DNA from: a virus
Virus record (IMG/VR): IMGVR_UViG_3300043444_000048
Location: 1 to 59,733 of that record
Length of the DNA stretch: 59,733 nt
Direction: 5' to 3' (one strand)
Positions 1 to 59,733 of this stretch are shown here, one piece after another (position 1 is the first letter of the stretch; every line of letters begins with the position of its first letter). A program made the position numbers and the translations under genes. The notes beneath the pieces are model-generated. The model did not search any database. It worked only from the letters and a program-made list of their open reading frames with translations, and was not told where the DNA came from.

Positions 1-18
1 CCCACATTTTGGGGGTAT

Positions 19-24
19 TGTCAA
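19..24 (-). promoter_or_regulatory. -35 element of a leftward promoter cut by the window edge
   Basis: On the minus strand this is a perfect TTGACA preceded by CT, as in the complete leftward promoters at 591-619 and 2437-2464. With a 16-18 base spacer its -10 box would fall at or beyond position 1, so it cannot be checked here. The element overlaps the stop codon of the small leftward gene ending at 21. Confidence 0.4.
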
Positions 25-113
25 GTGGTTTCTGCTATAGCAGTCTCTAGCATTACAATACCAGCAATAGCCTGGTCAAACTCTTCCCAAGTCTCGAAGG
101 TTAGTTCTATCAT
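21..113 (-). CDS. Small acidic hypothetical protein (30 aa)
   Basis: A 30-codon leftward reading frame that starts MIELTFETWEEFDQAIAGI and ends TGA. It begins three bases beyond the stop of the 54-aa gene upstream, and the sequence AAGAGAAAGTGG just before the ATG could serve as ribosome binding site. The peptide is acidic and has no recognisable domain. It looks like the last member of a leftward run of tiny genes (395-565, 324-395, 116-280, 21-113). Support is compact spacing and clean start/stop only, so it remains tentative. Confidence 0.4.
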   Translation of the reverse strand: MIELTFETWEEFDQAIAGIVMLETAIAETT

Positions 114-115
114 TA

Positions 116-280
116 TTACCACTTTCTCTTAGTGCCAAGTGACTTGGCTAGTCTGATTAGGCTAGTGACTTCCTTGATTTCACTATCGCTTGGCTCTCTA
201 TCGCCAATCAGTTGAATCATTAGGTCAACCTCACGCTCAACCTCTGCTAGGTTTAGAACATCTAGTTTTCTGAATCTCAT
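116..280 (-). CDS. Small hypothetical protein (54 aa)
   Basis: A 54-codon leftward gene starting MRFRKLDVLNLAEVEREVDL and ending KRKW-stop. A good ribosome binding site (AGAAAGGA, about six bases before the ATG) marks the start. The protein is highly charged and predicted mostly helical, with no signal peptide, membrane segment or known motif that I can see. It lies downstream of the consensus promoter at 591-619, behind the 56-aa and 23-aa genes, and so probably belongs to the same leftward transcript. Such short charged proteins are typical of phage early regions, but no function can be assigned. Confidence 0.55.
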   Translation of the reverse strand: MRFRKLDVLNLAEVEREVDLMIQLIGDREPSDSEIKEVTSLIRLAKSLGTKRKW

Positions 281-323
281 CTGTTATCCTTTCTGGCTTT
301 AGCCTAACACATACCTCTGACAT

Positions 324-395
324 TTATTGAAACATCTTGGCCACGATCAGCAGGGTAGCGAATGCACCCATCCACAACATGATATCAACAATCAT
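324..395 (-). CDS. Tiny single-span membrane peptide (23 aa)
   Basis: This 23-codon leftward frame encodes an almost entirely hydrophobic peptide (starts MIVDIMLWMGAFATLLIVAK). Its ATG shares one base with the TAA of the 56-aa gene upstream (TAATG), which suggests translational coupling. A single membrane-spanning helix would use nearly the whole length, with Asp4 at one end and Lys20 near the other. Such a short frame could arise by chance. The coupling and the strongly hydrophobic composition are the only support. Possible roles include a membrane-acting modulator, but nothing specific can be concluded. Confidence 0.4.
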   Translation of the reverse strand: MIVDIMLWMGAFATLLIVAKMFQ

Positions 396-565
396 TAGTT
401 AGCACCAATCGCAATGATAGTACCATCGTTTAGGGTTGCCTTGAATCCCTGAATCTTCATTGCCCAATACTGCTTGGTGTAGAAACCAATGACGCTTGCC
501 TTGTGCTCAGGGTCATAGCTTGGGTAAATCTTTGAGTTGTCGTTTAGGGTTACTTCTACGTTCAT
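395..565 (-). CDS. Small hypothetical protein (56 aa)
   Basis: A 56-codon leftward gene starting MNVEVTLNDNSKIYPSYDPE and ending AIGAN-stop. It has the strongest ribosome binding site of this cluster (GGAAAGGAAAAGAA before ATG) and lies 26 bases downstream of the -10 box of a consensus promoter. The sequence suggests a small beta-rich fold with repeated strand patterns (EVTLND, KATLNDGTIIAIG). No family is recognised. It is the first gene of the leftward group and its stop overlaps the next start. Confidence 0.65.
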   Translation of the reverse strand: MNVEVTLNDNSKIYPSYDPEHKASVIGFYTKQYWAMKIQGFKATLNDGTIIAIGAN

Positions 566-590
566 TTCTTTTCCTTTCCTAACTGTTTAA

Positions 591-619
591 ATACTAATAC
601 AGGGGTAGGACATTGTCAA
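591..619 (-). promoter_or_regulatory. Consensus sigma70-type promoter, leftward
   Basis: On the minus strand the region reads TTGACA (619-614), a 17-base spacer, then TAGTAT (596-591). This is the best -35/-10 promoter in the window, pointing at the small-gene cluster that starts at 565. The full -35 contrasts with the rightward promoters here, which mostly rely on an extended -10. Confidence 0.8.
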
Positions 620-843
620 GTTTAGATAAGCATTATTTGATAACAAAATTATAACGAAGGGGGCCCTAGTACTAAACAAGAAGGGTGGCTGGGTATTATA
701 TACCTGGTTTGCCTTGTGTGCGGACTAAGATTTGTAACAATTTTATAACAAACCTGTATCGTACATCTTTGCAAAATATTCAGATTTTCACAAAAGTGGT
801 TTTTAAAAATTTTTTCAGATTCGCTGCGGTATAATAGAACCAG
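620..843. other. Intergenic region between divergent genes, with a small dyad
   Basis: No credible gene is seen in these 224 bases between the leftward small genes and the glycosyltransferase. A short inverted repeat GGTAT-TAT-ATACC lies at 692-704 and could be an operator. The motif TATAACAA occurs at about 731-740 and again near 2486-2494 in the other gene-free stretch. A close variant (ATAACAAAATTATAAC) sits near 639-654. The rightward promoter lies at the right end. Confidence 0.5.
830..835 (+). promoter_or_regulatory. -10 box of promoter for the glycosyltransferase gene
   Basis: A perfect TATAAT ends eight bases before the ATG at 844, with no Shine-Dalgarno between. Transcription would start about one base before the start codon, so the mRNA would be leaderless or nearly so. 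No convincing -35 is present. Confidence 0.55.
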
Positions 844-1734
844 ATGTCACTAGAAAAAATATTTGTATCCATAGCATCCTACAGAGACTTAGAACTTTAT
901 CCTACTGTAGAAAATTTGCTGCGTCAAGCCAGGTATCCAGAAAGAATTTTTATATCTCTAGTGGTCCAGGACAGAATATTTCCTGATTTCACAGAATTAT
1001 TCAACAAATATCCAATCGCAGGACATAGATATGTCAAAATTGACTACACAAATGCAAAAGGTGTAGGTTTTGCAAGGGCAAAAGCACAAGAAGCCCTAAT
1101 AACCAAGTACAAATACTACTTTCAGGTAGATTCTCACTCTAGATTTACAGAACATTGGGACGTAAAAGCTATTTCTGATCACAAAAGGCTATCTGAAATC
1201 TGGGGTAACGTACTTTTAAGCACTTATCCACCTAGATATGACATAAATGACGACGGTACAGAGACAACTTATGACTCATATGTCCCAGTAGTACGTGTAA
1301 AAGAGACAAATGACATAGTAAAGTTCGAACCAGAGTATTTTGAAACGTCTGTAGACACAAAAAATGGTTTTTACACAGGATATTTCACTGGTGGACAAAC
1401 TTTTGGCTTGACAGAAGACATTTTACTAGCTAGATATGATCCAGACATCTATTTTTGGGGGGAAGAGCAAACATTATCCCTAAGATTCTTTGAACAAGGT
1501 ATAAACATAGTAGCTCCACCAAGAAACTACGTATTTCATGATTACGAAGGAACAAGAAGAGTAAGACACTGGGATTCAAATACAATTCAAGAAATGTACA
1601 GGAGTCGTTCTGATCAAAGAATTAGAAGGTTTTTTAAAGGTCGGCTAGAAGAGTTTGGTATCACAGATGTTGGAATTATCGAAGAATACAAAAAGATGTT
1701 AATTCAATTTGGTCATAATGTCGAGGGTACATAA
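844..1734 (+). CDS. GT60-like GlcNAc-type glycosyltransferase
   Basis: The 296-aa protein has the pattern of the GlcNAc glycosyltransferase family (CAZy GT60-like). An N-terminal beta-strand FVSIASYRD is followed by a helix with LLRQARYPERIF. A DxD-like metal site 'QVDSHSRF' lies near residues 99-106, and there is a central GGQTF motif. A 'WGEEQTLSLRFFEQG' segment near 205-219 probably supplies the acidic catalytic/acceptor residues, and a conserved histidine sits in VFHDY. These enzymes transfer a sugar from a nucleotide-sugar to protein or glycan acceptors in the cytoplasm. In the phage it could glycosylate virion proteins or alter the host surface. The gene stands alone before the fibre block and has its own -10 box. 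The fold call is from motif recognition, and the substrate is unknown. Confidence 0.8.
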   Translation: MSLEKIFVSIASYRDLELYPTVENLLRQARYPERIFISLVVQDRIFPDFTELFNKYPIAGHRYVKIDYTNAKGVGFARAKAQEALITKYKYYFQVDSHSRFTEHWDVKAISDHKRLSEIWGNVLLSTYPPRYDINDDGTETTYDSYVPVVRVKETNDIVKFEPEYFETSVDTKNGFYTGYFTGGQTFGLTEDILLARYDPDIYFWGEEQTLSLRFFEQGINIVAPPRNYVFHDYEGTRRVRHWDSNTIQEMYRSRSDQRIRRFFKGRLEEFGITDVGIIEEYKKMLIQFGHNVEGT

Positions 1735-1759
1735 TCAGCTCCGCTGATCAGAAAAGTCC

Positions 1760-1969
1760 CTACCACTTACCAACAGGACACTTTGCCTTCTTGAGTGTAG
1801 TCTTTAAAGTCATAAAGCATCCACACTTAGTGCAACGTTCTCCTGTTTTTGAGAAAAATGGACATGTTCTGCAAATCTCCATACGATATGCTTTTAATTC
1901 TTCTTCTGACCTAGGTTGGTTTGGGTTAAACAGGTCAAGAAAGCTTACGTCTTTTTCTTTATTATCCAT
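1760..1969 (-). CDS. Small cysteine-rich zinc-ribbon protein
   Basis: A 69-aa leftward gene. The N-terminal half is acidic and lacks a clear domain. The C-terminal half carries six cysteines in the order CRTCPFF, CTKCGC, KCPVGKW, that is C-x2-C, C-x2-C-x-C and a final C. This spacing fits a zinc-binding ribbon of the kind found as small proteins in phage structural regions. The role is unknown, and protein or nucleic-acid binding is possible. It is convergent with the glycosyltransferase (26-base gap). An extended -10 (TGATATACT) ends six bases before the ATG, so the mRNA should be leaderless. Confidence 0.75.
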   Translation of the reverse strand: MDNKEKDVSFLDLFNPNQPRSEEELKAYRMEICRTCPFFSKTGERCTKCGCFMTLKTTLKKAKCPVGKW

Positions 1970-1975
1970 GTATTA

Positions 1976-1984
1976 AGTATATCA
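1976..1984 (-). promoter_or_regulatory. Extended -10 promoter, leaderless start for the zinc-ribbon gene
   Basis: On the minus strand TGA-TATACT is followed by exactly six bases and the ATG at 1969. There is no Shine-Dalgarno. The transcription start predicted seven bases after the box falls on the A of the ATG. Confidence 0.6.
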
Positions 1985-2093
1985 GGGATATTAGATTTGT
2001 TGCACATATACCACATGTTGTGGTTTGGTGTGCATTGGTACTCTATATTTGCCGACGAACTTAAATACCGCCGAGATTTTTAAAAAATAAGAT

Positions 2094-2099
2094 TATAAT
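2094..2099 (+). promoter_or_regulatory. -10 box upstream of the small membrane-protein gene
   Basis: TATAAT ends nine bases before the ATG at 2109 and no Shine-Dalgarno is visible. The expected transcript would have about two untranslated bases. A -35 match is not evident in the AT-rich upstream sequence. Confidence 0.5.
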
Positions 2100-2108
2100 T
2101 GTTATATT

Positions 2109-2348
2109 ATGTCAATCGAATCTTGGATCGGAATTATTGTAGGAATTTCCACCATTATCACATCCGCAGGCCTAGGGGTTCGTTGGCTAACCAAACACTA
2201 CTTTGACGAAATCAAGCATGAATTGAAGCCAAATAGTGGATCTAGCATGAAAGATCAAGTCACAAGGCTTGAAGAGAAAACAGAAAAGCTAGAGACAAAG
2301 ATTGATGACCTTTACGATAAGCTAATAAATTATTTAGCTAACAAATAG
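2109..2348 (+). CDS. Small membrane protein with coiled coil, possible holin
   Basis: This 79-aa protein has one N-terminal membrane segment (about residues 5-27: IGIIVGISTIITSAGLGVRWL). A charged coiled coil follows (about 48-75, with the heptad-like RLEEKTEKLETKIDDLYDKL). One transmembrane helix plus a cytoplasmic coiled coil is a layout seen in DUF2746-type phage membrane proteins that are often annotated as holins. No dedicated holin is found beside the lysis enzymes at 8527-9629, which adds weak support. Alternatives are an anchor or a superinfection-related membrane protein. It stands alone, followed by a 325-base non-coding gap. Confidence 0.6.
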   Translation: MSIESWIGIIVGISTIITSAGLGVRWLTKHYFDEIKHELKPNSGSSMKDQVTRLEEKTEKLETKIDDLYDKLINYLANK

Positions 2349-2397
2349 ACAAAAGCTAGATATCTATATATAATATATATTTATATATAAGTTATAC

Positions 2398-2411
2398 TAA
2401 CTAGCTAGTTA
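2398..2411. repeat. Perfect 14-base palindrome
   Basis: TAACTAGCTAGTTA is its own reverse complement and lies in an A/T tract rich in TATATA. It could be a protein-binding operator or part of an unwinding element. No second copy was noticed elsewhere in the window. Confidence 0.5.
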
Positions 2412-2436
2412 TATTTAATATTTATTAATAATATAT

Positions 2437-2464
2437 ATACTACCAAACTCTGACTCGATGTCAA
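2437..2464 (-). promoter_or_regulatory. Sigma70-type promoter pointing leftward (antisense)
   Basis: On the minus strand TTGACA (2464-2459), a 16-base spacer and TAGTAT (2442-2437). Both boxes match those of the promoter at 591-619. Transcription would run antisense through the small membrane-protein gene (2109-2348) towards the leftward zinc-ribbon gene. Confidence 0.6.
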
Positions 2465-2574
2465 GTACTTTTTAGGTAACTCTTTTATAACAATTAATGT
2501 TATATATGTTTATACAGAATAATCTTTTATTTTCCTGACTTATTACAGAATAATATTCGTTGACGTTACTATTA

Positions 2575-2583
2575 TGTTATAAT
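2575..2583 (+). promoter_or_regulatory. Extended -10 promoter immediately before a terminator
   Basis: TGT-TATAAT matches an extended -10 perfectly. The start predicted seven bases downstream (about 2590) is two bases before the first base of the terminator stem, so it would produce a very short RNA. A TTGACG at 2560-2565 is only 12 bases from the box and is too close to act as its -35. Confidence 0.6.
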
Positions 2584-2591
2584 TTATATCT

Positions 2592-2644
2592 GACTAGCAC
2601 TTAGGATGTCTCTCATACCCACCCCTGAGTGCTAGTCTTTTTTT
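2592..2644 (+). terminator. Strong rho-independent terminator
   Basis: A 14-base-pair stem with one G-T pair joins 2592-2605 to 2624-2637. Its outer ten pairs are GACTAGCACT with AGTGCTAGTC. The loop is 18 bases and is followed by seven T. It ends rightward transcription before the fibre genes and may itself be the body of a short RNA. Confidence 0.85.
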
Positions 2645-2655
2645 ATTTATTTTAG

Positions 2656-2664
2656 TGGTATAAT
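2656..2664 (+). promoter_or_regulatory. Extended -10 promoter of the fibre block
   Basis: TGG-TATAAT ends nine bases before the ATG at 2674, and no Shine-Dalgarno is present. The expected mRNA would have about three untranslated bases. Confidence 0.65.
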
Positions 2665-2673
2665 GTAGATACT

Positions 2674-3060
2674 ATGACATCTGCTTGTGCTCCCGAAATT
2701 TTTGGTGCTGACCCAGTCAACATTAAGTGGCAAATTGTAAGAGGCGATACCTCTCCACTTAGAGTTGAGTTCTATGAAAATGATGAGGTTACACCCTATG
2801 ATACAGCTGGTTGGCAGTATGCTGCTACAGCTTATGACTTCCGTGGCGATGTCCTAGACGAATTAGAAATAACACCTGGTAGCGGTTTTGTAGAAATCGT
2901 GGCACCAGCAGAAATAACGGCACTATGGGGAACAGGATATTCTAACGTAGTAGCCGAATTGGCTTTTGATCTTCAAGTTATCGTTGCAAACGATACTGTT
3001 TGGACTCCTGTTATTGGAACCATTACTGTGCTTGGGGATGTTACAGGAGGTAGTTTATAA
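2674..3060 (+). CDS. BppU-like baseplate/fibre attachment protein (copy 1)
   Basis: A 128-aa structural protein with the pattern of the BppU N-terminal domain: 'IVRGDTSPLRVEFYENDEVTPYD' near residues 22-44, then alternating beta-strands. In lactococcal phages this domain attaches receptor-binding proteins to the baseplate. Here it forms the whole protein. The products of 4075-4749 and 9743-10153 share the (V)(R/K)GDT..(F/L)R motif, so this is one of three paralogs. The gene shares one base with the collagen-like gene that follows (TAATG), suggesting the two are co-translated and that the BppU-like part may anchor the collagen-like fibre. Confidence 0.65.
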   Translation: MTSACAPEIFGADPVNIKWQIVRGDTSPLRVEFYENDEVTPYDTAGWQYAATAYDFRGDVLDELEITPGSGFVEIVAPAEITALWGTGYSNVVAELAFDLQVIVANDTVWTPVIGTITVLGDVTGGSL

Positions 3061-3287
3061 TGCCAACAATTAAAGTTGTACCATTCCCTGGTGCCCCTGG
3101 ACCGCAGGGACCAAGAGGTTTTCAAGGAATTCAAGGTGAGCAAGGCCTTACTGGGCCAATGGGTCCTGCAGGAGACGCAACTGCTTACACACCAGCTAAT
3201 CCATCAGACTGGAATCCAGCTCCAACAACAATCGCAGAAGCCTTAGATCAGGTTGCACAGCGTATCTCAGCAATAGAAAATTCTTAA
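3060..3287 (+). CDS. Short collagen-like fibre protein (75 aa)
   Basis: The first half contains about a dozen Gly-X-Y triplets (GAPGPQGPRGFQGIQGEQG and on to GPMGPAGDA, residues 10-39), enough for a short collagen-type triple helix. The C-terminal part (about 48-75) has a 'PTTIAEALDQVAQRISAIE' helix that probably forms a trimeric coiled coil. This is the usual plan of a trimeric phage fibre stalk with a registration coiled coil. It directly follows the BppU-like gene with a one-base overlap. No receptor-binding head domain is present, so it may be a spacer or adaptor. Confidence 0.75.
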   Translation: MPTIKVVPFPGAPGPQGPRGFQGIQGEQGLTGPMGPAGDATAYTPANPSDWNPAPTTIAEALDQVAQRISAIENS

Positions 3288-3291
3288 AGCC

Positions 3292-3300
3292 TGGGATAAT
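3292..3300 (+). promoter_or_regulatory. Extended -10 promoter, leaderless start
   Basis: TGG-GATAAT ends exactly six bases before the ATG at 3307, with no Shine-Dalgarno. The box overlaps the end of the intergenic gap after the short collagen-like gene. Confidence 0.55.
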
Positions 3301-3306
3301 TGATGT

Positions 3307-4047
3307 ATGTCAACATCTAAGAATATGGACTTCCCAACTGTATCAAAAAAGAACTATGCTGCTAAGGTAGAGGAGTCACGCTCGTCTGAATCCGTTGCTC
3401 CAGAGATTCCAAATGTTGTTTATTTGCCTATTGCAGGTCCAGAAGGTCCAAGAGGTCAAAAGGGTGACACTGGTCCCAAAGGTGATCAGGGTCCAAAGGG
3501 AGAGCGTGGAGCTCCAGGAAAAGATGGCAAAGACGGTAAGCCAGGAAAAGACGGAGCTTCTTCATTTCCAGTCTACGGTCAAAAATCAGGTTGGGCTATG
3601 TATGTTAACCAAAATAACAACATGTCTAGGCTTGGTGCAGATAGAGGTGAAGACGGCTGGGTAGCATTATCTATTAACGACCTATCTGACGCATCTGTCG
3701 AAGATTACCTTCCAGAGAATGGAGTATCTCTTTATAGCACTGAGTTCAAAAGAATTAATCTTAAAAACCTTAAGATAGGCTCTCAAGTTCAGATAACTTA
3801 CGGCTTTGAGATAACCACACTTTCTTCAAATACAGAAGTTTGGTGTAGGTCTGTTCTTCCTGGATCTGGAATGTCGTCTACGTCTCTTGTTGGCAACCTG
3901 AAGTATGAGTACGTTTATGACTTTTCAGTAACGCACAACATAGTTTTGACTAATGAAGGTGATAGAATTAGTGGTGTAATACCGCAGGTGCGAACAGACA
4001 ATGACTGTTTAGGTATTTTAAAATCTATCTATGTTTCAGTCTTCTAA
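3307..4047 (+). CDS. Collagen-like fibre protein with C-terminal beta domain
   Basis: A 246-aa protein. Residues 1-40 have no clear fold. Residues about 44-85 are Gly-X-Y triplets that are unusually rich in Lys and Asp (GQKGDTGPKGDQGPKG, GKDGKDGKPGKDG), which favours a charged, stable collagen triple helix without hydroxyproline. The C-terminal 155 residues form a beta-rich globular domain, presumably the binding tip (for example 'GWVALSINDLSD' and 'VQITYGFEI'). It is likely a trimeric tail fibre. It has its own leaderless-type promoter and precedes the BppU/FN3 gene. Confidence 0.75.
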   Translation: MSTSKNMDFPTVSKKNYAAKVEESRSSESVAPEIPNVVYLPIAGPEGPRGQKGDTGPKGDQGPKGERGAPGKDGKDGKPGKDGASSFPVYGQKSGWAMYVNQNNNMSRLGADRGEDGWVALSINDLSDASVEDYLPENGVSLYSTEFKRINLKNLKIGSQVQITYGFEITTLSSNTEVWCRSVLPGSGMSSTSLVGNLKYEYVYDFSVTHNIVLTNEGDRISGVIPQVRTDNDCLGILKSIYVSVF

Positions 4048-4049
4048 CA

Positions 4050-4058
4050 TGCTATAAT
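4050..4058 (+). promoter_or_regulatory. Extended -10 promoter with a short leader
   Basis: TGC-TATAAT lies 16 bases before the ATG at 4075, and an AAGGAG ribosome binding site sits between at 4064-4069. This gene therefore has a conventional leader of about ten bases, unlike its neighbours. Confidence 0.6.
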
Positions 4059-4074
4059 ATTACAAGGAGCAAGC

Positions 4075-4749
4075 ATGGCATTTCCAGCAACTTACAATTT
4101 TAGTTATTACAAGGGCGACACCCTTGAATTTCGAGCATACCCAAAGGATAATTCTGGCTTGCCGTTTAGCCTAGAAGGGTATGAGGTATCTTTTACAATC
4201 TCAACAGCTAGAGGGTCTGATGGTCTTGCAAACCAGGTATCTGCATTCGCATCTATCGTAGACAACGCAAGCATTTTGTGTGCTATTAGACCACAAGACA
4301 GCCTAGAGCTAGCAAATGCAGCTTCTTATGTGTACGACGTTGAAATCCGAAAAGTAGATGCTACACCATACCCACTCGTATACACGATTTTGACAGGAAC
4401 GATCACTGTTGAAGACCAGGTAACTGATATTCAGGTATCACTACCAGAAGGTCCTACAAACCTAGTCGTATCAGAATCTGCAGGTGTGGTCACGATCAAC
4501 TGGGACGCTCCAACAGCTGGAGATCAGCCAACAGGATACAACGTATACGGTAAGTCAGATGCTCTTGGTCTAACAAGTTATGTCCTTGTAGCAACTGTTC
4601 CAGCACCGTCAACAATTTATGAGCTATCTTCTGTTATGGGCATTCCTCTTACTCCAGGAATCCAGTATGAGGTAAAGGTTACATCATATAACTCTGCTGG
4701 TGAAAACACCACAGACTTTGTTACTGACGAGATTACGGTGGCAGTATAA
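4075..4749 (+). CDS. BppU-like domain fused to a fibronectin type III domain (copy 2)
   Basis: A 224-aa protein. Residues 1-120 form a BppU-like domain ('YYKGDTLEFRAYPKDNSG' near 12-29), homologous in pattern to the 2674 and 9743 products. Residues about 125-224 are an FN3 domain: 'PTNLVVSESAGVVTINWDAP', the typical Y-x-V-Y strand (GYNVYGKS), and 'GIQYEVKVTSYNSAGE' with the conserved Tyr and Asn-Ser-Ala-Gly turn. It probably attaches to the baseplate through the first part and displays the FN3 domain for weak carbohydrate or surface contacts. The next gene overlaps by one base. Confidence 0.75.
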   Translation: MAFPATYNFSYYKGDTLEFRAYPKDNSGLPFSLEGYEVSFTISTARGSDGLANQVSAFASIVDNASILCAIRPQDSLELANAASYVYDVEIRKVDATPYPLVYTILTGTITVEDQVTDIQVSLPEGPTNLVVSESAGVVTINWDAPTAGDQPTGYNVYGKSDALGLTSYVLVATVPAPSTIYELSSVMGIPLTPGIQYEVKVTSYNSAGENTTDFVTDEITVAV

Positions 4750-5315
4750 TGACAAACCCAGCAGTAGGATCAATCGACATATCCGTTCTTGGTGGACCAT
4801 CTACCATCAACCTAGATGTTGACTTTGGTCCAACTGGTGTTCGTGGAAGCAGAATTTTTGGTGTTTCTGCAGACCCAAGACTGTCTACTACTCCAAAGCC
4901 AATCGAAGTCATGAATTACGATCTTGGAATTGTTATTACGCCTTCTGCACCAGACTACCTTTCCGTGTATCAAAAAACTGGAACATCTCCAGAAGACTGG
5001 GATGCTTTTGCAGCATTGTACCCAAATTTTTATGCTGACAAGAAAACAGTATCCTTTAACTCACAAGGTGTTGGAACTTTTACAATCATTGCATCCAGCG
5101 TATTCACGGTTCCTGCATACCTTCTTGCTATGTTCAATGTTTTTTATCAAATTGAAAATGCCAACCCGATATCTTCTTCTATGAATCTTTCACTAGACCA
5201 GAGCGGAAATCAGCAAGTCCTGACAGTGACTATTAAGGCAATTGAGTACAACGGAACCGCTTGGTCAGCTCTTCAGGGAGATAAGACGGTTCACGTATTT
5301 TCGACGGTGGTTTAG
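4749..5315 (+). CDS. Predicted tail structural protein, unknown fold
   Basis: The 188-aa protein opens with 'SIDISVLGGPSTINLDVDFGPTG', a Gly/Pro-rich beta pattern often found at the attachment end of phage fibres (compare the collagen-like genes at 3060 and 3307). It continues with alternating hydrophobic beta-strands. No enzyme motif or membrane segment is seen. Position between a BppU/FN3 protein and a fibre gene, with a one-base overlap upstream, argues for a minor tail or fibre-connecting protein. Confidence 0.6.
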   Translation: MTNPAVGSIDISVLGGPSTINLDVDFGPTGVRGSRIFGVSADPRLSTTPKPIEVMNYDLGIVITPSAPDYLSVYQKTGTSPEDWDAFAALYPNFYADKKTVSFNSQGVGTFTIIASSVFTVPAYLLAMFNVFYQIENANPISSSMNLSLDQSGNQQVLTVTIKAIEYNGTAWSALQGDKTVHVFSTVV

Positions 5316-5324
5316 GGGGTATAA

Positions 5325-6104
5325 ATGTCAGAAGAAATTGGATCAATTTTCCCAACTCAGGTTCCATCATATAGCGATGCTGCAGACATTAGGAGAGCCT
5401 TCAACCTTTATCACTATGGGTCTCAGGATGTTCCAACACAATCTTCGTCAATTGTACGAAACTCTATAGCTGGAGAGCTCAACAGCATCAATGAAAGAAT
5501 AGCTACGCTTGAAACAGCTGGCTCTGATATATCTCAGCTATTATCTACACAAAGCTTAGACGAAATTGTTCAAAGCGGAATCTACCACTCGATTGAGTCT
5601 CCAACAATTGCGTTAAAATACCCAACTACCACTTCTGGAATTTTGTTTGTGTATAAGCATGTTCTTGGTATTAATACTCTTGTGTATCAAAACTACCAGA
5701 CAAATCACACAACTACAAATCTATACTGGAGAGCTGGATACCTTTCTGGAACTTCTTATGTTTGGTCTTCTTGGTCAACAGCATCTAAAGATGGTCACAC
5801 TCACAGCGAGTACGTAACGTCAACAACCTTGAACAATAGGGTTTCTCAGACTCTGACAGCTTCTAGGGCAGCTGTAGTTGATTCATCTGGAAAGGTAAAC
5901 TCTTCAACATCTATTACAGAGCTAGAGCTAAACCAGCTTGACGGAATATCTACTGCTGCTACAATTCAAGCACAGCTAAACGACAAGGCAGCATTATCTC
6001 ATAATCATGATGGTACATATCACAAGATCGGTGAACAGCCACGTATTTATGTAACTAGCCAAGAGCCAACAGGAGCTGTCGTAGGCGATCTTTGGATATA
6101 CTAG
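5325..6104 (+). CDS. Tail fibre protein with pyocin-knob-like domain
   Basis: A 259-aa protein preceded by an AGGGGG ribosome binding site. After a short N-terminal part with a helix (about 45-60, LNSINERIATLETAG) comes a region resembling the pyocin-knob repeat: 'SGIYHSIESP', 'SGILFVYKHVLG', 'LYWRAGYLSGTSYVWSSWSTAS'. It is followed by 'DGHTHSEY' and a coiled coil with a 'LDGISTAATIQAQLNDKAALSHNHDG' repeat, as in the long fibres further on. Knob repeats in pyocins and fibres help receptor binding. It is a likely receptor-binding or side fibre. Confidence 0.75.
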   Translation: MSEEIGSIFPTQVPSYSDAADIRRAFNLYHYGSQDVPTQSSSIVRNSIAGELNSINERIATLETAGSDISQLLSTQSLDEIVQSGIYHSIESPTIALKYPTTTSGILFVYKHVLGINTLVYQNYQTNHTTTNLYWRAGYLSGTSYVWSSWSTASKDGHTHSEYVTSTTLNNRVSQTLTASRAAVVDSSGKVNSSTSITELELNQLDGISTAATIQAQLNDKAALSHNHDGTYHKIGEQPRIYVTSQEPTGAVVGDLWIY

Positions 6105-6113
6105 GGGGACTAA

Positions 6114-8534
6114 ATGCCATATTTTTATTGGAGCAATCAGTCAACCATATATAGGACTACTGGATATTCTGATGCTAGTCCAAGAAACACTATAACTATA
6201 CCTCTGGGTAGGGCTTCATACTTATATACAACTGGTGGTACAAATAACCCAATCTGGATTCAGCAAGCCAAGATGTATCTTGCAGGTAGGGGTGGAACTA
6301 GGACAGCATCTCTAGTTATTGGAAATTCTACAAGTTCAAGCTTTTCTCTTGCTAACGTTGGAACAGGTACAACAGAACCACAGGCTGTAGATATTGGTTG
6401 GAAGAATGTAGACTATAAATATTCTGGAACTTCTGCAGCGTCAATTTCTGTTGGATATAATACAAACGGAAGTACGTTTTTCGGAAGGTATGGAACTACT
6501 GCAGACACAACAACTTTGTGGGGAAGATGTTTTTATACTCAGGTTCCAACAGCTCCAACAAGCGTCACAGCGTCATCTCTAGCTGCAAACTCTATGACGG
6601 TGTCATGGTCTACACCAAGTGATGATGGTGGTTCACCAGTTTCTGGCTATGTTGTGCACATATCTACATCTTCATCATTTTCTTCTATAACTCTGGCAGA
6701 TGTTGGAAGCACTACATTTTCTGCACAGTTCACTGGCCTGACTTCAGGAACAACTTATTATGCTAGAGTTTTTGCATACAACGAAACGCATTATAATTTT
6801 CAAAACTATCCAATGTCAGTTTCTTCATCAATAGCTTCTTCTGTTATTTCTGCCCCAGCAGCACCAACCTGGACAACAGACACAACTCTTCCAGTTGCTC
6901 AAATAAACTCATCCTACTCAACCTCTGTTTCTGCAACGAATACGAATGCAGATGGATACTCAAAAATCTCTGGTGATTCTTGGATATCTGTATCTAGCAG
7001 CGGTAATGTATCTGGAACTGCTCCATCATCTGTAGGAACTTCATCTGTAACTATTAGGGCGACAGGACCAGGAGGATCTTCCGATAGGACATTCTCTATC
7101 CCAGTTGATGGCCCAGCCCCATCTTGGAATACTTCATCAGCTTTACCTAACGTAAATGTGTCAACATATTACTCGACACAACTTTCTGCATCCAATACAT
7201 CGTCATATTCAAAGTTGTCTGGTGGCACCAATGATTCTTGGGTATCAGTTTCATCGTCGGGCCTTGTAACTGGTACCTCTCCATCAAGCCCATCATCTGT
7301 ATCTTTTACAGTAAGGGCTACAGGAAACAATAAAAATACTGATAGGACATTTACTTTAGATGTTGTTCAGCCATCACCATCTTGGATAACTGGAACCACG
7401 CTCCCTTCTGCACAGCAGTCAGTATCGTATTCTACTAATGTATCTGCATCATACACCTCGTCATACTCTAAGGTTAGTGGTGACTCTTGGATTTCTGTAT
7501 CCTCTTCTGGAACGATATCTGGAACTCCAACAGCTTCTGGTTCTGCATCTGTAACGGTTCGTGCTACAGGACCAACTGGGCTAACATCAGATAGAACCTT
7601 TTCAATATCAGTAGAGTCTGCACCAGTGCCAACGTGGAACACGTCATCGCCACTACCAAGTGTGGTAGTTGGAACAGCATACAACACATCAGTGTCAGCT
7701 ACAAATGCTCAAACATACTCTAAGCTACCTGGTGGCACTAACGATTCTTGGGTGACTGTTTCGTCTAGCGGTCAGGTTTTTGGATCTCCTCCAGAAATTG
7801 GCACTACTATAGTAAAGATTCGAGCCACATCTTCACTAGGCTTGACATCCGACAAAGACTTTTCTATTACAGTGAATGCACCGCTACCAGCTTGGGTAAC
7901 TGGCTCAACTCTAACAGGTGGCAAATCTAACGTTGCTTATTCTGCTACCCTAGTTGCTTCAAACACAACTTCGTATGCAACTTCTGGAACTGTCCCATCC
8001 TGGATAGCTCTGAACACTTCTACGGGTCAATTAAGCGGTACTCCAACTCAAGAGGGAACATACTCTATAACAGTTATACCATCTGGCCCAGGTGGGGTAG
8101 GTCCAAGTAGAACCTTCTCAATTACAATTGCATCTGCTTCACCAGAGTGGATTGACTCAACATTACAAAATACTTTTGCAGTTTTAAATACGCCATACTC
8201 TGACGGATTCTCTGCATCAAATGTTACATCCTCTAGCGGTTATTTAATTACTGGGCTCCCAACAGGTATGACATACAGCTCAAGTACTGGTGCAATATCT
8301 GGTTCTCCAACTCAGACTGGTGCTTTTACAGTACAAGTAACAGCATTCGGTATTGATGGCACTACAATTACTTCCAGTGCTCCGCTTACTGTATTCTACC
8401 CTGGAGAAAGAAAAGGTCTTTCTGGAACATGGTCAAATATATCAGATATGAAACGGTTTAATGGAACTGTTTGGGTACCAGTACAGTTTGTTAAGAGAAA
8501 GACATCTTCTGGTTGGGAAAATGCTTCTAATTAG
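6114..8534 (+). CDS. Large Ig-like repeat adhesin (FN3 plus six putative-Ig repeats)
   Basis: An 806-aa extended protein with a GGGGGA ribosome binding site. Residues 1-142 form an N-terminal beta domain. An FN3 domain follows (about 145-242). Then come six repeats of roughly 80-88 residues of the He_PIG/putative Ig type. Each opens with P-x-W-x-T (PTWTTD, PSWNTS, PSWITG, PTWNTS, PAWVTG, PEWIDS), carries 'DSWISVSSSG..SGTP' in the middle and ends in 'RATGP.G..SDRTFSI'. The last 45 residues ('RFNGTVWVPVQFVKRK') are a tip motif common at the end of tail proteins. Its length suggests a long flexible side fibre. The stop overlaps the leftward lysis gene by eight bases. Confidence 0.8.
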   Translation: MPYFYWSNQSTIYRTTGYSDASPRNTITIPLGRASYLYTTGGTNNPIWIQQAKMYLAGRGGTRTASLVIGNSTSSSFSLANVGTGTTEPQAVDIGWKNVDYKYSGTSAASISVGYNTNGSTFFGRYGTTADTTTLWGRCFYTQVPTAPTSVTASSLAANSMTVSWSTPSDDGGSPVSGYVVHISTSSSFSSITLADVGSTTFSAQFTGLTSGTTYYARVFAYNETHYNFQNYPMSVSSSIASSVISAPAAPTWTTDTTLPVAQINSSYSTSVSATNTNADGYSKISGDSWISVSSSGNVSGTAPSSVGTSSVTIRATGPGGSSDRTFSIPVDGPAPSWNTSSALPNVNVSTYYSTQLSASNTSSYSKLSGGTNDSWVSVSSSGLVTGTSPSSPSSVSFTVRATGNNKNTDRTFTLDVVQPSPSWITGTTLPSAQQSVSYSTNVSASYTSSYSKVSGDSWISVSSSGTISGTPTASGSASVTVRATGPTGLTSDRTFSISVESAPVPTWNTSSPLPSVVVGTAYNTSVSATNAQTYSKLPGGTNDSWVTVSSSGQVFGSPPEIGTTIVKIRATSSLGLTSDKDFSITVNAPLPAWVTGSTLTGGKSNVAYSATLVASNTTSYATSGTVPSWIALNTSTGQLSGTPTQEGTYSITVIPSGPGGVGPSRTFSITIASASPEWIDSTLQNTFAVLNTPYSDGFSASNVTSSSGYLITGLPTGMTYSSSTGAISGSPTQTGAFTVQVTAFGIDGTTITSSAPLTVFYPGERKGLSGTWSNISDMKRFNGTVWVPVQFVKRKTSSGWENASN

Positions 8535-9042
8535 GAAAGTCTTTAATAATTAGCTTGGCACTATTTTTCGTAGACCAAGCACTCCAATTTTTCCCACCAT
8601 TAGACATCTGATAAGCAATCTTTGCATTTATTAGAGGATCAAACAAGTCTTTTTCAGAACCTAGACCGTACTTTTCCACCCTGTTATCTCCTAGTGAGCC
8701 AGACATGTTTATTTGAAATAGCCCGTAGCAGTCGCTAGACTTGTTGTATGCCATAGGACGCTTAGTGGATTCCTTAACTGCAATTGCCCAGGCATACTTC
8801 AATGAACTTCCAGAAAAGCCAGCTTCACGAAGAATAGATATTAATTCTTTATCTGATAGCATATGTTTTGGATCATATATAGCCTCTACAATCTTATACT
8901 CTCCACGCTCGAAATTAATCTCTTGTGAGGAGTAGGGCACTGTTAGCTTTTGCATTTCAGTATTAGCTGGCTGCCCCACTATGCTAGAAGCAGTTAGTGA
9001 GACAACCATGCTAATTGAACCAAATAAAATGTTAGTGTTCAT
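8527..9042 (-). CDS. Exported lytic transglycosylase / lysozyme-like enzyme
   Basis: A 171-aa enzyme that should cut the glycan strands of peptidoglycan. Residues about 5-23 are a hydrophobic signal sequence (ILFGSISMVVSLTASSIVG). The catalytic domain, about 62-157, has the SLT/goose-lysozyme-like layout: 'AIAVKESTKRPMAYN' with catalytic Glu91, 'CYGLFQINM' (106-113), and 'NAKIAYQMSNGGKNWSAW' (139-156). The gene overlaps the NlpC/P60 gene by one base (TAATG), so the two form a two-enzyme lysis operon. It converges on the Ig-repeat gene with an eight-base overlap. Export by Sec would make it independent of a holin. A virion-associated role cannot be excluded. Confidence 0.85.
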   Translation of the reverse strand: MNTNILFGSISMVVSLTASSIVGQPANTEMQKLTVPYSSQEINFERGEYKIVEAIYDPKHMLSDKELISILREAGFSGSSLKYAWAIAVKESTKRPMAYNKSSDCYGLFQINMSGSLGDNRVEKYGLGSEKDLFDPLINAKIAYQMSNGGKNWSAWSTKNSAKLIIKDFPN

Positions 9043-9629
9043 TAATTTTTTATTACCCTTACAAAAGAAATTTCACTTTGTGCAAACCAGCTATCAGTTA
9101 GCTTAATAATTTCAGTCTTGGTTCCTGGCTTTCTTGCGTGTACAACTTTGCCATTTCCAATATAAATGCCAACATGATAATACTTTTCAGAATTAAGGTG
9201 CTTAAAAGCCACAATGTCTCCAGGTTTTGGGGTAGAGACATGGGTTCCTGCATATCTAGCCTGTTTGCTAGCAGAATGTTCTAGCTCAACGCCAAGTCCT
9301 TCATAGAACCATCTAGTAAGCCCAGAGCAGTCCCATCCAGACGGAGAAGATCCACTGAAAATATATGGAACACGGTTAACGTATTTCTTTAGCTGCTTGA
9401 TTCTTTTTTCAAGAGCAACGGCGTTTTTTTGTTTGGCAACGCTCTCAGCCATTTTAGCGATGTTTAGCTCACGCTCTTGCTTTACTGCTATCGAGTAGTT
9501 TATTACACTTTGCTGTTTTATATTTGTATTAACGCTTTGGGCGTTATGTCGAATATCTCCAACAGCGATTGATGCAGAACAGCTAACAACTAGCAGCCCT
9601 GCGATTCCTAGTATTGCAATCTTCTTCAA
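9042..9629 (-). CDS. NlpC/P60 peptidoglycan peptidase with lipobox signal peptide (endolysin)
   Basis: I take TTG at 9629 as start because AGGAGG lies six bases before it, although the frame is open further upstream. The 195-aa product begins MKKIAILGIAGLLVVSC, a signal peptide with a VVSC lipobox at Cys17. A coiled-coil linker follows at about 45-82. The NlpC/P60 domain spans about 83-190, with catalytic Cys101 in 'WDCSGL', His152 in 'YHVGIYIG' and His164 in 'VVHAR'. Such enzymes cleave D-Glu to diamino-acid bonds in stem peptides. The gene has its own promoter and a hairpin in the leader. A lipoprotein anchor is unusual for an endolysin. Confidence 0.88.
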   Translation of the reverse strand: MKKIAILGIAGLLVVSCSASIAVGDIRHNAQSVNTNIKQQSVINYSIAVKQERELNIAKMAESVAKQKNAVALEKRIKQLKKYVNRVPYIFSGSSPSGWDCSGLTRWFYEGLGVELEHSASKQARYAGTHVSTPKPGDIVAFKHLNSEKYYHVGIYIGNGKVVHARKPGTKTEIIKLTDSWFAQSEISFVRVIKN

Positions 9630-9644
9630 GTTGCACCTCCTAAA

Positions 9645-9670
9645 GCAAAAAGCACCTTTTTTAAGGGTGC
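9645..9670 (-). terminator. Weak hairpin with U-tract in the leader of the lysis operon (possible attenuator)
   Basis: On the minus strand GCACC (9670-9666) pairs with GGTGC (9656-9652) and is followed by TTTTT. It lies between the promoter at 9688-9716 and the AGGAGG of the endolysin gene. A five to seven base-pair stem is weak, so partial termination or mRNA protection are both possible. Confidence 0.5.
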
Positions 9671-9687
9671 CGTTCGGTTGTCTAAAT

Positions 9688-9716
9688 AGTTTAGCACGAT
9701 TTTGGTTAAAAATCAA
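9688..9716 (-). promoter_or_regulatory. Promoter of the leftward lysis operon
   Basis: On the minus strand TTGATT (9716-9711), a 17-base spacer ending in TGC, then TAAACT (9693-9688). The extended TG element partly compensates for the imperfect boxes. Start is expected near 9681, giving a leader of about 52 bases. It faces away from the rightward promoter at 9728-9736. Confidence 0.6.
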
Positions 9717-9727
9717 CTGAAATCCTA

Positions 9728-9736
9728 TGTTATAAT
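9728..9736 (+). promoter_or_regulatory. Extended -10 promoter, leaderless start
   Basis: TGT-TATAAT followed by six bases and the ATG at 9743, with no Shine-Dalgarno. It is divergent from the lysis promoter and restarts rightward transcription of fibre genes. Confidence 0.65.
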
Positions 9737-9742
9737 TAAACA

Positions 9743-10153
9743 ATGGCAACGCTAAGAGGTTCAGCCTCATCTTACGACATTGGGAATGTACCCCCAAGAA
9801 TTAATTGGACTATTGTTCGAGGTGACACAGCCTCATTCAGGGTATATGTAACTGACGACAATAAAGAGGCACTAAATATTCCAGACTGGAATATCTCTAT
9901 GCAGATTAAAAGACCAAACCTAGCAGCTAACCTTGGTAAGATAACCGATGACGCTACGCTAGTTCTTGACCTTACTCCGTCTGCAGACAGCGATGATCTA
10001 GCAGGAGAGTTTACGGTTTCTCTTACAGCTGCACAGTCAGCGATACTTCAAACTGGAGATATTTTTGATATTGAGCTATCCCTTCCACAGGATGAATTAG
10101 TTTGGACTGTTGCCCAGGGCAGTGTAATTATTATTGAGGACGTTACTGCATAA
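9743..10153 (+). CDS. BppU-like baseplate/fibre attachment protein (copy 3)
   Basis: This 136-aa protein repeats the BppU-like pattern of the 2674 product: 'RINWTIVRGDTASFRVYVTD' at about residues 19-38, a second half with 'LSLPQDELVWTVAQGSVIIIEDV' that matches 'VIVANDTVWTPVIGTITVLGDV' of copy 1. Predicted all-beta. It probably docks the downstream fibre proteins to the tail tip. The stop overlaps the next start by one base. The gene starts the second part of the fibre block after the lysis cassette, from a leaderless-type promoter. Confidence 0.65.
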   Translation: MATLRGSASSYDIGNVPPRINWTIVRGDTASFRVYVTDDNKEALNIPDWNISMQIKRPNLAANLGKITDDATLVLDLTPSADSDDLAGEFTVSLTAAQSAILQTGDIFDIELSLPQDELVWTVAQGSVIIIEDVTA

Positions 10154-10380
10154 TGGCTTCAGTAAAAATTATTGAAGATAAAAAACACAGAGCAAAATCT
10201 CTTAAAGCCATAGATTATGCAATTATAAATGTTGCTAAGCGAGGATGGGCATCAGTCATTGTCGAAGAAGATATCCCGTTTAGAGTAAAATTTACAAATA
10301 TCACAATCCCTGGGTATGGACCAAACAACATTCCTGGTATCGGCATCCAGGTTATTGGATACAGCAACTACATTCTTTAA
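10153..10380 (+). CDS. Small hypothetical protein between fibre genes (75 aa)
   Basis: A 75-aa protein starting MASVKIIEDKKHRAKSLKAI with a TAATG overlap to the BppU-like gene. It has a helical basic N-terminal part, then strands, and a Gly/Pro/Asn-rich C-terminal motif 'GYGPNNIPGIGIQVIGYSNY'. I have no family name for it. Its tight coupling with copy 3 of the BppU-like gene suggests it is structural or assists fibre assembly. Confidence 0.6.
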   Translation: MASVKIIEDKKHRAKSLKAIDYAIINVAKRGWASVIVEEDIPFRVKFTNITIPGYGPNNIPGIGIQVIGYSNYIL

Positions 10381-10393
10381 TGTTTAAAAATCC

Positions 10394-10402
10394 TGGTATA
10401 CT
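10394..10402 (+). promoter_or_regulatory. Extended -10 promoter, leaderless start
   Basis: TGG-TATACT, six bases, then ATG at 10409, with no Shine-Dalgarno. The box lies in the 28-base gap after the 75-aa gene. Confidence 0.65.
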
Positions 10403-10408
10403 TGTTAC

Positions 10409-10855
10409 ATGGCCAGAGTATCTATTCCTTATGTAAAGTCACGCTACGAAACAGGTGACAGACCGTCCCAAGAGGACTACGAAGATCTAATTGATACCGT
10501 TGCTGCTCAATCTACCGACCTTGGTACATTTGGTAACAACGAGAATACAGTTAGCGACATCCAAAACCCAACTGTACTGGATAGCTTTGATGCTACCGTA
10601 TGGAGAATGGTTAAGTATATTGTCTCACTATCTAAGACTTCTCAGGGAGACAACTACTTCTACGCCACAGAATTGACCGTACTTGTTGATGGAGAAAATG
10701 TTTCTGTATCAGAGTTCGGAACAATAGACAACGATGGGAATATGGGCACCATAGCTGTCTCTCGGACTGGAAATACTGTAGCACTTACAGTTACCCCAGA
10801 TTCAGTCATTAAGCCAGTTACCGCACGTTTTGCACGTATGGGACTTAAGGCATAA
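10409..10855 (+). CDS. Tail fibre tip-like protein with beta-sandwich domain
   Basis: A 148-aa protein. Residues 1-58 are a mainly helical/loop region (SRYETGDRPSQEDYEDLIDT). Residues about 60-146 match the C-terminal beta-sandwich often seen at the end of marine-type phage fibres: 'VWRMVKYIVSLSKT', 'YFYATELTVLVDGENVSVSEFGTI', 'VALTVTP'. The same pattern ends the 574-aa fibre encoded next (AEFLVKVAYG, EYAIVGTN, VSLDVTT). It is therefore a free-standing version of a fibre tip domain. It has its own leaderless-type promoter. Confidence 0.65.
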   Translation: MARVSIPYVKSRYETGDRPSQEDYEDLIDTVAAQSTDLGTFGNNENTVSDIQNPTVLDSFDATVWRMVKYIVSLSKTSQGDNYFYATELTVLVDGENVSVSEFGTIDNDGNMGTIAVSRTGNTVALTVTPDSVIKPVTARFARMGLKA

Positions 10856-10875
10856 ATTAAACAGGAGATAACAAA

Positions 10876-12600
10876 ATGGCAACAGTCGTAAAAGACTTTA
10901 AGATTAAAAGCGGTCTGATTGTTGAGGGCACCAGCGGTACCATCAACGGTTATGACATTCTTACAAAGAAAACAGCAGACCAGAACTACATTATTGGTCT
11001 GATTGGTGGAGCTGCAACTTCAGAAGCAACTCCAGATACAGTAGTTCTTCGTGATGAAAACGGAGACTTTTCTGCAAACGTAGTTACTGCCGACCTTGTT
11101 GGTGACGTAACTGGTAACGCAGATACAGCTACTGCACTTGAGACATCTCGCACAATTGAGCTAACTGGTGACGTAACAGGTTCTGTATCGTTCGACGGTA
11201 CTGCAAATGTTCAGATTTCTACAACCCTAGACGGATCATTTGCAACAGACGCAGAGGTTGCTACAGCTAAGGGCGAAGCAATTACTGCTGCTGGAGACTA
11301 CACAGATCAGGAAATCTCTGACCTAGATGCTTCTCTTAAGCTATATGCAGACCAGGCAGAGGCAGACGCAATTTCTGCTGCTGCTCTAGACGCAACAACC
11401 AAGGCAGACCAGGCTGAAGCTGATGCTATCGCTGCAGCTGCACTAGATGCAACCACAAAGGCAAACGCTGCTGAAGCTGCTGCAAAGCTTTACGCAGATG
11501 GTCTTGCTGTCAACTATGACGAAGCTGGTGCAGCTGATGCTGCATTGGTAGACGCTAAGGCATACACTGATGCTGAGGTAGCTGCTCTTGTTGATGGTGC
11601 TCCAGCACTTCTTGACACCCTTAACGAGCTTGCTGCAGCTATTGCTGACAACCCAAACTACGCAACTGACGTTGCCAACCTGGTTGCTAGCAAGGCAGAC
11701 ACAACCTACGTTGACGATGAGATTGCTGCTGCAATCCAGGCTACAACATACACTGCAGGCACAAACATTGACATCACTGGCAATGTAGTATCTGTAACTG
11801 GCCTAGACTCAGCAGACATTTCTGACTTCAACACAGCTGCAGTATCTGCAAACACTGGACTATGGGACACCATTGGTGCAGCTTCGACTGCAGAGACAAA
11901 CGCTAAGTCATACGCTGACGGTCTTGCTGTTAACTATGATGCAGCTGGATCTGCTTCTGCTGCTCAGACGGCTGCCGAGACATTTGCTACCAACGCAATC
12001 AATGCACTAGACACAGATGACATTGAGGAAGGTTCTAGCAACCTATACTACACAACTGGTCGTGCAAAGACTGACGCTGCTGCTCTGCTTGTAGGTGCAA
12101 CCCTTACCAACATCCAGATTACTGGAGATGGAAACGGCCTTACCATTACAGCAGAAAATGGTGTTGCTGACTCAGACACAGACGATCTAGCTGAAGGTAC
12201 ATCTAACTTGTACTTTACTGACCAGAGAGCTGTTGATGCATTGCAAAACACTGACTCTGTATTCAACACAGTAAGCATTGACGAGGTTGCACTTCAGGTA
12301 GCAGCTACACTCTCTGCTCCAACTGCTGGTATTCAGTCAGCTTACACATGGAACACCGCAGATTACACCTCTGCAGAATTCCTTGTAAAGGTTGCATACG
12401 GAACTCACACCGAGGTATCTAAGGTTCTTCTTACCCTAGACACATCAAGCAACATTGCAATCACTGAGTACGCAATTGTTGGCACCAACGGTTCAGCATC
12501 TACCATCTCTGCTAGCGTAGCTGATGGTGTTGTGAGCCTAGACGTAACAACAAACAACAACAACTCTACAGTTACCGTAGTCGGTACACTGCTAGTTTAA
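10876..12600 (+). CDS. Long tail fibre protein (574 aa, Ala/Asp-rich coiled coil)
   Basis: Preceded by AGGAGA. The N-terminus 'VVKDFKIKSGLIVEGTSGTI' is shared in pattern with the 12624 and 12962 products and looks like an attachment cap. It is followed by 'LVGDVTGNADTATALETSR' and 'ELTGDVTGSVSFDGTANVQI' (about 75-115), beta-repeats typical of T4-like and cyanophage fibres. A long alanine-rich helical region with 'YADQAEADAISAAALDATTKA' repeats and 'VDGAPALLDTLNELAAAIAD' follows (about 145-390). Last come 'SNLYFT..RA' motifs and the C-terminal beta-sandwich (about 490-574). It is a trimeric fibre with a probable receptor-binding end. Confidence 0.8.
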   Translation: MATVVKDFKIKSGLIVEGTSGTINGYDILTKKTADQNYIIGLIGGAATSEATPDTVVLRDENGDFSANVVTADLVGDVTGNADTATALETSRTIELTGDVTGSVSFDGTANVQISTTLDGSFATDAEVATAKGEAITAAGDYTDQEISDLDASLKLYADQAEADAISAAALDATTKADQAEADAIAAAALDATTKANAAEAAAKLYADGLAVNYDEAGAADAALVDAKAYTDAEVAALVDGAPALLDTLNELAAAIADNPNYATDVANLVASKADTTYVDDEIAAAIQATTYTAGTNIDITGNVVSVTGLDSADISDFNTAAVSANTGLWDTIGAASTAETNAKSYADGLAVNYDAAGSASAAQTAAETFATNAINALDTDDIEEGSSNLYYTTGRAKTDAAALLVGATLTNIQITGDGNGLTITAENGVADSDTDDLAEGTSNLYFTDQRAVDALQNTDSVFNTVSIDEVALQVAATLSAPTAGIQSAYTWNTADYTSAEFLVKVAYGTHTEVSKVLLTLDTSSNIAITEYAIVGTNGSASTISASVADGVVSLDVTTNNNNSTVTVVGTLLV

Positions 12601-12623
12601 TTAAATAGGAGGATGGGGCAGAA

Positions 12624-12962
12624 GTGACTGCTGAAAACAAAGACTTTAAGGTAAAGCACGGCCTACAGGTTGCTGAGGCAGCTTATGTAGGTGGAAACCT
12701 AGCGGTTTCTGAAGTCTCTGACAGCAGTCACGCTGCTTCTCTAGGTTATCTAAACCTACTTACCGTTGAGGTATCTGCAACTGCCCCATCTTCTATTTTC
12801 TCTGGCAAGCTATGGCTTGATACCACAGAGTCAAGATTAAAGTTTTATCATAACAATGCATGGGTAACCATAGCATCAAAGGCTGACACAGAGCAGGTCG
12901 TAGATCACATTCACGACTATGCTATTGACGGCACAGGCAGAATAATTGAGGTATTGGATTAA
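12624..12962 (+). CDS. Short fibre protein with KDFKV cap (112 aa)
   Basis: GTG start, with AGGAGG eleven bases upstream. The N-terminus 'NKDFKVKHGLQVAEAAYVGG' resembles the caps of the 10876 and 12962 products. The middle carries 'LWLDTTESRLKFYHNNAWVTIAS', a motif also found in the next protein (LWLDTNESRLKVYSGTEWIALAN). The C-terminus 'DHIHDYAIDGTGRI' is also shared (DHIHDTSIDGDGRI). It is clearly paralogous to the 148-aa neighbour. Role: probably a fibre component or adaptor. The gene overlaps the next by one base. Confidence 0.7.
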   Translation: MTAENKDFKVKHGLQVAEAAYVGGNLAVSEVSDSSHAASLGYLNLLTVEVSATAPSSIFSGKLWLDTTESRLKFYHNNAWVTIASKADTEQVVDHIHDYAIDGTGRIIEVLD

Positions 12963-13408
12963 TGACAACTATTAGTAAAGATTTTAAGGTTCGTAATGGA
13001 ATTTACGTTACTGGAGATGCTGTTATTGGCGGTACCGCAACAGTTGCTAACCCTACTCTTGCAGCCCACGCAGCAACAAAGAGTTATGTAGATACCGTTG
13101 CTATCCCTGCAATTGGTTCAACAGTTCCAGCAAACCCAATATCTGGACAGCTGTGGCTAGACACTAATGAGTCACGACTAAAAGTTTACTCTGGAACAGA
13201 GTGGATTGCTCTTGCAAATATGAACGATGCAATGCAGCTTCCTGACCACATTCACGATACTTCCATCGACGGAGATGGTAGAATTGTTACAATCTTTACC
13301 GATGGTGGAACACCATTCGGTGCAGCAGTCGCAGATGGTGGAGACCCAACTATCACTATCTGGGAAGGTACATGGACTGGTGGACTAGCCACCGACAACT
13401 TTAACTAA
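12962..13408 (+). CDS. Short fibre protein with KDFKV cap (148 aa)
   Basis: Paralog of the preceding 112-aa protein: cap 'ISKDFKVRNGIYVTGDAVIG', then 'AAHAATKSYVDT' (a classical fibre motif linking to a helix), 'LWLDTNESRLKVYSGTEWIALA' and 'DHIHDTSIDGDGRIV'. About 38 extra residues at the C-terminus ('FGAAVADGGDPTITIWEGTW') are Gly/Trp-rich and could be the distal contact. It is co-translated with the upstream gene through TAATG and precedes the 898-aa fibre. Confidence 0.7.
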   Translation: MTTISKDFKVRNGIYVTGDAVIGGTATVANPTLAAHAATKSYVDTVAIPAIGSTVPANPISGQLWLDTNESRLKVYSGTEWIALANMNDAMQLPDHIHDTSIDGDGRIVTIFTDGGTPFGAAVADGGDPTITIWEGTWTGGLATDNFN

Positions 13409-13415
13409 AAGCATT

Positions 13416-13421
13416 TATAAT
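13416..13421 (+). promoter_or_regulatory. -10 box with a conventional leader
   Basis: TATAAT lies 36 bases before the ATG at 13458. The AGGAG ribosome binding site is at 13444-13448. There is no TG extension and no clear -35. Confidence 0.4.
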
Positions 13422-13457
13422 TAATGTATTAGTTACACACAACAGGAGAAGTGTTTA

Positions 13458-16154
13458 ATGGCAACTAGAATGCAGCAAAGAAGAGGAACAGCCTCTCAAT
13501 GGACTACTGCTAACCCTATTCTGGCAGCTGGTGAAATTGGTTTTGAATCAGATACTGGCCAGTTTAAGATTGGTGATGGTACCAACTACTGGGCTGACCT
13601 ATCTTACTTCAAGAACATTGACGACCTTGGTGGAAACCTAGACGACTACGTTCCAATTAGCTTGCTCGCTCAGCCAGAAGGTGTTGCCACACTAGATGTA
13701 AATGGTCAGGTACCATCAGATCAGCTTGGAAACGCTGTTACAAGCCTTTCTGGCTACGCTACCGAAACATATGTCAATGATGCAATTGCTGGCGTTGTAG
13801 ACGGTGCTCCTGCCCTCCTAGACACGCTTAACGAAATTGCCACGGCTATTGCTGATGATGAGAACTATGCGGTATCAACAGTAAACTACATTAACCAGCA
13901 AGTAGACGATCTTGAGGTTGCTATTGGTAACGCAATCACTACAGCAGAAACCACAACAAATACCGCAATTGACACATTTGAGCAGAACGTTATTGTTCCT
14001 ATCCAGTCAGATGTAACTACACTACAGTCTAACGTACTAAATCTTGATGGGTCTAAGCAAGACAAGATTGATGGAGTTTCCGACGTTGAGATTGGCTACC
14101 TTGCCAACGTAACATCAGATATCCAAACACAGATTAACGCAAAGGCAGATGGTTCTCACACCCACACTGTAGGAGAAATAACTGGAATCACCGTTTCTGC
14201 TGAAGAAATTAACTCTTTGGTAGGTATCACAGATGATGTCCAAGTTCTTTTGGATGGAAAGGCTGGAGTAATCCACACCCATAGCCTATCTGATATTACA
14301 GATGTAACCGCTACCGTAGCCGAAGTAAACGTTTTGGATGGAATTACAGCCACCACAGCTGAGCTCAACATTCTAACTGGAGCTACTGTAACTGCTCTAG
14401 AGCTAGACACCTTGTCTGGTGCAACATCAAATATTCAAAACCAGCTAGATGATAAAGCTGCTGCAACTCACGTCCACTCTTTGGTAGACGTTACAGACGT
14501 TACTGCAACCACTACAGAAGTAAATTATCTATCTGGAGTGACTTCAGGTCTTCAGTCTCAGCTAGACGACAAGGCAGCAGCTTCACACTCGCATGCAGTA
14601 TCAGACCTTACTGGCGTAACTGTAGATGCTACAGCTATTAACTCGCTATCTGGAGTCCAGGGTAATGTTCAAAGCCAGCTAGATGGAAAGGCTGATGACC
14701 CTCATACACACTTCCTGCAGAATATTACAGATGTGTCTGCAACAGCGTCGGAGGTTAACTACTTGTCTGGAGTAACTTCTGGAATTCAAGGACAGCTAGA
14801 TGCTATTTCTGGAGACGTTTCAGACATCTCTGACGCACTTGTAACGAAGCAAGATAAGGTTGCTGGAATTACCGATACTGAAATTGGCTATCTAGATGGA
14901 GTAACATCTCTCATTCAGCAACAGCTAGATGGCAAGTCTGCAATTGGACACACTCACGGCATTTCAGATGTTTCTGGAGTAACTGCCACTACAACAGAAA
15001 TTAATCACCTTGTTGGTGTATCTAGTGCTATCCAAGACCAACTAGATGATAAGGCTGCAGCAACACACACTCACCCACAATCAGACATTACGGATCTAGT
15101 AGCTGACCTCGCATCTAAGGCAGATTTGGCAGGTGCAACATTCAGCGGTAGCGTAGAAGTTCCAAGCATGACAGTAACTGGTAACCTAGTTGTTCAAGGA
15201 ACCACTACTACAGTAGACACCACAAACTACTCTATTCGTGACAACATGCTATACATGAACCAAGCAGGAGTATTTGCAATTTCTGACGCTATTGGCAATG
15301 GAGCTACAGTTACGTATACTGCACAAGATCATGACTTCCAGGCTGGAGACTATATTGTTGTTACTGGTGTAAATCCATCTGGTTACAATATTGCTGGAAC
15401 AGACTTGCTGACAATAGACTCAGTTACCAATAATACCTTTACTGTAACAAAGTCAGATACTGGAACATATGTTTCTGGAGGTAGTGCCAGAGGAAAGTCT
15501 GCAGCTAACCCAGACCTAGGGTTTGCAGCTGGTAGAACAACCGCAGAGGGGTATGCTCACGCTGGACTGTTCCGTGATGCCTCAGATGCAACATTTAAGT
15601 TTTTTGATGGCTACACACCAGAGCCAGACGAGTCTCTATATATTGATACTGCCCACGCTAGCTTTGCCTTGGCACCAATCGAAGTTGCAGCAGTAACTAC
15701 TGGCGACCTAGACGTATCTGGAGCTGTGTCTGGTATATCTACATCTGATCTGGATGATGTAACGCTGTCTTTTGCATCAGATAAGGATGTTCTTGTCCAT
15801 GACGGTTCTGGCTGGGTAAACAAGTATGTTAACGCAATCCCAACAAAGATTAGTCAAGGATCTGTGGTTAGCAATAACTATGAGCTGGTAGCAGCTGATG
15901 CTGGAAAGATTGTTGAGATCTCAAATGCTAACGCAACTACAGTAACCATTCCAAGTGATGAAACATTCGCAGTAGGATCTATGATTGTTGTGTCTCAGAC
16001 AGGTGCTGGGCAAGTAACAGTTGTAGTCGAAGATTCTGGAATACAGACACTAAACTCTACCCCTGGCAGCAAACTGAGAGCACAATGGTCAGTTGCAACA
16101 TTGCTGAAGCGTTCAGCTAACACATGGCTAGTATACGGAGATTTGGTGGCTTAA
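13458..16154 (+). CDS. Long tail fibre with Mtd-like N-terminus and GHTH repeats (898 aa)
   Basis: Residues 1-50 ('RMQQRRGTASQWTTANPILA', 'GEIGFESDTGQFKIGDG') match the N-terminal attachment domain found in Mtd-type and other fibres. 'VDGAPALLDTLNEIATAI' follows. Roughly eight to nine repeats of about 40 residues then cover about 220-565, each with 'HTH..SDITDVTAT..EVNYLSGVTS.IQ.QLDDKAA'. Then come 'VTGNLVVQGTTTTVDTTNY' (a T4-like fibre motif), a beta region and a C-terminal domain shared with the 319-aa fibre ('QGSVVSNNYELVAADAGKIV'). It is a trimeric long fibre and probably a main host-binding protein. Confidence 0.85.
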   Translation: MATRMQQRRGTASQWTTANPILAAGEIGFESDTGQFKIGDGTNYWADLSYFKNIDDLGGNLDDYVPISLLAQPEGVATLDVNGQVPSDQLGNAVTSLSGYATETYVNDAIAGVVDGAPALLDTLNEIATAIADDENYAVSTVNYINQQVDDLEVAIGNAITTAETTTNTAIDTFEQNVIVPIQSDVTTLQSNVLNLDGSKQDKIDGVSDVEIGYLANVTSDIQTQINAKADGSHTHTVGEITGITVSAEEINSLVGITDDVQVLLDGKAGVIHTHSLSDITDVTATVAEVNVLDGITATTAELNILTGATVTALELDTLSGATSNIQNQLDDKAAATHVHSLVDVTDVTATTTEVNYLSGVTSGLQSQLDDKAAASHSHAVSDLTGVTVDATAINSLSGVQGNVQSQLDGKADDPHTHFLQNITDVSATASEVNYLSGVTSGIQGQLDAISGDVSDISDALVTKQDKVAGITDTEIGYLDGVTSLIQQQLDGKSAIGHTHGISDVSGVTATTTEINHLVGVSSAIQDQLDDKAAATHTHPQSDITDLVADLASKADLAGATFSGSVEVPSMTVTGNLVVQGTTTTVDTTNYSIRDNMLYMNQAGVFAISDAIGNGATVTYTAQDHDFQAGDYIVVTGVNPSGYNIAGTDLLTIDSVTNNTFTVTKSDTGTYVSGGSARGKSAANPDLGFAAGRTTAEGYAHAGLFRDASDATFKFFDGYTPEPDESLYIDTAHASFALAPIEVAAVTTGDLDVSGAVSGISTSDLDDVTLSFASDKDVLVHDGSGWVNKYVNAIPTKISQGSVVSNNYELVAADAGKIVEISNANATTVTIPSDETFAVGSMIVVSQTGAGQVTVVVEDSGIQTLNSTPGSKLRAQWSVATLLKRSANTWLVYGDLVA

Positions 16155-16156
16155 TT

Positions 16157-17764
16157 ATGAGAATATTTGGATTTGGTGGTAAGTTCCTGGGTGGCAAGTT
16201 TGAAGATGATTTTAATCGTCCAAATACTACCACTGGATTGGGTGTCTCAAGCAGCGGTACAGCTTGGGAAACTGTTAGTGGAACTATTAACGTAGAAAAC
16301 GGTAAAGCTGTATCCACTCCACCATCAACTCCATCTACAGGAAGCTCATACCCTATGTCAGTTATTGAGGCACAGGATGAGAATGCTATAATTACGCTAT
16401 CTGACACTAATGAAGGATCCTCTGTTGCTCTTTGGGTTCAGTCAAGCCAAGACTGGTGGATGGTATCAGTAGACTCTACCTTTAACACCATTCCAGGTGC
16501 AGTTAACTATACATCTGGAACACCTCTAGTGTATACCTCTAGCGGACCAACGTATACAAAGGGTGCTACCACCTATACCGATGCCTTGGGAACATATACA
16601 TCAAACACTCCATATACTCAGGGTACAACAACTTATACATCTGGAACAACTGGATATACAGCTGGATCAACACTATACTCTGTTGGTGGCACCTCATATA
16701 CTTCTGGACCAGCAAACTATACTGCGTCAACAGTTTATAGCTCATACACGCCATACACTGCATCTACGGCCTATACAACTGCTGGCGGTGGGGTTTACTC
16801 ATTTGCGAACTACTCGTTTGATGATACATACTACACTCAGGGACCAACCCTTTATGGTGCAGCAACAAACTACACGATGAACCAGCCATATACTTCTAGC
16901 AGAAGCTACACATCTTCTAGAAGCTATACTTCAGGTAGCTCATTTACAAAGTCTACGGCATACACCATGAAGTTTGCACCATATGCCTGGACAGCTGGTC
17001 CATCTACCTATACAAAGTCTACCAACTATACTGCATCAGCAATTTCCTATACGGCATCCGCTGCAAACTATACTGGCGGAACTGCAAACTTTACATCTAC
17101 TACAAATTATATTAATTTTGGAACAGCATATTCTAGTCAAAATGTTTATATTTTATGGCAAAGCGGTACCTACACAGAGCCTACAACCTACACTCAAGGA
17201 CCAACCAACTACTATGCTGGTAGCTCATACGTAATTTCAGGACCAACAACGTATACGCAGAATGGACCGTTTTACACCTCTAACACTCCGTACACCACCG
17301 TAGTGCCTTACACTTCAAACACCCCATATACATCAAACACACCTTATAGCAGTGTTAATAACTATACAAGTAGCGTGGTGTATACAAGTGCTGACAACTA
17401 TACTGCAAATATTGCATACACCTCTAACCACACATATACTAAGGGTCAGGATCCAGATACATATGCCTATGCAGCATATCTTAAGATTAAAAAGTCTGTC
17501 AATAATGTTGTTACGACGGTTAGCTCTTCACTTGTATCAACCGTGTCTACCATCAAGTCTATAATTGTTCAAACATCTGGCAATCAAATTACTGCAAAAG
17601 GCTTTTCTGACGACAATTTTGTTGCCCAAATAGGAAATGATTTGGTTTATACTGCAACTGGTGCTATTGTAGTAGCAAAATATGGAATTTCTCTATCTAA
17701 TGCAGAATACGATCAAAGTGCTATAATAGGTACTGAAATTGTTATAGATAAAAACAATGCATAG
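16157..17764 (+). CDS. LamG-like adhesin interrupted by a long Tyr-Thr repeat region
   Basis: I start at ATG 16157, just after the stop of the upstream gene and behind GGTGG; an in-frame ATG at 16124 lacks a ribosome binding site. The 535-aa product begins as a concanavalin/LamG-like sandwich ('FEDDFNRPNTTTGLGVSSSG', 'WWMVSVDS', to about residue 108). At that point about 325 residues of imperfect 6-7-residue repeats of the form YT-x(4-5) (YTSSGPT, YTKGATT, YTSNTP) interrupt it. The sandwich pattern resumes at about 433 ('YAAYLKIKKSVNNVVTTV', 'IIVQTSGNQITAKGFSDDNF'). It lies among fibre genes and is most likely an adhesin. The repeat fold is unknown. Confidence 0.75.
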   Translation: MRIFGFGGKFLGGKFEDDFNRPNTTTGLGVSSSGTAWETVSGTINVENGKAVSTPPSTPSTGSSYPMSVIEAQDENAIITLSDTNEGSSVALWVQSSQDWWMVSVDSTFNTIPGAVNYTSGTPLVYTSSGPTYTKGATTYTDALGTYTSNTPYTQGTTTYTSGTTGYTAGSTLYSVGGTSYTSGPANYTASTVYSSYTPYTASTAYTTAGGGVYSFANYSFDDTYYTQGPTLYGAATNYTMNQPYTSSRSYTSSRSYTSGSSFTKSTAYTMKFAPYAWTAGPSTYTKSTNYTASAISYTASAANYTGGTANFTSTTNYINFGTAYSSQNVYILWQSGTYTEPTTYTQGPTNYYAGSSYVISGPTTYTQNGPFYTSNTPYTTVVPYTSNTPYTSNTPYSSVNNYTSSVVYTSADNYTANIAYTSNHTYTKGQDPDTYAYAAYLKIKKSVNNVVTTVSSSLVSTVSTIKSIIVQTSGNQITAKGFSDDNFVAQIGNDLVYTATGAIVVAKYGISLSNAEYDQSAIIGTEIVIDKNNA

Positions 17765-17778
17765 CAGATAGGATTAAT

Positions 17779-18468
17779 GTGAAAATAATTAGATTTTTTT
17801 CAAAAAAAATTTATGATGGTCTAGGCCAGCCGACAACGGCAAAAAAGCATCTTCCTCAATGGTATAAAGACTCAGAATCGACCTTTATAACTGATGAAGG
17901 CTCTGACCACCCTGGGCTGAAGAAGTGTATTCCATTTCTGGACTCTATGCTTTCTGGATATATGCTAGTTACTCCAGTAGATGTTTTTATATCTCATAAC
18001 GAAGACGGAACTCCAAATATTAGGTGGAACTCATCAGAATTTTTTATAGATTTTATTTCAGAGCGAACAAAGCTTCTAGGCGAAAAAATGCCAAGACCAG
18101 CAGGACATTTTCCAAATCACTTAGCATTTAGGGGTACTTGGGGATTTCGATTGCCAAGAGGTTGGAGTGTGCTAGTAACCCAGCCATTTAATAGACATGA
18201 TTTGCCATGGACGTTGACTTCTGGAATAATGGACGCTGATCAGTTTTCTACTAGCGGTAATCTTCCATTTTTCCTTAGAAAAGACTTCGTCGGCATGATT
18301 CCAGCAGGAACCCCTATTGCACAGCTAATCCCAATAAAACGTGCATCGTGGAAGGCAATCTATAATGATCAAGGAATTGCGTATCTGGATGATTTGCAGA
18401 CTGCAGCGGTAAGAAGTCCTGGGAAAAGTTATAAGAAACTGTTCTGGCAAAGAAAGGACTATACATAG
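17779..18468 (+). CDS. DUF6065-like protein, copy 1
   Basis: GTG start. A 229-aa protein with 'LPQWYKDSE', 'LKKCIPFLDSMLSGYML', 'RLPRGWSVLVTQPFNRHDLPW' and 'PFFLRKDFVGMIPAGTPIAQ'. These blocks recur in the 216-aa product of 18895-19545. I associate them from memory with the DUF6065 family of phage and bacterial proteins. The function is not known. The pattern is that of a soluble, compact alpha/beta or beta protein, without signal or membrane segment. It lies inside the fibre block, in a three-gene group with overlapping ends, and so could be an accessory of fibre assembly or modification. Confidence 0.65.
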   Translation: MKIIRFFSKKIYDGLGQPTTAKKHLPQWYKDSESTFITDEGSDHPGLKKCIPFLDSMLSGYMLVTPVDVFISHNEDGTPNIRWNSSEFFIDFISERTKLLGEKMPRPAGHFPNHLAFRGTWGFRLPRGWSVLVTQPFNRHDLPWTLTSGIMDADQFSTSGNLPFFLRKDFVGMIPAGTPIAQLIPIKRASWKAIYNDQGIAYLDDLQTAAVRSPGKSYKKLFWQRKDYT

Positions 18469-18908
18469 TGCTATTTAAAAAAAAGAAGAATCAAGAGGTC
18501 TATGGAGATTTCTTGTACGAGTACAGACCAACAGTATCTTCGTTGCTGAAGCAATATCTAGAAACTAAGATCGCAAAAGAGAGGCTCGTAAAAGAGTCGC
18601 CTAAGCGAGAGGGTGCTGTTTTTAGACCACATGAAGATATCCTGAAGTCCTTACCACTAAAGTATATTGCTGTTGTTAAAGATAACACTGTAGTTGAAAT
18701 GATTCGTGTTAATGAACAGACCGCAGATATCTTGCTTGATCCATTAGTTAGTCTCGTTGGTTTTAATCCAGAAGAGGTTGTCGTCCAGATAGGCATGATC
18801 TGTGTAGATGGAAACTTTGTTTTCCGTGCAGATATTCCAGAAGAGAACTCAGATTTTATTAACTCAGACACTACATTTGACGAGGAGATTTCTGATGAAA
18901 AAGATTAA
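18468..18908 (+). CDS. Hypothetical protein between DUF6065-like paralogs (146 aa)
   Basis: GTG start overlapping the previous stop by one base (TAGTG). The protein begins with a lysine cluster (MLFKKKKNQE), has a helical middle part and a C-terminal domain with 'LKYIAVVKDNTVVEMIRVNEQTADILL' (about 64-90), followed by an acidic tail (EENSDFINSDTTFDEEISDE). No family is recognised. Its last 14 bases overlap the next gene, and all three genes probably act together. Confidence 0.6.
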   Translation: MLFKKKKNQEVYGDFLYEYRPTVSSLLKQYLETKIAKERLVKESPKREGAVFRPHEDILKSLPLKYIAVVKDNTVVEMIRVNEQTADILLDPLVSLVGFNPEEVVVQIGMICVDGNFVFRADIPEENSDFINSDTTFDEEISDEKD

Positions 18909-19545
18909 GTTTAGATCAAAGCACCCAGAAATTGATTACGATACTCCAAAACCAGCATCAAAGATTGTCCCAGAGTGGTTTAGAAAGTTTGAAGGGGTAG
19001 TTGGTGGTCAAGAAACCATCAAGAAGTGCGTACCATTCTTAGATGCAATGACTGCTGGATACGTAATAACTTTAGCGTCAGACATATATGTTGACAAAAA
19101 CGGTATTCAGGACCTATCTAAACACAAGGTGGTCACTAATCACTTGATTGAGCAGATTGGTGAGATGAAGGTGCCATATGAGTTTATAAGAACGCCATTT
19201 AAGTGGATGAACTTTTTTTTGGCTAAGACCCCAAGAGGCTACAGTACAATGTTTGTGCATCCGCTAAATAGACCAGACTTGCCATTCTATACTCTGAGTG
19301 GTGTTGTAGATACCGATAAGTTTCCATTAGAAGTTAACTTCCCATTCTTTTTGAGAAAAGATTTTGTTGGAATTATTCCTGCAGGAACACCAATTGCTCA
19401 GGCAATTCCATTCAAGAGAGAAGACTGGTCTATGGAGCTTGACACAACGACTCCGTATCAGGAGCCAACCTTCACCCACACTATGCATAATCCTCCATTT
19501 GGATACTACAAGAGACACTTCTGGTCTAGAAAAAGATACTCATAA
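18895..19545 (+). CDS. DUF6065-like protein, copy 2
   Basis: I use ATG 18895, which has GAGGAG upstream and begins MKKIKFRSKHPEIDYDTPKP, rather than an upstream in-frame ATG at 18808. The 216-aa product repeats the copy 1 blocks: 'VPEWFRKFE', 'IKKCVPFLDAMTAGYVI', 'TPRGYSTMFVHPLNRPDLPF', 'FPFFLRKDFVGIIPAGTPIA', and the basic C-terminal 'YYKRHFWSRKRYS' (copy 1: 'SYKKLFWQRKDYT'). Conservation is strongest in the last third, so this is likely the functional core. It overlaps the preceding gene by 14 bases. Function unknown. Confidence 0.65.
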   Translation: MKKIKFRSKHPEIDYDTPKPASKIVPEWFRKFEGVVGGQETIKKCVPFLDAMTAGYVITLASDIYVDKNGIQDLSKHKVVTNHLIEQIGEMKVPYEFIRTPFKWMNFFLAKTPRGYSTMFVHPLNRPDLPFYTLSGVVDTDKFPLEVNFPFFLRKDFVGIIPAGTPIAQAIPFKREDWSMELDTTTPYQEPTFTHTMHNPPFGYYKRHFWSRKRYS

Positions 19546-19553
19546 TCAAAGTG

Positions 19554-19562
19554 TGATAAACT
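19554..19562 (+). promoter_or_regulatory. Extended -10 promoter, leaderless start
   Basis: TGA-TAAACT followed by exactly six bases and ATG at 19569. No Shine-Dalgarno precedes the gene. Confidence 0.5.
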
Positions 19563-19568
19563 AGTTAC

Positions 19569-20528
19569 ATGTCTGTCGAAAGAATCCAACTTAGAAGAGG
19601 TACTACTTCTGCATGGTCAGCAGCAAACCCCATTCTATACTTGGGCGAGTTTGGCGTAGAGAAAACAGTTTCAGACCAGGTCTTGCTAAAAATTGGTGAT
19701 GGAGAAACCTCTTGGAATTCTCTTCCATATATTACTGCAGAAATTGACCTATCTGCCTACTACACTTCATCACAGACAGATCAAAAAATTGCATCAGACA
19801 TTGGTGCAGCGTCTGCAGTAATCTTGGGTCAGCTTGCTGGAAAGTCTGACGTATCCCACAACCACGCTTTATCTAGTCTAACTGATGTAGAGGTAGACGG
19901 AGTAACTCTTGGACAATATCTTAAGTTTGATGGAACAGAGTGGGTTCCTGGCACCGTTTCTACGCCAACCACTTTTGACTACAATGATCTCGTCAATGTG
20001 CCAACATCTTTTGAGCCATCAGAGCACACTCATGCAATTTCTGAGGTAGTAAATTTACAGACTACCCTAGATGGAAAAGCTAGCTCATCACATACGCACC
20101 AGATTTCAGATACAACTGGTCTACAGTCTGCCCTAGACTCAAAAGCGTTATCGTCACACACTCATACACTTTCAAATATATCTGATATTGCAAATTTAAC
20201 AGTTAGCTCGTCTCAGGTGACTACATCAATTTCGGATGTTTCCTCAAATTATTCAACTCAGGCCTCAGATAATGGCAAGCTAATCAACTCTACTGCAAGC
20301 TCTGCTGTAACAATTACCATAAGCAACAGCATGTCTGCAGGACAAAGCCTTGCAATTTTTCAGTCTGGAGCAGGCATTGTAACCATTGCCCCTGGCTCTG
20401 GCGTAACCTTGCAGGGTGCTGGAGTATCTGGAACATCTCTAGCGATTAATGATAGGTATTCTAGTGCCACAGTCTTCTGTTTATCATCTGGCACTTACGC
20501 TGTAATTGGCAATGTTTCTGGGGTATAG
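19569..20528 (+). CDS. Tail fibre paralog with Mtd-like N-terminus (319 aa)
   Basis: A short version of the 898-aa fibre. The N-terminus 'IQLRRGTTSAWSAANPILYL' and 'LLKIGDGETSWNSLPYITA' matches its attachment domain. There are three to four 'HTH..S.....LQ..LD.KA' repeats (about 95-205, for example SSHTHQISDTTGLQSALDSK). The C-terminal domain ('DVSSNYSTQASDNGKLINST', 'GQSLAIFQSGAGIVTIAPGS') also matches. Alternative fibres with the same attachment end would compete for the same tail site, or occupy different ones. Its own leaderless-type promoter allows separate expression. Confidence 0.8.
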   Translation: MSVERIQLRRGTTSAWSAANPILYLGEFGVEKTVSDQVLLKIGDGETSWNSLPYITAEIDLSAYYTSSQTDQKIASDIGAASAVILGQLAGKSDVSHNHALSSLTDVEVDGVTLGQYLKFDGTEWVPGTVSTPTTFDYNDLVNVPTSFEPSEHTHAISEVVNLQTTLDGKASSSHTHQISDTTGLQSALDSKALSSHTHTLSNISDIANLTVSSSQVTTSISDVSSNYSTQASDNGKLINSTASSAVTITISNSMSAGQSLAIFQSGAGIVTIAPGSGVTLQGAGVSGTSLAINDRYSSATVFCLSSGTYAVIGNVSGV

Positions 20529-20530
20529 CT

Positions 20531-21799
20531 ATGATAAACGGAATGCTATTTTCTGGAGCATCATCCTCTATAGCTAAAAGGAATGGCTGGATTATTAAGT
20601 ATTCTGGCGGATCTGTTTTTGATGGCACCTTGGTGCAAATACCCTCAGATTCAGAGCATGCGTACCTGATAACAAGAAATATAGAGATCAGAAAAATCAA
20701 GCTGTCTACTGGTATTGTTGTAGACAATTACCAATACTCACCGACACTTTCATCTCTTCATGAAGCTGTTGCAGATTCTTCGTCAAACATGTATATAACT
20801 GGAAGCTCTGGCAACTCTGTTTATGTATTAAAAATAAACTCAAGCATGCAGCTAGTCTGGCAAAAAACCATATCCAATAACAACATATCATTTGGAGAGG
20901 GTGCAATTAGGGTAGATTCTAGCGGTAACGTTTATGTAACAAACTACGAAAAGACCACGGGTTCCCTTATGACTATTCTTTCTAAGTTTGATTCAAACGG
21001 AAATCCTTTATGGCATAGACAGCTTGGCAACGGGTCTTCTGACGTATCTATCCAGCCATTAGCATTAGACAGCTCAAGTAACGTGTATGTGGCTGGATAC
21101 TTTGTTTCTGGGTCAAGTGCTGCTGCTGCTGTTATGAAGTTTGATACTAATGGCAACCACCAATGGACTACTTCTCTAGACAATTCTTCAGTTTGGGATG
21201 CATTCTTGAATGAGGTGCAGGTTGATTCTTCTGGAAACGTTTACGCCCTAGGATTCTCTGACAATGGTGGAAGGCGTTCTTTTATTGTTAAGCTGAACTC
21301 TTCTGGCTCTGTGCAATGGCAAAAAACTATTGGTGCAGGTGTAGGAGAGTGGATTGGTCCAGGGTCAATGGTTATGGATGGCACTACGCTGTACTTTAAT
21401 ATGTTTGGCCCAGTGGTAGAAAGCAATAATGTTATTAGCATTGTGGCACTTAATCTATCTGGAGTAAAGCAGTTTGAAAGACAGTTTAGATATTATGGTC
21501 AAAACCTTTATAGCCAAAAAATTTCTATAATTGGTAATCATATTTATGTTCCAGGGTATAGTCCATTTGGTTTTGCATTTAAGGTTCCCAAGGATGGCTC
21601 TAAAACTGGAACGTATAATTCATTTGGTAACGTTGTAACTTATACAAACTCTGCAACCCAACTTGTAGAGCAGAACACTACATATTCAGTATCCTCTGGA
21701 GGTATAAGCGTATCTTCAACGTCAAGAACAGTTGCTACCGCATCTGGGTCAGTAGTTCAGCAACCTGGCCTAACCAGTGCTATTGTGAGAAGATTCTAG
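20531..21799 (+). CDS. Beta-propeller (SBBP-repeat) tail protein
   Basis: A 422-aa protein with about six to seven blades of the SBBP type. Each blade has 'DSSGNVYV.G' or a close form ('DSSSNMYITGSSGNSVYVLK', 'DSSGNVYVTNYEKT', 'DSSSNVYVAGYFVS', 'DSSGNVYALGFSDN') followed by 'K(F/L)(D/N)S.G...W...'. This predicts a seven-bladed propeller, usually a ligand or glycan binding platform. It starts two bases after the 319-aa fibre gene, so both are probably co-expressed, and the propeller may be a partner or tip of that fibre. No signal peptide is seen. Confidence 0.75.
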   Translation: MINGMLFSGASSSIAKRNGWIIKYSGGSVFDGTLVQIPSDSEHAYLITRNIEIRKIKLSTGIVVDNYQYSPTLSSLHEAVADSSSNMYITGSSGNSVYVLKINSSMQLVWQKTISNNNISFGEGAIRVDSSGNVYVTNYEKTTGSLMTILSKFDSNGNPLWHRQLGNGSSDVSIQPLALDSSSNVYVAGYFVSGSSAAAAVMKFDTNGNHQWTTSLDNSSVWDAFLNEVQVDSSGNVYALGFSDNGGRRSFIVKLNSSGSVQWQKTIGAGVGEWIGPGSMVMDGTTLYFNMFGPVVESNNVISIVALNLSGVKQFERQFRYYGQNLYSQKISIIGNHIYVPGYSPFGFAFKVPKDGSKTGTYNSFGNVVTYTNSATQLVEQNTTYSVSSGGISVSSTSRTVATASGSVVQQPGLTSAIVRRF

Positions 21800-21809
21800 A
21801 CTTCGTATA

Positions 21810-21818
21810 TGGTAAAAT
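21810..21818 (+). promoter_or_regulatory. Extended -10 promoter, leaderless start
   Basis: TGG-TAAAAT followed by six bases and the ATG at 21825. No Shine-Dalgarno is visible. Confidence 0.55.
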
Positions 21819-21824
21819 ACTTGT

Positions 21825-24800
21825 ATGTCAATCCTATCTAACTTGTATGCCGAAAGAGTTTTTTCAGAACAGCCAACCGCTCTTTGGGCACTAGATGATG
21901 ACGCAGACTTCATATCTCTGATTCCACCAGAGCTACGCTCAATGGATGGTTGGCACCTAACCAACGCATCAAAGTCACAGTCTTCAGATCTAATTAAGCA
22001 AATAAAGAAATCTCCTTTAATTAAATTTGAAACTACAAACTCTTTAGGCTTTACAGCAAAAAGTCCTGCAGTATTTAATGCACAGGATTTAGTGGAAGAA
22101 AAGGGGTCGTTTAGCATAGGCACCTATTTTTATTCCAATACAGATGAAATATCTGAGGTAAAAATTGGGTATGAGTATGCTAACGGAACACCAGGTGAAG
22201 TTACTACCTATGCTGTTACTACAAGTGGAGCCTGGGTGTTTTTATCAAACACTTATGCACTACCATCTCCAGAAGTAGATATAAAATTAACGCTTGAAGT
22301 AGTTACATCAACTGCTGGCTCTTACTCTTTTTATGTTAACGGATTTTCTGTAGGCCAGTGGTCGGAAAAATTTCACACGGTTTCTGATGGAATTGACTTA
22401 ATTGATTTACCAGAAAATATAAACATTGAAAATACAAAATGCTATCCTGCTTATGCTTACGGGTTTTCTGATAAAACTGGATACTATCTAGCTACAGGCA
22501 ATAATCTTTCAGCCTATAACGACGGCTTTCCGATGGTGTTTGGTGCATCAGGTGTTACTAGGATTGTTGGTAACCAAGGCAAGCCATCTTTGATTATTCC
22601 AGGAGGAGGCTTCCTTCATGATTTGGGTAGGTATCAGGACCTCACCCTGGAGTTTTGGCTAAGAGTCCTTAATATGTCTGTATCTCCTCAAAAAATTGTT
22701 GGACCCGTATTCTCTGAAGACGGTCTGTATGTAGATGGTCAGTTTTTAGTTCTTAAAATAGATAGGAATGTTCAGTCTTATTTTGTTGGTGAGTGGGAGA
22801 GACCAATGCTAATAGATTTTAGAGTATCTCCCAACACGTCAAGCGTAATGATCAATGGTGAAATTGTAATTAGCATGGATATTGATACAAAAGCTGTTCC
22901 AATGCCAGATGCTGTAGATAATGACTGGATAGGCTTTTACGGATTTACTGACAAGGTCTCTTTAGATATTGACTGTGTAGCATTATATTCATACCAGGTT
23001 CCATCAGTTGTTGCAAAAAGAAGATTTGTTTATGGTCAGGGTGTTGATGTTCCAGAAACTATAAATGGGTCGCTTGTCGGATCTGGTGTTACTATAGACT
23101 ACCCAGTTGCAGGGTATGCAAATAACTATATTTACCCAGACATGGGAAGATGGAGTCAAGGCATTTTCGACAATTTATCAACGGACGGCAGCTCCTTGTC
23201 TAGTCCAAAGTATGATTTGCCACTCTTTGTTTTTAAGAATAAGGATATCTCTTTAGACCAGTGGCTAGACCTATGCTATGACCAAGAAGGAAGTGAGGAC
23301 TTCTCATCGATAGACATGTCGCTAGCCGATACTGCTGATAAGTCTGGTGGGTATATTCTATTTGATAAGTTCAATATCTCTGGACAAGACACAAAAGCAG
23401 CCTATGGTATTTTTAAAACAAAAGATACTTCAGATAGACTGCTCTTTAAGCTGTTTAATAAAACTAACCAGGCAAGCCTTACTCTTTCAATAATTGATAG
23501 CAAGGCTGTTTACAGGTTTGAGTACCCAAACATGGAATCTTTAGAGGTTGAGTCTTCTCAATCAATTCCGATAAACTCTATATTCTTGGCAGGCTTTGAT
23601 GTAGACAAGATGGTTGCACATTTTGGTGGCATTGTGTCCAGGGTATTCTCTGACCCAAAGAAACTATCTCTATATGTAGCAGGAGACGAATCATTCTTAA
23701 ATACCTTTAACGGTAAGATATATAAGGTTGGGTTAGCTATTAAGTCTAATCTGCCAGAGATTGCAGACTGGTCATCTGAAGATGGAATTATGCTGGTTCT
23801 TGGAGAGAATGTTCCATTACTAGATGGTGGAGAGCCACCAACAAACTATACAGTTCTGGCAAATGCAGGAGAGCCCGACTCTGACCTGCTATCTACAAGA
23901 AGCGGTGGGCTTCCCACCCTGGGCACAACTCTTGAGTTGATTAATTATATTGCAGGGTACACACTAACTCCAAGACTATATTTGGGCAAGTTCATCATAG
24001 ATGTTGCATCCAAGGGTTACTGGCAAGACTTTGTTTCTTTGTCGCACTTTGGAAAAAATATGCCTAACCTAGAAGGCGATGCAATTCCAACTCTCAGTTA
24101 CTTGCAGTTTAACATAGATGTACCTAGGATGGATATCTTAGATCCCCTAGAGCCATGGCATCTGGATACCTCAAGCTTGCCAGTAAAGACATACGTTTCG
24201 TTCCAGTATTTGGCCTCTGGTGCAAATAAACTACTCAAAAATTTTACAGCGGTTCAACGAGCTTTAGCGAACTCCCCAGTAGTTCCAGGAGATGGTTGGA
24301 TGAATACTGCATACGAGGTTGTCTCTGGATCAGTTATCTATCTTCCATCTGGAGTAGATTATAGGAACCTTGCCCTTGTGTACCATATCAAGGTAGAAAC
24401 AAAGTCAGTATTTTCTAATGCTGTAAAAATTAAGCGTATGGAGACCTGCTCTCAGGCAATTAGCATTCACGAGCCACTAAAAATCAATACTAAGTTTGGT
24501 GTTCAAATATCTCCATATATTAAGAGAGGTCTGTACCAAGACTATCTGGGCAAAAATCCAGTATGCATTTATAAGAGAAGTACGCCATACATCCACCTGA
24601 CCAAGCAAAGTGGCATAAAGATGCTAGATTATTTTATTGAAGAGGGGGCTGAAAAGGGCATTTCTATACCAATAAATTCAAATCGTGTAGCCCAGTATGC
24701 AGTCGGAGCTATTCAGACATTTATCAACTATCAGGCTAGTGGCTTTCCAGAGCTTGAGGTAAAGATGATGGAGATCAAGGCCTATAATAGATCAACCTCT

Positions 24801-25367
24801 ATCATGCTTGTATCTGATGTCATTGATAATACCAGAGGAAAAATATTTGCAATAGACTCAAAAACAGGTCTTCCTGATCAGTTTGTTAATTTCTATCTTA
24901 ACGGAAAGTTGGTAAAGTCACCATACATTAATGCTAAGCAGTGGGATGTTTTGGCTATTCAGTTTATCGATGGAATGAAATTCGACAGCTTCTCTGGCTC
25001 TATAAATTTGTGTTCAGAGCAGATGCTATTCAACAATATTTCTACCTACAGGCTGTCAGAGATTCAGACATCTGTAACCTCTATTTTTAGAACCTGGGCA
25101 CAGCTTGAGCAGATGATAGATAAGCCAGGGAATGAGTCTACATACTGGGGAGACTTCTTGTCTGCAACACCACCGCTTTCTTGGGAGAATATCCTGTTTA
25201 TTCCTACGGTTCGACGTTATTTGATAGACCCAAAAGCTATTTTTGAGTCATATTCTGGTACAAACAGGATATCTGTATCTGATGATTCTGTATTAATGTT
25301 TAAAAATTATAGGTACACAGCATATTCAGATGTCAGATGGCGTTCAAACATTGCTTCACCAGTTTAG
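21825..25367 (+). CDS. Very large LamG-like minor tail protein (1180 aa)
   Basis: The protein contains at least two laminin-G/concanavalin-like regions. One is near 250-400 ('LTLEFWLRVLNMSVSPQKIV', 'VSPNTSSVMINGEIVISMDI', 'DNDWIGFYGF'). Another is near 470-660 ('GGYILFDKFNISGQDTKAAY', 'IFLAGFDVDKM', 'LSLYVAGDES'). The C-terminal half (about 700-1180) is beta-rich without a recognised family. Such proteins in long-tailed actinophages are minor tail or adhesion proteins. It is the last gene before the head module and has its own leaderless-type promoter. Confidence 0.7.
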   Translation: MSILSNLYAERVFSEQPTALWALDDDADFISLIPPELRSMDGWHLTNASKSQSSDLIKQIKKSPLIKFETTNSLGFTAKSPAVFNAQDLVEEKGSFSIGTYFYSNTDEISEVKIGYEYANGTPGEVTTYAVTTSGAWVFLSNTYALPSPEVDIKLTLEVVTSTAGSYSFYVNGFSVGQWSEKFHTVSDGIDLIDLPENINIENTKCYPAYAYGFSDKTGYYLATGNNLSAYNDGFPMVFGASGVTRIVGNQGKPSLIIPGGGFLHDLGRYQDLTLEFWLRVLNMSVSPQKIVGPVFSEDGLYVDGQFLVLKIDRNVQSYFVGEWERPMLIDFRVSPNTSSVMINGEIVISMDIDTKAVPMPDAVDNDWIGFYGFTDKVSLDIDCVALYSYQVPSVVAKRRFVYGQGVDVPETINGSLVGSGVTIDYPVAGYANNYIYPDMGRWSQGIFDNLSTDGSSLSSPKYDLPLFVFKNKDISLDQWLDLCYDQEGSEDFSSIDMSLADTADKSGGYILFDKFNISGQDTKAAYGIFKTKDTSDRLLFKLFNKTNQASLTLSIIDSKAVYRFEYPNMESLEVESSQSIPINSIFLAGFDVDKMVAHFGGIVSRVFSDPKKLSLYVAGDESFLNTFNGKIYKVGLAIKSNLPEIADWSSEDGIMLVLGENVPLLDGGEPPTNYTVLANAGEPDSDLLSTRSGGLPTLGTTLELINYIAGYTLTPRLYLGKFIIDVASKGYWQDFVSLSHFGKNMPNLEGDAIPTLSYLQFNIDVPRMDILDPLEPWHLDTSSLPVKTYVSFQYLASGANKLLKNFTAVQRALANSPVVPGDGWMNTAYEVVSGSVIYLPSGVDYRNLALVYHIKVETKSVFSNAVKIKRMETCSQAISIHEPLKINTKFGVQISPYIKRGLYQDYLGKNPVCIYKRSTPYIHLTKQSGIKMLDYFIEEGAEKGISIPINSNRVAQYAVGAIQTFINYQASGFPELEVKMMEIKAYNRSTSIMLVSDVIDNTRGKIFAIDSKTGLPDQFVNFYLNGKLVKSPYINAKQWDVLAIQFIDGMKFDSFSGSINLCSEQMLFNNISTYRLSEIQTSVTSIFRTWAQLEQMIDKPGNESTYWGDFLSATPPLSWENILFIPTVRRYLIDPKAIFESYSGTNRISVSDDSVLMFKNYRYTAYSDVRWRSNIASPV

Positions 25368-25369
25368 TA

Positions 25370-25378
25370 TGGTATACT
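25370..25378 (+). promoter_or_regulatory. Extended -10 promoter at the start of the head module
   Basis: TGG-TATACT ends seven bases before the ATG at 25386, and only one base before an in-frame ATG at 25380. Transcription would start at or next to 25386, which supports the downstream ATG. Confidence 0.6.
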
Positions 25379-25385
25379 AATGGTT

Positions 25386-25763
25386 ATGAACAATGCAAAA
25401 CCAAGATTTCCTGGTCAAATTGGTGACACAAAGGTGCAAGTAATTAAAGAAGAGTTTTCTCTTTTTGGCACATACGTTTGGGTAAAGCCAAATGGTAAGC
25501 CCTTTACAGATGGTCAGGGGAATGCTCTTTCAATTGAGGGTATGAAAGATGATCACGCCAGGATTAAAGAGCTAGCAGACGCAGCTAAATATTGGGGTCA
25601 GCCAGAGGGTAGGGCCGTGTTCTATCCGAATATGCGTAAGATTTCGGATGAAGAGTATTCTGAACAAGTAGACAGAATGAACCAGGGTCTTATCCCCAGC
25701 ATGAATGACCTAGGTGCTGTAATTGCTGCAAAGAAAACACTAGAGCTTTATGGAGACGAGTAA
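25386..25763 (+). CDS. Hypothetical protein upstream of portal (125 aa)
   Basis: The ATG at 25386 is preferred because the promoter box would leave an ATG at 25380 outside the mRNA. The 125-aa product starts MNNAKPRFPGQIGDTKVQVI. It has a beta-rich N-terminal half ('FGTYVWVKPNGKPFTDGQGN') and a helical, charged second half. It overlaps the portal gene by one base, which points to a head-assembly role, but no terminase or known head family is recognised. Confidence 0.65.
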   Translation: MNNAKPRFPGQIGDTKVQVIKEEFSLFGTYVWVKPNGKPFTDGQGNALSIEGMKDDHARIKELADAAKYWGQPEGRAVFYPNMRKISDEEYSEQVDRMNQGLIPSMNDLGAVIAAKKTLELYGDE

Positions 25764-27397
25764 TGGAACAAGAATATCAGATTCCAATTGTTGGTGCATC
25801 ACTACCTGACTTTCAGCCAGTAGAAAATGTTTTTAAATCTCAAGATCCCTTTAACAAGACTTGGGATAGGCTAAGAGACCTCTCTGGTCTAGAAAAAAAC
25901 TTTAAGCGTAGGTCAGATAGGATTGCCAAGGTATATGACGAAGCTGTTGCAAACAACGTTGATGTAAATTCACTTGGATACCTAGATAGTGCTCTAGCAA
26001 TTAGTTCTGGTAGAGATGATGCAAAGTCAAAAGAGATTAACCCAGGAAACGTCTATCGCAACGGGTACGGCATGTTTGACGTGATTACTCCACCATGGAA
26101 CCTGTACGAGCTTGCAAACTACTACGACACATCTTTTGCTAACCACGCAGCAATTGACGCTAAGGTAGAAAATATTGTTGGCCTTGGCTATGACTTTTTC
26201 CCAACTCAGGCAACCGTTATGGCTCTAGAGGATAACGACTCAGAGACTGCCAGAGACAAGGCTAGACGTAGAATTGAAAGAACCAAGGCAGAGCTTAGAA
26301 ACTGGCTTGAGAGTCTAAATGACGATGATTCGTTTACAAATACTATGACTAAGTTTTTTACAGACGTTCAGTCTACTGGTAATGGATACCTAGAAATTGG
26401 TAGAACAACGAGCGGTGCCATTGGATACGTTGGCCACATTCCATCAACAACCATGCGTGTTCGTAGGCTGCGTGATGGGTATGTTCAGATTATTGGAAAT
26501 AAGGTAGTTTACTTTAGAAATTTCGGGGCAACGAACCAAAACCCAGTAACTGCTGATCCAAGACCAAATGAGATTCTTCACTATAAGGAATACTCTCCGC
26601 TAAATACTTTCTATGGTGTCCCAGATATCATGTCTGCTATTAGCTCTCTACATGGAGATCAGTTGGCATCACAGTATAACATTGACTACTTCAGCAATAA
26701 AGCTGTGCCACGTTATGTTGTAACTCTTAAGGGTGCTAAGCTATCTGCCGATGCCGAGGATAAGCTATTCAGATTCCTGCAGGCTAACCTTCGTGGGCAG
26801 AGTCACAGAACTCTATATATCCCACTCCCAGGAGACTCTGACCAAAACAAGGTAGAGTTTGACATGAAGCCTATTGAGAATGGTGTCCAAGAGGCATCAT
26901 TTAACGACTACCGTCTTCGCAATCGTGACGATATCCTAGTTGCTCACCAGGTCCCTCTGTCTAAGATTGGTGGCGGAGATTCTTCTGCTATCGCAGCTGC
27001 ACTAGCTCAAGACCGTACCTTTAAAGAGCAGGTAGCTAGACCAGCCCAGCGTAATCTAGAAAAGATGATCAATAAGATCATTCGTGAAAAAACAGATATC
27101 GTAGAGTTTAAATTCAACGAGCTAACCCTTACAGATGAAATTGCTCAGTCACAGATTCTTGAAAGATACGTCAAGACTCAGATCATGGTTCCTAATGAGG
27201 CCAGACAGGTTCTTGGACTTCCTCAAAGACCAGATGGAGATGATCCATTTGAGATGACATCTCGTCAGTCTGCTGATGCTAGAGCAAACACTGCTGGCAA
27301 CAGGCAAAGAGATGCAGAGCGAACAAATAATAATTCAGACAGCCCAAGCACAATTAGTGGAAGAAACCCACAGGGTGAAGGCAATTCTTCAGCATAA
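25763..27397 (+). CDS. Portal protein (PBSX-like)
   Basis: A 544-aa portal forming the dodecameric vertex for DNA packaging and tail joining. Characteristic blocks are 'YDTSFANHAAIDAKVENIVG' (clip/stem entry), 'VQSTGNGYLEIGR' near 205, 'LHYKEYSPLNTFYGVPDIMS' near 272, 'YFSNKAVPRYVVTLKG' near 310, and 'DDILVAHQVPLSKIGG' near 390. These match portals of the PBSX family. The C-terminus is a low-complexity Asn/Ser/Arg tail. A one-base overlap with the upstream gene and the protease downstream give the usual head order, except that no terminase precedes it. Confidence 0.9.
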   Translation: MEQEYQIPIVGASLPDFQPVENVFKSQDPFNKTWDRLRDLSGLEKNFKRRSDRIAKVYDEAVANNVDVNSLGYLDSALAISSGRDDAKSKEINPGNVYRNGYGMFDVITPPWNLYELANYYDTSFANHAAIDAKVENIVGLGYDFFPTQATVMALEDNDSETARDKARRRIERTKAELRNWLESLNDDDSFTNTMTKFFTDVQSTGNGYLEIGRTTSGAIGYVGHIPSTTMRVRRLRDGYVQIIGNKVVYFRNFGATNQNPVTADPRPNEILHYKEYSPLNTFYGVPDIMSAISSLHGDQLASQYNIDYFSNKAVPRYVVTLKGAKLSADAEDKLFRFLQANLRGQSHRTLYIPLPGDSDQNKVEFDMKPIENGVQEASFNDYRLRNRDDILVAHQVPLSKIGGGDSSAIAAALAQDRTFKEQVARPAQRNLEKMINKIIREKTDIVEFKFNELTLTDEIAQSQILERYVKTQIMVPNEARQVLGLPQRPDGDDPFEMTSRQSADARANTAGNRQRDAERTNNNSDSPSTISGRNPQGEGNSSA

Positions 27398-27409
27398 ATT
27401 TTTAAAAAA

Positions 27410-27418
27410 TGTTATAAT
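27410..27418 (+). promoter_or_regulatory. Extended -10 promoter upstream of the protease gene
   Basis: TGT-TATAAT lies 13 bases after the portal stop. It is the first of two tandem -10 boxes before the protease and would give a leader of about 34 bases. Confidence 0.5.
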
Positions 27419-27443
27419 ATATTAATATTTGAAAAAAGTAAGG

Positions 27444-27449
27444 TATAAT
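27444..27449 (+). promoter_or_regulatory. Second -10 box, near-leaderless start of the protease gene
   Basis: TATAAT ends nine bases before the ATG at 27459. It lies inside the open frame that extends upstream to a TTG at 27429, which argues for the ATG as start. Confidence 0.5.
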
Positions 27450-27458
27450 AAAACTACC

Positions 27459-28805
27459 ATGGCAATAAACAAGGTCCAGCTGGACACCAATGGCGACAAT
27501 GTTCGCCTATCAGTCCCTTTTAGTAAGGTCGACGTTGAGAGACGCATTGTCTCTGGTTTTGCCACACTCGATAACGTAGACAAGCAGGCCGACATTGTTA
27601 CAGCTGAAGCTAGCCTCAAGGCATTCTCTAAGTTCAAGGGTAACATTCGTGAAATGCACCAGCCTGTATCTGTAGGCAAGATGGTAGCTTTTAAAGAGGA
27701 TAAGTACTTCGATCCACAGTCAAAGAAGTTCTATTCTGGTATTTACGTTTCTGCATATGTATCAAAGGGTGCTCAGAACACTTGGGAAAAGGTTCTTGAC
27801 GGCACCCTTTCTGGCTTCTCTATTGGCGGAAGAATGAACAAGTACGATGATGCTTATAATGCAGACATCGACAAGACTGTAAGAATTATTAAAGACTACG
27901 ACCTAGTCGAGCTATCTCTAGTTGACAATCCTGCAAACCAGTTTGCCAACATTCTATCAATTGAAAAGGTTGATGGCGTTGACACCCTAAAGGGAGAGAA
28001 TGCTGACACTGAGCTTGAGAATGTTTTCTGGGACAAGGAAAACGGTATCGTAGTACTTTCTGAAAACGACACTGAGGAAAGCCCTATTAGTGGCACCCAG
28101 ATGGAGAATATAGGTTTCGTTGAAAAGAATGACAGCGAAAAAACAGAAATGATAAAGTTCTTGGTAGATAGTGCTAAAGGCATTAGCTCTGAGATAACTA
28201 AGGAGGTAAGTCCTATGACTGACACAACTGAAAACACAGTTGAGACTACAGCAGAAGATGTAGTAGTCGAAACAGCAGAGGTCGCTCCAGAGGCAGATGC
28301 CGAAGTTGAGAAGTCTGACAATGTAGCAGAAGAGTCAACAGAATCAGCAGAAGATGTTTCTAAGGCTGACGAGGTTGAGGATGCTGCAGTAGCAGAAGAT
28401 GAGACAGTAGAGGCAGATGCAACTTCTGAGTCTACAGAGGCAACTTCTGAAGATGCTGCATCAGACGATGAAGTATCTAAGTCAGATGACGTTGCTTCGG
28501 CTGAGATGATTGCCGATCTAAAGAGCAACATCGCAACAGCCTTTAGCGATCTAAGCGAAGTAGTAAAGTCGTTGCACGGCGAAATTACAGAGCTAAAGAA
28601 GTCACTAAATCTAGCAAATGCTAAGCTTTCAGATGCAGAGCGTGACTTTGAAGAATTTGGTAAGCGAATGGATGCCGTTGAGGCTGACACTGCTTTCCGT
28701 AAGTCTGGCGATCTAGGCGAGATCGTACAGGAAACTCAGATTAGAAAGTCTGAGCAATCCCCTTGGGGCGGTCGTTTCCTCAAAACTACCGACTTATTTC
28801 GATAA
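27459..28805 (+). CDS. Prohead protease fused to a scaffold domain
   Basis: From ATG 27459 the product has 448 aa. Residues about 15-165 form a prohead protease of the HK97/S78-like type: 'RRIVSGFATLDNVDKQADIV', His67 in 'REMHQPV', Ser121 in 'SGFSIGG', and 'LVELSLVDNPAN'. This matures the head by cleaving scaffold and capsid subunits. Residues about 240-350 are extremely acidic (Glu/Asp/Ala/Ser), and about 350-430 form a coiled coil, as in scaffolding or delta domains. An in-frame start with a perfect Shine-Dalgarno at 28199-28217 would release the scaffold part separately. Confidence 0.88.
   Translation: MAINKVQLDTNGDNVRLSVPFSKVDVERRIVSGFATLDNVDKQADIVTAEASLKAFSKFKGNIREMHQPVSVGKMVAFKEDKYFDPQSKKFYSGIYVSAYVSKGAQNTWEKVLDGTLSGFSIGGRMNKYDDAYNADIDKTVRIIKDYDLVELSLVDNPANQFANILSIEKVDGVDTLKGENADTELENVFWDKENGIVVLSENDTEESPISGTQMENIGFVEKNDSEKTEMIKFLVDSAKGISSEITKEVSPMTDTTENTVETTAEDVVVETAEVAPEADAEVEKSDNVAEESTESAEDVSKADEVEDAAVAEDETVEADATSESTEATSEDAASDDEVSKSDDVASAEMIADLKSNIATAFSDLSEVVKSLHGEITELKKSLNLANAKLSDAERDFEEFGKRMDAVEADTAFRKSGDLGEIVQETQIRKSEQSPWGGRFLKTTDLFR
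28215..28805 (+). CDS. Nested in-frame scaffolding protein (internal start)
   Basis: Inside the protease gene an AAGGAGGT matches the 16S rRNA end completely. It stands eight bases (from GGAGG) before ATG 28215, in the same frame. The product would be 196 aa: 'MTDTTENTVETTAEDVVVET', a long acidic region and a C-terminal coiled coil ('VVKSLHGEITELKKSLNLAN'). This mirrors lambda, where Nu3 scaffold is made from the 3' part of gene C. The ribosome binding site is as strong as that of the capsid gene, which also has AGGAGGT. Independent translation is inferred, not shown. Confidence 0.7.
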   Translation: MTDTTENTVETTAEDVVVETAEVAPEADAEVEKSDNVAEESTESAEDVSKADEVEDAAVAEDETVEADATSESTEATSEDAASDDEVSKSDDVASAEMIADLKSNIATAFSDLSEVVKSLHGEITELKKSLNLANAKLSDAERDFEEFGKRMDAVEADTAFRKSGDLGEIVQETQIRKSEQSPWGGRFLKTTDLFR

Positions 28806-28831
28806 TAAGCAATCACTTAGGAGGTGACAAT

Positions 28832-29941
28832 ATGTCGGAAGAGATTATTAAAAACTATCCAGATGCCGATGGAAACCCAACTGTAAATGGTGAGGGTGCT
28901 TTTGCGTCTGGTGGCATTGGCGGTGTGACTGATCCAGGTGCTAGCACCTTGGGCAACATTCCAACTGCTAACTTTGGTGTAACTTCTGGGCCAAATGCCG
29001 TAAATCCTTCGGGTGATGCAGCAAGCGGTATCCTCCGTCCTGAGCAAGCACGTCGTTTTATCGACTATGTTTGGGACGCTACAGTTCTCGCCAAGGATGG
29101 TCGCAGAGTAACTATGCGAGCCAACACCATGGAACTTGAGAAGGTTAACGTAGGTGAGCGTGTTATCCGTGCAGCTGCTCAGGCAGACGCTGGTTACACA
29201 AACACTGGTGCGACATTCTCAAAGGTTGAGCTAACCACAAAGAAGATTCGTCTAGACTGGGAAGTCTCAGCTGAGGCACTTGAAGACAACGTCGAAGGTG
29301 CAGCACTTGAGGATCACCTAGTTCGTTTGATGACAAATGCATTCGCAAATGACATCGAAGACCTAGCAATCAACGGTACTGGTACTGGTAATGACGCATT
29401 CTTGGCAATTATGCCTGGTTTCGTCAAGAAGGCACAGGATGGCGATGCACACGAGGCTATTGTAACAGTAGCTGACAATGCATGGACTCCAGAGGTAATG
29501 CAGAGCATTATCCTTGCTATGCCACGTAAGTACCGTGCACTTAAGAACAACCTTAAGTTCTACGCAGGCACAGATGCATTCCAGGGTATCGTTAAGCACA
29601 ACGGTACACTAGCTGACGCTATTGCTGAGGCTTTTGGTTCTGCAGCTAACACCGAGCGTAACGCTCAGGCTTACCTAGACGGCGTTGGCCAGACATTTGG
29701 TGGTGCACGTACCACCCGTGTTCTTGGCATCGACGTTCAGGAAGTACCTTACTACCCTAATGGTTTTGTAGACCTGACATTCCCAGCCAACCGTGTTTGG
29801 GGATTCCAGCGTGACATCACCGTTAACCGTGAGTACAAGCCAAAGAAGGACACCATTGAGTACACCGTATTCGTACGTTTCGGTATTCAGTGGGAGGAAG
29901 AGGATGCAATCGCATTTGCTGACGCAGCTGCGGATGCCTAA
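28832..29941 (+). CDS. Major capsid protein (HK97 fold)
   Basis: Start at ATG 28832, placed by AGGAGGT nine bases upstream. An in-frame upstream ATG at 28763 overlaps the protease gene and lacks this site. The 369-aa product carries a Gly-rich N-arm (about 1-60). It then has 'LRPEQARRFIDYVWDATVLA', 'RVIRAAAQADAGYTNTGATF', 'KIRLDWEVSAEALEDNVEGA', 'DIEDLAINGTGTGND', and 'YVFVRFG'-like C-terminal strands. This is the pattern of HK97-fold capsid proteins. Codon choice appears biased to high expression. The gene is followed by a terminator at 29962, so capsid mRNA can be made separately. Confidence 0.9.
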   Translation: MSEEIIKNYPDADGNPTVNGEGAFASGGIGGVTDPGASTLGNIPTANFGVTSGPNAVNPSGDAASGILRPEQARRFIDYVWDATVLAKDGRRVTMRANTMELEKVNVGERVIRAAAQADAGYTNTGATFSKVELTTKKIRLDWEVSAEALEDNVEGAALEDHLVRLMTNAFANDIEDLAINGTGTGNDAFLAIMPGFVKKAQDGDAHEAIVTVADNAWTPEVMQSIILAMPRKYRALKNNLKFYAGTDAFQGIVKHNGTLADAIAEAFGSAANTERNAQAYLDGVGQTFGGARTTRVLGIDVQEVPYYPNGFVDLTFPANRVWGFQRDITVNREYKPKKDTIEYTVFVRFGIQWEEEDAIAFADAAADA

Positions 29942-29961
29942 TCCATAGATCCTTTTGAAAG

Positions 29962-29995
29962 GGGGCGGAGGCTAACTGGCCTCTGCCCCTTATTC
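29962..29995 (+). terminator. Terminator after the major capsid gene
   Basis: An eleven base-pair GC-rich stem with one G-T pair joins 29962-29972 to 29979-29989 around a six-base loop. It is followed by TTATTCATT, a poor U-tract, so termination may be partial. Confidence 0.75.
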
Positions 29996-30002
29996 ATTAA
30001 TC

Positions 30003-30011
30003 TGTTATAAT
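30003..30011 (+). promoter_or_regulatory. Extended -10 promoter after the capsid terminator
   Basis: TGT-TATAAT, 25 bases before the ATG at 30037, with an AAGGAG ribosome binding site between (30026-30031). It restarts transcription for connector genes right after the terminator. Confidence 0.65.
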
Positions 30012-30036
30012 TATTAAGACAAATTAAGGAGAAAAT

Positions 30037-30492
30037 ATGTCAGAAGAAATTAAGATTGAAGACAATGTTGCTCCAGAAGTGGTAGAAGAGGTTGTTGCCC
30101 CTGCTCCAGTAGAAGAGCTAGATGTCGTTGCAGAGCCAGAAGCGGTTGTTGAGGATATTGCCCCAGCAGCAGAAACTTCAGAGGTATCTGTAGAGGAAGA
30201 CAATGTAGTATCTTCAAAGCTTCCAGAGGTAAAGGCAGAGCCTAAGCCATCGCTGGATGCAAAGTCTGGAGTGTTCAAGGCAAAAGAGCCAAAGAAGAAG
30301 GCAGTTAAGGAAGAGCCAGCAGTTAAGACTGTTGCAGTTTATTCTGGAAAGAACCTTCACTGGGCAGGCGTTGGTAGCCTTGTCCGTGGCTACTCTATCG
30401 TTTCTGAGGCTATCGCTGAAAAGTGGATTGCTAAGAGCAGCAACGTTAGACTTGCAACACCAGAAGAAGTCGCCAAGGAGTTCGGTCTCTAA
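30037..30492 (+). CDS. Acidic head-associated protein with conserved C-terminal domain
   Basis: A 151-aa protein. Residues 1-65 are very rich in Glu, Val, Ala and Pro (EEVVAPAPVEELDVVAEPEA). A lysine-rich linker follows (AKEPKKKAVKEE). Residues about 95-151 form a compact domain: 'YSGKNLHWAGVGSLVRGYSI', 'AEKWIAKSSNVRLATPEEVA'. The position between capsid and connector suggests a head decoration or minor head protein. Its disordered acidic arm could also serve in scaffolding. It overlaps the next gene by one base. Confidence 0.65.
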   Translation: MSEEIKIEDNVAPEVVEEVVAPAPVEELDVVAEPEAVVEDIAPAAETSEVSVEEDNVVSSKLPEVKAEPKPSLDAKSGVFKAKEPKKKAVKEEPAVKTVAVYSGKNLHWAGVGSLVRGYSIVSEAIAEKWIAKSSNVRLATPEEVAKEFGL

Positions 30493-31370
30493 TGGAGATA
30501 TTGAGGGTTCCGCCATATAACTTGTCTGTAACTATTGAGGTGACTAATCCTGTCACAGAATATAGCTACAAGATTACGGATATGGCGGACCTCTCAACTT
30601 CCAGCGGTACTGTAACTTCTAACTCGTCTGCAAATGTAACAATAAGCCTCCCGTCAAAGTATGATGGCTTATATACAGTATCAGTAGATGGAGAAGACCA
30701 CCTAGTCGATGTTGTTAGACCATACGTTGATCCAACTACAAAGGGATCCACAGCATCTGAGGTTGCCCAGTTTGCAGCAAATGAACAGCTGGCTAGAGCA
30801 ATTATTGACTCCGTTATTCTTGACGGATTTTATTACAAGAAAAAGGTAGTAGAGCTTACAGGTTTGGGTGCTGACTACCTGCCAATTTGGCAAAACTCAT
30901 ACAAACTATTGAGACTGCATGAAAACAACGTACTAGTGTTTGATGCAGATACCCCAGAAGATTTTGCAGTTCACTATGAGCTGACTGAAGATAGATTCGC
31001 TATCAAAGAAAAGTATGCAGGAACATTTAACAGAAATGAAGCTGCCCCAAACATTCTACCAGCTACACCATCAGACATTATTGATATGAAGTATGGCTTT
31101 AGAGGCTTTGCTAAAGGATTTGACTATAAGGCAGTTCTAGAGGTGGGGTATAAGAGAATTCCACAGGATATCGTTAGAGCAACCCAGCTTCTGATAGACG
31201 ATATTGCTTGTGGCAAGCTAGACTATTACAAGAGATATATCACAGACTATAATACTGACCAGTTCAAGCTAAAGTTTGATAGTGCAGTATTTAATGGAAC
31301 AGGCAATCTTCTTGTTGATAAGATTCTTTCTAAGTATATGATTTCGATAAGAAATATTGGAGTGCTGTAA
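30492..31370 (+). CDS. Head-tail connector protein with N-terminal Ig-like extension
   Basis: A 292-aa protein. The first 75 residues are a beta-sandwich-like domain ('LSVTIEVTNPVTEYSYKITD', 'GLYTVSVDGEDHLVDVVRPY'). A helical connector region follows: 'ANEQLARAIIDSVILDGFYY', 'LTGLGADYLPIW', and the C-terminal 'IPQDIVRATQLLIDDIACGK'. Connector or adaptor proteins at this position form the ring below the portal. An extra N-terminal sandwich domain would point outward and could decorate the neck. One-base overlaps on both sides place it in the neck operon. Confidence 0.65.
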   Translation: MEILRVPPYNLSVTIEVTNPVTEYSYKITDMADLSTSSGTVTSNSSANVTISLPSKYDGLYTVSVDGEDHLVDVVRPYVDPTTKGSTASEVAQFAANEQLARAIIDSVILDGFYYKKKVVELTGLGADYLPIWQNSYKLLRLHENNVLVFDADTPEDFAVHYELTEDRFAIKEKYAGTFNRNEAAPNILPATPSDIIDMKYGFRGFAKGFDYKAVLEVGYKRIPQDIVRATQLLIDDIACGKLDYYKRYITDYNTDQFKLKFDSAVFNGTGNLLVDKILSKYMISIRNIGVL

Positions 31371-31819
31371 TGTCATGCGGAGAACTGACTGATTTCTCAT
31401 TCCCCATGGAAGCTGATGTTTACTATCCAATAGTTGAACAGGGTGCTCTAGGTAACGTTAAAAAGACCTGGGTTCTAGATAGATCCATTGGATGTAGCTT
31501 TAATCCAGCTGGCAGTGCCTTTAAAGAAGAGGTTAAGCCAAATGTAAACATTACTCAGTCTGGCCTTTTAATAGGTAGGGTAAGGGAAGACATTCGGATT
31601 TCTAGTCGTGAAGCTAATAATGCAATCACTAACGTAATTATTACTAACATCAGAGATAAGCATTGTAATCCAATCTATGTAGAGACATCTGGTCCAAGAG
31701 CAGGAAAGTCAACTATTTTTGAGATTGCCACCAATGAGCCATTTGTGGGGCCATTTGGGAATGTGGAGTACCACAAGCTAATCATTAGGCGATCGGAAAA
31801 CCAGGCGGTAGACATCTAA
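31370..31819 (+). CDS. Head closure / stopper protein (predicted)
   Basis: A 149-aa beta-rich protein of the size and position of a head-closure (stopper) protein: second gene after the capsid's companion and directly after the connector. It contains 'MEADVYYPIVEQGALGNVKK' and 'FEIATNEPFVGPFGNVEYHK'. Many siphophage closure proteins have a similar pattern of a small barrel with a long loop. Sequence alone cannot confirm this. Overlaps the next gene by one base. Confidence 0.55.
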   Translation: MSCGELTDFSFPMEADVYYPIVEQGALGNVKKTWVLDRSIGCSFNPAGSAFKEEVKPNVNITQSGLLIGRVREDIRISSREANNAITNVIITNIRDKHCNPIYVETSGPRAGKSTIFEIATNEPFVGPFGNVEYHKLIIRRSENQAVDI

Positions 31820-32490
31820 TGATTTCGGTTAAGTTTAATTCAAAACAGTTTATGAAAGAAATGAACAACCTAACAGGATATGCTACAGGCTTTTTGGATG
31901 GTGTAAAGCTTGGACACCCAGGATTCCTAAAGTCTTTTGGTGAATCTACACTAGAGGCACTTAGGAACTATATTGACTCTAATGCTAGAGTAAATCCACA
32001 GCTTTTGCACCACGTCTATGAATGGAATCAAACTGGATCTCCAGATGCTAGACTGTTCAATTTGCAGTGCAATGTCACAGGCGTAGGTATGACGTTCTCT
32101 TCTACATTTAGACAATCTTCTGTAATTAAGGAAGGCTCAAGAGTGCCATTCTTTGACAAGGCTAGAATTATGGAAGAGGGTACTCCAGTTACAATTATTC
32201 CTAAGAATAGAGTTCTAGCATTTACTGACGACAATGGCGAAGAAGTCTTTACCAGTAAGCCTGTTAGAGTTCAAAATCCTGGCGGTAACGTTGCAGGGGA
32301 ATACGAAAAAGTCTTTGACTCATTCTTTAATAGATACTTCACTCAAGCATTTATGTCAGCTAGTGGCATTACTGCTTATTTGTCTAACCCACTAGACTTT
32401 GATCGCTACCTATCTAATGGTAAGAGACGTGGTAGGGCAGAGGGTCTTAAAGTTGGACAAGCTTGGATTCAGAAGGCAGGTGTTCTATAA
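31819..32490 (+). CDS. Neck / tail completion protein (predicted)
   Basis: A 223-aa protein in the slot of HK97-gp10-like neck proteins. The N-terminal helices 'SKQFMKEMNNLTGYATGFLD' and 'LEALRNYIDSNARVNPQLLH' and the central beta region ('VRVQNPGGNVAGEYEKVFDS') are compatible with that family but longer than usual (about 130-180 residues). It overlaps the following tail-terminator gene by one base. Confidence 0.55.
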   Translation: MISVKFNSKQFMKEMNNLTGYATGFLDGVKLGHPGFLKSFGESTLEALRNYIDSNARVNPQLLHHVYEWNQTGSPDARLFNLQCNVTGVGMTFSSTFRQSSVIKEGSRVPFFDKARIMEEGTPVTIIPKNRVLAFTDDNGEEVFTSKPVRVQNPGGNVAGEYEKVFDSFFNRYFTQAFMSASGITAYLSNPLDFDRYLSNGKRRGRAEGLKVGQAWIQKAGVL

Positions 32491-33026
32491 TGGCTTTGCA
32501 CTACCCACCAATTTTTATAAATGACTATCTTCAGGAAAAGATTAGTGAGGCCTTTACGCAAGATGGAAATAGGTTCGGTTTTTCCATGCCATTCTTTCCA
32601 GTAGGTCCATCAGACATTGAGCAGCTTACAGAAACATTTCCAGAGGGAATGTATGCCGTATATGACAGAATGTTTAAGATGCGTAGAAAAGCTTTCCCAC
32701 ATATTAGGGACGAGCAGTTGCTGTATTATTTCTATAAGATGTCTGGAGATCCAGAAAGACTTATAGATGTTACTCAGGTGGTTGCAGATTTACTAGACAA
32801 TGGCGATGAGTCTGCCCAAGACCTAAATGCTTGGATTGAGTCTAAGCTTCAAAATGGGGTATATGTAAAGCCAAACGGGGCGACTACAAAAGAGTTCCTG
32901 CCAGTATTTTTTCATGAGATTAAGATCTACCAGCTTGAAGAGACTAGGGACATCATTGATTTCGGCACTGCCAGAACCTACGCTGGCAATAAAATAATTA
33001 TTGATTACTGCTACCACAAAAACTAG
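32490..33026 (+). CDS. Tail terminator protein (predicted)
   Basis: Start ATG 32490, sharing a base with the previous stop. An upstream in-frame ATG at 32463 would overlap the neck gene by 28 bases. The product has 178 aa with a helical N-terminus and beta-strands at the end ('FFHEIKIYQLEETRDIIDFG'). Position immediately before the major tail protein is that of a tail terminator ring protein, which caps the tube and joins it to the head. The assignment rests mainly on gene order. Confidence 0.6.
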   Translation: MALHYPPIFINDYLQEKISEAFTQDGNRFGFSMPFFPVGPSDIEQLTETFPEGMYAVYDRMFKMRRKAFPHIRDEQLLYYFYKMSGDPERLIDVTQVVADLLDNGDESAQDLNAWIESKLQNGVYVKPNGATTKEFLPVFFHEIKIYQLEETRDIIDFGTARTYAGNKIIIDYCYHKN

Positions 33027-33042
33027 GTTATCCTACAAAAGG

Positions 33043-33051
33043 TGGTATACT
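33043..33051 (+). promoter_or_regulatory. Extended -10 promoter of the major tail gene
   Basis: TGG-TATACT, with start expected near 33058 and a leader of about 48 bases before ATG 33106. The leader holds an AGAGGTGA ribosome binding site. The conventional leader fits a highly expressed structural gene. Confidence 0.65.
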
Positions 33052-33105
33052 TATCTTGAGGAAACAGCCCCTTTTACTAGTATAAGGAAAAAGAGGTGAA
33101 AAAAT

Positions 33106-33768
33106 ATGCCAAACTACAATCGTGGAGATAGCAAGCAGATCATCGTTGGTGCTGCTGCACTTTTTGCTGCAGACACTACACTAGATGCTGACGTATTGCC
33201 AGCTGCCGTTAACGGTGCTAGCTACAAGGAAACCCTTTCGGACCCTCTAAACACAGAGGTAACCGATCTTGGTATCCGTAACGTAGGTTACACTATGAAC
33301 GGTCTAGAGCTACAGTTCCAGCCTGACTTCGGTGAGGTTCAGGTTGACCAGGTTCTTGACGTTGCCAAGCTTTACAAGCAGGGTATGCAGGTTAACCTAA
33401 ACACAACCTTCGCAGAGGCAACTCTGGAGAACTTGCTTTTTGCAATCGCAGGCCAGGACGAAGACAAGACTTCGGCCAACGCTTGGGGTACAGGAAGCAT
33501 GCAGCTAGACCTTTCTGCTGGTGACATCGGTGAATGTCCAGTAGAGCGTGGTCTCATTGCTGTTGGTCCTGGCACAGGTGACTGTGAAGCAGGAACAAGC
33601 AAGGAGCGTATCTATGTTGCTTACCGTGCACTCTCAATCGAGAGCGTAACAGTATCAGCAAAGCGTGACGAAGCAACAATGTTCGAAGTTTCGTTCCGTC
33701 TGCTACCAGAAGACGCATCAGGTTCATACGGTAAGATCGTTGATCGTACCATCCCAGCTGCAGCTTAA
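33106..33768 (+). CDS. Major tail (tube) protein
   Basis: A 220-aa protein, with an AGAGGTGA ribosome binding site upstream of the ATG. It has the beta-sandwich profile of tail-tube proteins: 'IIVGAAALFAADTTLDADVL', 'LGIRNVGYTMNGLELQFQPD', and the C-terminal 'DEATMFEVSFRLLPEDASGS'. Codon use looks optimised. It has its own promoter and is followed at once by a strong UUCG-loop terminator, so it can be produced in excess of its neighbours, as expected for the tube subunit present in hundreds of copies. Confidence 0.8.
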   Translation: MPNYNRGDSKQIIVGAAALFAADTTLDADVLPAAVNGASYKETLSDPLNTEVTDLGIRNVGYTMNGLELQFQPDFGEVQVDQVLDVAKLYKQGMQVNLNTTFAEATLENLLFAIAGQDEDKTSANAWGTGSMQLDLSAGDIGECPVERGLIAVGPGTGDCEAGTSKERIYVAYRALSIESVTVSAKRDEATMFEVSFRLLPEDASGSYGKIVDRTIPAAA

Positions 33769-33786
33769 TCTATAACTTAATAAAAG

Positions 33787-33821
33787 ACTGCCTCGACTTC
33801 GGTCGGGGCAGTTTTATTTTT
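33787..33821 (+). terminator. Strong UUCG-loop terminator after the major tail gene
   Basis: Stem 33787-33797 with 33802-33812, eleven base pairs including one G-T, closing a TTCG tetraloop, followed by TTTATTTTT. A textbook intrinsic terminator. Confidence 0.92.
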
Positions 33822-33829
33822 GGTACAAT
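33821..33829 (+). promoter_or_regulatory. Extended -10 promoter, leaderless start, abutting the terminator
   Basis: TGG-TACAAT follows directly on the last T of the terminator, and ATG 33836 stands exactly six bases later. No Shine-Dalgarno exists between. Confidence 0.65.
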
Positions 33830-33835
33830 ATATTA

Positions 33836-34534
33836 ATGTCAAATACAATATACGAGTCAGCAACGATAGAAGCAATCGACGGAACTCAGATATACATAAC
33901 TCCTCTAAAGATAAAGTACATGAGAGACTTTATGAAAGAGTTTGAGTCAGTAAAAGGTTCTCAGAACGATGACGAAGCCATCAGTCATCTGGTAAGATGT
34001 GCAACAATTGCTATGAGGCAATACTATCCAGAGATCAAGACAGAGGATCAGTTTGAAGACAACTTTGATCTGAAGACAGTTTATAAGATTTTGGAGATTG
34101 CAGCAGGCATCAAGTTCACAAAGGCTGCAGAACAAAAAGAAGTAGAAGACGTAGCAAAACAAGCCAGTAATCAAAAGGGTGGCTCTTGGTCTGAGCTAGA
34201 CCTGGCTAGGCTAGAGTCAGAAGTATTTTTGCTGGGTATCTGGAAAGACTATGAAGATTTAGAGACATCTCTCTCTATGCCAGAGTTGACAGCGGTACTC
34301 AATGCAAAGAGAGAAGCTGACTATGATCACAAAAAGTTCTTGGCTGCTATTCAAGGAATCGACCTAGATAAGCAAAGAGGAAACAGTCGGAATGAGTGGG
34401 AGGATCTAAAGGCTAGAGTCTTTAGTAAAGGCAAGACTTCAAATAGCGATGACATTGTTTCACTGCAAGGAGCTAATGCCCAGAAGGCTGGTTTTGGTAT
34501 AGGACTGGGCCTAGACTACGAAGATATGGGCTGA
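33836..34534 (+). CDS. Tail assembly chaperone, long form
   Basis: A 232-aa protein. Residues 1-105 ('IYITPLKIKYMRDFMKEFES', 'HLVRCATIAMRQYYPEIKTE', 'FDLKTVYKILEIAAG') are paralogous to the 103-aa product of 34587-34898. The remaining residues ('LARLESEVFLLGIWKDYEDLETS' and later) are an extra C-terminal region, like the T part of lambda G/GT chaperones. Such chaperones coat the tape measure before the tube forms. It lies between the major tail and tape-measure genes, as expected. Normally the long form comes from a frameshift on the short one. Here it is a separate in-frame gene. Confidence 0.8.
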   Translation: MSNTIYESATIEAIDGTQIYITPLKIKYMRDFMKEFESVKGSQNDDEAISHLVRCATIAMRQYYPEIKTEDQFEDNFDLKTVYKILEIAAGIKFTKAAEQKEVEDVAKQASNQKGGSWSELDLARLESEVFLLGIWKDYEDLETSLSMPELTAVLNAKREADYDHKKFLAAIQGIDLDKQRGNSRNEWEDLKARVFSKGKTSNSDDIVSLQGANAQKAGFGIGLGLDYEDMG

Positions 34535-34550
34535 TTTAGAAACTTGATTA

Positions 34551-34559
34551 TGTTATAAT
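34551..34559 (+). promoter_or_regulatory. Extended -10 promoter of the short chaperone gene
   Basis: TGT-TATAAT, leader about 21 bases, with a GAGAGGA ribosome binding site before ATG 34587. It gives the short chaperone gene conventional, independently controlled expression. Confidence 0.6.
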
Positions 34560-34586
34560 TAAGAGGTCAAATATGAGAGGAAATAA

Positions 34587-34898
34587 ATGACAACTACAAT
34601 TAATGAAAAGAAGACAGTTAGCCTTCTAGATGGTACCGAGATTGAGGTGCGTCCGCTGAAGATTTCTCTTCTACGTGACTTCATGAAGAACTTCGAAAAG
34701 CTTGCAGAAGTTTCAGAAGACAACGAAGCTTCAATGGATGTGCTCATGGAGTGTGTCCGCATTGCCTTGACTCAGTACAAGCCAGAGCTTGCTGCTGATG
34801 CAAAGGTTCTAGAAGACAACCTGGACCTTCCAACAGTCTACAAGATCGTTGAAGAGGCTTCAGGAAACGCTTCGCTATTTAACAACTTTAACAAGTAA
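34587..34898 (+). CDS. Tail assembly chaperone, short form
   Basis: A 103-aa protein corresponding to the first domain only of the long chaperone: 'EIEVRPLKISLLRDFMKNFE', 'MECVRIALTQYKPELAAD', 'LDLPTVYKIVEEASGNASLF'. Strong ribosome binding site and its own promoter. Equivalent to lambda G. No downstream T-like reading frame is available for a frameshift because the tape measure follows 20 bases later. Codon use is biased to frequent codons, unlike the long form, which suggests higher expression. Confidence 0.8.
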   Translation: MTTTINEKKTVSLLDGTEIEVRPLKISLLRDFMKNFEKLAEVSEDNEASMDVLMECVRIALTQYKPELAADAKVLEDNLDLPTVYKIVEEASGNASLFNNFNK

Positions 34899-34918
34899 AT
34901 TACTGGGGGTGCCGATGA

Positions 34919-37900
34919 ATGACTGATATACGTTCAGACATAATTATTAATGTTGATACGTCTATCGGCATTGCTGAAATTAAGAATCTGCAAAGACAGA
35001 TTGCAGAACTTAATGCACAGCTCCTGAAGTCAGGTGCCCAACAAGCACGAGCTGCCCAGAACATACAGCGTAATCTTATTAATAATATTAACGCTACTGG
35101 GCAGTTCGCTGCTTCTGTAAAGAACATTTCTTCTACTGCCGAAAGCTTTACCACAGCACTAGAAAGAAACAAGCTCGGCATGGGCGAGTACTTTCGGTAC
35201 GCAGGTGGTGCAAGCAAGACTTTTGGTAAACTCTTTAAGAGAGAGTTTGACACAATCCAGCAGGTAGCTGAGTCACGTGTAAAGACCCTTCAGACTCAGT
35301 ATGTAAAGCTAGGTAGAGACGCTAACGGAGCCCTAAAAGCTATCCAGGTTAGACCACTAGCTCTTGACATGGAGAACCTAGCCACAAAGACAGCTATTGC
35401 AGCTCAAAAGCAACAGCTAATGAACCAGCTGCTAAAGCAGGGTTCTACAAACCTTCTAAACTTTGGTAAGAACACCCAGTGGGCTGGTCGTCAGCTTATG
35501 GTTGGTTTCACTATTCCTCTTGCATACTTGGGTAGCGTTGCATCTAAGACCTTCATGCAGATGGAAGAGCAAGCTATCCGCTTCAAGCGTGTTTATGGAG
35601 ATACATTTACAGCTACCTCTGAAACTGACAAGATGATTGATCAGGTAAAGAAGCTTGCTGGAGAGTTTACTAAGTATGGTGTTCAGGTAGAGAAGACCAT
35701 GAAGATGGCTGCTGACGCAGCTGCTATGGGTAAGATGGGTGCTGACCTTCTTGCACAGATCAAGGAAGCTAGTACACTGGCTGTTCTTGGTGGGGTAGAG
35801 CAAGAGCAAGCCCTAGAAACAACCATCTCTCTGACCAATGCTTTCGGTATCGCTGCAGAAAAACTAGCTGGAAAGATTAACTTCCTAAACGCAGTAGAAA
35901 ACCAAACCGTAACATCAATTGAAGACTTGACTATTGCTATTCCAAAAGCTGCTCCTGTAATTAAGCAGCTTGGTGGTGACGTAGAAGACTTGACATTCTT
36001 CCTAACAGCTATGAAGGAAGGTGGCATCAATGCTTCCGAAGGTGCTAACGCCCTAAAGTCTGGTTTGGCATCCCTAATTAACCCAACAGACAAGGCTAGT
36101 AAGTTTTTGGCAGGCTTTGGAATTAACCTCAAGGGGATTGTTGAGGCAAACAAGGGAAACGTCAAGGGTCTGGTCGTAGACTTCGCTCAGGCTCTTGACA
36201 CCCTTGATCCACTAAGCAAAGCTCGTGCTATTGAGCAGCTATTTGGTAAGTTCCAGTTTTCACGTCTATCTACCCTTTTCCAAAACGTAATTGCCGAGGG
36301 TAGCCAGGCAGAACGAGTTCTAAAACTAACAAGAAACTCTACAGAAGAGCTAGCTATCCTATCTGAGCGAGAGCTTAAGCGTGTTGAAGAGTCTCCGATG
36401 TACAAGTTTAAGAAGGCTGTAGAGGACTTGAAGGTTTCTCTAGTGCCTCTTGGTGAAGCATTCCTTAAGGCAGTTACTCCGCTTGTAGAGTTTGCCAAGG
36501 GCTTCCTAGACCGCTTTAACTCAATGGGTGAGGGTGCAAAACAGTTTGCAGTTATTGCTACAACCGTAGTAGCTGGAATTGGTCCAGTTCTACTTATGAC
36601 TTTTGGTCTGATTGCTAACGGTGTTGCAAACCTTATTAAGATGTTTGCAGCTATTTCAAATATCTTTAGGGGTGCAGGAAAGTCGTCAGCTGACCTAGGT
36701 ACTCAGACTGAGTACATGACTCAGCAGCAGCTAGAAGCAGCAGCAGTTGCAGCATCTCTAGATCAGACACACGCAAAGCTAATTCAAACATTCGGTGTTG
36801 AAACAGCAGCTGTTGAAAAGTTGGCAACCGCATATGCACGTGCTGTAGTTGCACAGTCTAAGCTAGTTGGTTCCCCAATTCCTGCTGGTAAGGGTAGAGG
36901 TGCAGCACCTGCCAAGCCAATGAAGCTCCAGTCTGGAATCTTGTCTGTTCCTGGTCCAAAGGGTGCAGGAGACGTTGTTCCTGCTATGCTTTCGCCTGGT
37001 GAAGCAGTTATCCCTGCTAAGCAATCTCAGAAGTACGCTGGACTAATCCAGGGCATGATGAAGGATGAGATCCCAGGATTTAGATTTGGTCGCAATCCTT
37101 TTGCCTCTATGCTTGGTCGCTCTCGTGTTGCTGTAAGGATGAAGCAGGAAGACCTACAGGCTGCACTTGGAGCTGGCAAGAAGGCACGTTACCAGAACGC
37201 ATTTGCTACTGGTACTGGTGCAGACTACCTGACTACTTCTGGTCTGCAGAATCCAGCACAGGCTAAGCTACGCTCTGCAATGGAGAGAGATGTCTTTGGC
37301 ATTCCTCTAGATGCTGCAGCAGGCTCTAGACCAACTTATGGATATGCAAGAACATCTCCACTCCAGGCAATTATTAATAAGCTTTTTGGATTCAAGGGCA
37401 GACAGTTTAATACTGTTACAGCTAACCAGAGAATTGGTGAAAAGAAGTTCTGGAGTCCAGCTAACCAGCCAGATGTTAAGTACCCAGAGCTTGATAGAAA
37501 TGATCCTCTTGCACGTTATGGTGATGTGGACCTCATTACTAGGAGATCTGTTGCAAAGAGATCTTCTGCACACGTTGGCGATGCCCTGATTCGCTACAAT
37601 AGAGTTCTGGGTGGAAGAAAGTCAGTAGTTCCAGTCGATCCAAGATTTGGTGCAGCACCAATAAAGGGTGCTACACAGTCGCAGCTTGACAAGGCAATGT
37701 TCGATACCCTGAATAGTCCATTTGGAAACAACCGTGTTCCTGGAACAAACATGTACAACGCCAACCCAAAGCCAGGGTACGTAGAGACATATACTCCAGG
37801 TGGCTTTGGTCTAAACGAAGTTTCTAGAATTGTTACAAGAGACCGAGGTACTGCTAAGCAACTACAAAAGCTTGTTGATAGAGCTGGTCTAAGAATCAAG

Positions 37901-40900
37901 GTAACCCCACAGAATGCCCCACTAGTTGTTAGAATGCTTTCTAACGTTATTGGGTCTCGTTTTTCTGAGGGATCAGATAAAATATCTGCAAATATTATTC
38001 GTGAGCTTAGGTCTAAGCTAAGAGGATCTCCTACAGCAATCAGTGATGCCTATAAGGGTGTCACATACGGAGCGTTGGCACAAGAAGATGCTTTAGTTAA
38101 GAGTTTGGCTACAAAGTATGGTCTGTCACAATCTCAGGTTCTTAGCTTGCTTGGCACAGACAACTCTCACATTGGTAAGGTTACAAGAACAGTCACTATT
38201 GGTGGCTCCACAGAAGAGGCAAAGCTGTGGAGAATGCAAGACATTCAAAAGGACCACAGAGCAGTAAATCAGATTCTAGAAAACATCTCTGTGATGGGTT
38301 CTCCAAAGGGGTCGTTCCTACAGTCTTTGACTGCCGAAGAGATTTCACGTTCACAAAAAATTGGTCTAGAGGATGCTAGAAGAGAGCTTGCAAACATTCA
38401 AGCTGGGGGTCACCCAACTAGTAGAGCTGGATATCAGGTACTTAAGGGAATTGCTGACATTACTGCGAACAAGTTCCCAACCAAGGCAACTGGGGTTAGA
38501 GCAAAGATTCTTTCTGAGCTTCTAGATTTCAGATTTAAGGACAAGACTGCTGGATCTTATTTCAAGGCACTGGAGGCAAAGAAACTAACTCTTCCAGCAG
38601 ATGACAAGATTACGAGCCGAGGAATTGCTCAGCAAGACAGAAGAATTGCTACAGCAAATCAACAGCTAGCTCTTTTGCCATCAGTTAAGAGGCCAGCAAA
38701 GAACCCAACCACTAAAGTTCAAGCTCCAAAGCTAACCAGGGGTTCTAAGCAACAAGCAGCAATTAGTATGGCTCAGTTGCTAGGTAAAAGGTATGCTAGC
38801 GGTGTTGTTTCTGTTCCTGGACCAAAGGGTGCTGGCGATGTAGTCCCAGCCATGCTGTCTCCAGGAGAGGCTGTAATCCCTGCCAAGATGTCGGAAAAGT
38901 ATGCTCCGCTAATTAGCAGCATGATTTCGGACTCAGTTCCTGGCTATGCCCAGGGTAGACAGCGTAGAAACCGTGCTAACTTTGGAAACAACTATGGACC
39001 AATAGCACGTGGAGAAATGACTCCACCAGTATCTCAAACACAGGTATCAGCTTCAGTTGCAAATACTCTGATGGCATCTATGAAGTCTTCCAGAGTTAAG
39101 ACAGCATTTGGCAACATTGCTACCTCTGTAGGAAACTCAATTAGCTCAGGTTTGTCTAGTATCAAGGGCAAGATTATTGACGCAGCATCCTCTGCAAAAG
39201 AAAAAATGTCGGGTGCCAAATCACCTCAAGCAGGGCAAATTGTTCAAACTGGAAACAGGTATTATGAGATAGGTGCGGATGGCAAGAAGCGTCCAATAAA
39301 GAAGGCCGATGCCGTGGCCAAGCAGCAACAGCAGGCTAAACCTAGCCTAGGAAGCAGACTCAGTGGTCGACTCGGAACCGTGGGCATGGTTGGTTCTACT
39401 GTTGGCATGGGTATGATGATGTCTGGTGACCCAAATATGCAGCAAGCTGGAGGAGCTGTTATGGCAGCCTCTATGATTGCACCACTGCTGCCTATGCTAA
39501 TGAACCCAATTGGTCTTGCAGTAGCAATGCTTGCAGGTCTCGCAGCGACCGTGGTTCTTCTTAACCAGGCATACAAAGAAAATGTTAAAAAGACTTACGA
39601 GCTGACCATGGCAGTAGGTGGCTCAACCAAGTCTATTAGAAAGCTGTCTGAGTTTACTGGAAATGTGACCGCTGGCGAAATAATGGATAAGCGTCGCTCC
39701 AAAGGGGTGGATATTTTCCAGGTAGCTGCAGGTAAAACTGGCTTTGGAGACGCATTCTTGCAGTCGGAAGCAGGTCAAGCACTCAAGGCATCTCTTGGAG
39801 AGTCTCTCAAGACTAATGGCAGAGAGGCAGCTGCAACTAGCCTAACAAACCAGATGGCCACAGCTGTTGCTTCTGGTGCCCTATCGGCAGGCCAGGCAAG
39901 AGATATTGTAGCTGCAATTGGAAAAGAGATGGACGATTATTCGTTCTCAATTGGCGTTAATTCAAAGCTCTTGTCGGTTCTTGGTCCAAACGGCGAGAAC
40001 CTTTTGACTGATCCTCTACAGGTACGCCTAGACTTGGTAAAAAGCTCACAGGCAGAAGTTAAAAAGTTTGGAAAGGTTTGGGACGAAGAGGTAAACCTAG
40101 ACATTGCTAATGATCTTGATCAAGGCGGTTTTGCTGGCTCTGTTGCAGCTATTGCTGGATCGGTGGCTTTAATCTCAACAGCAATGGCAGGGTTCACTGC
40201 TGGAACAAGCCTTATCGTGGCTGGTCTCGCTGCTGCAGTGGCAGGTACTGCAGCATATTTCTCTACAGCAGAAGACTTCTCTAAGGACGCAGCTGCAACT
40301 GGTGCTTTTGTTGCAAATAGTGCTATTGCTTTGCAGACAAACAAGGAAATGGTAGACTCTCTCCAGATTCAATATGAGCAAGAACGTGCAATAGCCCTAG
40401 CAAAGAAAGATTCTGCCGAAGTCTCAAGACTAGATCTTCAGTATGCAGAAGACAGGCAGGCACTTCTTTCAGAGTATGCTACAACCGTAAAGTCTATTCA
40501 AGACACGTTTGCAACAGCAGACAACCAGCAGTCAGTTCTTGATGAATACGAGACCCTTACCAAAGAAATGTATAAGGATGACCCACTTAGTGGCAAGATT
40601 TTGGAAGGTATTGAGTCTCAGCTAGACGCTCTTACAGATGACAAAGAGGTCGTTATTAGAGCAGCACTTCTTTCAAAGGACCTGTCTCCAACAGCTGCTC
40701 AGGCATTGCTTAGTGGTGAAAATATTGATAGGAATGTTTCTCTATACGTTAAGCTGGGTGGATCTGGGTACTCTAAGCTAGAGCAAACCGTAGCTCTATT
40801 TGATGAAGGTTCAAAGACCAAGGACGCATTCAGAGACAAGGTAAATTCTTTTGTTGACCCAGTAGAGGCAGAAAAATTTGTCGCAAGCTTTGACCCAGTT

Positions 40901-43900
40901 ATACAGTCACTGTCGGCAATGGGAGAAGGCACCCTCTCTGCTGGACTGGAGTTTTACTTTGCTAACCCAGAAGCCCTTGATGAAGCTAACGCCCAAATTG
41001 CTGAGTTTAAGAAGCAGGCTGACAAGGGGCCAATTACCCAAAAGATGATTCAAGAGGTCTATGGTCAAGAGATGGTAGACAAGATTAAGACCAACCAGGC
41101 TTACTTCGATACCTTGCCAGATGATCAAAAGGTTGTTTATACAACTGTTCTTAAGATGATTGGAGAAATGGACCCAACAGCAAAGATGATTGCTGCAATT
41201 AACTTTGTTAAGAGTGGTAAGGGTGCAGACCAGTTTAAGAAAATGACTGGCATGGATTATGCCACAGCATCAGCTTCTGGAACAATGAGCTACGAGTGGG
41301 TAAATAGCAAGGCTGTTGAAGTGTTTGATACCTACGGTGCTGAAGCGGTAACAACTGCAGGAGACACCACAACCAAAACTTCTGCACCACCAACCACCAA
41401 TAATTCGGGTGGCAAGAAGGATGACCCATACGAAGACATTCTGCGTGACCTAAAGAGACTAAGAAACTGGACCATTAAGACTGCTGGTGGCTTTAAAGAG
41501 CTGCAACGTGTAATGGGCAAGTCTAACAATATGAAGATTCTTGGTGGTGTAGAGTCTAAGCTTCTAGAGTCTACTGCAGGTATTTCTGCACCACTAGCAA
41601 GCTACTTCGCTGGACTTGACGAAAAAACTCAAAAGCTGTTTTTCAAGATTGGTAAGGATGGCAAACTTGTTCTAACTAAGCAAGGCAAGTACTTCAAGCA
41701 AGCCTTTGACGAGAGAGCAGTTGGAAACGTATATGTTGGTTTGCAGGGGCAGCTAAAGACTCTGAAGCAGCAAAACATTGCAACTAAGAAGCTAGCAGAC
41801 ATGGGTCTTGATTGGGCTACCGCATCAGAGATGGCTGGCGACGCAGAGTTTGCAGCAGCGGTAGCTAGCGGAAAGAATGCTACAGAGCTACAGAAGATTG
41901 TAAACCTGAAGAAGCAAGAGCTAGAGCTTACAAAGAAGAGCAACGCCTTGCAAGAAGCTAGAATTGCAATTGATGAAAATAATGAGCAAACCAAGCTAAA
42001 CGATCTTATTGCTGCATACTCATTTGACGATCAGAAAGCTATTATGGCTAGCTCTCAGCTCCAAGAGCTAATCAAGACAGGTCAGGCAAACACAGCAGAG
42101 TTCCAAAGACTTCTGGCACAAGAGATTAAAAAGATTATCGACCAAGACTTTAGGGCAGCAGCAGATGCTCTAAAGCAAGCTGTCAAGGACTTTATGGCAC
42201 GTGCAAGGGCAGAAAGAACTGTTCAGTCACAGTTTGGAAAGTCTTCCCCAGTAGTCGCATCGGTAATTCAGTCAGACCAGCAGCTAATGGATATGATTAC
42301 CGCTGCACAGACAGCAGGTAAAGAGCTAGGTCAAGAGTTCTATGATAGACTACGCCAGCTTCTGTCAGATCCAGATACACTTGGTCAGGTATTTGACGAA
42401 GGTCTTAACAAAGCTTTCTCAGCTTTTGACGCACAGGAAAAGGCAATTGAGCTTAAGTTTGAGGCAGACACCAAGTTCTTGACTGATCCAGAAACTGGAG
42501 TCATATCAGTAGCACAGCGTAAGATTGCAGACCTAGAGTATGCTATCGATGATTACAACTATGGTCTTGAGCAGATTTCTCAAAAGGAAACAGAAATCAA
42601 TGAGAAGTATGACGAAAGATTTAAGGCTCTGGATGAAATCCGCAAGGTAAACGATAGACTTATCGCACAAGAGCAAGCTCAGCTAAATGTTGCAGATGCA
42701 CTTACTCGTGGTGATATCGCTGCAGCAGCTAGAGCAGTGCAAGACTACAGAGCAAAGCAGGTTGCTACCAATGCAGAAGCACAGCGTGATGCTCTTGAAA
42801 CCGCTAAGCAGAAGGAGCTAGACGCTCTCACAGCAACAGTTAATGGCAAGACTCTGACTCGCAAGCAGCTTGAAAAAGAAATTCAGACAATTAAGAACCA
42901 AATTCTTGAAATTGAAGAAAAGACTTTGGAGCCAGCTGAGAAGGCACTTAGAAACTTCACTGAGCAGCGTGACATCGCCATCTCTAACGTTACTGTTCTA
43001 GGTAAGACACGCCTAGAATGGGAGGGTATCCAGAACCAGGTAGCCATTGCAGCGGTTAATAACAATGCATTCCTCTCATCACTAATTGCTACCTTGTCAG
43101 TTGTAGAGGCACTAAAGAAGGCATACGGTGAGCTAGGAGGATCTACTCCAGGAAGCGTTAATATTGCAACTTCTCCAGCAGGAACTATTGCTAACTTTAC
43201 TACTCCAGAAAGCTCAACAGCAGAGCCAAGCAGCGTAACGATTAACCCAAACCTTACCGCTGCTGCACCTGTAGTTACCGCAACACCAGAAACAACTACC
43301 GCTGCTCCAGTGGTCGTGACAACAGCAGCACCTGCAGCCACATCGGCACCAGCAAAGAGCACTACCGCAGCTCCTAAGAAAACAACTACTGCAGCACCAA
43401 AAAAGGTTAATCCAGCTTATACTACTGCAAAAAATGCAGTGGATAACTTAACAGATCAGCTGGCTGATGCAAGAGCTAAAGTTTCTAAACACTCAAACCT
43501 TCTTGCAGGTTTTGAGAGATCGAGAAATGCAGTACCACCAGCATATAGGTACACCTATGATGATGACATTGCTGCACAAAAGAAACTAATTTCTCAGTGG
43601 CAATCAACTATTAATTGGACTGGCAAGGCTTTGCAGGATGCACAGTCAAAGCTTGCAAAGACTCCACAATACCTTGCTATGGGTGGACTTGTCAAGGGCT
43701 TTAATACAGGTGGGTTTGTTTCTCAGGGTACTGACACTGTTCCTGCAATGCTAACTCCAGGAGAATTTGTTGTTAAGAAGTATGCAGTAGACAGCTTTGG
43801 AATGGATAACCTAAAGGCAATTAATAATGGCACATACCAGGGTGAATCAGTGTATAATTATGAAGTAAACATTAGCGTTAAGTCAGATGCAGATGCAGAC

Positions 43901-43978
43901 CAGATTGCAAGAGCAGTAATCTCGCAGATCAAGCAGGTAGACTCGCAAAGAATTAGAGGAAATAGTTTTAATGGCTAG
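34919..43978 (+). CDS. Tape measure protein (3019 aa) with large inserted region
   Basis: The TP901-type core lies at about 180-440 ('NFGKNTQWAGRQLMVGFTIP', 'KLAGEFTKYGVQVEKTMKMA'). Hydrophobic segments near 545-580, 1515-1550 and 1735-1780 probably help DNA pass the membrane. The motif 'VPGPKGAGDVVPAMLSPGEA' occurs near 678 and again near 1298. A related 'GTDTVPAMLTPGEFVV' occurs near 2932. Between the first two lies a 600-residue, R/K-rich stretch of different composition. A Thr/Ala/Pro linker (about 2760-2830) precedes the C-terminal part. At about 0.15 nm per residue, a tail near 450 nm is expected. Confidence 0.92.
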   Translation: MTDIRSDIIINVDTSIGIAEIKNLQRQIAELNAQLLKSGAQQARAAQNIQRNLINNINATGQFAASVKNISSTAESFTTALERNKLGMGEYFRYAGGASKTFGKLFKREFDTIQQVAESRVKTLQTQYVKLGRDANGALKAIQVRPLALDMENLATKTAIAAQKQQLMNQLLKQGSTNLLNFGKNTQWAGRQLMVGFTIPLAYLGSVASKTFMQMEEQAIRFKRVYGDTFTATSETDKMIDQVKKLAGEFTKYGVQVEKTMKMAADAAAMGKMGADLLAQIKEASTLAVLGGVEQEQALETTISLTNAFGIAAEKLAGKINFLNAVENQTVTSIEDLTIAIPKAAPVIKQLGGDVEDLTFFLTAMKEGGINASEGANALKSGLASLINPTDKASKFLAGFGINLKGIVEANKGNVKGLVVDFAQALDTLDPLSKARAIEQLFGKFQFSRLSTLFQNVIAEGSQAERVLKLTRNSTEELAILSERELKRVEESPMYKFKKAVEDLKVSLVPLGEAFLKAVTPLVEFAKGFLDRFNSMGEGAKQFAVIATTVVAGIGPVLLMTFGLIANGVANLIKMFAAISNIFRGAGKSSADLGTQTEYMTQQQLEAAAVAASLDQTHAKLIQTFGVETAAVEKLATAYARAVVAQSKLVGSPIPAGKGRGAAPAKPMKLQSGILSVPGPKGAGDVVPAMLSPGEAVIPAKQSQKYAGLIQGMMKDEIPGFRFGRNPFASMLGRSRVAVRMKQEDLQAALGAGKKARYQNAFATGTGADYLTTSGLQNPAQAKLRSAMERDVFGIPLDAAAGSRPTYGYARTSPLQAIINKLFGFKGRQFNTVTANQRIGEKKFWSPANQPDVKYPELDRNDPLARYGDVDLITRRSVAKRSSAHVGDALIRYNRVLGGRKSVVPVDPRFGAAPIKGATQSQLDKAMFDTLNSPFGNNRVPGTNMYNANPKPGYVETYTPGGFGLNEVSRIVTRDRGTAKQLQKLVDRAGLRIKVTPQNAPLVVRMLSNVIGSRFSEGSDKISANIIRELRSKLRGSPTAISDAYKGVTYGALAQEDALVKSLATKYGLSQSQVLSLLGTDNSHIGKVTRTVTIGGSTEEAKLWRMQDIQKDHRAVNQILENISVMGSPKGSFLQSLTAEEISRSQKIGLEDARRELANIQAGGHPTSRAGYQVLKGIADITANKFPTKATGVRAKILSELLDFRFKDKTAGSYFKALEAKKLTLPADDKITSRGIAQQDRRIATANQQLALLPSVKRPAKNPTTKVQAPKLTRGSKQQAAISMAQLLGKRYASGVVSVPGPKGAGDVVPAMLSPGEAVIPAKMSEKYAPLISSMISDSVPGYAQGRQRRNRANFGNNYGPIARGEMTPPVSQTQVSASVANTLMASMKSSRVKTAFGNIATSVGNSISSGLSSIKGKIIDAASSAKEKMSGAKSPQAGQIVQTGNRYYEIGADGKKRPIKKADAVAKQQQQAKPSLGSRLSGRLGTVGMVGSTVGMGMMMSGDPNMQQAGGAVMAASMIAPLLPMLMNPIGLAVAMLAGLAATVVLLNQAYKENVKKTYELTMAVGGSTKSIRKLSEFTGNVTAGEIMDKRRSKGVDIFQVAAGKTGFGDAFLQSEAGQALKASLGESLKTNGREAAATSLTNQMATAVASGALSAGQARDIVAAIGKEMDDYSFSIGVNSKLLSVLGPNGENLLTDPLQVRLDLVKSSQAEVKKFGKVWDEEVNLDIANDLDQGGFAGSVAAIAGSVALISTAMAGFTAGTSLIVAGLAAAVAGTAAYFSTAEDFSKDAAATGAFVANSAIALQTNKEMVDSLQIQYEQERAIALAKKDSAEVSRLDLQYAEDRQALLSEYATTVKSIQDTFATADNQQSVLDEYETLTKEMYKDDPLSGKILEGIESQLDALTDDKEVVIRAALLSKDLSPTAAQALLSGENIDRNVSLYVKLGGSGYSKLEQTVALFDEGSKTKDAFRDKVNSFVDPVEAEKFVASFDPVIQSLSAMGEGTLSAGLEFYFANPEALDEANAQIAEFKKQADKGPITQKMIQEVYGQEMVDKIKTNQAYFDTLPDDQKVVYTTVLKMIGEMDPTAKMIAAINFVKSGKGADQFKKMTGMDYATASASGTMSYEWVNSKAVEVFDTYGAEAVTTAGDTTTKTSAPPTTNNSGGKKDDPYEDILRDLKRLRNWTIKTAGGFKELQRVMGKSNNMKILGGVESKLLESTAGISAPLASYFAGLDEKTQKLFFKIGKDGKLVLTKQGKYFKQAFDERAVGNVYVGLQGQLKTLKQQNIATKKLADMGLDWATASEMAGDAEFAAAVASGKNATELQKIVNLKKQELELTKKSNALQEARIAIDENNEQTKLNDLIAAYSFDDQKAIMASSQLQELIKTGQANTAEFQRLLAQEIKKIIDQDFRAAADALKQAVKDFMARARAERTVQSQFGKSSPVVASVIQSDQQLMDMITAAQTAGKELGQEFYDRLRQLLSDPDTLGQVFDEGLNKAFSAFDAQEKAIELKFEADTKFLTDPETGVISVAQRKIADLEYAIDDYNYGLEQISQKETEINEKYDERFKALDEIRKVNDRLIAQEQAQLNVADALTRGDIAAAARAVQDYRAKQVATNAEAQRDALETAKQKELDALTATVNGKTLTRKQLEKEIQTIKNQILEIEEKTLEPAEKALRNFTEQRDIAISNVTVLGKTRLEWEGIQNQVAIAAVNNNAFLSSLIATLSVVEALKKAYGELGGSTPGSVNIATSPAGTIANFTTPESSTAEPSSVTINPNLTAAAPVVTATPETTTAAPVVVTTAAPAATSAPAKSTTAAPKKTTTAAPKKVNPAYTTAKNAVDNLTDQLADARAKVSKHSNLLAGFERSRNAVPPAYRYTYDDDIAAQKKLISQWQSTINWTGKALQDAQSKLAKTPQYLAMGGLVKGFNTGGFVSQGTDTVPAMLTPGEFVVKKYAVDSFGMDNLKAINNGTYQGESVYNYEVNISVKSDADADQIARAVISQIKQVDSQRIRGNSFNG

Positions 43979-44699
43979 TATTAGTTACTTCTCTGGAAGA
44001 AAGCGTTATGGCAGACCACAAGCCATGCTGTTTTCTGATAACCCAGGAACACTACATGTAATAAACCAAGGCACAGAGAATGAGCAAAAGTTCTATCTTC
44101 CAGATGGCTTTGAGGTAGGAACTAACGAGCTAAACATTACTAATCCTGACCTGATTGACCAATTCATAATCCTGTCTGATGACAATAGGTCTGAAATTAA
44201 GTTTGCAACTGAAAGAATTGAAAAGCGTCAAAGAATGATTAATGGTAGAATGCGTTCATACCACATTGCCGATAAGCTAAAGATTGATGTATCTTGGGAC
44301 ATGTTGCCATCAAGAGCGTTCAGCTCTTTTGCATCTTTTGACCCAGAAACAGGTGAGAAGACTTTTGTAAGTGCAGTAGACAATGACAATAATCAGCTGA
44401 CTCCAGACAAGAAAGTAAGCCCATTCGGCTCTCAGTTCTATCCAGATCAGCAGTATACTTCAGATGGTGGAGCTGGTGGTGTAGAGCTTCTTAAGTGGTA
44501 TGAAAACCACCCTGGCTCATTCTGGGTATTTTTGTCTTACGACAAGTATTCAGCTTTTGACAACTCTCCGTTTAACAATCTTACCAAGTATAGCCAAGTT
44601 GTAGAGGTATTCTTTGACGAGTTTACATACTCTGTTGTTAAGCGTGGTAGGGCTAACCATGATTTCTGGAACGTATCGTTGACGCTAGAAGAGGTTTAA
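43971..44699 (+). CDS. Distal tail / minor tail protein
   Basis: A 242-aa protein overlapping the tape-measure end by eight bases. The N-terminus 'ISYFSGRKRYGRPQAMLFSD' and the strands 'DKLKIDVSWDMLPSRAFSSF', 'FWVFLSYDKYSAFDN' and the closing 'HDFWNVSLTLEEV' suggest a beta-sandwich tail-tip protein. The first gene after the tape measure usually encodes the distal tail (Dit-like) protein, the hub ring on which the baseplate forms. The sequence does not show a clear Dit family match, so this is by position. Confidence 0.65.
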   Translation: MASISYFSGRKRYGRPQAMLFSDNPGTLHVINQGTENEQKFYLPDGFEVGTNELNITNPDLIDQFIILSDDNRSEIKFATERIEKRQRMINGRMRSYHIADKLKIDVSWDMLPSRAFSSFASFDPETGEKTFVSAVDNDNNQLTPDKKVSPFGSQFYPDQQYTSDGGAGGVELLKWYENHPGSFWVFLSYDKYSAFDNSPFNNLTKYSQVVEVFFDEFTYSVVKRGRANHDFWNVSLTLEEV

Positions 44700-44700
44700 G

Positions 44701-47700
44701 TTGTTCGTAGATAAAGATCTCAAGAAGCACCTGGAAACTTCGTCGGTAATTAAGAACCAATCTCTTGTAACTGCCGAATGGAACATGAATATTGCTACCA
44801 ACGTAACAAAGCTTGGAAACTATAAGTATCGACCATATGAAAATGTAGCCTTGCCTATAGGGCAAAGATCGGTATATGCTACTCTAAACAACGCTTTTGA
44901 CCCCAATGACACAGGACTGTTCTACACTGGTGCTACAGACAGCGACATTATCATAGATGGTGGGTACGATAACTCAGATCAGCCAATGGCTTTTGTTAGG
45001 CCAAAGCAAAAAGAAAAGCTGCTATATTCTTTAGAGAGTTGCATTGAAAGATTTAGACCACGCTCAGGCATCAACAAGCTAAGGTGGTTTGACAACTCGT
45101 ATTCTCATTTCACTAACTCTAACCTTTCTACTAGACCTAGATACTATATGGCTCATAAGGATGATCCATTCAAGTACTGGTCATCGTATAGAATGGACGG
45201 TACAGTCGAAAGAGGTATTGCAAACTCTTCTAGACAATTCTCTGGAACAAACTATATTGATGATGCAGCCCCATTCGTAGTATATTCATCACCAGTTCCT
45301 GCTAACAGACTAGTTGTTAAGATGCAGACAAATGTTGGCTCTACTAATCTAGGACCATTTAGCAATAGTTTTGGTGAGTTTGCAGACCCATTCTTTGGAG
45401 CAGAAAACATGTCTGTTCCACAAAGATGGAAGGTCCAGTACCTAAACAACGGCTCGTGGCAAGACGCAGTAGTCTTCAATGAATTCTCTACTAGAAATGA
45501 CGGATCTTCTGTAATTGGCCCTGATGGCTATGTTGAGCTAGCATATGGACTAATCATTCCAGAGCAATACAAGTCAAACTTTATTCTTTATGACACTATC
45601 TCTACTAGCTTTGCATTGCCAGCAGAGGCTCTAGAGGGTCAGGCCTGGCTTGTAGCGTCTGGCACCAATGACTCTGGAACTGTTCACGTATGGTCAAACG
45701 GCAGCTTTAAGTCTTTTAAGGCTAGATATGGCTGGTACTTGTTAAGTGAACCTATGGAGTCATCTCTAACCATGGCTACTAAGTTAGTCAACCCAGACCA
45801 ATTTCATGATCCTGTATCTGCAAACATAGTGTATAGGGAGTTCCAATATGTTTCTGGAATTCGGGTAGTAGTTGACACAATGGTAAAGCCAGACTCTACA
45901 TTTGACCTTATCGAGATGTCTCCAAGGCTTGCTGTAGACCTGACAGACAAAGTGTCTTCTTTTAATGTCACTAAGACAGCGTCTGACCTAGGAGTTAGTG
46001 GTCTTCCTGTTGGGCAGCTGCTGGCAGGTACTGGAGACGTAGACATTTTTGACTATGATATGGCATTCTCTAAAACTAACTCTTCTAGTATAATTGCAGA
46101 CTACGCATCTCAAAGTGTTCAGATTAAATTTTACGAGACTATTTATGATGTTCCCCAGTATGACACTGCTGGCAATAACACTGGTCTAGCCAACTACTAT
46201 GTCCCCCTAAAGACCATGTTCTCTGAGGGTTTCCCAACTATTGACTCTAACTCTAGAAACGTTCAGCTAAAGCTTAGAGATAAATTCTTCTACTTTGAAT
46301 TTTTGACGGCACCGCAGATATTCATCCAGAATGTCTCTCTAAGCTATGCTGTGTCTACTATTCTAGATTACATTGGTTTCTCTAACTACACTTTTAAGAG
46401 GATGCCAGACGAAAATGAGCCAATCATTCCATTCTTCTTTATTCAACCTGAGACTTCTGTGGCACAGGTGCTGCAGGACTTGGCTATCTCCACACAAACA
46501 ACCATGTTCTTTGACGAATACAACAACTTTGTAGTCATGAGCAAAGACTATATGTTGCCATCAAATGACAATAGACCACTAGATGTTGTGCTAGTCGGCA
46601 GCAAGGACTTTGAGTCGGATGGAGTATACTCTAATAAGGCAACCAATGGTGAGCTCCCACTAGCAAACATTATTGAAATTGCTTCACAGGATAATCAGGT
46701 ATACAACGATGGCTCTATTCAGTATACGCATAGATATATTCAGCGTTCTATAGGAAAGCTAAGCCAGGCATCATTTACTGAAAAAGACCAGACCTGGATA
46801 TACAAGCCAGCATTGCTTTGGGAAATTGCTCCACAAGACAGTCCAAAATCGGTTAACAATGAAGTGTCTTCAGTGTCTAACTACGCCCTGACAGCAGTTC
46901 CTCTGAACTCAGACTTGCCAGATCGTGCTCCAATTGTTTCTAGCAATCAGATTTTGTACAATACTATCGACCTAGGAGAAGCTGTTTTTTGGCTAGGCAG
47001 ATACAATGGCTACCTATATGCTAACGGTGAGATTATTAGATTTGACGCTATCCAGTACACAATTCCTGGGTATGTTGCTGAAGATGGCACAAGCAACTTT
47101 TGGATTTCTAGCGTACGAGAATACCAACAGTACTTCTCAAACATTCCGTTTAATGGAAAGCTTTACCCGACAGGTCTGGTGAGAATCTATACAGAGCCAC
47201 ACTACGAGACTATTGGTAACATTACTCGTATGAAGAATGGCAATGTGGCTAAGCACGGTAGAGGACAGTTTGGTACTCCAGTTGTATATCACAATGCTGG
47301 CCTTAATTCCCACTGGACTGACAACGCCAATGTTCATGCTTGCAAGATGCAAACAGACTACTTGTTTGGTAACAAGGTGTTTACTGGAACTGCAGACAGC
47401 ACAGTCGCAGGAGACTCTCCAGCGGTAGCAATTAGGTTAAATCGTACAGGAATTATCAAGAATTTCCTAAGTGCAACATTCAACTCCGAGTCTGAGCTAA
47501 GCTCTCTATACTCTACTCAGACTGGAACTGTTCAGTCTTCTGCATTAGTTATGCAGGGAGGAAGCTTCTTTAGTACAGAAACTCCTCTACAGTATATGTC
47601 TTACGTTCACAAGCCACTCAAGAACAACTATAAGCACTTTGGAACTAGAATGAGAATTGTTGGTAGGATTGAGAATGACTCTAACAATACGCAGACTGCG

Positions 47701-49050
47701 TCTGGCTCAATGTCATACTTTGTTTCACAAAATGCAACGCCAGACAAGACACCAGTTATTGGTGGTGGCTCAGGAGGTCTTGGAATCTTTGTTAATCCAG
47801 CAAAAAACACAGGCTACTTCTTTGAGATGATTGCTCTAGCGAGCACAAACATTGATGAGATTGACTCGGTAGCTGACGTAGTGTTCTACAAGGTTGTAGC
47901 ATCTGGAAGCGAAGCAATCCCAATCAAACTTTGGTCTGGAATTGCTGGGAATAGTGTTGATGATGGTAACTTTGCTGGGCAGTATAGGGTTACTGCTGAA
48001 GAAAGACCATCAGTATACGATATCTCTGTAGAGTACCAGGATGTTGGAAAGATTAGAAAGTTCTATCTATATATTAACGGCAGTTTGGTCCAGATTGTAG
48101 ATGATGCAGACCCACTTCCAATCTACAACAACATGGCTTTGTTCGTCCGTGGAACTTCTAAGTGTATGTTTGAAAATGTGTATGCCCTGACATCTAACTA
48201 TGCTCAAAATACCGCTACTGCAGTCAACTTGCCATCAAATTCAGTCTTTGCCAATAAGGCAATCACGGTTAATGATACGTTTAGAAAGTATGCCTTGAGC
48301 GGTATGGTTGAGTCTTCCTACCTGTCAAACATTAGCCCATCTCAGCCACCATCGTATGATATGTACTTTGAAGAATTTGGGACAATCATGCGTGAAGCAG
48401 CATACATGAACGTTAAGTATGAGGTGTTCCCAGCACTAACTGCACAGCTATCTCCAACTTTTAGCAGCCTAAAGGGATATACAGTTTCTGGTTTTTCTGC
48501 TGGGGCATATGGAGCAGAGTTCCTAATCTTCAACACAACAGACGCACCAATAAGCCTAGATGAGACTAGCGGAAACTACCTAAGAATTCAGGGTGCAGCT
48601 ATTACTCAAGAGTCAGAAAACGACCTAACTGTCGACGAGTATTTTGCAAAGACGGGTAGTTTTAGCGACCAAGAGCTATCTTCTGGAAACTCCGTGATAT
48701 TCTCACCAGCTAGACAGCAAAAGCTGTTCTACGACATTAAGAACAGCAGAATTACTTATGGCAAGAATGCATTCTCGCTAGCTGCTCCCTATATCCAAAG
48801 CCACGACGAAGCTTGGAACCTCATGGGATGGCTAACAAAGAAGATCATGAAGCCAAGAATGTCTGTTGGCATTAAGATATTCTCTAACCCAACAATTCAG
48901 CTTGGAGATATTGTAAGCATTCACTATAGGGACAATAGCCAGGATGTAGTTATCCCTAGCGATAAAAAGTTTGTGGTGTACAATATTTCTCATACAAGAA
49001 GTTTGGATGGACCAGACATGACTGTATACCTAAGTGAGGTTGGTGAATAA
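44701..49050 (+). CDS. Large tail-tip protein (Tal-like hub/adhesin, 1449 aa)
   Basis: TTG start with GAGG seven bases upstream. Second gene after the tape measure and large, as typical for tail-associated hub proteins. 'MSPRLAVDLTDKVSSFNVTK' near 400 and 'NGELPLANIIEIASQDNQVY' near 650 suggest hub beta-domains. Residues about 975-1170 look like a LamG/concanavalin sandwich ('KHFGTRMRIVGRIENDSNNT', 'IRKFYLYINGSLVQIVDDA', 'NMALFVRGTSKCMFENVYAL'). The C-terminal 'VGIKIFSNPTIQLGDIVSIH' resembles the end of hub proteins. No peptidase or lysozyme motif was seen. Confidence 0.7.
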   Translation: MFVDKDLKKHLETSSVIKNQSLVTAEWNMNIATNVTKLGNYKYRPYENVALPIGQRSVYATLNNAFDPNDTGLFYTGATDSDIIIDGGYDNSDQPMAFVRPKQKEKLLYSLESCIERFRPRSGINKLRWFDNSYSHFTNSNLSTRPRYYMAHKDDPFKYWSSYRMDGTVERGIANSSRQFSGTNYIDDAAPFVVYSSPVPANRLVVKMQTNVGSTNLGPFSNSFGEFADPFFGAENMSVPQRWKVQYLNNGSWQDAVVFNEFSTRNDGSSVIGPDGYVELAYGLIIPEQYKSNFILYDTISTSFALPAEALEGQAWLVASGTNDSGTVHVWSNGSFKSFKARYGWYLLSEPMESSLTMATKLVNPDQFHDPVSANIVYREFQYVSGIRVVVDTMVKPDSTFDLIEMSPRLAVDLTDKVSSFNVTKTASDLGVSGLPVGQLLAGTGDVDIFDYDMAFSKTNSSSIIADYASQSVQIKFYETIYDVPQYDTAGNNTGLANYYVPLKTMFSEGFPTIDSNSRNVQLKLRDKFFYFEFLTAPQIFIQNVSLSYAVSTILDYIGFSNYTFKRMPDENEPIIPFFFIQPETSVAQVLQDLAISTQTTMFFDEYNNFVVMSKDYMLPSNDNRPLDVVLVGSKDFESDGVYSNKATNGELPLANIIEIASQDNQVYNDGSIQYTHRYIQRSIGKLSQASFTEKDQTWIYKPALLWEIAPQDSPKSVNNEVSSVSNYALTAVPLNSDLPDRAPIVSSNQILYNTIDLGEAVFWLGRYNGYLYANGEIIRFDAIQYTIPGYVAEDGTSNFWISSVREYQQYFSNIPFNGKLYPTGLVRIYTEPHYETIGNITRMKNGNVAKHGRGQFGTPVVYHNAGLNSHWTDNANVHACKMQTDYLFGNKVFTGTADSTVAGDSPAVAIRLNRTGIIKNFLSATFNSESELSSLYSTQTGTVQSSALVMQGGSFFSTETPLQYMSYVHKPLKNNYKHFGTRMRIVGRIENDSNNTQTASGSMSYFVSQNATPDKTPVIGGGSGGLGIFVNPAKNTGYFFEMIALASTNIDEIDSVADVVFYKVVASGSEAIPIKLWSGIAGNSVDDGNFAGQYRVTAEERPSVYDISVEYQDVGKIRKFYLYINGSLVQIVDDADPLPIYNNMALFVRGTSKCMFENVYALTSNYAQNTATAVNLPSNSVFANKAITVNDTFRKYALSGMVESSYLSNISPSQPPSYDMYFEEFGTIMREAAYMNVKYEVFPALTAQLSPTFSSLKGYTVSGFSAGAYGAEFLIFNTTDAPISLDETSGNYLRIQGAAITQESENDLTVDEYFAKTGSFSDQELSSGNSVIFSPARQQKLFYDIKNSRITYGKNAFSLAAPYIQSHDEAWNLMGWLTKKIMKPRMSVGIKIFSNPTIQLGDIVSIHYRDNSQDVVIPSDKKFVVYNISHTRSLDGPDMTVYLSEVGE

Positions 49051-49544
49051 TGGTTGATGCAGTGCCAAATCTGCCCTTAGTTCAGGCCAACCTGTCTGCT
49101 GCTAATGGGGCAACAAAGAAGGCAGAGCCAGACAGAATTTTGATGGATAGTCAAAACATTCCTGTTTCTGCTATTCCACAGCTACTGCTTGAAAACATTG
49201 GTGGTCAAGAATTGCTTAGCTTGTCTAGGCACGACCTTGTCAATGGTCAGAGTGTTGTATACAGACCAATTAAGAACTTGTCTGATCTTGCTAATCGATA
49301 TGGCCCACAGAACTTAGTCGCTCTGCAGTCACCTGGCAATGTTATTTTTAATAACTTTTCTATTAAACTTGGAGATAAGATTCCAGATGTTGGCACAGGT
49401 TTGTATGGTGAAACGGTATATATTGAAGAAGGAACAAATAACCTAATTATCAATGTATTTAACATGGCAGATGACGAGCAGGTAGAAGTAGAGATATTAG
49501 TCTCTGGAGCTATTCAAGATGATACAATAGAGGTTGGAGAATAA
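49050..49544 (+). CDS. Minor tail protein, small (164 aa)
   Basis: A 164-aa protein joined to both neighbours by one-base overlaps. A flexible N-terminus (1-55) is followed by a helix and beta-strands ('GNVIFNNFSIKLGDKIPDVG', 'VYIEEGTNNLIINVFNMADD', 'VEVEILVSGAI'). No named family is recognised. Its strict co-translation with the hub and the next tail protein suggests a structural role in the tail tip. Confidence 0.65.
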   Translation: MVDAVPNLPLVQANLSAANGATKKAEPDRILMDSQNIPVSAIPQLLLENIGGQELLSLSRHDLVNGQSVVYRPIKNLSDLANRYGPQNLVALQSPGNVIFNNFSIKLGDKIPDVGTGLYGETVYIEEGTNNLIINVFNMADDEQVEVEILVSGAIQDDTIEVGE

Positions 49545-50704
49545 TGATTACAGAAACTGGAAAAAATATCTTAGCCAAGTATATGATTGGCCAAGCCCCT
49601 GCATACGCATCATACCTTTCTTTTGGTAGTGGTCCAAAAGCCCTAGCCTCCGCTGAGCCATTCAACAACGATCCATCTACATCTGCTATGCAGTTTGAGA
49701 TGTTCCGTGCACCCATTGTGTCTCGTGGTTATGTTACTCAAAATGTAACAGATGAGAATGGTGTAGTACAGCTTGACCTAGATGGCAATCCTATCAAGTA
49801 TTCTGAGATTGTATTTACTGCACAGTTGCCCACAGATGAACGATATGAGATCACTGAGGTTGGAGTTTGGTCTGCAGGTGGTAATCCATCAGCAGGATCT
49901 AATGACAGCAGAATGCTATTTGCTTTTAGCGAATCTGAAAACTGGGAGCATCACACATCTCTTGCAGCAATTCCTGCAACAAAGATCGTAACAGCTCTTG
50001 ATGCTGGTAACGATGAAAATACAATCGAAGTAACGGAAAAAGTCTTCCAGGCTAACTCAGACAACACAGCTCTAGATGCTCCAGTTAGGTATCAAAGAAA
50101 TGAGAGACCAAGATTTCTAAACAACTCTTTGTTTTTGAGAGGAGATGTGTCATCGGTATCTGGCACTGGGTCATCTCTAACTGCTACTGGTGAGCACGTC
50201 CACCTTAATGGCATTACCCTGAACCTAGATAAAAATGCTGGTACTGACGAGATTCGCATAGCCTTTTCACTTATTAACAAGTTTTCAACATCAGAAAGCC
50301 CAAGCGACGTTAAGATTATTGTGGAGTTCTCAACACCAGAGACTGGAGAGGCTATTCAGTATGCTAGAATGAAGGCTCATCTTACAGCAGTTGCTGACGG
50401 ATTTAGCACTAACCGCTATTTTGTAGTTTCCCAAAAGCTAGAAGATCTAGAGAAGAGTCAATCATTTAGCTGGGAGTCTGCATCAGTTGTAAAAATTTAT
50501 GCAACTATTTTGGATGGTGGCAGTGCATCAGACGAGTTCTTCCTAGCATTCGACGGTATCAGACTAGAAAATCTAACAACCCAAAATCCACTATATGGTC
50601 TAGTTGGATATACTCAGGTTAAGACAGAAACAGGGTTGCCAATCATTAAGCAGCCAAACACCTCTAACCTGCTAGAGTTTAGGTTTGCAATGGATGTTGC
50701 ATAA
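49544..50704 (+). CDS. Minor tail / baseplate protein (386 aa)
   Basis: The N-terminus 'TGKNILAKYMIGQAPAYASYL' and 'YSEIVFTAQLPTDERYEITEVGVWSAGG' matches a tail-module family whose members begin with a 'G+..+a+yl.g..p.y..ylafG' pattern and are thought to be baseplate or fibre-connector proteins. The second half (about 190-386) is beta-rich with 'HVHLNGITLNLDKNAGTDEI'. Overlaps both neighbours by one base. It probably attaches one set of fibres to the hub. Confidence 0.65.
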   Translation: MITETGKNILAKYMIGQAPAYASYLSFGSGPKALASAEPFNNDPSTSAMQFEMFRAPIVSRGYVTQNVTDENGVVQLDLDGNPIKYSEIVFTAQLPTDERYEITEVGVWSAGGNPSAGSNDSRMLFAFSESENWEHHTSLAAIPATKIVTALDAGNDENTIEVTEKVFQANSDNTALDAPVRYQRNERPRFLNNSLFLRGDVSSVSGTGSSLTATGEHVHLNGITLNLDKNAGTDEIRIAFSLINKFSTSESPSDVKIIVEFSTPETGEAIQYARMKAHLTAVADGFSTNRYFVVSQKLEDLEKSQSFSWESASVVKIYATILDGGSASDEFFLAFDGIRLENLTTQNPLYGLVGYTQVKTETGLPIIKQPNTSNLLEFRFAMDVA

Positions 50705-51162
50705 TGGCAGACAAAAACATTAAAAAGGTTATTATTAATAAAGCATCTCTGCCTGCCCTGAACGGAGACTTGGAGAAGTACGTAGTTAGATATCGCATCA
50801 TCTCTGAAGACCGTAACAGAATCTCTCACTGGTCTCCACAATTTTACATTTCGCCAAATCCTCTTGTCCCTGGATCAACAGACAACATCTCCATCGTTCA
50901 GGTTGGAAGTTCAATTGTTGCATCTTGGCCGCTTGAAGGTGACTCAGAGATTCCAGCATCTGATGTTTTCGTAGCTTGGGGAACCTCACCAGGCGTTGTG
51001 GGGGCATATGAGTATCATGCAACCATTACAGCCAACTCAACAACCATTCCAATCCCTGCAGGCAAGGTAGCCGTTGACATAAAGGTTCAGCTGGCGGTAT
51101 ACCCTAGAAAACTAGTAGAAGCTAGATTCATTGCAGAATCTGGTGTTCAAGCACTGGTTTAA
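50704..51162 (+). CDS. Minor tail protein with FN3-like fold (152 aa)
   Basis: A small beta-rich protein. 'LPALNGDLEKYVVRYRIISE' with 'SHWSPQFYI' resembles the Y-x-V-R-Y and S-x-W-S strands of fibronectin/cytokine-type domains. 'VQVGSSIVASWPL' and 'DVFVAWG' would be later strands. It closes the run of one-base overlaps that started at the hub gene (44701, 49050, 49544, 50704), so these proteins probably assemble together. Confidence 0.65.
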   Translation: MADKNIKKVIINKASLPALNGDLEKYVVRYRIISEDRNRISHWSPQFYISPNPLVPGSTDNISIVQVGSSIVASWPLEGDSEIPASDVFVAWGTSPGVVGAYEYHATITANSTTIPIPAGKVAVDIKVQLAVYPRKLVEARFIAESGVQALV

Positions 51163-51171
51163 TGGTATAAT
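51163..51171 (+). promoter_or_regulatory. Extended -10 promoter, near-leaderless start
   Basis: TGG-TATAAT nine bases before ATG 51181. A second overlapping TATAAT (51171-51176) is only four bases away and would start inside the gene. No Shine-Dalgarno is seen. Confidence 0.6.
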
Positions 51172-51180
51172 ATAATCACT

Positions 51181-51624
51181 ATGTCAAGAGTTCCAGTTCC
51201 AGAGCGTGGTCAGCCATTAGACCTTTCGTATATTAGCATGCTTGCTGAGGCAATTAATGATATCTCAACACAGCTATCTCCATCAAACAACAGATACGTA
51301 ACCATAGACACACCTGCTGACGGAAAGCAGAGCACTCTGTCTTCTGGTGTTAAGATCAATGCTGCCTACGTACAGGTTGCTAACAGCAGCACGGTGCTTG
51401 CTGGATCTGAGCAGACCTTCCAGTATATCTTCCCAGCTGAGTATAAGTATGCCCCAGTCGCAACTGCTACTCCTGTTAACGCTGGCGGTACTCCAGCAGG
51501 TCGAGAGATCTCCGTAATTCTTAAGAACGTTACAACCTCTCGTGTAGATGGTGTAATAAAATATAACGCCAGTGGTGACGTTACTATTGGTGTTAATATT
51601 ATTATTGTAGGTATTCCTAACTAA
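51181..51624 (+). CDS. Small tail/baseplate-tip beta protein (147 aa)
   Basis: N-terminal 'VPVPERGQPLDLSYISMLAE' followed by a helix ('AINDISTQLS'), then a beta domain with 'LAGSEQTFQYIFPAEYKYAP', 'VATATPVNAGG' and 'ISVILKNVTTSRVDGVIKYN'. This combination is a short trimerisation helix plus a beta-sandwich tip resembling H-type-lectin-like fibre tips. It is the last structural gene and has its own near-leaderless promoter. Confidence 0.65.
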   Translation: MSRVPVPERGQPLDLSYISMLAEAINDISTQLSPSNNRYVTIDTPADGKQSTLSSGVKINAAYVQVANSSTVLAGSEQTFQYIFPAEYKYAPVATATPVNAGGTPAGREISVILKNVTTSRVDGVIKYNASGDVTIGVNIIIVGIPN

Positions 51625-51625
51625 A

Positions 51626-52165
51626 ATGAAAAAAGGCGGACCACTCTCTAGGGGAGACTATAATTCCGCACCTGCAATAACAGGAAACAAAAAGGTGTGG
51701 TTCTTGAATGGTGACCTCGTAAGGATTCACCATATTAACCGATCAAACGGAATCATGTCAGTCTACAATATCATTCATGACAGGATTGAAAGCTGTTTAG
51801 TTAGTGATTTTAATAAGAACAAAGAGCGAGCTTACACTGTTGGTGAGACCGCTGCACTGGTAAATAGGCACAAAAAGTACATGCCAAACCTAATGAACCG
51901 TGGAGTTATTCCTTTCCCTATGGGTAGCCAAAAGGGTGGGGCAAGAGGCTGGCAAGTAAGAAGTTACTACTCAGAGTCGCAAGTTAGAGAAATTCGTGAT
52001 ATACTTGCTTCCTACCATATGGGCAGACCTCGTAAAGATAAGCTTATCACAAATGATATAACACCTTCTCCACAAGAGTTGACACGGAGAATGGGTGATG
52101 GTATACTGACTTATACAAGGACTGAAGACGGACGATTTATCCCTATTTGGTCAGAATCAATATAG
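51626..52165 (+). CDS. MerR/excisionase-like DNA-binding protein
   Basis: A 179-aa protein beginning two bases after the tail-tip gene. Residues about 70-130 contain a winged-helix pattern of the MerR type: 'AYTVGETAALVNRHKKYMPN', then 'LMNRGVIPFPMG' (beta-wing), 'GWQVRSYYSESQVREIRDIL'. The N-terminal part (1-60) is a small beta domain ('KKVWFLNGDLVRIHHINR'). Its position between the structural and replication modules makes a transcription regulator likely. It may also act in replication. It lacks a recombinase partner, so excisionase activity is unlikely. Confidence 0.7.
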   Translation: MKKGGPLSRGDYNSAPAITGNKKVWFLNGDLVRIHHINRSNGIMSVYNIIHDRIESCLVSDFNKNKERAYTVGETAALVNRHKKYMPNLMNRGVIPFPMGSQKGGARGWQVRSYYSESQVREIRDILASYHMGRPRKDKLITNDITPSPQELTRRMGDGILTYTRTEDGRFIPIWSESI

Positions 52166-52181
52166 TTTCTTGAAAGGAAAC

Positions 52182-52397
52182 ATGGGTATGGAAAACGAAA
52201 ACACTAAAGTACGAGTTGCACTAGGTTATACTCTCAACCTTGGCAACTTCCAGTCGCTACGCATTGACATTGAGGTCTCAGACAATAAGCGTGATGGCGA
52301 AAACACCAACGAGGCATTTGAGCGAGTATACTCGTTCGTTGAAGACAAGCTTGCCGAAAAGGTCAAGGAAGCATCTCAGGAGATTGAGAGTAAGTAG
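52182..52397 (+). CDS. Small conserved-type protein before the helicase genes (71 aa)
   Basis: I choose ATG 52182 behind GAAAGGAAAC, though ATG 52188 has better ribosome spacing. The product ('MGMENENTKVRVALGYTLNL', 'FQSLRIDIEVSDNKRDGENT', then an acidic helix 'FERVYSFVEDKLAEKVKEAS') is a two-strand plus long-helix protein. No name is known to me. It is translationally linked to the next gene (TAGTG) and leads the replication group, so a replication accessory role is plausible. Confidence 0.6.
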   Translation: MGMENENTKVRVALGYTLNLGNFQSLRIDIEVSDNKRDGENTNEAFERVYSFVEDKLAEKVKEASQEIESK

Positions 52398-52705
52398 TGG
52401 CAGATCGCAAAGACCGCATGGCTTTGCTGAGCAGATTTAATAAACACTACCAGTTTAAATACAACGTAAAGCCAACGTACAACCTTTGGGCAGAGCAGTG
52501 GGCTGCAGATGCCCTTATCGAATCTTATGGTTTGAGCACGTGCTATGAGCTACTGGAGTATTACTTTGAGTCTGCACAAAAGCCAGACTGGAAGTATTTC
52601 TCTAACTTTGCTCACGAAATCGTGTTGGCAAAACAAAACTATGAATCAGACAAAAAAGAGCGTGAGCAACGCAGACAACTAGCAAAGAAGTGGCTAAATG
52701 AGTAA
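52397..52705 (+). CDS. Hypothetical protein, possible helicase loader (102 aa)
   Basis: GTG start overlapping the previous stop by one base. The protein is all helical and charged: 'LLSRFNKHYQFKYNVKPTYN', 'WAADALIESYGLSTCYELLE', 'DKKEREQRRQLAKKW'. Its end overlaps the start of the DnaB-like helicase by eight bases. Small helical proteins at this place often load the helicase or act in initiation, but no sequence match supports a firm name. Confidence 0.6.
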   Translation: MADRKDRMALLSRFNKHYQFKYNVKPTYNLWAEQWAADALIESYGLSTCYELLEYYFESAQKPDWKYFSNFAHEIVLAKQNYESDKKEREQRRQLAKKWLNE

Positions 52706-53918
52706 TGTAGAAGCAAAAGTAATATCAGCAGTTTTGCAGGATAAGCAGATTCACGTCTTGCTGCAGGCAAACGTTGAGACGCTCCTGCGTACTCACAACG
52801 ACATCTGGAACTTTATTCGCCTATACTCAGAGCAGAATAATGCCTTGCCACCAACTAGTCTAGTGGTAGAAAAGTTCAGAGACTTCTCTCCTGTTGACGG
52901 TGTTGGAGCAACTAAGCATCACCTAGAAGAGCTGCAGGCAGAGTATCTAAACGATAGCCTTAAGGATATCATTCGCAACGCAGCTACTGAGGTTCAGTCT
53001 GGCCAGGGCACCAAAGCTCTAGAGGAGCTAATCCAGAAGACATCAGAGCTAAAGAAGAATACTGCGGTAATTCGAGACATCGATGTTACTGATATCGAGT
53101 CAGCTGTAGCATACTATGAGCATGTTCAGAAGCAGCAAGAGCTGGGCACAATTGGTATTAAGACTGGTCTCCCAGGCTTTGACAACTATCTTCCTGCAGG
53201 CATTATGCCAGGACAGCTTGGAGTATTTCTTGCTTATCCAGGTATTGGTAAGTCATGGCTATCGCTATATTTTGCGGTACAGGCTTGGAAGCAAGGCAAG
53301 TCTCCTCTAGTAATCTCTCTTGAGATGTCTGAGACTGAGGTTCGCAACCGTGTATTTACAATCATGGGTGAAGGTCTTTGGTCACACCGCAAGCTAAGCA
53401 ATGGTCAGATCGACATTAACGATCTAAAGCGTTGGCACAAGTCAAAGCTAGAGGGTCGTCCAGAGTTCCACATTATTTCTAATGACTCTGGTGGAGATAT
53501 TAGCCCATCGGTGTTGCGAGGCAAGATTGACCAGTATAAGCCAGACTTTGTTATTGTAGACTACCTGCAGCTCATGTCTCCAAACCAAAAGGCAGACAAC
53601 GAGACGGTACGTATGAAAAACCTGTCACGTGAGCTAAAGCTTCTAGCAATTGCAGAAGAGGTTCCAATTATCGCTATCTCGTCAGCAACACCAGACGACA
53701 TTACCAAGCTTGATACTGTGCCTACTCTTGGTCAGACCGCATGGTCACGCCAGATTGCCTACGATGCTGACTGGGTGATGGCTCTGGGTCGTGGAACTAA
53801 CTCTGACATTATTGAGTGTGTCTTCCGTAAGAACCGTAACGGTTTCATGGGTGAGTTTTTGGTCCAGGTAGACTTTGACAAAGGCTGGTACAAATACAAA
53901 GACATGGAAGATATGTAG
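52698..53918 (+). CDS. dnaB: DnaB-like replicative DNA helicase
   Basis: A 406-aa helicase of the RecA-fold DnaB family. The N-terminal 100 residues are helical and shorter than in bacterial DnaB. The ATPase core starts near 150 with 'IKTGLPGFDNYLPAGIMPGQ'. Walker A is 'AYPGIGKS' (about 179-187), 'LVISLEMSETEVRNR' is motif H1a, and Walker B is 'FVIVDYLQLM' (about 283). 'AIAEEVPIIAISSATP' and the terminal 'FRKNRNGFMGEF' complete the pattern. It unwinds DNA at the phage replication fork as a hexamer. It overlaps the preceding small gene, and the primase lies downstream. Confidence 0.92.
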   Translation: MSNVEAKVISAVLQDKQIHVLLQANVETLLRTHNDIWNFIRLYSEQNNALPPTSLVVEKFRDFSPVDGVGATKHHLEELQAEYLNDSLKDIIRNAATEVQSGQGTKALEELIQKTSELKKNTAVIRDIDVTDIESAVAYYEHVQKQQELGTIGIKTGLPGFDNYLPAGIMPGQLGVFLAYPGIGKSWLSLYFAVQAWKQGKSPLVISLEMSETEVRNRVFTIMGEGLWSHRKLSNGQIDINDLKRWHKSKLEGRPEFHIISNDSGGDISPSVLRGKIDQYKPDFVIVDYLQLMSPNQKADNETVRMKNLSRELKLLAIAEEVPIIAISSATPDDITKLDTVPTLGQTAWSRQIAYDADWVMALGRGTNSDIIECVFRKNRNGFMGEFLVQVDFDKGWYKYKDMEDM

Positions 53919-53919
53919 T

Positions 53920-53925
53920 TATAAT
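53920..53925 (+). promoter_or_regulatory. -10 box, leaderless start after the helicase gene
   Basis: TATAAT starts two bases after the helicase stop and is followed by exactly six bases and ATG 53932. There is no TG extension (AGT) and no Shine-Dalgarno. Confidence 0.5.
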
Positions 53926-53931
53926 ATATGC

Positions 53932-54258
53932 ATGGATACGCTTCACCACAAGCCAATACGGCGGTTTAACCTAAGTGGAAACATCTATGATGATTCTGCC
54001 ATTGTGAGGCTGCGTATGGAGTATCTAAAGCTTCTGACACTAGAAATGAAGTTGCTAGGATACGTTCCAAGACTTGACATTAATCAAGACTTTACATTAA
54101 GATATAACGAGCAAACAAAATATTTTGAATTTGAGCTAAGCATTTATGGAGTATACGTAGGGAAGAAGAAGAGCGAATGGATATCAGGAATAGACGAAAC
54201 AAGAGTGGTGCCTATACCGCAGATCAAATCAAGCGAGTTCTCGCAGGAGCAGGTATAA
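53932..54258 (+). CDS. Hypothetical protein between helicase and primase (108 aa)
   Basis: Start ATG 53932, chosen because the -10 box ends six bases before it. The product contains 'HHKPIRRFNLSGNIYDD', a helix ('VRLRMEYLKLLTLEMKLLGY') and beta-strands 'FTLRYNEQTKYFEFELSIYG'. No family is known to me. Its last 82 bases overlap the primase start in another frame, an unusual extent for this genome, so one start may be wrong. It is probably a replication accessory. Confidence 0.55.
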   Translation: MDTLHHKPIRRFNLSGNIYDDSAIVRLRMEYLKLLTLEMKLLGYVPRLDINQDFTLRYNEQTKYFEFELSIYGVYVGKKKSEWISGIDETRVVPIPQIKSSEFSQEQV

Positions 54259-55121
54259 GCATTGAGTCCGAGGTAGACTCTGACTACATCATCTTCTGTC
54301 CATTCCATGGCAACCACAGAACCCCAGCAGGCGAAGTAGACAAGACTTCTGGCATGTTCTTTTGCTTTTCGTGTCACCATGTAACTGACTTAATCCAGTT
54401 AATTATGCATATGACAAATCGGACATACTTCGAGTCAGCACGGTATATCAAGAGTAAAGAGGATGGCTCTAATCTTGAAGCAGAGATCAATAAGAAACTT
54501 ATTGTACAGCCAACGTACGTACAGTATGACCAAGTCCTAATTAAAAGACTCAACCAGCAAGCACTAGAATCTCCTCGTGCCATGCGTTACTTTGCAAGCA
54601 GATTCCTAACAGAAGACTCTGTAAAAAAGTTTGCACTTGGCTATTCTGAAAAGCAGGATATGGTAACTATTCCTGTACACTCTCCAGATGGTATGGAGAT
54701 TGGTTTTGTTGGCAGATCGGTAGAGGGTAAGAGCTTTAAGAATACTCCTGGGCTACCAAAGTCTAAGATACTGTTCAACCTACATAGGATTAAAACGTCT
54801 AGCAAGGTATACGTAGTAGAGTCATCCTTTGACGCTATTCGTCTAGACCAGGTTGGATTCCCAGCGGTAGCAACCCTAGGATCCAACGTATCAAATATAC
54901 AGATAGATCTTCTTCAGAAGTACTTCAATGATATCTATGTCATTGCTGATAACGATGAAGCAGGCGGTAATATGAGAGATAGGCTAGTAGAACGTCTAGG
55001 CTCACGTGTTAACGTTATACAACTAAATAAAGAATATAAAGACATTGGAGATATGGACGATGCAGCGATAAAAACTTTAGAGCAATCGTTTGACAAATCT
55101 ATATCCTTGATGTTAAACTGA
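54177..55121 (+). CDS. DnaG-like DNA primase
   Basis: A 314-aa primase. The zinc-binding domain is at about 38-70: 'FCPFHGNHRTP' with Cys41 and His44, and 'MFFCFSCHHVTD' with Cys63 and Cys66 (CHC2 type). A linker contains 'MRYFASRFLTEDSVKKFALG'. The TOPRIM domain follows with 'VYVVESSFDAIRLDQVGFPA' (acidic Glu near 208) and 'IYVIADNDEAGGNMRDRL' (Asp-x-Asp near 250). It lacks the C-terminal helicase-interaction domain of bacterial DnaG (about 600 aa), so this is a compact phage form. It makes RNA primers for lagging strands. Confidence 0.88.
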   Translation: MDIRNRRNKSGAYTADQIKRVLAGAGISIESEVDSDYIIFCPFHGNHRTPAGEVDKTSGMFFCFSCHHVTDLIQLIMHMTNRTYFESARYIKSKEDGSNLEAEINKKLIVQPTYVQYDQVLIKRLNQQALESPRAMRYFASRFLTEDSVKKFALGYSEKQDMVTIPVHSPDGMEIGFVGRSVEGKSFKNTPGLPKSKILFNLHRIKTSSKVYVVESSFDAIRLDQVGFPAVATLGSNVSNIQIDLLQKYFNDIYVIADNDEAGGNMRDRLVERLGSRVNVIQLNKEYKDIGDMDDAAIKTLEQSFDKSISLMLN

Positions 55122-55165
55122 TATAGCTAATTTACATAGCAAACTACTATAAGGAGAAATACAAC

Positions 55166-55822
55166 ATGAGTGTTATTAAGGGACTTAAGAACATCAATGC
55201 ACTACTAGACAAGCCAAAGTATGACGAGAACACTGCAAAGGTTCGTTGGCTTAAGCTTGCAGACGGTCAGTCTGTCAAGATTCGTTTCGTCGAAGAGCTG
55301 GACGAAGATTCAGCTAGCTACTCAGCAGACCGTGGCCTTGCCCTCGTTGTCAAGGAGCACACCAATCCAAAGGACTACAAGCGTAAGGCTGTAGACACCA
55401 TGGACACTGAAGGTCGTGACTGGGCAGAAGAGATGCACCGCAAGGATCCAAAGGCTGGTTGGCGAGGTCGCCTACGCTTCTACTGCAACGTTGTTGTAGA
55501 TGATGGCATCGAGGCTCCATACGTTGCAATCTGGTCAATGGGTGTTAGCAAGCAGTCTGCATTCAACACTATTCGTGAGTATGCTATCGAGACTGGCAGC
55601 ATCTCAAACCTACAGTGGAAGCTCAAGCGTAATGGTCAGGGAACTGAAACCAGCTACACCTTGATCCCATCAGCACCTGACACCCAGCCATTCGATTGGT
55701 CAAATGTCAAGCCTTTCCCACTCGAATCAGCATTGAACAAGATTCCATATGCTGAGCAAGAGGCATTCTACCTGGGCTTTGATGGCCCATCTTCATCCGC
55801 CACTTCCAACATCGACTGGTAA
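55166..55822 (+). CDS. Single-stranded DNA-binding protein (gp32-like, predicted)
   Basis: A 218-aa protein with AAGGAG before the ATG. 'AKVRWLKLADGQSVKIRFVE' and 'GWRGRLRFYCNVVVDDGIEA' followed by 'YVAIWSMGVSKQSAFNTI' make an OB-fold-like pattern seen in phage gp32-type ssDNA-binding proteins. The C-terminus ends in a Ser-rich linker and 'NIDW', like the acidic hydrophobic tail that recruits partners. Position between primase and polymerase supports it. It would coat single strands at the fork. Confidence 0.75.
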   Translation: MSVIKGLKNINALLDKPKYDENTAKVRWLKLADGQSVKIRFVEELDEDSASYSADRGLALVVKEHTNPKDYKRKAVDTMDTEGRDWAEEMHRKDPKAGWRGRLRFYCNVVVDDGIEAPYVAIWSMGVSKQSAFNTIREYAIETGSISNLQWKLKRNGQGTETSYTLIPSAPDTQPFDWSNVKPFPLESALNKIPYAEQEAFYLGFDGPSSSATSNIDW

Positions 55823-55837
55823 GAAAGGTTTTCTACG

Positions 55838-58800
55838 TTGAGTTACATTGGTTTGCACGTTCACACCCACTATTCTCTATTTGACGGCATCGCAACTCCA
55901 GCAGAGTACGTTGACCGTGCTCAGGAGCTAGGCATGTCAGCTCTAGCTATTACTGACCATGGTTCTCTATCTGGACACCGTGAGATGTATCGTGCTGCAA
56001 AAGAGAAGGGTATCAAGCCAATCCTTGGCGTAGAAGGCTACATAACTGAAAACAGGTTCGACCAGCGAGACAAAGAACAGAGACAGGGACCACTAGATCT
56101 CGTCTATAATCACATTATTATTCTCGCTAAGAACGACATTGGGCTAGAAAATCTAAACAAGCTCAATGAGATTGCGTGGACTGAAGGTTACTACAAGAAG
56201 CCACGTATCGACTACGAGGTGCTAGAGAAGTACTCAGAGGGGCTTATCGTCCTTTCTGGGTGCCTCTCTGGTGCCCTAGCCAAAGCCATCGAGGCTGAAG
56301 AATTCGCAGAAGCGAAAAGAATTATTGAGTGGCACAAGCGTGTCTTCGGAGACGACTATTACATCGAAGTAATGCCACACAATCCTGCAGAGGTAAACAA
56401 GCAGCTTCTTGCTCTGGCAGATGAATATGGAGTCAAGGCTGTCATTACACCTGACTGCCACCACGCTCACACTGGTCAGAAAGAAATCCAGGAGCTAAAG
56501 CTTATCCTTAACACCTACTCTAACAAGGTTCAGAAGGATGTCACATACGAGAAGTCAACTAAGTTTGATAATCTAGTAGATCGCCTAGAGTACCTGTACG
56601 GTAAGCGAGACATCACCTTTACAGAGTTTGACATCCACCTATTGTCTGACGATGAGATGCACGATGCCATGAAGGCTCAGGGTATCGATCGTGAAGACAT
56701 GTATGAAGCCACCATTGAGATTGCTGACAAGATTAGCGACTATGGAATTAAGGACCACGCAAACCTTCTCCCAGTACAGTATCAAGACCCAGACGGTGAG
56801 CTATACAAGCTTGCTATTGAGGGGCTAACTCAGCGTGGTCTAGTAAACAAAGAGAACTACCTAGCACGTCTAGACGAAGAGCTAGAGGTAATCAAGGCAA
56901 AGAACTTTGGTCCATACTTCCTAGTTGTACGCAATATGATTTCTTGGGCTAAGCAAGAGGGAATCATGGTAGGTCCAGGACGTGGTTCTGCTGCAGGCTC
57001 ATTGTTGTGTTATGCACTGGGTATCACTGACGTTGACCCTATTCAGCATGGCTTGCTGTTCTTCCGTTTTATCAACCCAGAGCGTAACGACTTCCCAGAT
57101 ATCGATACAGATATCCAGGACTCACGTCGTGAAGAGGTTAAGGACTATTTGGTACGTCAGTATCGTCACGTTGCATCTATCGCCACGTTCCTTGAGTTCA
57201 AGGACAAGGGTGTTGTTCGAGACATTGCACGTGTGCTCCACATCCCACTTACTGACGTTAACAAGGTCATGAAGGTTGTAGACACTTGGGACGACTACTG
57301 CACATCTAAGCAGGCTTCTTGGTTCCGTGAGAAGTACCCAGAGATTGAGATGTATGGAGACCAGCTACGTGGTCGCATCCGTGGTACAGGTATTCACGCT
57401 GCTGGTGTTGTTACCGCTAAAGAGCCAATCTTTAGATATGCACCAATGGAGACTCGTACGTCACCAGGATCTGGAGAGCGTATCCCTGTTGTAGCTGTAG
57501 ACATGGAAGAGGCAGAGCGTATTGGTCTTATTAAGATTGACGCACTTGGTCTAAAGACCTTGTCTGTTATTCAGGACACTCTAGCTATCATCAAGGACCG
57601 TACAGGTAAAAAGATTGACCTGCTGTCTCTTAACATGGAAGACTCTAAGGTATACGAGATGCTTTCTTCTGGATTCACCAAGGGTGTATTCCAATGTGAA
57701 GCTACGCCATATACTAATTTGCTAATTAAGATGGGCGTTAAAAACTTTGCTGAGCTAGCTGCTTCTAACGCTTTGGTTCGTCCAGGTGCAGCTAACACCA
57801 TTGGTAAGGACTACATTGCTCGTAAGCACGGTAAGCAGAATATCGCCTACCACCACCAGGTAATGAAGGCATTTACTGCTGAAACCTATGGCTGCATTCT
57901 TTATCAAGAGCAGGTTATGCTTGCCTGTACAGAACTTGGCGGTATGACAATGGCTGAAGCTGATAAGGTCCGTAAGATCATTGGTAAGAAGAAAGACGCT
58001 AAAGAGTTCAAGCAGTTCCAAGACAGATTTGTTGAGGGTGCTTCTAGATTCCTGTCTCCAAACATTGCAGAAGAGCTGTGGCACGACTTTGAGGCTCACG
58101 CAGGGTACTCGTTTAACAAGTCTCACGCTGTAGCCTACTCAACGCTATCCTACTGGACTGCATGGCTAAAGTACTACTATCCTCTAGAGTTCATGTACTC
58201 GTTGCTAAAGAACGAAAAAGACAAGGATGCTCGTACTGAGTATCTGATTGAGGCAAAGCGTATGAACATTCCTATTCGCTTGCCACATATCAATGAGTCT
58301 GACATTGACTTCAAGATTGAGGGTAAGGCTATCCGCTTTGGCTTGTCTGCTATTAAGTTTATTAGTGATAACATTGCAGAAAAGTATATTGCTGCACGAC
58401 CATTTGCATCATACAAGGAGCTAGAAGAATTTACTTTTGGCAAGGGTAATGGTGTTAATTCACGTGCTCTACAGGCACTAAGAGTAATTGGAGCAGCAAC
58501 ATTCCCAGACCAGCCACGCAATGACGAAGAGATCCGTGAAAACCTGTACGAGTATTTGAATCTACCAGAGTTTAACATTACGGTGCCAAACCACTTCCAC
58601 GCATTTATCAATGACGTGGCAGACTTTGAAGAAAAGGGTGTGTTTATCCTAATGGGTATGGTCAAGGCTATTAAGCGTGGCAAAGGCTGGTCTCGTGTAG
58701 AGATCCTAGACAAGACTGGTAGTGTTGGAATCTTCGACGAGGAGCAGACGGCTATTGAACCAGGTAAGACCTACCTGCTTCTTGCTAGCGATAATAGAAT

Positions 58801-59113
58801 TACTAGTGCTATTCAGGTAGAGGACCTGAAAAAGTCTGAATCTTCGCTTGTCAAGTTCTTGAACTACAAGCAGCTACCTTACAAGGATGAAGAGATGTAC
58901 GTTGTGTCATTTAGACCACGCATCACTAAGGCAGGCAAGAAGATGGCTAGCCTAACCCTAGCAGATAGCACCAGAGATTTGCACTCCGTAACCGTATTCC
59001 CAACGGCATTTCCAAAGGCATACATGAAGGTTAAAGAGGGCAACGCATACAAGTTTGACTTGGGCAAAACAAAAGATGGAACAATTATTATGGAGGACGT
59101 ATTCGATGTTTGA
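55838..59113 (+). CDS. dnaE: DNA polymerase III alpha subunit (DnaE-type)
   Basis: A TTG start after AGAAAGG. A 1091-aa C-family polymerase. The PHP domain (1-270) keeps its metal ligands ('LHVHTHYSLFDG', 'ALAITDHGSLS', 'VITPDCHHAHTGQ'), so proofreading or pyrophosphatase activity is plausible. The catalytic palm has 'RGSAAGSLLCYALGITDVDP', 'NDFPDIDTDIQDSRREEVKD' (Asp near 420-422) and the third Asp in 'LIKIDALGLKTLSVI' (about 567). 'FNKSHAVAYSTLSYWTAWLK' is the fingers motif. The C-terminal OB fold lies at about 940-1080. The phage thus brings its own replicative polymerase. Confidence 0.93.
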   Translation: MSYIGLHVHTHYSLFDGIATPAEYVDRAQELGMSALAITDHGSLSGHREMYRAAKEKGIKPILGVEGYITENRFDQRDKEQRQGPLDLVYNHIIILAKNDIGLENLNKLNEIAWTEGYYKKPRIDYEVLEKYSEGLIVLSGCLSGALAKAIEAEEFAEAKRIIEWHKRVFGDDYYIEVMPHNPAEVNKQLLALADEYGVKAVITPDCHHAHTGQKEIQELKLILNTYSNKVQKDVTYEKSTKFDNLVDRLEYLYGKRDITFTEFDIHLLSDDEMHDAMKAQGIDREDMYEATIEIADKISDYGIKDHANLLPVQYQDPDGELYKLAIEGLTQRGLVNKENYLARLDEELEVIKAKNFGPYFLVVRNMISWAKQEGIMVGPGRGSAAGSLLCYALGITDVDPIQHGLLFFRFINPERNDFPDIDTDIQDSRREEVKDYLVRQYRHVASIATFLEFKDKGVVRDIARVLHIPLTDVNKVMKVVDTWDDYCTSKQASWFREKYPEIEMYGDQLRGRIRGTGIHAAGVVTAKEPIFRYAPMETRTSPGSGERIPVVAVDMEEAERIGLIKIDALGLKTLSVIQDTLAIIKDRTGKKIDLLSLNMEDSKVYEMLSSGFTKGVFQCEATPYTNLLIKMGVKNFAELAASNALVRPGAANTIGKDYIARKHGKQNIAYHHQVMKAFTAETYGCILYQEQVMLACTELGGMTMAEADKVRKIIGKKKDAKEFKQFQDRFVEGASRFLSPNIAEELWHDFEAHAGYSFNKSHAVAYSTLSYWTAWLKYYYPLEFMYSLLKNEKDKDARTEYLIEAKRMNIPIRLPHINESDIDFKIEGKAIRFGLSAIKFISDNIAEKYIAARPFASYKELEEFTFGKGNGVNSRALQALRVIGAATFPDQPRNDEEIRENLYEYLNLPEFNITVPNHFHAFINDVADFEEKGVFILMGMVKAIKRGKGWSRVEILDKTGSVGIFDEEQTAIEPGKTYLLLASDNRITSAIQVEDLKKSESSLVKFLNYKQLPYKDEEMYVVSFRPRITKAGKKMASLTLADSTRDLHSVTVFPTAFPKAYMKVKEGNAYKFDLGKTKDGTIIMEDVFDV

Positions 59114-59423
59114 TGAACTAGCAGAACAGCTGCATACAACGGCAGTTGCAAAAGGCTTTTGGCCAGAGGATGTAGACGATATCTTTATTACTAAGCAGCT
59201 TATGATGATTGTGTCAGAGGCTGTAGAGGTAATGGAGGCCATTCGTAAGGATAAGGGTGAAGACCAGATCGCTGATGAAATGGCTGACATTCTTATCCGA
59301 ACACTAGACCTATATGCAGGTCTGGTAGAGAATGGATATACTCGTGTATCACTCGACTACGCTCTCGACAAGAAGGCAAATATTAACAAGGACAGACCAG
59401 AAAGGCACGGTGTTCGCTTTTAA
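59106..59423 (+). CDS. MazG-like nucleotide pyrophosphohydrolase
   Basis: A 105-aa protein starting inside the polymerase end (eight-base overlap). 'LMMIVSEAVEVMEAIRKDKG' with Glu38 and Glu41 and 'QIADEMADILIRTLDLYA' with Asp57, Glu58 and Asp61 give the EXXE and EXXD metal-binding helices of the MazG/all-alpha NTP-PPase superfamily. Such enzymes hydrolyse (d)NTPs or (p)ppGpp-like signals and are frequent in phages, where they may clean nucleotide pools or affect stringent response. It overlaps recA by one base. Confidence 0.85.
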   Translation: MFDELAEQLHTTAVAKGFWPEDVDDIFITKQLMMIVSEAVEVMEAIRKDKGEDQIADEMADILIRTLDLYAGLVENGYTRVSLDYALDKKANINKDRPERHGVRF

Positions 59424-59733
59424 TGACAACTATTGAAGAGGCTCTAGCACAGCTAGACCCAAAGATTAGAAAGCGGTTGGGACCAGCTATCGGAATTAAG
59501 ACAGAGTTCCAGCCTACACCAAGCCCAGGATTGAATCGTGCACTAGGTGGTGGATTCCCATACGGACGACAGGTTCTGCTATGGGGTAGCAAGTCTAGTG
59601 CGAAGTCTTCTCTTTGCTTGCAAACAATTGGCATGGCTCAGAAAGAGGGCAAGCTCTGTGCTTGGATTGATGCTGAGATGTCTTATGATGAAGAGTGGGC
59701 TAGACGACTTGGTGTAGATACTGAGCAGCTAAT
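59423..59733 (+). CDS. RecA-like recombinase, truncated by the window end
   Basis: Only the first 103 codons are seen. The start overlaps the MazG-like stop by one base. It shows 'TPSPGLNRALGGGFPYGRQ' and the P-loop 'GSKSSAKS' (residues 55-62), where RecA normally has G at position 60 (GxxxxGKS/T) and here an Ala. 'AWIDAEMSYDEEWARRLGVD' follows, clearly RecA (compare FIDAEHALDPIYARKLGVD in E. coli). It would drive recombination and repair of phage DNA. The remaining sequence lies outside. Confidence 0.88.
   Translation, partial: MTTIEEALAQLDPKIRKRLGPAIGIKTEFQPTPSPGLNRALGGGFPYGRQVLLWGSKSSAKSSLCLQTIGMAQKEGKLCAWIDAEMSYDEEWARRLGVDTEQL

Follow-up and report, generated by a model that had tools for sequence, protein, structure and literature searches.

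The window, i.e., the whole stretch of DNA analyzed here (59,733 nt; the virus contig of IMG/VR record IMGVR_UViG_3300043444_000048), encodes a protein, hereafter the split lectin, whose two ends are predicted to form one concanavalin/CBM66-type β-sandwich, split by a Tyr/Thr-repeat insert of about 320 residues. The sandwich frame is encoded at more than 200 IMG/VR loci and defines a viral family with a constant frame and a variable slot. The fold is already known, as is its use by phage tails, whereas the repeat-built variable split and its viral family are undescribed in the material searched: the open-licence literature, searched for the split-lectin family, its repeat, Cys-rich phage lectins, LamG insertions, and low-complexity tail adhesins, yielded nothing on the family.

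Gene Structure and Repeat Insert

The split-lectin gene occupies positions 16157..17764 on the + strand (535 aa plus stop), as indicated by the list of open reading frames, the start context, and a full-length relative (L001) of 84% identity; the interval agrees with that of the preliminary description. The ATG at 16157 lies 2 nt past the stop codon of the upstream tail-fiber gene, and a second in-frame ATG is present at 16124. A possible ribosome-binding region was read from the sequence inside the end of the fiber gene (16137..16149, + strand; GGAG at 16137-16140 and GGTGG at 16145-16149). The encoded protein consists of three parts, all on the + strand: the N-terminal half of the predicted sandwich (16157..16492, residues 1-112), which carries an NTTxGLG..W motif and the ALWVQSSQDWWMV strand and is conserved in relatives; the Tyr/Thr-repeat insert (16493..17449, about residues 113-431); and the C-terminal half of the sandwich (17450..17761, residues 432-535), which carries an ITAKGFSD motif.

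The 320-residue stretch between residues 113 and 432 contains 56 Tyr/Phe residues. Gaps of 6 or 7 residues constitute 65% of the gaps between successive Tyr/Phe residues; in 2,000 shuffles of the stretch, this share averaged 12% and never exceeded 27%. The [YF][TS] pair occurs 43 times (shuffle mean 21, maximum 33). Since the spacing is far above the shuffles, a chance origin of the repeat was rejected. Charged residues are rare (13/320, 4%) and Cys is absent; aromatic residues and Thr make up 18 and 23% of the insert, respectively, and Thr plus Ser about 38%. The Tyr-Thr array with few charges that had been noticed in this gene is thus real. Within it, blocks of period 7 (YTxGxTx) take turns with blocks of period 6 (YTSNTP). 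As judged from the Tyr positions on the + strand, the spacing is mostly 7 residues at 16532..16738 (YTxGxTx) and 17027..17110, and 6 residues at 16853..16963 and 17273..17437 (YTSNTP), the last block also corresponding to DNA repeat family D1. The spacing is irregular around residues 194-226 and 318-373.

At the DNA level, only one short tandem array within the insert reached a score (2.3 copies of 21 nt), and the nucleotide identity between repeat units is about 45-49%. The units have therefore diverged, and the repeat is not a recent slippage artifact; slippage is further opposed by the register of the repeat with that of L001, the two inserts differing by one codon indel in about 320 residues. 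Between the insert codons of the window protein and those of L001, 134 differences are synonymous and 59 non-synonymous; all 58 aromatic positions are kept, compared with 80% of the other positions. This pattern of substitution indicates a coding repeat that is subject to purifying selection. Given the shared register and the mostly synonymous changes, it is an old, selected protein feature. The mainly non-synonymous change that is the signature of diversity-generating retroelements was not found between these two inserts, and the synonymous-rich divergence disfavors targeted hypermutation by such an element. Positive selection is not shown either, since synonymous changes predominate in the insert in several of the pairs compared.

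Predicted Fold of the Split Lectin

The AlphaFold2 model of the split lectin, built with an 18-row family alignment, has pLDDT values mostly between 80 and 90 for most of both ends. Block means are 82-90 for residues 11-50 and 64-82 for residues 51-110 in the N-terminal half, and 82-89 for residues 441-500 and 65-87 beyond in the C-terminal half. Taken together (169 aligned residues within model residues 10-534), the two ends match single PDB domains, among them residues 689-878 of gp20, the central fiber protein of mycobacteriophage Douge (Z 16.1), and CBM66 (Z 14.6). An independent model of a distant Cys-type member (L030) gave the same fold and the same matches, and its insert, located at the same point, was again left unmodelled. 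By these predictions, the two ends are halves of one concanavalin/CBM66-type β-sandwich, as had been proposed from the sequence, and the alternative that the N- and C-terminal parts are unrelated domains was ruled out by the joint structural match of both the window protein and the Cys-type member. The insert is flanked by strands at residues 100-112 and 435-448, which probably pair in the model as the arms of a hairpin with an expanded turn. The repeat is indeed a single insertion between two strands, and its point of insertion is shared by all relatives checked.

Residues 116-430 have a pLDDT of about 30 in the model and are nearly devoid of regular secondary structure, apart from two short low-confidence strands at 138-149. 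No coils were predicted that would correspond to the β-solenoid or stacked-Tyr rod suggested in the preliminary description, and this suggestion found no support, although a confidence this low is no proof of disorder and leaves room for an unusual fold. The insert is probably flexible rather than rigid.

The same description had called the domain LamG-like. This term holds at the level of the superfamily fold, given the structural match, and fails at the level of the LamG family, for which no profile match was detected among 18 members at E 10; LamG entries are also absent among the structural matches listed, which is not evidence against kinship. No sequence-level relation to a solved member was found by phmmer with the protein (nothing up to E 10), the A4 profile search for a solved member returned one chance match only (E 2.3), and the split lectin contains no Pfam family at E 0.1. 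According to the model, the split-lectin domain is nearest to CBM66 and to actinophage central-fiber domains, not to the LamG family.

The closest of these, the C-terminal domain of Douge gp20 (PDB 8zdp/8zdq, residues 689-878), has the same β-sandwich (169 residues, rmsd 3.0) and is part of a tail-tip protein from an actinobacterial siphophage. A Douge construct comprising the tip and the C-terminal domain bound M. smegmatis cells and LAM/AM and alpha-glucan fragments (PMC13033339). The two proteins share about 15% identity and differ in arrangement: the Douge domain lies within a fiber chain, whereas the split lectin is encoded by a separate gene. The Douge domain is only about 190 residues long and thus lacks a comparable insert. 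By analogy with Douge, the sandwich of the split lectin may be a mount of the carbohydrate-binding type, although a shared fold alone is no proof of sugar binding. The CBM66 module of Bacillus subtilis (4azz, 4b1m) and the C-terminal domains of GH43 xylosidases possess the same sandwich (Z 14.6; Z 15.9 between CBM66 and the Cys-type relative), but these modules are enzyme-linked, have no long repeat insert, and show 10-12% identity. Another phage protein, the C-terminal receptor-binding domain of TM4 gp23 (9n6a), matched the fold of the Cys-type model only (Z 13.4, 6% identity). Finally, proteins of BFVD annotated as "uncultured Caudovirales phage" (A0A6J7WYT9, A0A6J7WRS3, A0A6J5RDN1, and others; 308-510 residues, uncharacterized) matched over the whole length with E 1.6e-5 or better at 13-21% identity, and are likely members of the split-lectin family, judging from these structural matches.

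A Viral Family with a Variable Slot

Relatives of the split lectin were recovered from IMG/VR by one scan for a DNA pattern and two scans by alignment; the Cys-type scan alone yielded 209 confirmed loci, 80 of which were kept, and 81 sequences entered the slot analysis. The sample is biased, since the relatives were found via conserved peptide or DNA patterns. Neither the frame nor the repeat was found in Pfam, PHROGs, or NCBIfam; for the repeat, this is in line with the first reading of the sequence. A tblastn search of 50,697 named phage records with four different queries, one without the insert, detected no family member, and there was none in 84,980 prokaryote genomes, where none of the 60 pattern stretches from bacterial and archaeal genomes was confirmed. 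In viral contigs, the YTxGxTx pattern matched members of the split-lectin family only. The same pattern occurs at six places in the genomes: four lie in short open reading frames (<160 aa, stop to stop) that resemble minisatellites, and the other two lack a YT array.

All 81 sequences share a constant frame but differ in the slot, which is filled by YT repeats, irregular Tyr/Phe-rich sequence, NPYNPC and TGGNC repeats, NYGTCY units, or CYQTC units. Length variation among relatives, raised in the preliminary description, is evident at this same slot: inserts range from about 60 to about 400 residues with a median of 123, the lone value of 25 residues belonging to a truncated contig. Compared with the frame, inserts contain fewer charged residues (4 vs. 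11%) and more aromatic (16 vs. 9%) and Cys (10 vs. 0.3%) residues. The longest Cys-type inserts (355-399 residues in L110, L114, and L115) are formed by the regular repeats STVPGNCATY, TYGTVMN, and PITYSCYTSTR; these differ from one another, and repeat expansion has therefore recurred in the slot. In the frame tree, the 17 Cys-free members form a single clade, supported at 100/99, which lies beside or within the lines that contain Cys. Under midpoint rooting, a provisional choice of root, the tree reads as a single putative loss of Cys followed by expansion of the Tyr repeat.

These data bear on the suggestion that the insert is a structural spacer, i.e., a regular rod (β-solenoid or stacked-Tyr sheet) that sets a distance without receptor contact. 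The regular 6/7 spacing within blocks, the almost identical insert length in L001, and the full set of aromatic positions kept between the two proteins are what such a rod would show. However, the 6/7 spacing is mixed and irregularly broken, no solenoid appears in the model, the insert length varies severalfold across the family, and the shift in chemistry from Tyr/Thr to Cys-rich sequence would be needless for a spacer; we consider this explanation unlikely.

Averaged over 20 pairs of relatives, identity is 86% in the frame and 68% in the insert, with the insert lower in 19 of the 20. Within the inserts of these pairs, Cys is kept at 94% of positions, aromatic residues at 86%, and other residues at 64%; these conservation figures are descriptive, because the aligner favors aromatic matches and the pairs overlap. 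Between the window protein and L001 the frame and insert identities are little different (86/82/88%), and the faster divergence of the insert is hence a family trend that is unseen in the closest pair. One further locus, L007, harbors tandem split-lectin genes (172-1422 and 1445-2932) with similar frames and different inserts, a natural case of insert divergence after duplication.

The composition of the insert resembles that of sticker-and-spacer low-complexity domains described in the general literature. FUS-type low-complexity domains and the C-terminal heptads of RNA polymerase II have near-regular Tyr among Ser, Thr, Gly, Asn, and Pro, with few charges, and, like the insert, are not predicted to fold. 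The likeness is an analogy, with no homology claimed, and it differs in that the insert forms a loop whose two ends are fixed in a sandwich. Thr-rich ice-binding arrays were also considered as an analogy and dropped for want of support. Together with the conservation of Cys and aromatic residues above all other insert positions, the resemblance would suit a role in self-association, in which the Tyr array (Cys in relatives) stiffens the tail tip by joining neighboring fibers or subunits through Tyr stacking or disulfides, the sandwich itself contacting the host. Inserts nevertheless diverge faster than the frame, which is unusual for an internal packing surface, and Cys-free and Cys-rich versions share one slot, so that self-association appears quite unlikely.

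Gene Neighborhood and Virus

The gene directly upstream of the split lectin (13458..16154, + strand) encodes a tail fiber with Mtd_N and phage tail repeat-like domains (Pfam PF12789 and PF18454), and its C-terminal motif precedes the split-lectin genes of most relatives. Synteny thus places a fiber-type C-terminus directly upstream in the majority of the relatives checked, and adjacency to a tail fiber is shared by the window and its relatives. In L108, L096, L112, and others, the lectin is itself the C-terminal end of a longer chain, which looks like fibronectin-III repeats. The gene downstream (17779..18468, + strand) belongs to the PHROG 7084 family and is adjacent in close relatives as well.

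The portal protein is closest to those of Streptomyces siphophages (44-47% identity over 94-99%), and the gene order from portal through protease and capsid to tape measure is common to the window and phage Blueeyedbeauty. The portal, protease, capsid, and tape-measure genes are similar to those of Streptomyces siphophages in Stanwilliamsviridae, and by its related portal and head-tail gene order the virus is a Stanwilliamsviridae-like siphovirus.

Several other genes of the record were noted. The downstream gene has a PHROG 7084 paralog at 18808-19545, with a small gene between the two. In a tblastn search against named phages with the 17779-18468 protein, the matches listed are about 29-33% identical and come almost only from haloarchaeal tailed viruses such as HF2; the 18808-19545 protein has a weak DUF6065 match. 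The same tail-fiber neighborhood includes an Ig/fibronectin-repeat protein (6114-8534) and a β-propeller (SBBP) protein (20531-21799). Amid the fiber cluster, two genes lie on the - strand (8527-9797), one for an NlpC/P60 hydrolase and a short neighbor that reads like a transglycosylase. The gene at 21825-25367, which lies immediately upstream of the portal region, encodes an 1180-residue protein with no match in Pfam, PHROGs, or the 50,697 phage records.

A (GlcNAc) glycosyltransferase of family PF11397 is encoded at 844-1734 of the same record. Together with the high share of Thr and Ser, it would suit a mucin-like stalk, in which the insert is glycosylated by the phage enzyme and shields or extends the tail tip. 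Against this stands the distribution of PF11397, present in only 7 of 26 family records (6 over the curated cut-off) and not in L001, the records being fragments; moreover, the conserved insert positions are aromatic rather than Thr or Ser. We regard a mucin-like stalk as very unlikely.

Proposed Function

We give about even chances to the reading that the split lectin is a tail-fiber-associated adhesin of an actinobacteriophage-like siphovirus, whose sandwich displays a fast-evolving aromatic loop contacting host glycans. The two ends would close into a concanavalin/CBM66-type sandwich serving as a conserved mount, which probably docks at or near the end of the fiber encoded immediately upstream; in the virion, the protein would presumably sit at the fiber tip. 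The loop between two neighboring strands would have been expanded to about 320 nearly uncharged residues with an aromatic ring every 6-7 residues, a chain tethered at both ends and displayed outwards. Its rings may make many weak stacking contacts with glycans of the host surface. Since the insert changes more rapidly than the mount yet retains its aromatic lattice (Cys in relatives), it would act as an element of specificity or avidity. More tentatively, and in our view with less than even probability, one sandwich may serve as a fixed frame for interchangeable aromatic or Cys repeat loops, with the host contacted by a regular Tyr (or Cys) lattice in an unstructured chain rather than by a folded site.

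Most phages in nature are uncultured, and the split-lectin family, present in more than 200 viral contigs and in none of the named phage genomes searched, combines a conserved fold with a fast-changing repeat loop in the tail-fiber neighborhood, the place in which recognition of the host would be expected. Should the loop bind the host, recognition would proceed by spaced aromatic rings in a flexible chain, with the chemistry switched between Tyr and Cys in one slot, and the family could yield a new type of sugar-adhesive protein.
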